Shown here in pieces: positions 1-33,730 of a stretch of DNA of 33,730 bases. The notes under the pieces are model-generated. The model saw only the letters and a program-made list of their open reading frames with translations, had not been told where the DNA came from and searched no databases. Position numbers and translations under genes: made by a program. How positions within the stretch are numbered: the first letter of the stretch is position 1; every line of letters starts with the position of its first letter. The stretch is taken from positions 1 to 33,730 of the forward strand of contig CALHCC010000028.1 of assembly GCA_937930675.1 (NCBI GenBank). The letters are read 5' to 3'. Source of the stretch: an uncultured Flavobacteriaceae bacterium. Lineage in GTDB: Bacteria > Bacteroidota > Bacteroidia > Flavobacteriales > Flavobacteriaceae.

Positions 1-160
1 GTCGTATACCGAAAAAATTACTTTAAAAGGAAATGTGTTAATGGTAAAAATATCTTCATCAGCCTTAAGAACAGAATTAAGCTACGGAAAAGAAAAAATA
101 CAAGCTATGATGAATGAGGCTTTAGGAGAAGAATTGATTCAAAAAGTAGTGTTAATGTAG
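1..160 (+). CDS. DUF721 (DciA-like) family protein, 3' end only
   Basis: Only the last 52 codons are inside the window, read from base 2 to the TAG at 158-160. The peptide contains NVLMVKISSSALRTELSYGK followed by a short helix and the end LGEELIQKVVLM. This is the typical C-terminal half of the DUF721 family, with its 'Lxv.vsSsalrneL...' pattern. DUF721 proteins are related to DciA, the loader of the replicative helicase in many bacteria; a role in replication is inferred from family only. The next gene is convergent and its stop codon lies 2 bases beyond this one. In flavobacteria this gene often sits near recF and ndk, so the Nit1C block that follows may be an insertion at this point (inference). 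Confidence 0.8.
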   Translation, partial: SYTEKITLKGNVLMVKISSSALRTELSYGKEKIQAMMNEALGEELIQKVVLM

Positions 161-162
161 TT

Positions 163-1056
163 TTATTGTTGATTGTACTGTTCGTTTCTAAATTGTTGTG
201 GAGTTTGTTTTGTAGTTTTTTTAAAAAGTCTATTAAAATAAGAACTATCGTTATAATTAAGCTGATTAGCAATGGAAACTATGGATAAATTAGAATGTAT
301 AATAAGTCTTTTGGCCTCTAAAATAACACGATCTATTAGTACTTCAGAAGGCTTTTTATTCACTGTTTTTTTGCATAAATAATTTAGTTGTCTTTCTGTA
401 ATATGCAAACTTTTGGCATAAAATGTAATAGGCTTATGTTCTTTATAATAAGTATCAACAAGAGCTTCGTATCTGTTTAGTTGAATTAAGTCATAATTGT
501 ATTGAATACTATCTAAATGATGACTTTTATAAAATCTAGTTAGATTAATAAATAATGTATTTAAGTGCATTCTAATCACTTCTTGATAATTGATTTGCCT
601 TTTTTCGTATTCAGTATGAATCATATGATAAAAAGAAAGCACATTTTTAGTTTCTGCTTTATCTAGCTTTAAGAAAGGAATACTAAACGTAGAGTTAAAA
701 AAAGGAAACTTTTCTAAGTGATCGTAATTAAAATCTTGTAAAAAGAATTCTTTAGTAAAAAAAAGAATACAGCCATTAATATCTAAGGATAAATTCCATT
801 GGTGTATTTGACCAGGAGAAATAATATACATTGCTCCAGGAAAAACATCGTAAGACCTAAAATCAATAATATGTTTTCCATTTCCTTTTGTAATCAATAA
901 TATTAAATAGAAATCATGCCCATGAGGCTTTTCAACAAATAAATTTTCGGTTACATGTTCTTTAAAATTTCTAATATAAAAACTCTTGTCAAACTTCATG
1001 CAGTTGTTGTAATCATCAAAATTGCTAATATTAAATACTGGAATATTACTTTTCAT
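163..1056 (-). CDS. AraC-family transcriptional regulator, candidate Nit1C regulator
   Basis: A 297-residue regulator with the standard AraC layout. Residues about 45-100 form a cupin-like ligand-binding domain, with HGHDFYLILLITKG and a following segment PGAMYIISPGQIHQWNL. The last 100 residues are a double helix-turn-helix ending in LNYNDSSYFNRLFKKTTKQT plus PQQF, the AraC/XylS signature. It starts at the ATG at 1056 and runs away from the nit operon, leaving a 273-base shared control region. Divergent placement makes it the likely regulator of that operon, in place of the Fis/NtrC-like NitA described in pseudomonads (inference). The inducer is unknown. Its 3' end abuts the DUF721 gene with almost no space. 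Confidence 0.88.
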   Translation of the reverse strand: MKSNIPVFNISNFDDYNNCMKFDKSFYIRNFKEHVTENLFVEKPHGHDFYLILLITKGNGKHIIDFRSYDVFPGAMYIISPGQIHQWNLSLDINGCILFFTKEFFLQDFNYDHLEKFPFFNSTFSIPFLKLDKAETKNVLSFYHMIHTEYEKRQINYQEVIRMHLNTLFINLTRFYKSHHLDSIQYNYDLIQLNRYEALVDTYYKEHKPITFYAKSLHITERQLNYLCKKTVNKKPSEVLIDRVILEAKRLIIHSNLSIVSIANQLNYNDSSYFNRLFKKTTKQTPQQFRNEQYNQQ

Positions 1057-1142
1057 AAAGTAGGTGGATTTACAATTTATAAAGTCTATTTAAAACCTAA
1101 TATCTTACTATTTTACAAATCTTATAAAATTAAATTTAAGTA

Positions 1143-1167
1143 GTTGTGTTTAAATTTAAATAACAAC
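1143..1167. promoter_or_regulatory. Imperfect palindrome in the nit control region
   Basis: The arms are GTTGTGTTTAAA and TTTAAATAACAAC, around a TTTAAATTTAAA core. It lies between the divergent AraC gene and nitB, about 160 bases before nitB. It could be an operator for the adjacent regulator; AT-rich sequence makes chance symmetry possible. Confidence 0.4.
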
Positions 1168-1187
1168 CCAAATACCTGTTTTTTGAT

Positions 1188-1209
1188 AGTTTTTAAAATG
1201 CTAAAAACT
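1188..1209. promoter_or_regulatory. Perfect 8-bp inverted repeat in the nit control region
   Basis: AGTTTTTA and TAAAAACT are separated by 6 bases (AAATGC). The repeat lies about 75 bases upstream of the candidate nit -7 element. It is a second operator candidate; a weak hairpin is also possible. No run of T follows that would make it a convincing terminator. Confidence 0.35.
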
Positions 1210-1283
1210 TGATTTTTAGATTATTGTAGAAATAGTTCATGCGTTTGTGAGTTTTGTGACATATGTTTTTTTAATACCTAAAC

Positions 1284-1291
1284 TATGTTTG
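1284..1291 (+). promoter_or_regulatory. Candidate -7 promoter element of the nit operon
   Basis: TATGTTTG is an exact match to the Bacteroidota housekeeping -7 consensus TAnnTTTG. It ends 38 bases before the nitB ATG. No well-spaced TTTG -33 element is evident: TTTTG at 1252-1256 is a little too far away. That would fit a promoter needing an activator such as the divergent AraC protein (inference). Confidence 0.45.
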
Positions 1292-1329
1292 TGTTAGAAA
1301 TTATTTACGAATTATTTAAAAATTAAATT

Positions 1330-1812
1330 ATGCCAAAAATTGAAATTCCAATGCACAAAGACGGTGATTATTTTGTTGACTACGAAGACAAAGTATTTGA
1401 TGATGTAAAAGCCGAAAAAGGAGAGAAAGCCTTAGTAACTTTTCATACAGTAGCTTTTGAAGGTTCTATAGGTTTAGTAAACATTTTAACAGCTACAAGG
1501 TTACAAAGAAAAGGGTTTGAAACATCTATTTTATTATACGGACCTGGAGTTACTTTAGGAATTCAAAGGGGATTTCCAACTTTGGGAAGCGAAGCTTTTC
1601 CAGGGCACTTAAATTATGCGGCTAGGCTTACTAAATTTATGGAAGAAGGAGGAAAGGTATATGCTTGTAGGTTTGCTTTACAAGCTTTGTATGGACATGG
1701 AGAACCTTCTTTACTACCGGGAATTACACCTATTAGTCCATTAGATGTTTTAGATATCCAATTAGTACATCGTAAAGAAAACGCTTTTGTTGTTCATACT
1801 TGGACGATGTAA
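1330..1812 (+). CDS. nitB: MSMEG_0572/Sll0783-family nitrogen starvation response protein
   Basis: A 160-residue protein recognised as the first conserved member of the Nit1C cluster, known as Sll0783 in Synechocystis and MSMEG_0572 in mycobacteria. Recognisable features are the N-terminal '[20 protein letters not shown]' and a central glycine-rich stretch, [19 protein letters not shown]. The fold may resemble DsrE/sulfur-relay-like proteins ([20 protein letters not shown], then a predicted alpha/beta core), but no catalytic motif can be named. In Synechocystis, loss of sll0783 impairs polyhydroxybutyrate accumulation during nitrogen starvation (established knowledge); its biochemical role is unknown. 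It starts at the ATG 38 bases after a candidate -7 element and leads the operon; nitC begins 11 bases after its stop. Confidence 0.92.
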
Positions 1813-1823
1813 ATTATAAAAAT

Positions 1824-2810
1824 ATGAAATTTAAAAAGTCTATTGTTAAAGCTGCAGCCGTTCAAATAGCCCCTGTTTTAGAAGATAAACAAGGTACTTT
1901 AAAAAAAGTTGCAGAGGCTATTAAATCTGCAAGTAAAAACGATACAGATATTATTGTTTTTCCAGAAACATTAGTACCTAATTATCCTTACTTTTCTTTT
2001 ATAAAGCCAGCTGTACGCATTAAAAAAGAACATTTAACATTATACGAGCAAAGTGTAGAGGTGCCTAGTGAAGATACTGATTTTATAGGGAACTTAGCTA
2101 GAGAATTTAATATGGTTGTTGTTTTAGGAGTGAATGAACGAGATAAAGGAACCTTATACAATACACAACTTATTTTTGATACAACGGGTGATTTGATATT
2201 AAAACGTAGAAAAATCACCCCTACGTATCACGAAAGAATGATATGGGGACAAGGAGATGGTAGTGGTTTAAAAGCAGTAGATACAAAAATAGGAAGAGTA
2301 GGAGCCTTGGCTTGTTGGGAGCATTACAACCCTTTAGCACGATTTGCTTTAATAAGCGATCATGAGGAAATTCATTGCAGTCAATTTCCTGGTTCTATGG
2401 TAGGGCAAATTTTTGCAGATCAAATGGAAGTAACCATGAGGCATCATGCTTTAGAATCAGGATGTTTTGTTATTAATTCTACAGGGTATTTGCATCCTGA
2501 ACAAGTAAGTAGTATAACAGAAGATATAGGTATGCAAAAAGTTTTAGAAAAAGGATGCTTTACGGCTATCATTTCTCCAGAAGGAGTTATTATTTCGGAT
2601 GTTCTTACAGAAGGAGAAGGAATTGTATATGCTGATATGGATATGAGTTTAATCACTAAAAGAAAAAGAATGATGGATGCTGTTGGACATTATTCTAGAC
2701 CAGAATTGTTGTCCTTAAATATAGATAGAGAAGAAAAAAAATTAACCTATCAAAATTTTGAGTCAAATGAATACGATGATAACAAAAAAACATCAATACC
2801 AACTAATTAA
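1824..2810 (+). CDS. nitC: Nit1-subfamily nitrilase
   Basis: A 328-residue carbon-nitrogen hydrolase. Nitrilases convert organic nitriles to the acid plus ammonia. The catalytic triad is visible: Glu48 in [15 protein letters not shown], Lys130 in [20 protein letters not shown], and Cys164 in [11 protein letters not shown]; Glu137 of the HER motif is also present. The reading frame extends upstream to a TTG at 1800, but the ATG at 1824 fits the family N-terminus ([18 protein letters not shown]) and clears the nitB stop by 11 bases, so it is preferred. The sequence and context place it in the Nit1 subfamily. In Pseudomonas fluorescens NCIMB 11764 this cluster is linked to growth on cyanide. The physiological substrate here is unknown. 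Its last 44 bases overlap nitD. Confidence 0.95.
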
Positions 2811-3885
2811 TGAAATACAAACTCAAGGTATTAGAATAGAAGGGTTACAAGATTTATCTGTAAGAAAAGGAGGAGCTGGTCCTACAGATCATAAAGCAGT
2901 AAAAATTTTTGATGATACTATTATGGTTCCTGTTTTTAGTCAAGAAGCAAAGTACTCACCTTTTTATGTCACTAAACCTAGTAAAATGGGATTAGCCGTT
3001 CTAAAAAGAGAAGAAGAAACAATTGCAAATGTTCGTTTTATAGGAGAGCCAAAGTTTTATAAAGAGGTCACTTCTGATGGAATTCCGTTTTGGAAAATTG
3101 CGCGTTTGCATAGTAAAGATGTATTAGCAACTACAGTACTACAAAATTGTATTCGATATCATGAAAAAGAAACCTCTTGTCAGTTTTGTGCTATTGGAGA
3201 ATCGTTAAAAAACGATTTGACAATTGCATATAAAAAACCACAACAATTAGCAGAAGTAGCGAAACGAGCTGTTGAATTGGACGGCGTTCGTCAATTCATC
3301 ATGACTACAGGAACTCCTGCAAGTTCTGATAGGGGAGCAAAAATATTGTTTGAAAGTGTGTTGGCAGTAACTAAACAAGTAACCATTCCTATTCAAGTAC
3401 AATGTGAACCACCAGACGATTTTATATGGTTTCAAAAATTAAAAGAAGCAGGAGCAAGTTCTATAGGTATGCATTTAGAGGCAGTAAGTAACCGTGTTAG
3501 GCAGCAAATTATGTCAGGTAAAGCAGGTGTATCTATAGAGTTTTATTTTCAAGCTTTTAAAGAGGCCGTAAAGGTTTTTGGAAAAGGAAATGTTAGTACA
3601 TATATATTAGCTGGATTAGGAGATACACAACAAGAAATTTTAGAAGTTTCTAATAAATTAATACAAATGGGAGTATATCCATTTGTAGTGCCTTTTGTAC
3701 CTGTTACAAACACACCTTTAGAACATCACCCAGCTCCAACAAAAGAATTTATGGAGAGTATTTTAGATCCTTTAGCTTATTCTTTAGTAAAAGCAGGAAT
3801 GACTTCGGATACTTTAGCCTCTGGTTGTGCTAAATGCGGTGCATGTTCTACCCTTCAATCATTTGAAAAAAAATATGTAGTATGA
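2767..3885 (+). CDS. nitD: MSMEG_0568-family radical SAM protein
   Basis: A 372-residue radical SAM enzyme if it starts at the ATG at 2767; an ATG at 2776 is equally possible, and a TTG at 2758 less so. The cluster-binding region is [20 protein letters not shown]. Cys128, Cys138 and Cys141 give CX9CX2C rather than the canonical CX3CX2C. The GG-motif-like '[12 protein letters not shown]', a 'CEPPDD' strand and 'GMHLEA' follow a TIM-barrel pattern. Near the C-terminus, GCAKCGACS (Cys354, 357, 360) may bind a second iron-sulfur cluster. It is co-transcribed, overlapping nitC by 44 bases upstream and nitE by 4 bases (ATGA) downstream. The reaction is unknown; modification of a nitrile-containing or amine product with its cluster partners is inference. 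Confidence 0.93.
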
Positions 3886-4502
3886 TTTATTTTACGCAAA
3901 ATAGAAAAGATAAAGGAAAAGCGTTTATTGACATCAATATTCCAAGTAATGCTAGTCAAATACAAGAATATTTTGAAACAAGAAAAGCAATATTTTGTGA
4001 TGAACAAAAGCTGTTTTTAGGTTCTGATGTTGATGAATATGATGATCAAGCAATTCCAATTATCGCTTTAAATCATTATTTAGGAGTTCCAGACCAGGTT
4101 GTGGGAGTAGTACGTATTTATCAAACAAAACAAGGTGAATGGTTTGGAGGACGTTTGGGAGTTTTACCAAGTTATAGAGCATTCTCAAAATTTACATGTC
4201 CAAATTTATTTAAAGATAAAAAACAATTGTCTTTGTGTGAAATGTCTATTGCTGCAGGGCTAATTTATAGAGCGGTTTCTTTGGCTAATTATATAGGCTG
4301 TCATCATTTTTACGCTTACGTACAGCCACAAAATGTAAAATTATTTAAACGTTTACATTGGAATGTAGTTGGAGAAAAAATGATTCACGGAATAAAACAT
4401 AGTTATATGGAAGCGAATTTAAAATCATATCCTGCAACTCCAATTTATTTGGCAGCGAACGAGAACATATCAAGAATATCACAACAATTTCACGTAGCTT
4501 AA
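3882..4502 (+). CDS. nitE: MSMEG_0567/Sll0786-type GNAT-family N-acetyltransferase-like protein
   Basis: A 206-residue GNAT-fold protein. The strand and acyl-CoA pyrophosphate loop are seen in VVGVVRIYQTKQGEWFGGRL followed by GVLPSYR (about residues 72-99), with later segments SIAAGLIYRAVSLANYIGCH and the 'FYAYVQPQNVKLFKRLHW' strand typical of the fold. It probably transfers an acyl group to an amine, but the substrate is unknown. Its ATG overlaps the nitD stop in ATGA, a sign of translational coupling. In mycobacterial versions this domain is fused to the AIR-synthase-like partner; here they are separate genes, with nitF starting 12 bases later. That is the arrangement known from Synechocystis and pseudomonads. 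Confidence 0.88.
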   Translation: MIYFTQNRKDKGKAFIDINIPSNASQIQEYFETRKAIFCDEQKLFLGSDVDEYDDQAIPIIALNHYLGVPDQVVGVVRIYQTKQGEWFGGRLGVLPSYRAFSKFTCPNLFKDKKQLSLCEMSIAAGLIYRAVSLANYIGCHHFYAYVQPQNVKLFKRLHWNVVGEKMIHGIKHSYMEANLKSYPATPIYLAANENISRISQQFHVA

Positions 4503-4514
4503 AAAACAAACAGA

Positions 4515-5477
4515 ATGTTAACAGATTTGGAAAGGTTTGAAATATGTATCTCTAAACTTAGAGAAAACCCTAATGTTTTAGATAAAATTAATATTTCTCA
4601 AACGTACGACCAGATAGGTACTGGTGTAAAAGGAAGTGTTTTTTTTTCTAATTCAGAGCAAGAAATTCTTTTGGGGGATGATACAGCAGCAATTTTACAA
4701 GAAGATGGTACTTATTTGTTAATGGCTTCAGAAGGAATAATCACGTATTTTTTAGAGAAAGACCCTTGGTTTGCTGGATATTCTGCAATTATGGTTAATA
4801 TAAGTGATATTTGTGCTATGGGAGGTTTGCCTATGGCAATTACAGATACTTTATACATTAAAAATGCTAAAGACGCTACTAAAATATGGGAAGGAATGTT
4901 AGCAGCTTCTAACGCATATGGAGTACCTATTGTTGGAGGACATACTTGTTATCATTCTAACCATAAAGCGTTAAGTGTTTCTATTTTGGGAAAAGCAACC
5001 AAACACTTATTAACGAGTTTTCATGCAAAAGAAGGTGAGTGTATACTGTTAGCGATAGATTTGAATGGAGTATATTATAAAGATTATTCTTTTTGGAATG
5101 CCAGTACTTCTTCTGTTCCAGATGATTTAAGAAAGCAAATAAAGGTATTAAATACATTAGCTAATAAAGGTCTTACCAATTGTGCTAAAGATGTTAGTAT
5201 GGGAGGTATTATAGGAACCCTATGGATGTTAATGAATTCTTCTAAAATAGGGGTGGAAATTGAGGTAGAAAAAATACCTAAACCTGTTAATGTGATTTGG
5301 TCAAAATGGTTGTCAAGTTTTCCTAGTTATGGATATTTAATTACTTGTAAAAAAGAACATATATCAGAAATTAAAAAAGAATTTAAAACTAATAATATTG
5401 CTTGCGAAGCAATAGGACATGTTACAAAAGAAAAAAAAATGCTCTTAAATTATAAAAACAGAAAAATAAAATTTTAA
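4515..5477 (+). CDS. nitF: AIR-synthase-related protein (Sll0787 family)
   Basis: A 320-residue member of the PurM/ThiL/SelD/HypE superfamily, whose enzymes activate a substrate with ATP, often through an acyl or imidate phosphate. The ATP-binding segment is LLGDDTAAI (about residues 52-60). It is followed by the characteristic NISDICAMGGLPMAITDTLY and IVGGHTC, then the C-terminal domain signature NCAKDVSMGGIIGTLWML. In the Nit1C context it could activate a carboxyl, amide or nitrile-derived group (inference from family). It lies 12 bases after nitE and 4 bases before nitG in the operon. Confidence 0.9.
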   Translation: MLTDLERFEICISKLRENPNVLDKINISQTYDQIGTGVKGSVFFSNSEQEILLGDDTAAILQEDGTYLLMASEGIITYFLEKDPWFAGYSAIMVNISDICAMGGLPMAITDTLYIKNAKDATKIWEGMLAASNAYGVPIVGGHTCYHSNHKALSVSILGKATKHLLTSFHAKEGECILLAIDLNGVYYKDYSFWNASTSSVPDDLRKQIKVLNTLANKGLTNCAKDVSMGGIIGTLWMLMNSSKIGVEIEVEKIPKPVNVIWSKWLSSFPSYGYLITCKKEHISEIKKEFKTNNIACEAIGHVTKEKKMLLNYKNRKIKF

Positions 5478-5481
5478 AATC

Positions 5482-5760
5482 ATGCCAGTAACATATTTAA
5501 CAATAATATGGCCTAATAATGAAGAAGATCAAGTTTATTCACCCTCGAGTGTTATAAAAGAGTTTTTTACTAAAGAAAGTGAACTAAAAGTAGATGATTT
5601 TTTAATAACGATTCAAAATGCTTTAAATGAATCTAGTGAGAGAGTTAGAATGAAGTTTGGCTTTGCTTGTACTTCAGCAGAATCAGAACTAAACAGAATT
5701 CGTCATTTATGCCAACAGTTTAAGGGAAATCAAAGGATTAAGATAAAGGCATTTAAATAA
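5482..5760 (+). CDS. nitG: MSMEG_0570/Slr0801-family nitrogen starvation response protein
   Basis: A 92-residue protein that matches the small conserved member of Nit1C clusters. It begins MPVTYLTIIWPNNEEDQVYS, with the W-P and 'YSPSSVIKEFF' pattern typical of the family, and has a middle segment FLITIQNALNESSERVRMKF. No catalytic residue can be named. It might be an accessory or carrier-like subunit for one of the enzymes, but this is a guess from its size and fixed position. It sits 4 bases after nitF and 7 bases before nitH. Confidence 0.88.
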   Translation: MPVTYLTIIWPNNEEDQVYSPSSVIKEFFTKESELKVDDFLITIQNALNESSERVRMKFGFACTSAESELNRIRHLCQQFKGNQRIKIKAFK

Positions 5761-5767
5761 ATAAAAT

Positions 5768-7015
5768 ATGAAACATTATAGTGTAATTATAGTTGGAGGA
5801 GGACAAGCAGGGCTTTCTACAAGTTATTACTTAAAACAACAAAATATAGATTATTTAATTTTAGATAGAGGACAAATTGGTGATTCTTGGAATAAAAGAC
5901 GTTGGGATTCTTTTTGTTTGGTAACTCCCAATTGGCAATGTAGACTGCCAGGCTTTGATTATGATGGAAAGGATCCTAAAGGATTTATGGTGAAAGATGA
6001 AATAGTTGCCTATATAAAGAGATATGTAAATTCTTTTCACCCCCCAATTAAAGAACATGTAGAAGTGTATAAAGTCTATAAAAAAGAACTTCAGACAATA
6101 TTTACTATTGAAACCTCTATAGGAGTTTTTACGGCAGATAAAGTGGTGATAGCAGCAGGGGCTTACCATACACCTAACATATTACCGATGTCTAGAAACT
6201 TTGGAGATGATATTACACAACTTCATTCTTCCGATTATAAAAACCCAAATCAATGTAAAGATGGAGCTGTAATGGTGGTAGGTTCGGGTCAATCGGGAGC
6301 ACAAATAGCAGAAGATTTACACATTGCAGGTAGAAAAGTATATTTAAGCGTGGGAACTGCTCCTAGAGCACCAAGAACGTATAGAGGTAAAGATGCGGTA
6401 GAATGGTTAGAAGAAATGGGATACTATGATCAACCTATAGAATCGCATCCAGATCCAGAAGAAGCCCGTCATAAAACAAACCATTATTTAACAGGAAGAG
6501 ATGGAGGAAGAGATATTGATTTAAGAAAGCTAGCTAAAGAAGGAGTTGTATTAAAAGGACAAATAAAAGAAGTAAAACAGGGAGTTATTTCGTTTGCCAA
6601 TGATTTAAAATATAATTTAGATGAAGCTGATAAAACATATAATAGAATTCAAAATAATATAGATGTTTTTATCGAAAAAAATAATATAATAGCTCCTTTA
6701 GAAGAAAGATATGTTGCAGATTGGGAACCTTCAAAATTAAATGAAATAGATACTATATACGCTAAAGAAAATATTAAAACAATTATTTGGTGTACAGGAT
6801 TTAAAGTTGATTATAGCTGGATAGATTTTCCTAAGGTATTTGATAAAAGAGGTTTTCCTATTTACAAACGCGGTATTTCAGAAGAACCAGGTTTGTGTTT
6901 TATAGGATTACCTTGGTTGCATACTTGGGGATCAGGAAGGTTTTCTCATGTAGGACAAGATGCAAAATATCTTGTAAACAAAATGGTTGATACATTTAAT
7001 ATTATTAGCAAATAA
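5768..7015 (+). CDS. nitH: MSMEG_0569-family flavin-dependent oxidoreductase
   Basis: A 415-residue FMO-like enzyme. The FAD-binding GGGQAG is at residues 10-15 and the NAD(P)H-binding GSGQSG at 172-177. The later segment TIIWCTGFKVDYSWID corresponds to the conserved 'ATGY/CTGF' of flavin monooxygenases. The C-terminal LCFIGLPWLHTWGSGRFSHV closes the FAD domain. It probably oxygenates an amine or another small substrate using NAD(P)H, and is the last step encoded in the Nit1C operon. The actual reaction is not established. The gene starts 7 bases after nitG and is followed within 20 bases by a strong hairpin, so it ends the transcript. Confidence 0.92.
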   Translation: MKHYSVIIVGGGQAGLSTSYYLKQQNIDYLILDRGQIGDSWNKRRWDSFCLVTPNWQCRLPGFDYDGKDPKGFMVKDEIVAYIKRYVNSFHPPIKEHVEVYKVYKKELQTIFTIETSIGVFTADKVVIAAGAYHTPNILPMSRNFGDDITQLHSSDYKNPNQCKDGAVMVVGSGQSGAQIAEDLHIAGRKVYLSVGTAPRAPRTYRGKDAVEWLEEMGYYDQPIESHPDPEEARHKTNHYLTGRDGGRDIDLRKLAKEGVVLKGQIKEVKQGVISFANDLKYNLDEADKTYNRIQNNIDVFIEKNNIIAPLEERYVADWEPSKLNEIDTIYAKENIKTIIWCTGFKVDYSWIDFPKVFDKRGFPIYKRGISEEPGLCFIGLPWLHTWGSGRFSHVGQDAKYLVNKMVDTFNIISK

Positions 7016-7033
7016 TTGTGTATTTACTAAATT

Positions 7034-7078
7034 AAAAAAGGATACATTAACTATAACATTTAACGTATCCTTTTTTTT
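7034..7078 (+). terminator. Rho-independent terminator ending the nit operon, probably bidirectional
   Basis: A 12-bp stem pairs AAAAAAGGATAC (7034-7045) with GTATCCTTTTTT (7065-7076), followed by further T residues. The A run on the left side allows it to serve the convergent minus-strand lipoprotein gene as well. Confidence 0.92.
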
Positions 7079-7117
7079 ATTCAGTAACCTCTATATTATT
7101 TAATAGAGTACGGTGTG

Positions 7118-8113
7118 TTATTCTATAGAAGCAGGAATAGGAACGGCATCAAATCGAACAATAATCTCTCCGAATTCAGAAATATCATCTGTATCTCCAA
7201 CAATTCCGTATTGGCTATCCTGAATTTTATTTCCAGTGCTGTCTGCTGATAATAACCCTTCTAAAATATTATTTCCAAAGAATGAATTAAAGTTTTCAGC
7301 AGATATTTTTAACCTTAATGTTTCTTCATCAGAAAAAAGAATTTGTGCTCTTACTGTATCGGTACTAGTTTTAATTACTAAGTTGTCACCTTCTATAGAC
7401 CATGTATTCGTTTTTAAATCCTGTATTTGTTCAGGACTTAAATCTGGAGTGAACAATGAACTTGGAATAAAAAGAGTAGAAAGTTCTCTATTGTCAATTT
7501 TAGTTGTTATTAAATCCCCAGCTCTCAAATTAATACCTTCTAAAGACCCATTATTAAAAATGATAATATCATCAATTCTAAAAGTTCCTTCTTCAATAAC
7601 AGTATTACTATTTAACTGTTCAATATTATTTTCGTTAATTACTAATTCTCCATTTTCTATCGTAGCATCACCTTCTATTGTAATTTCTCCATCTATAGTA
7701 ATACCACTATCTGTTGTAATTTCTTCACTAGCTATTGTTGTAGTGGTGCTTGTTGGGGTTAAATCTAAAGTATAAGTTCCAGGAATAATAGCAACTAGGT
7801 AGTCAAAAGATCCAGTGCCTAAAATTTCTGGGGTTTCATCATCTACTAAGGGTTGAAATTGTGTTTCAGTAGTTATTTCACCATTTTCTCCAATTACTTC
7901 TACCTCAACTCTTTTTGAAATGTTGTTGTTTTCGTCTACAGGAACCAAACTAGCTTTTTTAATACCTCTAATTAAAGAGAGTTGGTTTATAGTCCATTTT
8001 TTTGCAATGTTAGTATTTACAACGCTAGTATTAGAGTCATCATTACTACATGCTATTGATGATAGGATTAGAGCTGTAGAAAACAATGCTTTTAAAGTAT
8101 AGTTTAGTTTCAT
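7118..8113 (-). CDS. Surface-type lipoprotein of unknown function
   Basis: A 331-residue protein with a lipoprotein signal peptide and lipobox SSIAC (Cys22). It is followed by SNDDS, the acidic context used in Bacteroidota to export lipoproteins to the cell surface. The mature part is rich in Thr, Glu, Asp and Ile. It has a low-complexity middle with near-repeats of the type 'ITIDGEITIEGDATIENG' and beta-rich blocks such as KTNTWSIEGDNLVIKTSTDT. No enzyme motif was seen, and the family was not recognised. An apparent lipocalin-like strand, KKWTINQLSLI, just after the signal, recalls flavobacterial 'lipocalin-like' lipoproteins, but this is weak. It is convergent with nitH across the shared terminator and monocistronic; the 156 bases upstream hold no recognisable promoter. 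Confidence 0.8.
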   Translation of the reverse strand: MKLNYTLKALFSTALILSSIACSNDDSNTSVVNTNIAKKWTINQLSLIRGIKKASLVPVDENNNISKRVEVEVIGENGEITTETQFQPLVDDETPEILGTGSFDYLVAIIPGTYTLDLTPTSTTTTIASEEITTDSGITIDGEITIEGDATIENGELVINENNIEQLNSNTVIEEGTFRIDDIIIFNNGSLEGINLRAGDLITTKIDNRELSTLFIPSSLFTPDLSPEQIQDLKTNTWSIEGDNLVIKTSTDTVRAQILFSDEETLRLKISAENFNSFFGNNILEGLLSADSTGNKIQDSQYGIVGDTDDISEFGEIIVRFDAVPIPASIE

Positions 8114-8269
8114 TATTTTTTTTTGTTTTATAATTCACAACGAATATATTGATTCTATTAATAAAATTCAATTTTTAATGTAAAATATTTAAAAATAATG
8201 CTAGTTAGTTGTTAAAAAACAAATATTAGGTGTTTTATTCATAAGATAATATTTTAAAAATTGGCTTCA

Positions 8270-11164
8270 TTAAAACAAGGTAGTACTAATAAAAAGGCTT
8301 CCTATATAATTTGTGTTTGGATTTAAAAGATCTTTAGATAATAAAAAGCTACCTCTATAGCCAATCCCAATTTCAGTTTCGCTGATGTTAAAAAAGGTAT
8401 TGTCAAATACAATTTCAAAACCTGTAGAATTTTGGTTTGTTTTTGTGTTGTTGTACAAAGTTAGCCTACTATAATCTGCAAATAAATGAGCTCTAATCCT
8501 TTTAAAATACGTAATCCCTAAAATTCCAAAATCAGGATAGAGAAGGGGTAGTTGGTAGGTGTATGATACCTTATGAACTGTTTTAGCACGAATATCTTCA
8601 AAACCTCTAGCATAATTAAAAGTATCGGCATTTAAATTTACAAATTGACTGCCATCATTTACCGTATTGCGTTGGTAGGCTAATGAAAGATAGGAGTTGT
8701 GATGTTGTAAAATACCAGGTAAAAACAAACGATGGTTATTGCTAAAAAAAGAGCCTTCAAAAATTCCTTGCACAGCATGTTCAAATGTAGAAATGCTCGA
8801 AAAACCACCACGAGAGTTGATGTGTTGTATCGCTTTTTGACGAATGCTAGAAAAGGCAAGTTGACTTTTAAAAATTCCAAAAAACGGATTTTGTAACTTT
8901 AGTTCGGTACTGTTGTTACTGGTAAATGTTCGGTCTAGTATTTTCTCGTATTCGTAACCTACATTTAGGGTTAAACTGTTAAAGTAATTTCCTTTTGTTT
9001 GAGATAAAGGTAAGGTAACGCTTGGGGTTAGAGACAATTGATGAAAATTTGTAACTCCTTCTAATACATTGTTGTCAGGTGTAGTTAAAGAAGCATCAAA
9101 ATCTCTACGTGTGTATTCAATCCCTAAATTAAAAACAGGAAACCATTTTTTGTAAGACGCTATGGTAGAAAATCCAAAAGAGTTGTTTTCGTTTAAATAC
9201 ACTTCGCTACTTGCTAACAAACTAAAATCGTTTAAAAGATTGGTAGCCGTAACATTTGCGGATATTATTTGATCACTGAACGTATATGCCCAATCATGAA
9301 ATTTTAAATCTTCAAAAACAGAGGTATAGTTGCGGGTTGTGTACTGCTGATTCTCGATTTTGTTTAAAATACTTCCTTTCTCAAAGGCCAATGTTTTTTC
9401 ATGGTTCCAATCCATTTCTACAGGTTCTTTATAAGTAAGAGAAGTCGGGTTTATGGTAGTAGATGCCACTTTAGTCCCCTTATCTGTTCTTTCTGTAAAA
9501 TACAACGTATTGTTATAAACACTAGGTTGATAAGCTCCAATACTAGCATTGGTTATTTGTTGCATGGTAAAACTTGTATTTGTAAGATTGCTTCGATAAA
9601 TATTATCAATTCCATTAAAAGAAGCACTGTAGTAAACAAAGTTATTATCTACAAAAATATTATCAATCGTATGGCTGGTCCAAGGAGTTATTTGAGTTTC
9701 GGTAGTATGGTTACGATGGGTTTTAAAAATAGCTACTTTATTATTCAGTTGCTTTACATAGATAAGGTTTTCTAGGTTGTAAAATCTAGGTCTACTAATA
9801 AAACCTGTTATAGATATTTCTTTTTTAATAGCTCCATTACTTGTATTAAGCAGTATAATTTTGCTTTTGTTTTGATTGATTTCTGCTACTACAATTTCAC
9901 TCCTAGTGCTATTAAAACTTGGAGAAAAATATCTTTTTTGATGTGATAATCTTTTTATTTTTTTAGTGATTATATTATACAAATACACATCATTATAATC
10001 CGTTAAATTGTATCTAGGATGGTTAGAAATACTTGTATAAGTAATTTTATTTTGATGGTAATGAAAATACGCATCGTTGTTAATAGCCGCATGCGTAATT
10101 TTAGTTTCTTTTCCAGAAGCTTCTATTTTATAAAAAGCAGGAATGTTACGTAAACTACTTTTTAATACAATGAGTTGCTCGTTGTTAATAGATTGAGGAA
10201 AACGATAAAAAGCAATTTGTTTAGATGTTGTATGGTGAGTGTAGTTTGTTACCTGTAAAGAATCTCGTTGTTTTTGCCATCTTTTTTGATTTTTTAAGGC
10301 AGAAATTTTGTACAAGTCTTTGGTGCCAAATCCTGTTTGCTTTTTTAGATAATGACTAAATCCATAAAATGGAAAATGATACGAAGCTGCTTTTCTAGCA
10401 ATATCATCTAATTTGGAAGCATCGTAATGATTTCGGTAATAATTTAAAATTTGATATCCCGTAGGGTACTGATTCGGAACCAAGCTTTTGTAAGATCCAT
10501 TTCTAATTTTAGCATAACTATAAATTTCATCATTTTTATACAAAGCACGCTGTAAAGATGTAAAACTAGGCAACCTACCTCTTCCGCTTTCTGTTAAAGC
10601 AGTTTCCATTACTACGGCATCTCCTTCAAAATACCAATTAGGAATGGCTAATATACTACCTACTGCCCAACCAGATTCTCCAAACAAAGTATGTAAAAAA
10701 TTGGTGAATCCGTTTTTGTGATTTAAAAATTGTTGTACATGCCTATATTCATGTATGGCCAAAGTACTTAACCAGTCTGTAGTCCCTAAACTGTTAAACG
10801 TAGGAGGTGGCGTGTTAAAAAATTCACTTCTAAACGGGCTATAGGTTACAAAACCATTGGCATTAGTGGTATTGGCTCTTAATACAATATCTACAGGAGT
10901 GCTGTGGTAGCCAATAGATTGATAATTGTTTTGTTGAATGTATTCAATAGTATTGGCAATTTTAAATGCATCTTGTTGTTGATTGGCTTTGTAAAGAACA
11001 CGTACGTGCGGCCCTACTAACTTTTCCCAGTTTTGAGGTTCGTGCTGATTTTGAGACCATAGCATTGTTTGTATCAAAAATAATATGTACAGCGCATAGT
11101 TGTTTTTGATACGATTATCTATATAACACCTTTTAAACGTATTTGTTTTGATCCCCAAAATCAT
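8270..11164 (-). CDS. Large secreted peptidase-like / beta-propeller / beta-barrel protein
   Basis: A 964-residue protein with a hydrophobic signal at about 22-38 (YALYILFLIQTMLWSQ). The next region resembles gluzincin (peptidase MA-like) domains: HEYRH at 138-142 is an HExxH zinc motif, and WYFEGDAV near 177-184 supplies the expected third ligand Glu180. Residues about 330-600 have repeated strand-turn blocks (for example YNDVYLYNIITKKIKRLSHQ and IILLNTSNG) like TolB/WD40-type propellers. From about 640 to 964 there are alternating aromatic strands ending in a phenylalanine (SLFISTTLF), like an outer-membrane barrel. The envelope location is inferred. It starts 39 bases after the mutS2 stop and is probably co-transcribed with it. 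Whether the peptidase is active is unknown. Confidence 0.8.
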   Translation of the reverse strand: MILGIKTNTFKRCYIDNRIKNNYALYILFLIQTMLWSQNQHEPQNWEKLVGPHVRVLYKANQQQDAFKIANTIEYIQQNNYQSIGYHSTPVDIVLRANTTNANGFVTYSPFRSEFFNTPPPTFNSLGTTDWLSTLAIHEYRHVQQFLNHKNGFTNFLHTLFGESGWAVGSILAIPNWYFEGDAVVMETALTESGRGRLPSFTSLQRALYKNDEIYSYAKIRNGSYKSLVPNQYPTGYQILNYYRNHYDASKLDDIARKAASYHFPFYGFSHYLKKQTGFGTKDLYKISALKNQKRWQKQRDSLQVTNYTHHTTSKQIAFYRFPQSINNEQLIVLKSSLRNIPAFYKIEASGKETKITHAAINNDAYFHYHQNKITYTSISNHPRYNLTDYNDVYLYNIITKKIKRLSHQKRYFSPSFNSTRSEIVVAEINQNKSKIILLNTSNGAIKKEISITGFISRPRFYNLENLIYVKQLNNKVAIFKTHRNHTTETQITPWTSHTIDNIFVDNNFVYYSASFNGIDNIYRSNLTNTSFTMQQITNASIGAYQPSVYNNTLYFTERTDKGTKVASTTINPTSLTYKEPVEMDWNHEKTLAFEKGSILNKIENQQYTTRNYTSVFEDLKFHDWAYTFSDQIISANVTATNLLNDFSLLASSEVYLNENNSFGFSTIASYKKWFPVFNLGIEYTRRDFDASLTTPDNNVLEGVTNFHQLSLTPSVTLPLSQTKGNYFNSLTLNVGYEYEKILDRTFTSNNSTELKLQNPFFGIFKSQLAFSSIRQKAIQHINSRGGFSSISTFEHAVQGIFEGSFFSNNHRLFLPGILQHHNSYLSLAYQRNTVNDGSQFVNLNADTFNYARGFEDIRAKTVHKVSYTYQLPLLYPDFGILGITYFKRIRAHLFADYSRLTLYNNTKTNQNSTGFEIVFDNTFFNISETEIGIGYRGSFLLSKDLLNPNTNYIGSLFISTTLF

Positions 11165-11203
11165 GAATTCACTTTTTCTAGTACAACGTTTAGCTTATAT
11201 TGT

Positions 11204-13414
11204 TTATTTCTTTTTTTTGGCAGCAACTACCAACTCAATTTTTTCTAAGGTAGTGTTTGTGGTAAACATTCCGTAGTTAATGGTTACTTTTTTCTTGTCT
11301 ATTTTTTCGATAATTCCACAAGCTCTACTGTCTATTAGTCTTACTTTATCGTCTATTTTAAAAATGTAACTTGCTTTTTTTTCTGCAGCAATTTTTTCTT
11401 CTTTTTTCTTTTCTTCTCTAACAGTTACAACCTTTGTTAATACTTCTTTTTCGGTTTGTTTTAATACTTTTTGAGCTTCAACTTTTTGTTGCTTTTCTTT
11501 TACTTTTTGTGTTTTAGATTTTTTTACTTTAGGATGTGCTTTGTCGTATTTTGTTTTTTCGATAAGTATCCATTTTTCAAAATTTGTTTTAAACTCCTTT
11601 TTGTTGTTGGTTTGAAAGTACTTGTTTAACAACTCATTGGTTTTTCTACCAATGTTTAATATTTTCTGATTGGTATCATACAACGTTTGAAAACTTTCTA
11701 ATTTTTCTTGAATTTTAGCTTCTTTTTCAGCCAACATATCTGCATGTTCTTTTGCTTTGGAACTCTGTTGTTCCATATCTAAAGTATTCCGTTGCAAATT
11801 AGAACGTTCTTGTTGTAGTTTAGAAATTGTTTTGTCAAATCGTATTTTAGATTTGTCTATTTTCTTTTTAGCCCTGTTAATTAAGCTATAAGGAATACCA
11901 TTTTTTTGAGCGACTTCAAAGGTAAAAGAACTCCCTGGCTGACCGATTAACAAGCTAAATAAGGGTTCTAACGTTTTTGCATTAAAAGTCATGTTTGCAT
12001 TTACAGCATTTTCTAATTCATCTGCCAATACTTTTAAATTGGTGTAATGTGTAGTAATTACTCCAAAAGCTCCACGTTCGTAAAACTCTTCTAAAAATAT
12101 TTCTGCCAAAGCACCTCCCAATTCAGGATCGGAACCGGTACCAAATTCATCAATTAAGAATAAGGTGTTTTTTGTGGTTTTCTTTAAAAAGCCACGCATG
12201 TTTTTTAATCGATAACTGTAGGTACTTAATTGGTTTTCGATGGATTGATTGTCTCCAATATCCGTTAAAATATGATCGAAAAAATGGGTAGTACTATGCT
12301 CGTCTACAGGAATTAAAATACCACTCTGAATCATTACCTGTAATAGCCCAATTGTTTTTAAGGTGATACTTTTTCCTCCGGCATTAGGTCCAGAAATGAC
12401 AATAATTTGTTGTGTGCTACTTAAGTTTAACGATTGTGGAATTACAGGAAGATGTAACGATTTGTTTTTTTCTAATAAAATAGGATGGTAAGCATCTATG
12501 TAGTTAATTTCTTGTGCTGTAGAAAATTTAGGTTTAATACCATTGATGTCTTGTGCATACAGTGCTTTTGCTTTTAGCACGTCTAAAGCAACTAACAACT
12601 CAACATACTCTATAATTAAAGGATGAAAAGGTCTAATATCGTTAGTTAAAGCCCTTAAAATTCTATTAATTTCTTGTTTTTCTTCAATTAAAAGTTCTTG
12701 TAACTCTCTATTTAAGTTTAGGGTGTTTTGCGGTGCAATAAATACAATGCTTCCTGTTTTAGAAGTTCCTAAAACACTTCCTTTTACTTTTTTACGATGT
12801 ATGGCTTGTACAGCTAGTACAGGTTGATTTTCTATGTAAGATTCTCTAATGTCATCTAAAAAACCAGCTTTATTGTACTTAGCCAATTCTCTGTTAAAAG
12901 ATACACTAATTTGACTTCGGACTTCGTTTAAATTCTTTCGAATTTTATTTAGCAATTCAGAGGCTTTGTTTTGTACCTCTCCATAGTTGGTAATTACTTT
13001 AAAAATAAGATCAATAATACTTTTGGTAAATTCTAAAGAATCTGTAAGTAAAGACAGCGTAGGGTAGTACTCTTTGAATTTTTGAAAATGAATAATTAAT
13101 TCGTTACAAGTACTTGATATGTTGGCAATTTTTAAAAACGCATCTGGTAAAAGCTTGCTGTTTTCTATTTTTAAAAGTTTAATTTCTGAATCAATCGCAT
13201 CAAAATAATGATTAGGGATTCTATTTTCGCTAACCAAAGAACCTTGATATTCATGAACCTGGGCTAAAGCAATCTCTAAATTAGGTTTGTTAGAAAAAGG
13301 AACGATGTTTAAAACTTGATGTTTTCCTTTTTCGGAAGTACAATGTTTAGAAATGCTCTCTAAAATAATAGAAAATTCTAAATCTTGTAACGTTTTATGG
13401 TGTATTTGACTCAT
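11204..13414 (-). CDS. mutS2: MutS2-family DNA-binding ATPase lacking the Smr domain
   Basis: A 736-residue MutS2 homologue starting at the ATG at 13414; the frame extends to 13465, but MSQIHHKTLQDLEF is the family N-terminus. Walker A is GPNAGGKS (342-349), Walker B is LFLIDEFGTGSDP (about 418-430), and 'GVITTHYTNLK' is the switch histidine region. A coiled coil at about 515-600 is followed by a long Lys/Glu-rich linker and a short KOW-like end (VRLIDSRACGIIEKIDKKKV). The usual C-terminal Smr nuclease domain is absent, as is common in Bacteroidota. Described roles of MutS2 elsewhere are suppression of recombination and rescue of collided ribosomes; the Smr-less role is uncertain. It is divergent from ung. 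Confidence 0.92.
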   Translation of the reverse strand: MSQIHHKTLQDLEFSIILESISKHCTSEKGKHQVLNIVPFSNKPNLEIALAQVHEYQGSLVSENRIPNHYFDAIDSEIKLLKIENSKLLPDAFLKIANISSTCNELIIHFQKFKEYYPTLSLLTDSLEFTKSIIDLIFKVITNYGEVQNKASELLNKIRKNLNEVRSQISVSFNRELAKYNKAGFLDDIRESYIENQPVLAVQAIHRKKVKGSVLGTSKTGSIVFIAPQNTLNLNRELQELLIEEKQEINRILRALTNDIRPFHPLIIEYVELLVALDVLKAKALYAQDINGIKPKFSTAQEINYIDAYHPILLEKNKSLHLPVIPQSLNLSSTQQIIVISGPNAGGKSITLKTIGLLQVMIQSGILIPVDEHSTTHFFDHILTDIGDNQSIENQLSTYSYRLKNMRGFLKKTTKNTLFLIDEFGTGSDPELGGALAEIFLEEFYERGAFGVITTHYTNLKVLADELENAVNANMTFNAKTLEPLFSLLIGQPGSSFTFEVAQKNGIPYSLINRAKKKIDKSKIRFDKTISKLQQERSNLQRNTLDMEQQSSKAKEHADMLAEKEAKIQEKLESFQTLYDTNQKILNIGRKTNELLNKYFQTNNKKEFKTNFEKWILIEKTKYDKAHPKVKKSKTQKVKEKQQKVEAQKVLKQTEKEVLTKVVTVREEKKKEEKIAAEKKASYIFKIDDKVRLIDSRACGIIEKIDKKKVTINYGMFTTNTTLEKIELVVAAKKKK

Positions 13415-13448
13415 GTTAAAAATTGTGTACTTACGTTGTATATTGTTA

Positions 13449-13462
13449 TTTTGCAAGCAAAA
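13449..13462. promoter_or_regulatory. Inverted repeat between mutS2 and ung
   Basis: TTTTGC-AA-GCAAAA is symmetric and lies in the 73-base divergent promoter region, 25 bases before the ung ATG. Its TTTTGC half resembles the 3' part of a Bacteroidota -7 element on each strand, so it may simply be two back-to-back promoters rather than an operator. Confidence 0.3.
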
Positions 13463-13487
13463 CAAAAGTAAACATTCAACATTAAAT

Positions 13488-14198
13488 ATGAAGAACCTGA
13501 TCCCAAATGATTGGAAGTATGTGTTACAAAACGAACTTCAGCAAGAATATTGGAGTTTACTTACCACTAAAGTAGAAAAAGCATACGAAGAGCAAGTGTG
13601 CTATCCTCCAAAAGAGGATATTTTTAATGCTTTTAAGTTGTGTTCTTTTAAGGAGGTAAAAGTAGTTATTTTAGGGCAAGATCCATACCATGGACAGAGG
13701 CAAGCGAACGGATTGTGTTTTTCGTATGTAGGTACTTCTAGACTTCCTCCATCTTTAAAAAACATTTATAAAGAAATTTCAAAAGATGTAGTGGTAACCA
13801 TGCCTATTTCTAACGGAGATTTATCTCCATGGGCAAATCAGGGTGTATTGTTGCTAAATGCTTGTTTAACGGTAGAAGCAGGTAAGCCTAATAGTCATAA
13901 AAGTTTTGGATGGAATACGTTTACAGATCAAGTTATTAAAACAATTTCCGAAAAAAAACAAGGAGTTGTATTTTTATTATGGGGTGGTTTTGCTCAAAAA
14001 AAAGAAAAATTGATAGATCCCAATCAGCATTTTATCTTAAAAGCCACACACCCTTCGCCTTTAGGTGCAAACAAAGGAGGTTGGTTTGATACCCAACATT
14101 TTTCTAAAACCAATACCTATTTAAAGTCTATAGGTAAGGAAACCATAGATTGGGAATTAAAAGAAGTAGATCAACCACCAACTCTTTTTACTTTGTAA
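13488..14198 (+). CDS. ung: Uracil-DNA glycosylase, family 1
   Basis: A 236-residue enzyme that removes uracil from DNA in base excision repair. The water-activating motif GQDPYHG is at 63-69 (Asp65), and the DNA-intercalating loop motif HPSPL appears in KATHPSPLGANKGG. The ATG at 13488 gives the family N-terminus (NDWKYVLQNEL); the upstream extension to 13413 overlaps the divergent mutS2 gene and is not used. Its last 28 bases overlap the 3' end of the convergent SUI1 gene. Confidence 0.97.
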   Translation: MKNLIPNDWKYVLQNELQQEYWSLLTTKVEKAYEEQVCYPPKEDIFNAFKLCSFKEVKVVILGQDPYHGQRQANGLCFSYVGTSRLPPSLKNIYKEISKDVVVTMPISNGDLSPWANQGVLLLNACLTVEAGKPNSHKSFGWNTFTDQVIKTISEKKQGVVFLLWGGFAQKKEKLIDPNQHFILKATHPSPLGANKGGWFDTQHFSKTNTYLKSIGKETIDWELKEVDQPPTLFTL

Positions 14199-14521
14199 CC
14201 TTCTTTTAGTAAAATATCCATAATCTTGTCTCTATACTTTCCTTGGATAATAATATCACCGTCTTTAATACTGCCTCCGACACCGCATTTGTTTTTTAAG
14301 AGTTTTCCTAAAGCTTTTAAGTCAGATTCAGTACCTACAAAACCACGAATAATGGTTACCGTTTTACCTCCTCTTCCTTTGTTAGAGAATATAGCTTCTA
14401 ATTGTTGCTTATTCTTAGGTAACGTTTCTTCTTCATTCTCTCCATTATCATAATAAACATCTTCATTGGTGGAATAGGCAAACGCTCCAAGAGCAGATAA
14501 ATCGTTTAGTTTTTTAGCCAT
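14171..14521 (-). CDS. SUI1/YciH-type translation factor-like protein
   Basis: A 116-residue protein whose C-terminal two-thirds is an SUI1/eIF1 domain: GKTVTIIRGFVGTESDLKAL, then KCGVGGSIKDGDIIIQGKYR, then a short helix. Bacterial YciH proteins bind the 30S ribosome and affect start-site fidelity under stress. The N-terminal 45 residues are acidic (ENEEETLPK) and likely disordered. Its ATG overlaps the stop of the upstream small membrane protein gene by one base (TAATG), so translation may be coupled. It is convergent with ung and overlaps it. Confidence 0.93.
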   Translation of the reverse strand: MAKKLNDLSALGAFAYSTNEDVYYDNGENEEETLPKNKQQLEAIFSNKGRGGKTVTIIRGFVGTESDLKALGKLLKNKCGVGGSIKDGDIIIQGKYRDKIMDILLKEGYKVKRVGG

Positions 14522-14766
14522 TAGGTAGATTTAATTTTGTTTTCTTTTACAAACAAAGCTATACATAAACCTTGAAAAAATAAACCCAAAGCAATTAAAT
14601 AATAAGAAGAAATTACAAGTGTATTTGTTTGAATGTCTCCAATCAATATCCCGTAAAGGATAAAGATTGTTCCTAAAAATATTAAGAGTAGTTTTGTTGT
14701 ACTAATACCATTAGGTTTGCTATTGGTTTTTCTTCTTTTTTTTGTTTTTTTAGGAATACTTGACAT
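14521..14766 (-). CDS. Small two-helix membrane protein
   Basis: An 81-residue protein with a lysine-rich cytoplasmic N-terminus (MSSIPKKTKKRRKTNSKP) and two hydrophobic helices, LLLIFLGTIFILYGILIG and YYLIALGLFFQGLCIALFV, joined by a short loop. The family and function were not recognised. It is translationally coupled to the SUI1 gene through a TAATG overlap and lies 55 bases downstream of the 2OG oxygenase gene, so it may be the fourth gene of that transcript. Confidence 0.75.
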   Translation of the reverse strand: MSSIPKKTKKRRKTNSKPNGISTTKLLLIFLGTIFILYGILIGDIQTNTLVISSYYLIALGLFFQGLCIALFVKENKIKST

Positions 14767-14821
14767 TAATTTTTGAGAATATATCTACAAATATAATGAT
14801 TTTTGTTAGTTTTTTAAAATT

Positions 14822-15781
14822 TTAAGAAATCAAGCCTAATTCTTTTAGTCGTTCTGTTAAATAATCTCCCGCTGTAATGTCGTCAAACTGTTTAGGAGTT
14901 TCTGATGATACACAATTTTCTAAGCAAGATAAATTCATATTAGGAACAGGATGCATAAAAAAAGGAATGGAGTATCTAGAAGTTCCCCATAATTCTTTGG
15001 GAGGATTTATGACTTGATGAATGGTAGATTTAAGCTTGTTGTTGGTTAATCTAGAAAGCATGTCTCCAACATTAATCATTAATTCGTTTGGTTGTGCAAT
15101 GGCATCTATCCAATTGCCATGTACATCTTGTACTTGCAAGCCTTTTCCTTGAGCTCCCATTAACAAGGTAATTAGGTTAATATCTCCATGGGCAGCAGCT
15201 CTCACAGCTCCTTTAGGTTCTGTAGTAATAGGAGGGTAGTGTATAGGTCTTAAAATACTGTTTCCGTTTTTAATAAATTCATCAAAATAAAACTCATCTA
15301 TATTAAGATAAATAGCTAAAGCTCTTAAAACATATTTCGCTGTTTTTTCTAGTTCTTGATATACTTTTTTTCCTACACGATTAAAATTAGGAAGTTCTTT
15401 TACAACAACATTAGGAATGAGTACTTTTTGTAGAAGATCGGAAATTTCTTGTGGATTGTCTACATACTGCCCAAAATGCCAAAACTCCTTTAAGTCTCCT
15501 TCTTTTTTTCCTTTGGCACTCTCTTTACCAAAAGAAGTATAGCCTCTTTGCCCACCAAGTCCAGAAATTTCGTAGGTGTTTTTAATTTCTTGAGGTAAAT
15601 CAAAAAAGTTCTTAATCTCGGTATACAATTCTTTAATAAGCTCTTCTGATAAAAAATGACCACGAAGTGCTACAAAACCAAGGGTATGAAATGCATTTCC
15701 CAGGTCTTTTACAAATTGTTGTTTTTCTGTTTTATCGTTCGATAAAAATAAGGCTAAGTTTACAGAAGGTATTTGTTGCAT
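14822..15781 (-). CDS. Isopenicillin N synthase-family 2OG-Fe(II) oxygenase
   Basis: A 319-residue non-haem iron oxygenase. The iron ligands are His198 and Asp200 in AAHGDINLITLL and His255 in STIHQVINP; Arg269 and Ser271 of the RYS motif bind 2-oxoglutarate. The N-terminal domain (IPSVNLALFLS, GFVALRGHFLS) matches the DIOX_N region. Related bacterial proteins are usually annotated only at family level; the substrate is unknown. Its ATG lies one base after the stop of the DUF6048 gene, so the two are tightly coupled. The fixed link to two envelope proteins is noteworthy but unexplained. Confidence 0.92.
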   Translation of the reverse strand: MQQIPSVNLALFLSNDKTEKQQFVKDLGNAFHTLGFVALRGHFLSEELIKELYTEIKNFFDLPQEIKNTYEISGLGGQRGYTSFGKESAKGKKEGDLKEFWHFGQYVDNPQEISDLLQKVLIPNVVVKELPNFNRVGKKVYQELEKTAKYVLRALAIYLNIDEFYFDEFIKNGNSILRPIHYPPITTEPKGAVRAAAHGDINLITLLMGAQGKGLQVQDVHGNWIDAIAQPNELMINVGDMLSRLTNNKLKSTIHQVINPPKELWGTSRYSIPFFMHPVPNMNLSCLENCVSSETPKQFDDITAGDYLTERLKELGLIS

Positions 15782-15782
15782 G

Positions 15783-16499
15783 TTATTTTTTATAAATAGG
15801 AATTCTATAGGACACCGTATAATTTATATTGGCTCCATTTCCGTTTTCGCTAATTTTTCCAAAACCTGGAGTGTAAGTGTTTTCAAATATATCTGGGTCT
15901 TTGGTGCTTACAATTTTACTAATATTTACAGCAAATCCTAAATACAAATTGCTGAAAACTTCTACTTTAACACCAGCGACCAATTCTACCCAATGAGCAT
16001 TTAAGTTGCTGAATTTTATAGAATTTGTTACTTCTCTAGGATCAAAATAAGTACCTTCCTGAAAAATAGTGTAGTTGTTTAATCGATTGCTAAAGTTGCT
16101 AAAACCGTATCTAAAACCTAAAAACAATTCGTTATCCATTTGCAGCCAATTGGTGTACAAATTATAATTTAATCCTAATTTTATGTATTGTCCTTTTACG
16201 GTATGGTTAAAGTTGTCTTCCTGTAAAGTTCTATCAGAATACCCTAATTCTCCAGCAATAAATAAACGAGTTTTAAGTCTCCAGTCTGCTACGACCTCAA
16301 TTCCTTTAAACTCATCTAAAGTATAAGAGAGGATGGGTTTTAAAACATCAACTCCCACTCTTAATCCATAAGTTTTAGGATGGTAGTTGCTGTTTTTTAC
16401 AGAGATACTATCTTGTTGCGTGTTTTCTTTTGTTTGCGATTGAAGATTTAAAACTCCTAAAAGCACAAATAAAATAGTATTAATGTAGTATTTCAACAT
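15783..16499 (-). CDS. DUF6048 family outer-membrane-type protein
   Basis: A 238-residue protein with a signal peptide (INTILFVLLGVLNLQSQ). The mature part is full of alternating amphipathic strands, such as GLRVGVDVLKPILSYTL, LFIAGELGYSD and GQYIKLGLNYNLY, and ends in TVSYRIPIYKK. This is the pattern of a small beta-barrel and fits the DUF6048 family of flavobacteria. Its start overlaps the 3' end of the DUF6452 gene by 20 bases. The pair is commonly found together, so they probably work together in the envelope. No biochemical function is known to me. Confidence 0.82.
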   Translation of the reverse strand: MLKYYINTILFVLLGVLNLQSQTKENTQQDSISVKNSNYHPKTYGLRVGVDVLKPILSYTLDEFKGIEVVADWRLKTRLFIAGELGYSDRTLQEDNFNHTVKGQYIKLGLNYNLYTNWLQMDNELFLGFRYGFSNFSNRLNNYTIFQEGTYFDPREVTNSIKFSNLNAHWVELVAGVKVEVFSNLYLGFAVNISKIVSTKDPDIFENTYTPGFGKISENGNGANINYTVSYRIPIYKK

Positions 16500-16935
16500 G
16501 AGCTCGGTTTTCGTTGGTAATATCCTCTGTTAACACTTCAAAATCTAATAGCCAATCGTTGTTGGTGGTAGAGATTTGAATGTTTTTAAAAACACTTCTA
16601 AAACCACAAGCTTTAGATACAAATTCATCTTCTATGTCATAAGTAAGCGTTAAAGATTCGGTACTTTCGGTATCATCGTCTAAAATTTCTGACAGAAGAT
16701 ACGTAACCGTATTACTTTGCGTGTTTATTGGAATGGCTAAGGAGTCTAATGTGGTATTTTCTATAAATGCATCTAGCCCCACACCTCCAGCAGTTAATCG
16801 AATAGGTTTTAACTGGTTCGTGTCAATATCTCTAAAACGTATAATAAGGCTTGGAGTGGTATCGTCTAAACAAAATTCGTCTTCACACCCCATGGTAATG
16901 AGAATGATAAATAGGGCAAGATATACTTTTTTCAT
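16480..16935 (-). CDS. DUF6452 family lipoprotein
   Basis: A 151-residue lipoprotein: MKKVYLALFIILITMGC with Cys17 as the lipidation site, followed by acidic EDEFC. Conserved-looking features include 'FCLDDTTPSLIIRFRD' and a late cysteine in 'KACGFRSVF', which could pair with Cys22. It matches the DUF6452 family found next to DUF6048 in flavobacteria. It is the first gene of a probable operon running DUF6452, DUF6048, 2OG oxygenase and perhaps two more genes. A consensus -7 element ends only 5 bases before its ATG, so the mRNA may be leaderless. The function is unknown. Confidence 0.82.
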   Translation of the reverse strand: MKKVYLALFIILITMGCEDEFCLDDTTPSLIIRFRDIDTNQLKPIRLTAGGVGLDAFIENTTLDSLAIPINTQSNTVTYLLSEILDDDTESTESLTLTYDIEDEFVSKACGFRSVFKNIQISTTNNDWLLDFEVLTEDITNENRAHVEILH

Positions 16936-16940
16936 ACGGT

Positions 16941-16948
16941 CAAATATA
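16941..16948 (-). promoter_or_regulatory. Candidate -7 promoter element of the DUF6452 operon
   Basis: Read on the minus strand this is TATATTTG, an exact TAnnTTTG match. Only five bases separate it from the ATG, which predicts a transcript with almost no leader. Confidence 0.5.
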
Positions 16949-16998
16949 AAGTTTTAACGTAAAATAAAACGTATAAAAATACAAGTTGTTATAAAAAA

Positions 16999-17027
16999 AA
17001 AGAGGACTATTAAAAATAATCCTCTTT
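16999..17027 (-). terminator. Rho-independent terminator of the DEAD-box helicase gene
   Basis: AAAGAGGACTATT (16999-17011) pairs with AATAATCCTCTTT (17015-17027) with one mismatch and a 3-base loop. On the minus strand it is followed by a run of T (the A run at 16993-17001). It starts 24 bases after the helicase stop codon. Confidence 0.9.
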
Positions 17028-17050
17028 GGTGTTTCTTGTTTTTAAGAGTG

Positions 17051-18889
17051 TTAGTCTCTTCTACGTCCCCATGATTTGTTTTGTACGCGAGAAGATCGGT
17101 CGCTTCTTCCAGAGCTTTCTCTGTTACCACCATTATCATCTCTACGTCTTCCTTTAAAATCACCATCTCTTCTAGGTCTGTCATTTCTGTCTCCACGACC
17201 TCTAAAATTACCACCATCTCTTCTAGGTCTTCTGTCTCCACGACCACCACGTCCACGGTCTCCACCGCCACGACGTTTTTTGGTAATTTCTACATTTACA
17301 GATCTTCCCTCGAATTCAGGAGCATTGTTTAAAAATGCTTCAATAGTTTCAGATTCAAAATTCTTATCCAATTCAAAGAAAGAAAAAGTATCTAATATTT
17401 CAATCTGACCGATTTCAACATTATTTGTAATGTTTTGATCGTTAATTAAGCCCATTAAACGGGGAGGTGTAAGGCTATCTTTTCTACCAATATTAATAAA
17501 GAAACGAGTCATGTTTTCATCATCTCTTCTTCTTCCTCTATCGTCTCTATCTCTAGATTCTCTAGTGTCGTTTATGTCTTTTGCGTTTGCGTAATATTCT
17601 AAGAAGGCATTAAACTCTACAGAAATAAATTTTTGAATCAATTCTTCTCTAGAGAGTCCTTCAAATTGTTCGTAAATATTCTCTAAATATCCAGAAATCG
17701 CCTCGGTATTAATGTCCGTGTTCTTAACTTTTTCTACCAATTTAAATAACTGAACTTTACAAATTTCTTCACCATTAGGAATTTCTCTTTTGATGAATTT
17801 CTTTTGAATTTTACGTTCTATAGGTCTTAATTTCCCAACTTCTCTGTTGGTTACTAACACAATAGAAACTCCTTTGTTACCAGCTCTACCTGTACGACCA
17901 CTACGGTGTGTGTAAGCTTCGTTTTGATCTGGTAGTTTATGGTTAATTACATGCGTAAGGTTGTTTACATCCAAACCACGAGCAGCTACATCGGTAGCCA
18001 CTAACATTTGAATATTTTTCTTACGGAATTTTTGCATTACGTTATCACGTTGTGCTTGTGATAAGTCTCCGTGTAAAGAGTCTGCATTGTACCCATCTGC
18101 AATTAATTTTTCTGATACTTCTTGACATTCACGTCTTGTTCTACAGAAAATAATTCCATAAATATCAGGATTGATATCTGCAATACGCTTAATAGCTGCA
18201 TAACGATTACGTTCCGTAACTACATAATATTCGTTGCTTACATTGTCAGATCCTGTATTTTTAGTACCCGCAGAAATTTCTGCAGGATTGTGCATATAGT
18301 TTCTAGCAATCGCTTCTACTTCTCTAGGGAAGGTAGCAGAAAACAATAAAGTTTGTTTGGTTTCTGGAGTCGCTTCTAACACAGCATCTAAGTCATCCTT
18401 AAATCCCATGTTTAACATTTCATCTGCTTCGTCTAAAACCAACCATTGAATGTTTTCTAATTTTAACTTTCTTCTATTGATTAAATCTACTGTTCTACCA
18501 GGAGTACCTACTACTATTTGTGCTCCTCTGTTTAATTTTCTAGCCTGATCTTCTAAACTAGTACCTCCGTAAACGGTAACTGTTTTTAAACCTCTAATAT
18601 TTTTAGAAAATTTTTGAATTTGATCTCCAATTTGTACTGCCAATTCACGCGTTGGCGATAAAATAATGGCTTGTACGTTTTGATTATCTACATCAATTTG
18701 TTGGATGATAGGCAAACTAAAAGCAGCTGTTTTTCCTGTTCCTGTTTGTGCAAACGCTTTTAAATCGTCTGTAGAAGTAATTACTTGAGGAATTGCTTTT
18801 TGTTGTATTTCTGAAGGAGTTTCATACCCCATATCAGTTAAGGCCGAAAGAATTTCTTCTTTCAAACCTAATTCGCTAAATGTCGACAT
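17051..18889 (-). CDS. deaD: DEAD-box ATP-dependent RNA helicase (DeaD/CsdA type)
   Basis: A 612-residue RNA helicase that remodels structured RNA, as in ribosome assembly and cold adaptation. It shows the Q motif around Gln29, motif I AQTGTGKT (47-54), DEAD (153-156), SAT (184-186) and motif VI HRSGRTGR (328-335). Residues about 459-538 form a DbpA-type RNA-binding domain (TRFFINIGRKDSLTPPRLMG). The last 74 residues are a disordered Arg/Gly/Asp-rich tail with RGG-like repeats (GGDRGRGGRGDRR), typical of the cold-shock subfamily. Repetitive codons in this tail produce spurious long frames on other frames and strands. A clear -7 element lies about 65 bases upstream. Confidence 0.96.
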   Translation of the reverse strand: MSTFSELGLKEEILSALTDMGYETPSEIQQKAIPQVITSTDDLKAFAQTGTGKTAAFSLPIIQQIDVDNQNVQAIILSPTRELAVQIGDQIQKFSKNIRGLKTVTVYGGTSLEDQARKLNRGAQIVVGTPGRTVDLINRRKLKLENIQWLVLDEADEMLNMGFKDDLDAVLEATPETKQTLLFSATFPREVEAIARNYMHNPAEISAGTKNTGSDNVSNEYYVVTERNRYAAIKRIADINPDIYGIIFCRTRRECQEVSEKLIADGYNADSLHGDLSQAQRDNVMQKFRKKNIQMLVATDVAARGLDVNNLTHVINHKLPDQNEAYTHRSGRTGRAGNKGVSIVLVTNREVGKLRPIERKIQKKFIKREIPNGEEICKVQLFKLVEKVKNTDINTEAISGYLENIYEQFEGLSREELIQKFISVEFNAFLEYYANAKDINDTRESRDRDDRGRRRDDENMTRFFINIGRKDSLTPPRLMGLINDQNITNNVEIGQIEILDTFSFFELDKNFESETIEAFLNNAPEFEGRSVNVEITKKRRGGGDRGRGGRGDRRPRRDGGNFRGRGDRNDRPRRDGDFKGRRRDDNGGNRESSGRSDRSSRVQNKSWGRRRD

Positions 18890-18952
18890 ATTGTTTGATT
18901 AGTGACTCACAAACATATTACGACTCGTTTGCAAATCTGATTTATAAAAGTG

Positions 18953-18960
18953 CAAAGGTA
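18953..18960 (-). promoter_or_regulatory. -7 promoter element of the DEAD-box helicase gene
   Basis: On the minus strand this reads TACCTTTG followed by CAC, an exact TAnnTTTG match. It implies a leader of roughly 55-60 bases before the ATG at 18889. Confidence 0.6.
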
Positions 18961-18980
18961 AGATTAATAATTGAATAAAC

Positions 18981-19214
18981 CTATATGTTGTTTTGTCTCT
19001 TATATTCTAACCAATCTAAATATAAGTCTTCTGTTTTTTTTCTTGCCCAAGGCATGGTTCGTAAGAATTTTAAACTGCTTTTGAAGGTGGGGTTGTTACC
19101 AAAACATTTAATTCCGGTTTCCTTTTCCATTTCTTCCCAACCTAAATTTTCAATTAACTCTGTTAGTATATCAGCTAATTTAATTCCGTGAAGTGGGTTG
19201 TTGGGTTGGGACAT
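18981..19214 (-). CDS. VF530 (DUF2132) family protein
   Basis: A 77-residue protein with the family signature almost complete: NPLHGIKLADILTELIENLG near the start, then CFGNNPTFKSSLKFLRTMPW and ARKKTEDLYLDW. VF530 has a small helical fold and has been suggested to bind DNA; no role is established. It is upstream of deaD on the same strand, but the deaD promoter element lies just after its stop, so the two are at least partly independent. It is divergent from the ABC-F gene. Confidence 0.92.
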   Translation of the reverse strand: MSQPNNPLHGIKLADILTELIENLGWEEMEKETGIKCFGNNPTFKSSLKFLRTMPWARKKTEDLYLDWLEYKRQNNI

Positions 19215-19300
19215 AAATTTAAAAGATTTTTAAGTACACAAATTAAACGAATTTCTTTTTATTATTAATAGATGATGTAAAACATATAAGCACGTTTTTG

Positions 19301-19308
19301 TATTTTTG
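19301..19308 (+). promoter_or_regulatory. Candidate -7 promoter element of the ABC-F gene
   Basis: TATTTTTG followed by CACC is an exact TAnnTTTG match, 22 bases before the ATG at 19331. Its position argues against the longer frame starting at 19298, which would begin upstream of the promoter element. Confidence 0.6.
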
Positions 19309-19330
19309 CACCAAATTTAAAATAAGAAGC

Positions 19331-20950
19331 ATGTTAACAGTATCAAATTTGTCAGTACAATTCGGAAAAAGAGTGTTGTTTGATGAGGTGAATACAAAAT
19401 TTACGCAAGGAAATTGCTACGGAGTTATTGGAGCAAATGGAGCAGGTAAATCCACATTTTTAAAGATTATATCTGGTAAAATGGAAGCGACCTCTGGCCA
19501 TGTAAGTTTGGATCCGGGAAAGCGTATGTCTGTATTAACTCAAGATCATTATGCTTTTGATGAATATACGGTATTAGAGGCTGTTTTGATGGGTAACAAA
19601 GAATTACATCAAATTAAAACGGAAATTGATGCCTTGTATGCGGATTACACAGATGAGAATGCTGAAAAAATAGGGGAGTTGCAAGTTAAGTTTGAGGAAA
19701 TGGATGGATGGAATGCAGATGCTGCAGCCGCAACCATGTTATCAAACTTAGGGATTAAAGACGATTTGCATTATACTTTGTTAGCTGACTTAGATGGTAA
19801 AACAAAAGTACGTGTGTTGTTAGCACAATGTTTGTTTGGAAACCCAGACGTGCTAATTATGGATGAACCGACCAACGACTTGGATTTTGAAACCATTGCT
19901 TGGTTAGAAAACTTTTTAGCGAATTACGAGAATACCGTAATTGTAGTATCGCATGACCGTCACTTTTTAGATGCGGTTTGTACACATATTTCTGATATTG
20001 ATTTTGGTAAAATCAATCATTTTTCTGGAAATTATTCTTTTTGGTACGAATCTTCTCAATTGGCAGCAAAACAACGTCAGCAAGCAAATAAAAAGGCTGA
20101 AGATAAAAAGAAAGAATTAGAAGACTTTATTCGTCGCTTCTCTGCAAACGTAGCAAAATCTAAGCAAGCAACGTCTCGTAAAAAAATGATTGAAAAGTTA
20201 AACGTAGATGAAATTAAACCATCGAGCAGACGTTATCCAGCCATTATTTTTGATAGAGATAGAGAAGCAGGTGATCAAATATTAAACATAGAAAACTTAT
20301 CTAAAACTTTTGAAGGAGAGCCTTTGTTTAAAGGGATTGATATTAATTTATCTAAAGGAGATAAAGTATTAGTCGTTTCTAAAAACTCCAAGGCAGTAAC
20401 CGCATTTTATCAAACCATTATGGGGAATGAATCTGCAGATACGGGAGAATACAAATGGGGAATTACCACCAATCAATCGTATTTACCATCAGACAACTCA
20501 GAATTTTTTGTGGATGAAAATTTAGATTTGGTAGACTGGTTACGTCAGTACGCTAAAACAGAAGAGGAAAGAGAAGAAGTGCATTTAAGAGGTTTCTTAG
20601 GTAAAATGATTTTTAGTGGAGAAGAAGCGTTGAAAAAATGTAATGTTTTATCTGGAGGAGAAAAAGTACGTTGTATGTTGTCTAGAATGATGATGACAAG
20701 AGCCAATGTATTGGTGTTAGATGAGCCTACGAATCACTTAGATTTAGAGTCTATTCAAGCATTAAACAATTCGTTAAAAAACTTTAAAGGAACGGTATTG
20801 TTTTCTACACACGATCACGAATTTGCACAAACAGTAGCCAATAGAATTATAGAGATTACTCCTAAAGGAGTGATTGATAAATATGCTACTTTTGATGAGT
20901 ACTTAGAAGATCCTAAAATTAAGGAGTTAAGAAATAAAATGTATCAATAG
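19331..20950 (+). CDS. ABC-F family ATPase, YbiT-like
   Basis: A 539-residue protein with two ABC ATPase domains and no membrane part. ABC-F proteins bind the ribosome and relieve stalled translation. Domain 1 has an intact Walker A, GANGAGKS (34-41), and Walker B LIMDEPTNDLD; its signature is the atypical LADLDGKTKVR, as in YbiT relatives. The linker (about 240-300) is Lys/Gln-rich. Domain 2 has LSGGEKVR and VLVLDEPTNHLD, but the Walker A position reads VVSKNSKAVTAF, with Val356 where the catalytic lysine should be. The ATG at 19331 is chosen because the promoter lies just before it. A strong terminator follows. Confidence 0.93.
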   Translation: MLTVSNLSVQFGKRVLFDEVNTKFTQGNCYGVIGANGAGKSTFLKIISGKMEATSGHVSLDPGKRMSVLTQDHYAFDEYTVLEAVLMGNKELHQIKTEIDALYADYTDENAEKIGELQVKFEEMDGWNADAAAATMLSNLGIKDDLHYTLLADLDGKTKVRVLLAQCLFGNPDVLIMDEPTNDLDFETIAWLENFLANYENTVIVVSHDRHFLDAVCTHISDIDFGKINHFSGNYSFWYESSQLAAKQRQQANKKAEDKKKELEDFIRRFSANVAKSKQATSRKKMIEKLNVDEIKPSSRRYPAIIFDRDREAGDQILNIENLSKTFEGEPLFKGIDINLSKGDKVLVVSKNSKAVTAFYQTIMGNESADTGEYKWGITTNQSYLPSDNSEFFVDENLDLVDWLRQYAKTEEEREEVHLRGFLGKMIFSGEEALKKCNVLSGGEKVRCMLSRMMMTRANVLVLDEPTNHLDLESIQALNNSLKNFKGTVLFSTHDHEFAQTVANRIIEITPKGVIDKYATFDEYLEDPKIKELRNKMYQ

Positions 20951-20971
20951 TAGTTGTTGAATTGTAAAAAT

Positions 20972-21005
20972 AAAAGTCCTTATAAATTTTATAAGGACTT
21001 TTTTA
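20972..21005 (+). terminator. Rho-independent terminator of the ABC-F gene
   Basis: AAAAGTCCTTATAA (20972-20985) pairs perfectly with TTATAAGGACTTTT (20989-21002) around a 3-base loop, and more T residues follow. The stem starts 22 bases after the stop codon. Confidence 0.93.
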
Positions 21006-21155
21006 GTATTAAAAAAAGGGTATTTATGTTTTATTCTTTGAAAGTACTCAATTTTACATTGCACTTATTTAATAAGTTTAACAGTTGTTTAGTGCATAAA
21101 CTTTTTTTGGCTAATTACTAAAGAAAATAAGCTTCGATTTGAGAGCTTACTCTTA

Positions 21156-22229
21156 TTATTTTTTATATGTATTGTTGGCAAATGAAACTTTTATATTTGA
21201 TAAAAAGTTTTCAAAAATTAGAATAGGTTTTTCTACTATTATACTAAATGTTTTACCCCAAAATTTTGATAAACGTTCTTCAATAATTTTGTTAATAATA
21301 TAAGATGTAATTAATACAATACTTATTGTTAGGCAATAAATATAAATTTTGTTGTTTTCAGTAGCATACCTCGAAATAAACAAATAACCAAAGTGTGCAT
21401 GAAAAAGATAAAGCGGATAAGTTAATGCTCCTAATAGTTTTGATTTATATAGTTTTATTCTCTTTATTTTTTTAAAAGTTGTTAATGTAAAGAAAAAATA
21501 GAATAACGAAATGATTACAAGTTTTGTTGAATTATATTCTAATTTAAAATTCGTAATAGAAAGAAATAAACAAATGCTTAAAGAAATTAAATAAATTAAA
21601 AGGTTCTTTCGATTGACAGAAGCAAATAACGCACCTGCTATAAAATATAAATAGTTGTGATTTGAGTATGGAAGGTAAGTTTTATGAAAATAGGTACAAG
21701 TAAGTATATAAAAAGTCCATAAAATAAATACATGTTTAAGTTTTTTTTGGAAATTTAATAATAATAGTAAAAATATTAAACAATAAAAACGTAGTTCCCA
21801 TAATAAAGTCCAATAAACTCCGTCAACATTTTTTTGATGGAAGAGAGAAGGTATCATTGTAAAATTAAGAAGAACTTGTTTTAAGTTTATTTTCATTATT
21901 GTTTCTTGTCCCCATATATAAATAAAGAAGGAACTTAGTATTAAACAACACCAAAAAGTTGGGTATAATCTTTTAAATCTTGATTTTAAGAATGCACTAG
22001 CTTTTCTGTTTCTAGCGGAAAAGAAAATGACATAACCACTTAACATAAAAAAAAATTCGACACCAAATCTCCCGTAACTAGCAATTTCACTAAACAGCTC
22101 CATATGAGATATTGAACTTATTTTTCCATTCCTAATACCGTTGTATAAATAATGACTAAGAAGGACAGCTATAGCTGCTGTAAATCTCCCATAATCAAGT
22201 AGTTCTAGTCTGTTGTTTTGTGTTTTCAT
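21156..22229 (-). CDS. Acyltransferase family 3 (OafA/YrhL-like) membrane protein
   Basis: A 357-residue polytopic membrane protein of the acyltransferase-3 family, which O-acylates sugars of surface polysaccharides or other acceptors. The N-terminus has the family motif LDYGRFTAAIAVLLSHY with the expected catalytic His26. It is followed by FFMLSGYVIFFSARNRKA and the RFKRLYPTFWCCL motif, then roughly ten hydrophobic segments. The last 40 residues are hydrophilic and have no clear fold. It stands alone, flanked by 150 and 450 bases of AT-rich non-coding DNA. It is not near any polysaccharide genes and is unusually rich in Lys, Asn, Ile and Phe, consistent with recent acquisition (inference). 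The substrate is unknown. Confidence 0.9.
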   Translation of the reverse strand: MKTQNNRLELLDYGRFTAAIAVLLSHYLYNGIRNGKISSISHMELFSEIASYGRFGVEFFFMLSGYVIFFSARNRKASAFLKSRFKRLYPTFWCCLILSSFFIYIWGQETIMKINLKQVLLNFTMIPSLFHQKNVDGVYWTLLWELRFYCLIFLLLLLNFQKKLKHVFILWTFYILTCTYFHKTYLPYSNHNYLYFIAGALFASVNRKNLLIYLISLSICLFLSITNFKLEYNSTKLVIISLFYFFFTLTTFKKIKRIKLYKSKLLGALTYPLYLFHAHFGYLFISRYATENNKIYIYCLTISIVLITSYIINKIIEERLSKFWGKTFSIIVEKPILIFENFLSNIKVSFANNTYKK

Positions 22230-22591
22230 ATTTTTTTGCCAACGGGTTTTGTTAAGCTTATTGTGTGGGGTAATCTACAAATTATAGGACCAATCTCTTG
22301 GTTTAGGTTTGTTTTTTGTTTTTATTTTTGTCAGTTAAAACTAATTAAATAAGTTTAAGTGAACAAAGTAAAAAAGCTTAAAACATCGAATAAAAAATCA
22401 AGTTCACATTAAGTTTAGCTTTAGTTTTCTTTGTGATTTAACAATAAGTGTTTTTTTTCTCATTTAGCTCTAAATTTTTCATAATTATCTAGTTAATTAT
22501 TGAAAATGATTTATTTTTTTTGATTAAATGTTCTAAGAAAGACGAGTATAAAACTTAATTCTTAAACTACAATATTAATAATAGTATTTGA
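22230..22591. other. AT-rich intergenic stretch without recognisable genes
   Basis: No convincing coding frame, tRNA or strong hairpin was seen between the acyltransferase start and the RNA candidate upstream of uvrB's stop. It presumably holds the acyltransferase promoter, but no exact TAnnTTTG element is well placed. A GTGAAC / GTTCAC pair occurs in the middle, too short to interpret. Confidence 0.5.
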
Positions 22592-22677
22592 TGCGTTAAG
22601 GATGGAAGTGACATCCTTTTGTGTTTGATAAAACCAAAAGATAGAACGTACAGCCTGACCGTAGGGAACGCCCTTAT
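22592..22677 (+). ncRNA. Structured RNA candidate, resembling the Flavo-1 type element of Flavobacteria
   Basis: AAGGATG (22598-22604) and CATCCTT (22612-22618) can pair around GAAGTGA. A related second half begins AAAAGATAGAACGTACAGCC, and a GGGAACGCCC hairpin ends the element just before the uvrB stop. The order 'GGATnGnAGnG..ATCC, AAGATAGnA, AGCCnGACCGnAGGGAACGCCC' is one I recognise from many flavobacterial intergenic regions and believe corresponds to the Flavo-1 motif. The name is from memory. Strand is assigned by that resemblance. Function is unknown. Confidence 0.45.
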
Positions 22678-22678
22678 T

Positions 22679-24670
22679 TTAAGATGTTAATTTGTTTTTG
22701 AGTGCTTTTATTTGATCTCTAAGTTTGGCTGCAGTCATAAAATCTAATTCTTTAGCGGCTTTTTCCATGGCTTTTTGTTTTTCTCTAATACGGTTTTCTA
22801 TGACAGGTTTAGATAGATAATCGATGTCTTCTTCGGCAGCTAAGTTTTGTTGTATTTCTTCGTAATTAGTTCCGGAATTGTCGGTTAAATTATTTCCTAA
22901 ATCTTTTTTAATTTGCGTTGGCACTATGTTATTGGCTTTGTTATAGGCTATTTGTTTTTCTCGTCTACGGGCTGTTTCGTCAATGGTAAGTTGCATGCTT
23001 TTGGTAATTTTATCTGCATACATAATGGCCATACCGTTTACGTTTCTTGCAGCTCTACCTACGGTTTGAGTAATAGACCTGTGGGAGCGTAAAAATCCTT
23101 CTTTGTCCGCATCTATAATGGCTACTAAGGAGACTTCTGGCAGGTCCAAACCTTCACGCAATAGGTTGACTCCAATTAAAACATCAAAAAGTCCTTTACG
23201 TAGGTCTTGCATAATTTCTACTCTTTCTAGAGTGTCTACATCGGAATGGATGTAGCGGCAACGGATTTGAATTCTTGTTAAATATTTAGCCAATTCTTCG
23301 GCCATACGTTTGGTAAGTGTGGTAACCAAAACACGTTCGTCTACCTCAATACGTTTTTGAATTTCTTCTATTAAATCGTCTATTTGATTTTTGCTTGGGC
23401 GAACTTCTATAATAGGGTCTAACAGTCCTGTAGGTCTAATAACTTGCTCTACAACAATACCGTCTGTTTTTTCTAGTTCGTAGTCTGCAGGGGTTGCCGT
23501 TACATAGATTACTTGGTTTTGAATGGCTTCAAACTCTTCGAACTTTAAGGGTCTATTGTCCATAGCGGCTGGCAATCGAAAGCCGTATTCTACCAAGTTT
23601 TCTTTTCTAGATCTGTCTCCGCCATACATGGCATGTGTTTGTGGAACGGTTACGTGACTTTCGTCAATAATCATTAAATAATCGTCTGTAAAATAGTCTA
23701 ATAAACAATAAGGTCTGGTTCCGGGTTGTCTACCATCTAAGTATCTGGAGTAGTTTTCTATACCGCTACAGTAGCCTAATTCACGAATCATTTCTAAATC
23801 GAACTCGGTGCGTTCTTTTAAACGTTTGGCTTCTAGTGATTTTCCTATTTCATTAAAATAATCGTATTGTTTCATCAAATCGTCTTGAATTTGATGGATG
23901 GCATCTTGTAAAACGTCTGGAGAGGTAACAAACAGGTTGGCAGGATAGATGTCTAATTTATCGAATCGTTCTACAACTTGTTTGTTTTCTAAGTCGTACG
24001 ATTCTATTTCTTCAATTTCATCTCCAAAAAAATGAACTCGATATGCATATTCTCCGTAGGATGGAAAAATGGTTACGGTATCTCCTTTTACTTTAAAGTT
24101 TCCGCTTTTCATTTCTTCTTCGGTACGTGCGTATAGGCTTTGTACGAGTTTATGTAGAAATTGAGTCCTACTAATGGTTTGATCTACTTCTATATGAACA
24201 ACGTTGTTTTTAAATTCTGCAGGGTTTCCCATACCATAGAGGCATGATACGGAAGCGACCACTAGAACATCTTGTCTACCAGATAGTAGGGAAGATGTAG
24301 TACTTAAACGCAAACGTTCTATTTCTTCGTTAATAGACAGGTCTTTTTCTATGTAGACTCCTGTGGTAGGAATAAAGGCTTCAGGCTGGTAATAGTCGTA
24401 ATAGGATACAAAGTATTCTACAGCATTGTTTGGAAAAAAGTTTTTAAATTCTGAGTATAATTGGGCGGCCAACGTTTTGTTGTGTGCCAATACTAAGGTA
24501 GGTTTGTTTACTTGTGCTACAACATTGGCTACCGTAAATGTTTTTCCGGAACCTGTAACTCCTAGTAGTGTTTGGTATTTGTCTCCTTGAGTAACTCCTG
24601 CAACCAATTCTTTAATAGCATTGGGTTGATCTCCTGTAGGGCTGTATTTTGAAACGACTTTAAAATCCAT
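22679..24670 (-). CDS. uvrB: Excinuclease ABC subunit B
   Basis: A 663-residue UvrB of normal length. It is the damage-verifying helicase-like subunit of nucleotide excision repair, handed DNA by UvrA and recruiting UvrC. Visible motifs are Walker A GVTGSGKT (37-44), the beta-hairpin region SYYDYYQPEAFIP, DESHVTVPQ (motif II), the helicase motif TVGRAARNVNG, and a C-terminal UVR domain (about 620-660, KAMEKAAKELDFMTAAKLRD) that contacts UvrC. It is monocistronic by context: a terminator lies upstream of it, and a consensus -7 element ends 4 bases before the ATG, so the mRNA may be leaderless. Confidence 0.98.
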   Translation of the reverse strand: MDFKVVSKYSPTGDQPNAIKELVAGVTQGDKYQTLLGVTGSGKTFTVANVVAQVNKPTLVLAHNKTLAAQLYSEFKNFFPNNAVEYFVSYYDYYQPEAFIPTTGVYIEKDLSINEEIERLRLSTTSSLLSGRQDVLVVASVSCLYGMGNPAEFKNNVVHIEVDQTISRTQFLHKLVQSLYARTEEEMKSGNFKVKGDTVTIFPSYGEYAYRVHFFGDEIEEIESYDLENKQVVERFDKLDIYPANLFVTSPDVLQDAIHQIQDDLMKQYDYFNEIGKSLEAKRLKERTEFDLEMIRELGYCSGIENYSRYLDGRQPGTRPYCLLDYFTDDYLMIIDESHVTVPQTHAMYGGDRSRKENLVEYGFRLPAAMDNRPLKFEEFEAIQNQVIYVTATPADYELEKTDGIVVEQVIRPTGLLDPIIEVRPSKNQIDDLIEEIQKRIEVDERVLVTTLTKRMAEELAKYLTRIQIRCRYIHSDVDTLERVEIMQDLRKGLFDVLIGVNLLREGLDLPEVSLVAIIDADKEGFLRSHRSITQTVGRAARNVNGMAIMYADKITKSMQLTIDETARRREKQIAYNKANNIVPTQIKKDLGNNLTDNSGTNYEEIQQNLAAEEDIDYLSKPVIENRIREKQKAMEKAAKELDFMTAAKLRDQIKALKNKLTS

Positions 24671-24674
24671 ACTA

Positions 24675-24682
24675 CAAACTTA
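24675..24682 (-). promoter_or_regulatory. Candidate -7 promoter element of uvrB
   Basis: On the minus strand it reads TAAGTTTG, an exact TAnnTTTG match, only four bases before the uvrB ATG. If it is used, the transcript starts at or next to the start codon. Confidence 0.4.
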
Positions 24683-24708
24683 CTTAATAGCAGAGCTAAA
24701 TAAAAAAC

Positions 24709-24742
24709 AAAAGCCTATTTATCATTTGATAAATAGGCTTTT
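24709..24742 (-). terminator. Rho-independent terminator after the SPW/YHS genes
   Basis: A perfect 16-bp stem pairs AAAAGCCTATTTATCA (24709-24724) with TGATAAATAGGCTTTT (24727-24742), with T residues on the minus strand after it. It lies 23 bases past the stop of the SPW-like gene and isolates uvrB from read-through. Confidence 0.95.
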
Positions 24743-24765
24743 TCTTAAAACTAAAACAACAACAA

Positions 24766-25122
24766 TTATGCGTTTTCTTTTTCGGGTTTGTGTAAACTAA
24801 CTACTGTTAATACAGCTGCTCCATTAATCCAATAATAATAAGCATCAATTCCTTTTAAAGAAAGTATAAATGGTGCAGCAACAAATACTACAGCTACAGC
24901 AAAATCTACAATTAGGTGCATTTTATAAGAAATAACTTTAATAATTCCTAAATGATGATCTGTTAACACAGTTAATGCAAATGCAGCAATACCAGTAACT
25001 ACGGATAAGTATAAGGCAATGATATTAGAACCACCAAGACCTAATAAATATGGCAAAACAATTAACGCAATAGCTACTGGATAGTCTAAGTATGCGTGTA
25101 TTTCTTTGGTTATGAATTTCAT
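24766..25122 (-). CDS. SPW repeat-like four-helix membrane protein
   Basis: A 118-residue inner-membrane protein with four hydrophobic helices: PVAIALIVLPYLLGLG, ALYLSVVTGIAAFALTVL, HLIVDFAVAVVFVAAPFIL and a last helix around YYYWINGAAVLTVVSL. The pattern 'D-(x)n-APF-(x)n-YYWINGAAV' resembles SPW-repeat proteins, where the name refers to an S/A-P-W motif at helix ends. No catalytic residues were seen. It follows the YHS-domain gene by 12 bases and is co-transcribed with it; the terminator after it closes the pair. The function is unknown. Confidence 0.72.
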   Translation of the reverse strand: MKFITKEIHAYLDYPVAIALIVLPYLLGLGGSNIIALYLSVVTGIAAFALTVLTDHHLGIIKVISYKMHLIVDFAVAVVFVAAPFILSLKGIDAYYYWINGAAVLTVVSLHKPEKENA

Positions 25123-25134
25123 AGTTGTTTAAAT

Positions 25135-25608
25135 TTAGTTGTGAGTTTTACTTAATTTATCCCAGTTTTTATTAGCTGCAGATTTTAATTTTTTGTGATT
25201 CCCTTCTGCTAACCACAATTGTTTAGCATCTAATTCAACATTGTTTAAAAACAAGTAATACTTACCATTTTTAACAATAAATTTTGTAGGATCTACTCTA
25301 AATTTAGCACCTGCATAAATTCCAAATGCACAGTACCCTCCGTATTGTGGTAAGTATTTTTTAGGGTTTTTGTCAAAAGTTTCTTTTTGATCTTGAGAGG
25401 TGAAGTAGTAAACTACTTTTTGATATTCTGATTTAAAGGCTTTATTTCCTCTTTGAGCCAATTCTAAGTCTAAATAAGATACTGGGCTGTATCCTGACAG
25501 TGCAATGTTACTGTTGTCTATATTATTTGCCATTTTGTCTTGAGCAAATAAAGTAGTTCCTAATATTAGGGCTAATCCTAAGACTGCTGCTTTTACTAAT
25601 TTTTTCAT
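25135..25608 (-). CDS. Secreted YHS domain-containing protein
   Basis: A 157-residue protein with a cleavable signal peptide (LGLALILGTTLFAQ, cleaved after Gln23). The mature part is a YHS-type domain: NIALSGYSPVSYLDL at the start, VVYYFTSQDQKETFDKNPKK in the middle, and QYGGYCAFGIYAGAKF carrying the single cysteine. YHS domains occur in metal-handling proteins and are often associated with copper or other heavy metals. In flavobacteria this secreted form is common and uncharacterised. It is co-transcribed with the SPW-like gene and lies 84 bases downstream of the double-AraC regulator gene on the same strand, which may control it (inference). Confidence 0.87.
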   Translation of the reverse strand: MKKLVKAAVLGLALILGTTLFAQDKMANNIDNSNIALSGYSPVSYLDLELAQRGNKAFKSEYQKVVYYFTSQDQKETFDKNPKKYLPQYGGYCAFGIYAGAKFRVDPTKFIVKNGKYYLFLNNVELDAKQLWLAEGNHKKLKSAANKNWDKLSKTHN

Positions 25609-25692
25609 CTTTGTTTATTTAAATTTAAGTTATGATTTAATGATAAGACAAAGATCGGAGATAAGTAAAGTTTAAAGATTACCAAAAAAGAG

Positions 25693-26751
25693 TTAAAAAT
25701 TGTACTTTTTTAATTTAAAGTCTTTTGGAGTAACTCCTGCATAATGTTTAAAAAATCGGGTAAAATGATTGGCTTCTTCAAATCCTAATTTTCTAGAAAC
25801 ATTGGTAATAGTATCGTCTTCTAGCAGTAAACCTTTGGCAGTATTGATTACTTCTAAACGAATTAATTGACCTATAGAGGTATGCATTTTGGTTTGTACT
25901 TTTTTAGAAAGTGCTTTTACAGATAGATTCATTTTGTCAGCATAAAAACCAACTGATTTTTCTTGAATGTGGTGTTTTTGTAAAAGTTCGATAATATCTT
26001 GAATGAATAAATCTTTATTTTCAAAATCAAAATTTTCTCTAAATTTTCTAGGTGTTTGACCTGTAGCATTTTTAAATATTCTGTTAAAATAAGCATCGTC
26101 CTTAAATCCTAAATCATAAGAAACTTCTTGAATAGATTTGTTTGTAAAGGCAACTTCCTTAAGACTTTCTTGTAATCTTTTAGTACTGATTAACTTTTTA
26201 ACGGATAAGCCTATTTTATTTTTAATGAGTGTTTGTGCATTGTAACCTTTGTCATTAATAAGTGCTACCAAGTCTTGAGAGGTAATGTTGTTTGCATATT
26301 CTTTATCAATAATATCTTTGGTGTCAAAAATAACTTGATATTCTTCTTTATTAGCGTTAAATGGGTTTTGCCAATACCATTGTTTAGAAGAAATATCGAT
26401 AATATTAGAAGAGTTGCTGGCTAAAACAGATTCTGATAAAAAAGAATTACAGTCTTTACATTCTAACAAATCAATATATCCTAAGGATACTAAGTGTTTA
26501 AATAATACACGTACTTCTTTATTGTAAAACTTGCTTTTGTTGTTAAATTCAATTTTACGAACGATAAAGTCTTCTGACAAAAATTTAATATATTGACCTT
26601 TTTCTAAAAAAATAGCTTTTTGTTGCCAATCAAAATAATTGTTAAAATCTACCTGAATACTTCCTTTACCCGATAAAATATGGATTAAGGTGTGCTTTTC
26701 TATAAAGTAAACTTTATTTAGTTCAGGTGTAAATTTTTGTACGTTATTCAA
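25693..26751 (-). CDS. Transcriptional regulator with two tandem AraC DNA-binding domains
   Basis: A 352-residue regulator. Residues 1-145 may be a cupin-like sensor (HILSGKGSIQVDF, EKGQYIKFLSED). Two complete AraC-type double helix-turn-helix domains follow, at about 150-240 and 255-352. Each ends in the family signature: LGFKDDAYFNRIFKNATGQT in the first, LGFEEANHFTRFFKHYAGVT in the second. Ordinary AraC proteins have one such domain. No ATG is available upstream before an in-frame stop at 26764-26766, and the first internal Met is deep in the second domain, so translation must start at TTG 26751 or a nearby codon. It is followed by the YHS and SPW genes. The signal sensed is unknown. Confidence 0.85.
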   Translation of the reverse strand: MNNVQKFTPELNKVYFIEKHTLIHILSGKGSIQVDFNNYFDWQQKAIFLEKGQYIKFLSEDFIVRKIEFNNKSKFYNKEVRVLFKHLVSLGYIDLLECKDCNSFLSESVLASNSSNIIDISSKQWYWQNPFNANKEEYQVIFDTKDIIDKEYANNITSQDLVALINDKGYNAQTLIKNKIGLSVKKLISTKRLQESLKEVAFTNKSIQEVSYDLGFKDDAYFNRIFKNATGQTPRKFRENFDFENKDLFIQDIIELLQKHHIQEKSVGFYADKMNLSVKALSKKVQTKMHTSIGQLIRLEVINTAKGLLLEDDTITNVSRKLGFEEANHFTRFFKHYAGVTPKDFKLKKYNF

Positions 26752-26784
26752 TTTAGTATGGGGTTATTGTAGCAAAACTCAACG

Positions 26785-26792
26785 CAAATTTA
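26785..26792 (-). promoter_or_regulatory. Candidate -7 promoter element of the double-AraC regulator
   Basis: Minus-strand TAAATTTG followed by CG, an exact TAnnTTTG match, 33 bases before the TTG start codon. This supports the short distance to that start. Confidence 0.5.
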
Positions 26793-26828
26793 GAATAATT
26801 TATCTTGATGAATTTAAAAAATATTTAT

Positions 26829-28292
26829 TTATAATTTCTTTTTATTAAACTGTTTTCTAGGTTCATTACTTGGGTGAAGTATTTCTTTAGAGTGTAAAAA
26901 GTGTACTGCTTTTGCAGAATCTATTACTTTTTTAGTACTACGTTCTAACATGTTTGCTTCAAAAGATGTTAGTACACTTTTTCTAATTCCTTCTTTTTCC
27001 CAATATTGTTTTTTACTACATCTTTTAGATACTTCTCGGGCTAATAAAAGAGCATCTAATATGGCTTGGTTGGCTCCTTGTCCTTTAAAAGGACTCATAG
27101 GATGTGCAGCATCGCCAATAAGTGTACAAGCATTATTGTTGTTTAACAAGTTTGGAGTTAGTGGCACTCTATCGTAAACAGGGTAGCCTGTAATAAGTGA
27201 TGTCTCTGTTCTAAATACAATTTCGGGAATAGGAGCGTGCCAATTTTTAACTTTTTGAGAGATTATTTCTTTTAAAGCTGTGGCTCCTTCTTTACTAAGT
27301 TCTTTAGCTTTACTTTCTGTTAAAGGGAAACTAAATTGCCACATGATAGCATTTGCATCGTAAGGCATTGCATACATACGATCATAACCGTTGGCTGTTT
27401 GAAAAACAGTGGAACCATCTAACAATTTACTTTGAATACCGCTAAGTTCTGATAAAGAACAAATACCTAGGATAACAATACAGCCTAAATAGTTTAACGA
27501 AGTGTCTTTATCTCCCATGATAGTTTTGCGTACCGTACTTCTAATACCGTCTGCACCTACTACGATATGTGTATTTTCAGTTTTAATTTTGGAACCTACT
27601 TTAAACTGAAGTGTGGTTTGATTTGGGGTGTTGTTTTGAATATCTATAAGTTGATGTCCCCATTTTACAATATTTTTATTTTGTAATTGTTCTAAAAATG
27701 TATGTCTTAGGGATTGTCTTGAAATGTGTAAGTTGGTTCGTTTTGGTGTTTTTTTAGCATTTTCTTCAATCCATTTTCTGTTTCCCCATTCTGCAATTAA
27801 ATTTCCAGAGGTGTTATATACCTTGTGTTTGGTAGAAATAATACTATCTTTCAAAGAAGTAATTCCTAAAGCTTTTAACTCTTTACTTGCTTGTTGTAGG
27901 GTTAAGCCATATCCTTGATGTCTTTCATCAAAACTTCTATCTCTTTCGTATAACGTAAAAGGAATGCCACGATGAGTACATGCTACCGCTAATGCCATTC
28001 CTCCAATACCACCACCAATAATGGAAATGTGGGGGAGTTCAGTGTTAATTTCAATATTTTTTTGGGTATCAGTTATCGTTAAACCAGAACCTAAACAACT
28101 ATTGCAGGTAGTAGTATGTGCCTTTGGAGATACAGGGATTACTGTTTGTTTTTGTTGTTTAGCTAATTCTAATTGTTTTTGATAATGATGTTTTACCTTT
28201 TTAGGAATGCCTTTACTTTTTTTTCCTTGACCTTTACATTTAGGACATAAAGCAACGTTGTTAAAATTAGAGTTATTTGTTAAGGGTTTCAT
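26829..28292 (-). CDS. FAD-dependent monooxygenase with N-terminal DnaJ-like zinc finger
   Basis: A 487-residue fusion. The first 70 residues have two CxxCxGxG/CxxCxGSG knuckles, CPKCKGQG (Cys16, Cys19) and CNSCLGSG (Cys63, Cys66), separated by a basic 43-residue insert, as in the cysteine-rich zinc domain of DnaJ. The rest is a PHBH-type flavoprotein hydroxylase. The FAD-binding GGGIGG is at 93-98, the second FAD motif is VVGADGIRSTVRKT, and CTLIGDAAHPMSPFKGQGAN is the GD motif. The ATG at 28292 is preferred; a GTG at 28304 is possible. It likely hydroxylates an aromatic or similar hydrophobic compound in the cytoplasm; the substrate is unknown. It is monocistronic, with an operator-like palindrome at its promoter. 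Confidence 0.9.
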   Translation of the reverse strand: MKPLTNNSNFNNVALCPKCKGQGKKSKGIPKKVKHHYQKQLELAKQQKQTVIPVSPKAHTTTCNSCLGSGLTITDTQKNIEINTELPHISIIGGGIGGMALAVACTHRGIPFTLYERDRSFDERHQGYGLTLQQASKELKALGITSLKDSIISTKHKVYNTSGNLIAEWGNRKWIEENAKKTPKRTNLHISRQSLRHTFLEQLQNKNIVKWGHQLIDIQNNTPNQTTLQFKVGSKIKTENTHIVVGADGIRSTVRKTIMGDKDTSLNYLGCIVILGICSLSELSGIQSKLLDGSTVFQTANGYDRMYAMPYDANAIMWQFSFPLTESKAKELSKEGATALKEIISQKVKNWHAPIPEIVFRTETSLITGYPVYDRVPLTPNLLNNNNACTLIGDAAHPMSPFKGQGANQAILDALLLAREVSKRCSKKQYWEKEGIRKSVLTSFEANMLERSTKKVIDSAKAVHFLHSKEILHPSNEPRKQFNKKKL

Positions 28293-28312
28293 TTGTAAGA
28301 TCACTAAAAAGT

Positions 28313-28341
28313 AAAACTAGTATCTTTTAAATACTAGTTTT
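28313..28341 (-). promoter_or_regulatory. Perfect palindrome at the monooxygenase transcription start
   Basis: AAAACTAGTAT (28313-28323) and ATACTAGTTTT (28331-28341) form a perfect 11-bp inverted repeat with a 7-base spacer. It directly follows the -7 element of the monooxygenase gene, an ideal place for a repressor. Alternatively it terminates the upstream 28405-29091 gene, since on the minus strand the stem is followed by ACTTTTT. Confidence 0.55.
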
Positions 28342-28343
28342 TG

Positions 28344-28351
28344 CAAATATA
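28344..28351 (-). promoter_or_regulatory. -7 promoter element of the zinc-finger monooxygenase
   Basis: Minus-strand TATATTTG followed by CAAAA, an exact TAnnTTTG match about 51 bases before the ATG. The palindrome begins 2 bases downstream. Confidence 0.6.
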
Positions 28352-28404
28352 AAGATGTTGAAAATAAAAAAGTGTTTTACGAATGTCTAATTGTACTAAA
28401 GTAT

Positions 28405-29091
28405 TTATAAAGCAAAATTAACATGATGGTTTTTAGGTTTTTTCTTTTTTTGATTAATTAAATCTTTTATTTTAAAAAAAGGTTCTAAATGCTCAACGTC
28501 TTTTTCATCTAAAAGTACCCAATCTACCCATTTAATAGCGTATGTATGATCGTATTCACCAATCAGTTTGTCAAGTAAATGAAATGTTGCTTCTTGTGTT
28601 TTAATTTTCCCGTCATAATTTCTAATATTTAATTCGATACCAATGTCTCCGTATTTTCCATCTTTGTACCTAAAATAAATATCGCAACAGCTAAGTTTAA
28701 CATCTCCATAGTTAACTGTGTGGTGATTTCCAGTAGCTCTTTGCTTTAAAGCATGAATTTTCCATTTTTTTAGTTTTGGAGCTTTTTTTACTAATTTTTT
28801 AACAGTAGCAAAGTGTTTTTTATTTCCTTCTGCAGAAATGGTGAATTCTCTTGTTTTGTTTGATAGAATAGGACTAAACTCAAAAGTTAAGTTAGTTTCT
28901 ACTTTTTTTAATTGGTTTTCAATTTGATTGTAAATTTTTTCAGCTTTTTTTACATCTTCAATATGATGATAAATTTTTTCTTGATGTTTTAGAAACCAAA
29001 CCCAAAACTTTTCTTCTTTTGTTTTTTTGTGAATAACAGAGAATCCAAAGATTATAAAAAGTAGCGGGGTAATAAATAATACTTTTTTCAT
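28405..29091 (-). CDS. Uncharacterised secreted or membrane-anchored protein
   Basis: A 228-residue protein with an N-terminal hydrophobic segment (VLFITPLLFIIFGFSVI) that is a signal peptide or anchor. The rest is lysine-rich. It carries the pattern FWVWFLKHQEKIYHHIEDVK, then NLTFEFSPILSNKTREFTIS, then KAPKLKKWKIHALKQRA. I recognise this as a widespread uncharacterised family whose members read 'FW.WF......LTFEFs......EF.iSA.G....F..V..L...AP.L..W.i'. A family number could not be recalled. A vicinal CC pair sits in 'DVKLSCCDIYFRYKDGK'. Function is unknown. It lies between the monooxygenase and the NACHT gene with no sign of co-transcription with either. Confidence 0.75.
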   Translation of the reverse strand: MKKVLFITPLLFIIFGFSVIHKKTKEEKFWVWFLKHQEKIYHHIEDVKKAEKIYNQIENQLKKVETNLTFEFSPILSNKTREFTISAEGNKKHFATVKKLVKKAPKLKKWKIHALKQRATGNHHTVNYGDVKLSCCDIYFRYKDGKYGDIGIELNIRNYDGKIKTQEATFHLLDKLIGEYDHTYAIKWVDWVLLDEKDVEHLEPFFKIKDLINQKKKKPKNHHVNFAL

Positions 29092-29293
29092 TTTAAGAAG
29101 ATTTTAAATTCTTTTTAAGTTAAGAATTAATATTAATTTTTTCAATTAAAAATGAAAGTACTAGTGTAAATACATCATGAAACTATGAGAATACTGGACG
29201 AAGTGTTTTAAAATTGTTAAAAAGAATAAAATATAGATAAGTATTTGTGTATCAGTTTTCTGTTGTTTAAGAGTAATGATTGCTTTATAAACT

Positions 29294-32200
29294 TTACAAT
29301 GATGAAACAAAATTAAAAGCCTCGTTAAATTCCATAGGTTTTGATAAGTTAGAAATATGTTTGTTTTCAATGATTTTGATAAATCGGTTTACATGAAATA
29401 AAGTATCTTTTTCTGATGCTCTTTTTAATTTTACTTTAAAAATATTTTTAATTTTATCATAATGATTTATCACTAAGTTTTCAATATATTTTTCAAAAAA
29501 TATCTTTAAATTATAAACCTGTCTAGAATCTTTCCAATCATTTAAATAAATAAAATCAAAAAGATGTGTAATAATTTGGTCGTCTTTGTAGTAATTATAT
29601 TCATCTGATCCTATTAAGTCATAACTTTCTAAGTCTTCAAAATGTTTTTCTTTTGTTTTGTTCAATATAAAGTTTATAATATAAGGGTGGTTTGATGTAA
29701 ATAAAATTTCTAAGGCATCCCTTTTATATTTAAATATGGTATGTGGTGTTTGTAAATATTCAACAGCTTTTTGTGTACAAAATTGATTACTTGACGAATC
29801 TGTCTGAAATAAGATTTTTAAAGCATTCCAACAATAATCCGTGTTAATATCATTACAATAATCTTTTAATGAATCTTGTAATTGAAAATTTTTAATAAAA
29901 AGTGAAAAGTTAGATGAAGAATAATAATTACTTGTTAGAAAGTAAGCTTTAATTTCTGTTTCTACAGTAGTCAAACAATTTTCTATAGCATAATCAATGT
30001 ACTTATTTTCAATAAAAATGGGTAACGATTTATTTTGAATGAGTTGTATGATATGATTTTCAAATTTAACAAGGTCTCCACACCATTTTTTTATTTGAAT
30101 AAAGATTTTGTCATCGTTATTGGATACTAATAAATAAGGAAGTAATTTTAAAATAAATGATTGATCTATATCGATATTTAATTTATTTTTAAAGTAGTAT
30201 ATTAATTCAATTTTCTTATAGCTATTGTTTAAATAACTAAACCCTTTTCTATTATTATTTAAAGCCCAAACATTCTTAAAATTAAGTTCATTGGTTACTT
30301 TGGTAGACCAGTTAGCAATTTGTTTTATTTGATGTGTGTTGACTTTAATTTCAGGATTATGTTCAAGTTGTTCTTTAATTTGTTCAATTAAAATAATAGG
30401 GTGTTTAAGCAGTTCTTTTCTTAGATGTGTAAAATTAATTTTATTTTCATTGGAGTACTCATGTAATATTTCTTCAATTATATTTATAGATGAGTTTAAA
30501 TTATAATATTCATGCCCCATATCATCAGCCCAAGAATTTTCTATAGTATAGAGTATGTCATAATCAATATCACTATAGTTGTCTTTAAATATTAATTCGA
30601 TGCTATTTAATAATTTATCTTTCTCAAATAGTAAATTAAAATTTTCTTGTTTGAAGTTAAGTAAGTTCATTTTTTGTTGATTTTGAGCTTCAATAGTAAA
30701 TACGGGTTGGTTAAATTGAATTCCTAATTTTTGAAGTTTCTCATCAAATAAAACAGCTAATTCAGTTGAATTAAAGCACCTAATATCATTTCTTAATCGC
30801 TCAAATTCATCATTTATAATATCTTTTTTGTGAATAATTTTTGTAACAATAGAGTCTATATTAAATTCAGAAACAAAAAGTGATATATTAATGTAATCTT
30901 TACGGGGGAATTTGTTTGCTATATGTTCACATAAGTAATTTTTTGTATTACTTAATTTACAAATCTTTAAAATGGTAGATTTTTGACTACTAGAATAGCA
31001 TAAGTAATCTTTTTCAATACTTTCATACAAGTCAATTATAAATTGATTGTTTTTTTTGACTTTTTCAACAGCTTTTTGAAGTAGATCATCTGTTATTTTA
31101 TTAAAAATATGATGTTCTTTAGTGAAAAATAATTTAAATACCTCTAGAAATAAATTATCGTTATCAATCTTAAGTAATAGTTTGTCTATAATCCAGCTAT
31201 AGCCTCCCATCTTTACTTTACTAGGTGTTTTTCGTTCTTCTAAATTGTTTTCTTTTTTAAACTCTTCAAAAAAGAATCGGAAATAGTTATCTATATGAGA
31301 TTCTAATTTTAATAAGTTCATTAAGCGGTACCGAATCTTTTCATCATCAAAATCAATAAAAGATTCAATTAAAAATGACAAGAATGAGTTGTTTTCTTTT
31401 GTTAATTTTAACAAATAAATGGTATTTAAAATTTCTTCTTTGGTGTTTAACGTTACGTTATTAGACCTTATCATTTTTTTAAAAAGACTTATTAATTTTT
31501 GTTTGTTATCGTAAATAGAAAGGTGTCCTAATAAATATAATGCTGATTGGATTACTCTAAAATGGTAATTTTTGTTACTAATAATATAAATTAAGTATTC
31601 TTGGTTTTCAGCACAATCTCCAAATTTGCCAATCTCCTCTATAGTATAATCTTCGCTTATCCAAAGACTTTTATCAATACATTGTTGTTTAAAGTAGTCT
31701 TGAAATATTTTTATTTTGATGCGTTTACTAATTCTGTTGTTATCAAACTTAAAAAACAGTTCATTTTCGTTTTTTAATAACCAATCAACTATAAAGTTAT
31801 GAGTGCTATCATCTACTATTTGTAATAAAAAGCTTAGTGTGTTAATTAAGTTAGGGTGAATTTTGTTACAATCTTTAATAATAAATTGTAATAGAATTTT
31901 TTCTTTCTCTAATTCCGAAAAAAAAATAGCAGCAAAATATTCTTGAATGTTTCTGTTTTCAAAACTAAAATGATATTCATCACTACTAATTAATGGGGAT
32001 AATGTAAATTGATTTACATAGCTATAGCTATTATTTAGTAGTTTCTTTAGATGTTTTTTTGATAGGCTAGTAGTTTGCATTAACTCACCTACAATTCCAA
32101 TTTTAGGGGCTTCGTTTGTAAAAAGAAAACTATCATAAGGTCTTTTCTCTAGTTTGTCTACATTATCTTTTAATCGTTGTTCTATGTAGGTTCTCCATAA

Positions 32201-33427
32201 TTCTGAGAAGTTATTTGTTAGTTGATTATTTTTGTTGATATACTCTGCTAGTATTTCGGTTTGTTGTGGAGATTTAATAAAATCTAGATGCTTATTGTTA
32301 AACGAAAAGTCTCTGATATTAACGTTTGGGCATAATTTTTCTAATAAATTAAACGATTCATCGTAAGAGAAGTCTTTAAGGTAATAGGTGTTAAAATTAG
32401 AAGCGTTTCTTACTATTGAATTGTAAATATTGTTTCTACAGCTAATAATATATTTACTGTTTAGACTTTGTTTTTGTGTAAAAAGATGAAGTTCACTTTT
32501 AAAATGTTCTATATTTTGTATTTCATCAATTCCATCTAAAATAAATAAAGGATAAGGAGTGTTTTTTAATTTTTGGGGTAAGTAATTCTTTAAAGTTTCA
32601 CGAGAGGAAAAATTTCTTAAATTCCTATAAATAGGAGTATAACTATTTTGCTCTCCCTCTTTCCAATACATACAAGCAATTTGTTGCAATAGACAGGTTT
32701 TTCCTGTTCCCGGGTTGCCTAAAATAGCAATGTAATTCTCTTTGTCTAGTACGTCTTCTATGATTTTTCCTCTGTAATAAAGATGAAACTCTTTACTATT
32801 ATTATTGACAAGTGTTCTTTTAATAAAATTTTCATTTGGTTTTATCTTACCAATGAATTGTAATTTGTCGTTTTCGTTTAAAAAAGTAGTTAATATATCA
32901 ATAGAAAAAATAATAGATTTAAATCTTTCTATTTCTTTATTTATATCTATTTTAAAGGAGAGGTCTTCGTTATAAATCTTTTTATACAATGTAGGATTTA
33001 GTGCAAAAATATTTTTTACGTGATTACTTTTTTCGAGTAATTCTATTTTAAAAGGAAATTTACTTTTCCAAAATGGTTGTATTTTATCGGGTTCATTTCT
33101 GTTAGAAAAATTTGTTTTAGGGCTAATTGCAATAAATACATCATTTTTAGAATTTAATTGATAATTGGTTTCAAGTTCCATAGCTTTTTGGAAAACTTGT
33201 CCTATTTCAACATTTGAAGTGTAGTTTTTACATTCAATAAATATTCTACGAAAAGAATTGTGATTCATGATTTTTAAAAAAACATCAAAACCATTTTGTG
33301 TACCAGCTTTTTGCTTTCTTTCCTTTGTAACAGAAAAACCGATTTTATTAAATAACCATACAAAAAAATCTAAAACATGTCCTTCAAATTCATTACCTAT
33401 TTGTTGGTTGCTTTTCTTTACATTCAT
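29294..33427 (-). CDS. Nuclease-NACHT STAND ATPase, candidate antiviral defence protein
   Basis: A 1377-residue protein. Residues 1-130 form a PD-(D/E)xK (Mrr-like) nuclease domain: Glu14 in GNEFEGHVLD, Asp48 in GFDVFLK, and Glu65/Lys67 in IFIECKNY. A NACHT ATPase follows, with Walker A GNPGTGKT (237-244), Walker B LFILDGIDEI (294-303) and KYIISCRNN as a sensor region, ending near the NACHT-typical ENRNIQEYFAAIFF (about 500). The remaining 850 residues are Leu/Ile/Asn-rich helices, probably an alpha-solenoid sensor. In Avs and bNACHT defence proteins, sensing of a phage product triggers an N-terminal nuclease. That activity here is inference. It is a stand-alone gene next to purL, very rich in Lys, Asn and Ile, suggesting transfer. 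The start ATG at 33427 is the first in frame. Confidence 0.9.
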   Translation of the reverse strand: MNVKKSNQQIGNEFEGHVLDFFVWLFNKIGFSVTKERKQKAGTQNGFDVFLKIMNHNSFRRIFIECKNYTSNVEIGQVFQKAMELETNYQLNSKNDVFIAISPKTNFSNRNEPDKIQPFWKSKFPFKIELLEKSNHVKNIFALNPTLYKKIYNEDLSFKIDINKEIERFKSIIFSIDILTTFLNENDKLQFIGKIKPNENFIKRTLVNNNSKEFHLYYRGKIIEDVLDKENYIAILGNPGTGKTCLLQQIACMYWKEGEQNSYTPIYRNLRNFSSRETLKNYLPQKLKNTPYPLFILDGIDEIQNIEHFKSELHLFTQKQSLNSKYIISCRNNIYNSIVRNASNFNTYYLKDFSYDESFNLLEKLCPNVNIRDFSFNNKHLDFIKSPQQTEILAEYINKNNQLTNNFSELWRTYIEQRLKDNVDKLEKRPYDSFLFTNEAPKIGIVGELMQTTSLSKKHLKKLLNNSYSYVNQFTLSPLISSDEYHFSFENRNIQEYFAAIFFSELEKEKILLQFIIKDCNKIHPNLINTLSFLLQIVDDSTHNFIVDWLLKNENELFFKFDNNRISKRIKIKIFQDYFKQQCIDKSLWISEDYTIEEIGKFGDCAENQEYLIYIISNKNYHFRVIQSALYLLGHLSIYDNKQKLISLFKKMIRSNNVTLNTKEEILNTIYLLKLTKENNSFLSFLIESFIDFDDEKIRYRLMNLLKLESHIDNYFRFFFEEFKKENNLEERKTPSKVKMGGYSWIIDKLLLKIDNDNLFLEVFKLFFTKEHHIFNKITDDLLQKAVEKVKKNNQFIIDLYESIEKDYLCYSSSQKSTILKICKLSNTKNYLCEHIANKFPRKDYINISLFVSEFNIDSIVTKIIHKKDIINDEFERLRNDIRCFNSTELAVLFDEKLQKLGIQFNQPVFTIEAQNQQKMNLLNFKQENFNLLFEKDKLLNSIELIFKDNYSDIDYDILYTIENSWADDMGHEYYNLNSSINIIEEILHEYSNENKINFTHLRKELLKHPIILIEQIKEQLEHNPEIKVNTHQIKQIANWSTKVTNELNFKNVWALNNNRKGFSYLNNSYKKIELIYYFKNKLNIDIDQSFILKLLPYLLVSNNDDKIFIQIKKWCGDLVKFENHIIQLIQNKSLPIFIENKYIDYAIENCLTTVETEIKAYFLTSNYYSSSNFSLFIKNFQLQDSLKDYCNDINTDYCWNALKILFQTDSSSNQFCTQKAVEYLQTPHTIFKYKRDALEILFTSNHPYIINFILNKTKEKHFEDLESYDLIGSDEYNYYKDDQIITHLFDFIYLNDWKDSRQVYNLKIFFEKYIENLVINHYDKIKNIFKVKLKRASEKDTLFHVNRFIKIIENKHISNLSKPMEFNEAFNFVSSL

Positions 33428-33506
33428 TTAAAACATTTTTATAAAATTACAGAATCACTATTGAGAATCATACTTTTATTTATTCACAAACAAAAAATGT
33501 TTTAAA
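33427..33506. repeat. Widely spaced perfect 14-bp inverted repeat before the NACHT gene
   Basis: TTTAAAACATTTTT (33427-33440) and AAAAATGTTTTAAA (33493-33506) are exact reverse complements, 52 bases apart, spanning the NACHT promoter region. One arm touches the start codon. It may be regulatory or a chance match in AT-rich DNA. Confidence 0.45.
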
Positions 33507-33518
33507 CAGAAGACATCA

Positions 33519-33555
33519 AAAAAAGCCTCAAGAATTTTCTTGAGGCTTTTTTATA
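33519..33555 (-). terminator. Rho-independent terminator of purL
   Basis: AAAAAAGCCTCAAGA (33519-33533) pairs perfectly with TCTTGAGGCTTTTTT (33538-33552) around a 4-base loop. T residues follow on both strands, so it may also work in the other direction. It starts 19 bases after the purL stop. Confidence 0.94.
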
Positions 33556-33573
33556 TTTTATAAATATGATTAC

Positions 33574-33730
33574 TTATTTAGTTAACCATTCTTTAGCGTT
33601 TACAAAAGCTTCTAACCAAGGAGAAACTTCGTCGTTTCTATCCGTAGGGTAGTTTGCCCAGTTCCATTGGAAAATAGAACGCTCAATATGTGGCATCATT
33701 ACTAAGTGACGACCATCCTCAGAACTCATC
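33574..33730 (-). CDS. purL: Phosphoribosylformylglycinamidine synthase, 3' end only
   Basis: Only the last 52 codons lie in the window. They read MSSEDGRHLVMMPHIERSIF, then QWNWANYPTDRNDEVSPWLE and AFVNAKEWLTK. The PHIER segment carries the His and Glu of the class I glutamine amidotransferase triad, and 'SEDGRHLVMMPHIER...W' is the C-terminus of the large single-chain PurL, the fourth step of purine synthesis. The cysteine of the triad and the synthase domains lie beyond the window edge. It ends in a strong terminator. Confidence 0.88.
   Translation of the reverse strand, partial: MSSEDGRHLVMMPHIERSIFQWNWANYPTDRNDEVSPWLEAFVNAKEWLTK

What the first reader, a model, noticed from the sequence alone, without database searches (positions are those of the whole stretch)
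29294..33427. PD-(D/E)xK nuclease-NACHT protein: single-gene antiviral candidate
Nuclease residues (Glu14, Asp48, Glu65, Lys67), complete NACHT motifs and an 850-residue helical sensor-like tail match the architecture of Avs/bNACHT defence proteins. The long tail may recognise an as yet unknown phage protein. It is a singleton with atypical composition, inserted beside purL.
Basis: partly seen in the sequence, partly recalled or inferred. Interest (0 to 1): 0.75.

Follow-up and report, generated by a model that had tools for sequence, protein, structure and literature searches.

The report
Nuclease-armed bacterial NLR-like immune receptor
A flavobacterial genome carries a large protein built like the inflammasome receptors of animal immunity, with a predicted DNA-cutting enzyme at its front, and its relatives carry the same receptor body paired with quite different predicted killing modules.

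Summary
The ORF at 29294-33427 (-) is real: 1377 codons. It is not a core gene: 11 of 397 family genomes match, itself and partial matches included, and one congener keeps only a 94-nt remnant of its 5' end. The defence reading is supported. One scan of genome contigs gave 54 loci; I take 37 as the family. The same NACHT-plus-tail body carries this nuclease fused in 11, a metallophosphoesterase gene immediately upstream in 12 and a two-TM mini-protein gene in 7; the other 7 carry other or undetermined parts. Strong defence genes (Gabija, pAgo, type IIG RM and others) lie next to 7 of the 37. Most likely the tail senses a phage product, the NACHT module oligomerises and the nuclease cuts DNA, aborting infection; trigger and activity are untested. 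It works like Avs and bNACHT proteins, but no PADLOC model matches it and no Pfam or PADLOC model covers the tail. New member of a known kind; effector exchange is the most interesting part.

The parts
29294..33427 (-). Whole gene: nuclease-NACHT-helical tail protein, 1377 aa
32969..33427 (-). PD-(D/E)xK (Mrr-like) nuclease domain, residues 1-153; E15, D48, E65, K67
   Evidence: Mrr_cat 20.1 bits, just under the cut-off of 21; residues invariant in 14 of 14; predicted topology
33227..33235 (-). E65-C66-K67 catalytic motif
33284..33286 (-). Asp48, predicted metal ligand
32303..32755 (-). NACHT NTPase core, residues 225-375
   Evidence: Pfam NACHT and nSTAND3; NLRC4-like fold
32696..32719 (-). 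Walker A GNPGTGKT, residues 237-244
   Evidence: G237, G240, G242 and K243 in 37 of 37 family rows
32519..32548 (-). Walker B region, residues 294-303
   Evidence: D298, G299, D301 and E302 in 37 of 37
31898..32302 (-). Helical and winged-helix part of the NACHT module, residues 376-510; invariant Q495-E496
29297..31897 (-). C-terminal helical HEAT-like solenoid, predicted sensor, residues 511-1377
   Evidence: model pLDDT 86.2; generic HEAT/ARM matches
33519..33552 (+). Terminator-like hairpin between purL and the gene
33574..33729 (-). 3' end of purL (51 codons plus stop), upstream neighbour cut by the contig end
   Evidence: gene name recalled

Best explanation
The protein is a bacterial NLR-like (STAND/NACHT) immune receptor with a built-in DNA-cutting effector. 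Inferred steps: at rest the helical tail holds the NACHT module closed. A phage-made molecule, most likely a protein, binds the tail. The NACHT module then binds ATP and oligomerises, as NLRC4 and the Avs proteins do. The clustered N-terminal PD-(D/E)xK domains become active and cut phage and host DNA, so the infected cell dies or stalls before phage is released. Shown here: the three-part anatomy, the conserved catalytic and Walker residues, the predicted NLRC4-like fold, the sparse distribution with loss in a congener, defence genes next to some relatives, and the replacement of the effector part by other predicted effectors on the same body. Not shown: the trigger, oligomerisation, nuclease activity and phage protection.
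For: NACHT 41.9 bits. NLRC4 is the best solved fold match: Foldseek 6.4e-12, Z 23.1 over 315 residues at 3.7 A. E15/D48/E65/K67 in 14 of 14 nuclease domains; Mrr_cat found in 8 of 14, best 5.9e-4. Walker residues in 37 of 37. Matches in 11 of 397 family genomes, 7 of 395 in the order and 4 of 395 in the phylum, the own genome counted each time. In the genus (7 genomes): the window's genome, one 27% identical protein elsewhere in a congener, and a 94-nt remnant in another. Relatives carry alternative effectors. Gabija, pAgo, two type IIG RM genes, HamB-like, PtuA-like and HKD-Snf2 genes adjoin 7 of 37 loci, while 134 control genes matched only UvrD-helicase-type and mad3 models. Literature: bNACHT25/32 use an N-terminal PD-(D/E)XK DNase; D48A abolishes defence, and DNA is degraded on infection (PMC12169576, passages). 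A metallophosphatase-NACHT protein, DS-8, protects against phage and needs both domains (PMC13092281, passages).
Against: No PADLOC model matches the protein at E up to 1 and no solved structure matches it by single-sequence search at E up to 1. Mrr_cat stays below Pfam's cut-off for the window protein. Of the window's neighbours, none was recognised as a defence gene, but they were scanned with Pfam and NCBIfam only, and one flank is cut by the contig end. No relative was found in phage or viral collections. 30 of the 37 related loci have no defence neighbour that I traced. The tail's fold matches are generic (Z 8.7-11.1 for the 50 entries listed), so sensing by the tail is by analogy only.
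Confidence: 0.8

Rival explanations
1. It guards against plasmids or other incoming DNA rather than phage: the tail senses a plasmid-borne product and the nuclease removes the plasmid or kills the cell.
For: Mrr-like nucleases restrict foreign DNA in general (established knowledge); sparse distribution.
Against: The closest tested systems of the same plan (bNACHT25/32, DS-8, Avs1-5) are antiphage.
Confidence: 0.1
2. Same machine, but indirect sensing: it is triggered by damage to a host function or by a host chaperone complex rather than by direct binding of a phage part to the tail.
For: bNACHT25 senses through host DnaJ (PMC12169576, passages).
Against: Nothing here separates direct from indirect sensing. 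Most of the tail is less conserved than the NACHT module, which suits a fast-evolving sensor but proves nothing.
Confidence: 0.2
3. The gene is decaying or cryptic and no longer works in this genome.
For: A congener holds only the first 30 codons of it; one relative (L007, the same contig as L034) is broken.
Against: The window ORF is open over 1377 codons, with every catalytic and Walker residue kept.
Confidence: 0.05
4. The N-terminal domain is an inactive or merely DNA-binding PD-(D/E)xK fold and the real output lies elsewhere.
For: The sequence match to Mrr_cat is marginal, and no solved structure matches the domain's profile.
Against: All four catalytic residues are invariant in 14 of 14, across domains down to 28% identity to the window's; relatives have other effector types in its place.
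Confidence: 0.05

Closest known systems
bNACHT25/bNACHT32 (bNACHT clade 6)
   Same: N-terminal PD-(D/E)XK DNase effector, central NACHT module, C-terminal sensing part, one gene (PMC12169576, passages)
   Different: Clade 6 is described there with an NCH1 helical domain; Pfam reported no such domain here. No sequence of bNACHT25 was at hand, so relatedness was not measured.
Avs (AVAST) types 1-5
   Same: Tripartite STAND design with N-terminal effector and C-terminal repeat sensor; nSTAND3 scores 38.7 bits here, the NTPase type named for Avs5 (PMC12931631, passages); relative L040 carries an Avs1/Lamassu-like lactamase-fold gene plus a trypsin-like N-terminus
   Different: No PADLOC model, Avs included, matches the protein; the tail profile has no convincing match among PDB sequences (best E 0.022)
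DS-8 (metallophosphatase-NACHT) of DefensePredictor
   Same: Effector plus NACHT plan of the 12 metallophosphoesterase relatives; experimentally antiphage (PMC13092281, passages)
   Different: Fused in one protein there, two genes here. A Klebsiella plasmid protein of the fused plan shares the enzyme and NACHT but not the tail; whether it is DS-8 was not checked.
Swarozyc (DUF4062 NADase)
   Same: Four relatives (L010, L058, L120, L123) have a DUF4062-like N-terminus in place of the nuclease: Pfam below cut-off in three, no match in L058. The paper notes DUF4062 next to a NACHT ATPase in human NWD1, NWD2, TEP1 and NPHP3 (PMC13174449, passages)
   Different: In the passages read, bacterial Swarozyc has an auxiliary domain, with no mention of this receptor body
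STAND conflict systems with exchangeable effectors (Aravind and colleagues)
   Same: Calcineurin-type, REase, trypsin and TIR domains are listed as effectors that replace each other beside STAND/NACHT NTPases or adaptor domains (PMC8195603 and PMC7159879, passages)
   Different: The passages read do not describe this tail or this set on one receptor body
EruA (NCBIfam NF058535)
   Same: NACHT region, 34 bits
   Different: Curated cut-off is 1000 bits; only residues 224-419 match. No paper on an antiphage EruA appeared in two searches (listings only).
Human NLRC4
   Same: NACHT fold, Z 23.1
   Different: Eukaryotic; CARD instead of nuclease, LRR instead of helical solenoid (recalled)

Membership tests
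Bacterial NLR-related (bNACHT) proteins | Central NACHT module | tested here: met
   Pfam 41.9 vs 26.7 bits; NLRC4-like predicted fold
Bacterial NLR-related (bNACHT) proteins | N-terminal effector domain | tested here: met
   PD-(D/E)xK residues invariant in 14 of 14, predicted topology
Bacterial NLR-related (bNACHT) proteins | C-terminal sensing domain | tested here: inconclusive
   Helical solenoid predicted; binding not testable
Bacterial NLR-related (bNACHT) proteins | Protects against phage | not testable with these tools
   Needs plaque assays
bNACHT clade 6 | NCH1 domain and NACHT phylogeny within clade 6 | tested here: inconclusive
   No NCH domain listed by Pfam at E up to 1, but whether Pfam holds NCH1 was not checked; no reference sequences for a tree
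Avs (AVAST) | Match to PADLOC Avs models | tested here: not met
   No PADLOC family at E up to 1
Avs (AVAST) | Effector-STAND-repeat sensor architecture | tested here: met
Avs (AVAST) | Recognises terminase, portal or another defined phage protein | not testable with these tools
   Needs binding or co-expression tests
PD-(D/E)xK / Mrr-like nucleases | Catalytic E...D...ExK set in an alpha-beta-beta-beta-alpha-beta core | tested here: met
   (sequence and predicted topology; spatial clustering of the residues not examined)
PD-(D/E)xK / Mrr-like nucleases | Pfam Mrr_cat above curated cut-off | tested here: inconclusive
   20.1 vs 21 bits for the window domain; 8 of 14 members at E up to 0.01
EruA antiphage family | Score above NCBIfam cut-off | tested here: not met
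   34 vs 1000 bits

The most novel reading that the evidence does not exclude
The window protein belongs to a receptor family, mainly of Bacteroidota, that I did not find described, in which one NACHT-plus-solenoid body serves as a plug-in chassis. The same body delivers an infection signal to chemically unrelated effectors, fused in some (nuclease, DUF4062-type NADase, trypsin-like protease) and in others encoded as a separate protein just upstream (metallophosphoesterase, two-TM membrane protein). In the membrane-protein form the signal would pass through a matched short beta motif, two copies in the effector and one in the receptor, as in fungal HET-s/NWD2.
Probability: 0.4. Interest if true: 0.72.

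Novelty: new member of a known kind. Interest (0 to 1): 0.5.

Why it matters
The gene extends NLR-like antiphage immunity to a receptor body with a large sensor that the PADLOC and Pfam libraries used here do not cover. Because the same body occurs naturally with at least five kinds of effector, fused or separate, it offers a direct way to ask how a STAND receptor switches on unrelated enzymes and whether receptor and effector can be mixed freely. The tail gives a defined target for finding a new phage trigger.

Tried and rejected
Rejected: chance ORF (1377 open codons with a 41.9-bit NACHT domain); core housekeeping gene (matches in 11 of 397 family genomes); phage- or plasmid-borne gene (no relative in phages or viral contigs; only weak cyanobacterial NACHT matches, 16 plasmid records).

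Not supported after testing: repeated independent gain of the nuclease on the receptor tree. The tree needs 8 effector changes where 6 is the least possible for 7 kinds, 0 of 200 shuffles as low, but a tree that keeps all 13 nuclease rows together is not rejected (AU p 0.131). The window row is a long branch, so its place is unsure. Withdrawn: transfer to a gammaproteobacterium. L039 is labelled Glaciecola, but two genes beside it are 92% and 79% identical to those beside L053, labelled Fluviicola, so the record's label is doubtful there.

Led nowhere: profile search of the tail against PDB sequences (best E 0.022, entry 8g4k) and of the nuclease domain (no match at E up to 1); fold neighbours of the nuclease alone (NACHT filled the list; no further prediction was allowed); Avs and bNACHT structures do not appear among the rows listed, which excludes nothing; promoter scan (32 sites found, 37.9 expected); the 228-aa downstream neighbour has no relative near other family members; the Klebsiella metallophosphoesterase-NACHT gene has no match in E. 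coli genomes by blastn in distant mode, so a tested E. coli relative was not reached. The Kibby 2023 paper on bNACHT is not held.

Rows dropped: of 54 loci, 17 weaker ones (L059-L075) were left out of the family counts, although L064 (Paenibacillus, E 3e-22) may be a distant member. L034 (broken receptor), L037 and L053 (cut by contig ends) are in the 37 but not in the tree. Of 137 flanking genes found, 3 were left out of the scan because they belong to the systems themselves, leaving 134. Of 146 control genes, 134 were drawn at random. Relatives found later (L118-L123) are not in the counts.
Full report
What is there. The window's last complete gene, 29294-33427 on the minus strand, is one open frame of 1377 codons. 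Pfam finds NACHT (41.9 bits, cut-off 26.7, residues 232-365) and, almost as strongly, nSTAND3 (38.7 bits, cut-off 27.2). Mrr_cat at residues 14-78 falls just below its cut-off (18 bits in the whole protein; 20.1 against 21 when the domain is scanned alone). PADLOC has no match at E up to 1. NCBIfam's EruA model matches only the NACHT part, 34 bits against a cut-off of 1000. No solved structure matches by single-sequence search at E up to 1. GC is 0.243, the lowest of 25 ORFs.

Surroundings. The contig ends 303 bases upstream of the gene. The last 51 codons of a frame there match the ends of 1234-1235-codon frames at 92-100% identity in 6 of 6 congeners. I recognise them as purL from the sequence; the name comes from no call. 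A terminator-like hairpin lies between. Downstream are a 228-aa lysine-rich protein, an FAD-binding monooxygenase-like protein with matches in 7 of 7 genomes of the genus, an AraC-type regulator and, further on, uvrB. In the six congeners purL and the monooxygenase are not neighbours, and the genes after purL look different each time (judged by eye), so the borders of an insertion cannot be drawn. The family of the genome is inferred to be Flavobacteriaceae: contigs of the same lengths (220036, 485730 and 671246 bases) appear under Aureivirga, Lacinutrix and Flaviramulus in the named collection.

Distribution. At protein level 11 of 397 genomes of the family match at 1e-10. This counts the window's own genome; one of the others has only the nuclease domain (L011), and one is cut by its contig end (L009). 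With a tail profile 7 of 395 genomes of the order and 4 of 395 of the phylum match at 1e-20, own genome included. In the genus, of 7 genomes, one congener has a 27% identical protein elsewhere. Another keeps a 94-nt stretch at 82% DNA identity around the first 30 codons, with no further match in the 1.9-kb stretch read: a remnant of a lost copy. One scan of the genome collection gave 54 loci. I take L022-L058, 37 loci, as the family and leave 17 weaker ones out. One of the 37 (L039) is labelled a gammaproteobacterium, but its neighbours are 92% and 79% identical to those of a Fluviicola locus (L053), so the label is doubtful.

The family. The N-terminal part and the gene just upstream vary. 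In 11 of 37 the same PD-(D/E)xK domain is fused, as in the window. In 12 of 37 the receptor starts about 40-50 residues before the Walker A motif, and a calcineurin-like metallophosphoesterase gene (Pfam 61.3 bits in the one scanned) ends between 11 bases inside and 2 bases before it; its likely metal-site residues (D8, H10, D48, N98, H99, H233, H263; roles recalled) are invariant in 12 of 12. In 7 of 37 a gene for a protein with two hydrophobic, membrane-type segments lies from 4 bases of overlap to 2 bases upstream; it is 92-96 codons long in six, and in L024 a 153-codon frame whose last 93 codons correspond. The remaining 7 are: L040, a metallo-beta-lactamase-fold gene (LmuA 1.4e-78, Avs1a 2.5e-33) plus a trypsin-like N-terminus (24.1 bits, cut-off 27.6); L058, a DUF4062-like N-terminus by eye, not matched by Pfam; L049 and L053, undetermined N-termini; L047 and L050, no partner recognised upstream and a longer C-terminus; L037, cut by its contig end. 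Further DUF4062-like forms are L010, L120 and L123 (Pfam 14.5, 19.2 and 23 bits, cut-off 24.7). L039 and L053 sit beside the same 923-aa gene, one with the metallophosphoesterase pair and one with a fused N-terminus of another kind: the same site with different effector parts, seen from one side only because L053 ends there.

Tree of the receptor body. On 37 rows (window, 34 of the 37 loci, plus L093 and L010) the effector kind changes at least 8 times; 6 is the least possible for 7 kinds, and 0 of 200 shuffles are as low as 8. The window protein, L022 and L038, all nuclease-bearing, stand among two-TM and metallophosphoesterase rows, apart from the other nuclease rows, on starred branches of a quick tree. 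An AU test does not reject a single nuclease group (p 0.131), so repeated gain of the nuclease is not established. The window is a long branch with unusual composition.

Structure. Residues 1-520, predicted with 30 sequences: mean pLDDT 83.4. The nuclease shows helix, three strands, helix, strand in the canonical order; its residue blocks lie at pLDDT 65-94. The NACHT module matches NLRC4 first (Foldseek 6.4e-12; VIA Z 23.1, 315 residues, 3.7 A), ahead of NLRP3, NOD2 and plant NLRs. The tail, 873 residues with 33 sequences: mean pLDDT 86.2, almost all helical. Its listed matches are mostly eukaryotic HEAT/ARM-type solenoids, Z 11.1 at best over 282 residues, within the range the tool gives for helical repeats in general: the fold class is clear, a specific relative is not. 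The NACHT module and the first ~115 residues of the tail are on the whole better conserved than the rest of the tail.

Defence neighbourhood. I took the two nearest genes of at least 100 aa on each side of the 37 loci: 137, less 3 that belong to the systems. Scanned with PADLOC at 1e-30, the 134 genes matched 61 models, of which the tool shows 25. Traced to their loci: HamB-like (L022), GajA and GajB (L033), HKD-Snf2 C3a139 (L035), PDC-M01A/PtuA-like (L038), type IIG restriction-modification (L043 and L058) and class II pAgo (L054). That is 8 genes at 7 of 37 loci. I picked the 10 neighbours for by hand, and 5 of them had no match. Other models in the list (PDC-M30A/B, PDC-M41B, ShosA, mad3) were not traced. 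Control: 134 of 146 genes from twelve arbitrary 15-kb stretches of nine genomes with a match matched 23 models, each in one gene, all UvrD-helicase-type (GajB, RTasHel) or mad3. The control is not matched for gene length, and the tool does not give the number of genes hit, so no rate is claimed.

How it most likely works. By analogy with NLRC4, Avs and bNACHT proteins: the tail senses a phage product, ATP-bound NACHT modules assemble, and the nuclease domains cut DNA, ending the infection with the cell. bNACHT25/32 are the nearest tested precedent: D48A in their DNase abolishes defence, and infection leads to DNA degradation (PMC12169576; I read passages). For the metallophosphoesterase relatives the precedent is DS-8, a fused metallophosphatase-NACHT protein that needs both domains for protection (PMC13092281; passages). 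A Klebsiella plasmid protein of that fused plan shares the enzyme (33% over 74% of the query) and the NACHT region (25 bits) but not the tail. For DUF4062-type relatives, DUF4062 is reported as a TIR-like NADase used in antiphage defence (PMC13174449; start of abstract and passages).

What is new. The architecture is known, and exchange of effectors beside STAND NTPases, calcineurin-type enzymes among them, has been described in general (PMC8195603 and PMC7159879; passages). The receptor body with its tail was not named by Pfam, PADLOC or NCBIfam. Searches for NACHT with calcineurin-like phosphoesterase or metallophosphoesterase gave no paper that, in the listings and passages seen, describes this two-gene pairing. 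The library holds only openly licensed papers and lacks the main bNACHT paper, so earlier description elsewhere is possible. I rate it a new member of a known kind, with the effector exchange as the feature worth following.

Noticed in passing
L023, L024, L025, L026, L028, L043, L056 (two-gene relatives): The small two-TM protein ends in two copies of a short beta-like motif (hydrophobic-x-x-hydrophobic, 2-3 residues, S-x-hydrophobic-x-hydrophobic) and the partner receptor starts with one copy, the layout of fungal HET-s/NWD2 and bacterial BASS/BELL pairs (PMC7889193, passages). A profile left-one-locus-out scores the receptor N-termini at 69.8 in sum against 18.5 +- 8.2 in shuffles, 0 of 5000. 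Only 4 of 7 loci are strong alone (L026, L028, L056 are not), a plain alignment shuffle test gives p 0.0085, profile-profile alignment gives probability 10%, and the motif was picked by eye from the same data: a lead only.
   Followed up: partly
L039:1805-5951 and L053:2405-7374: Same chromosomal site (923-aa neighbour 92% identical, next gene 79%) with different effector parts on the receptor; the Glaciecola label of L039 is doubtful.
   Followed up: partly
L040:4208-9642: A lactamase-fold gene and a trypsin-like domain on the same receptor body: an Avs1/Lamassu-like effector set.
   Followed up: partly
L011:1-1992: The same nuclease domain (37% identical) in a 315-aa protein beside a 198-aa protein and an SMC-like ATPase fragment, with no NACHT in the stretch read: the nuclease module is shared with another system type.
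   Followed up: partly
L033:5334-5957 and L048:5357-5956: A similar-looking ~200-aa gene 22-23 bases upstream of two nuclease-type receptors, with a weak TIR_2 match (E 0.014 in L033): possibly a second effector.
   Followed up: no
L094:1475-1590 (congener G400): 94-nt remnant of the window gene's 5' end, 82% identical.
   Followed up: yes
window 22585-22664 (+): Flavo-1 RNA, 47.6 bits against a gathering score of 42.
   Followed up: no
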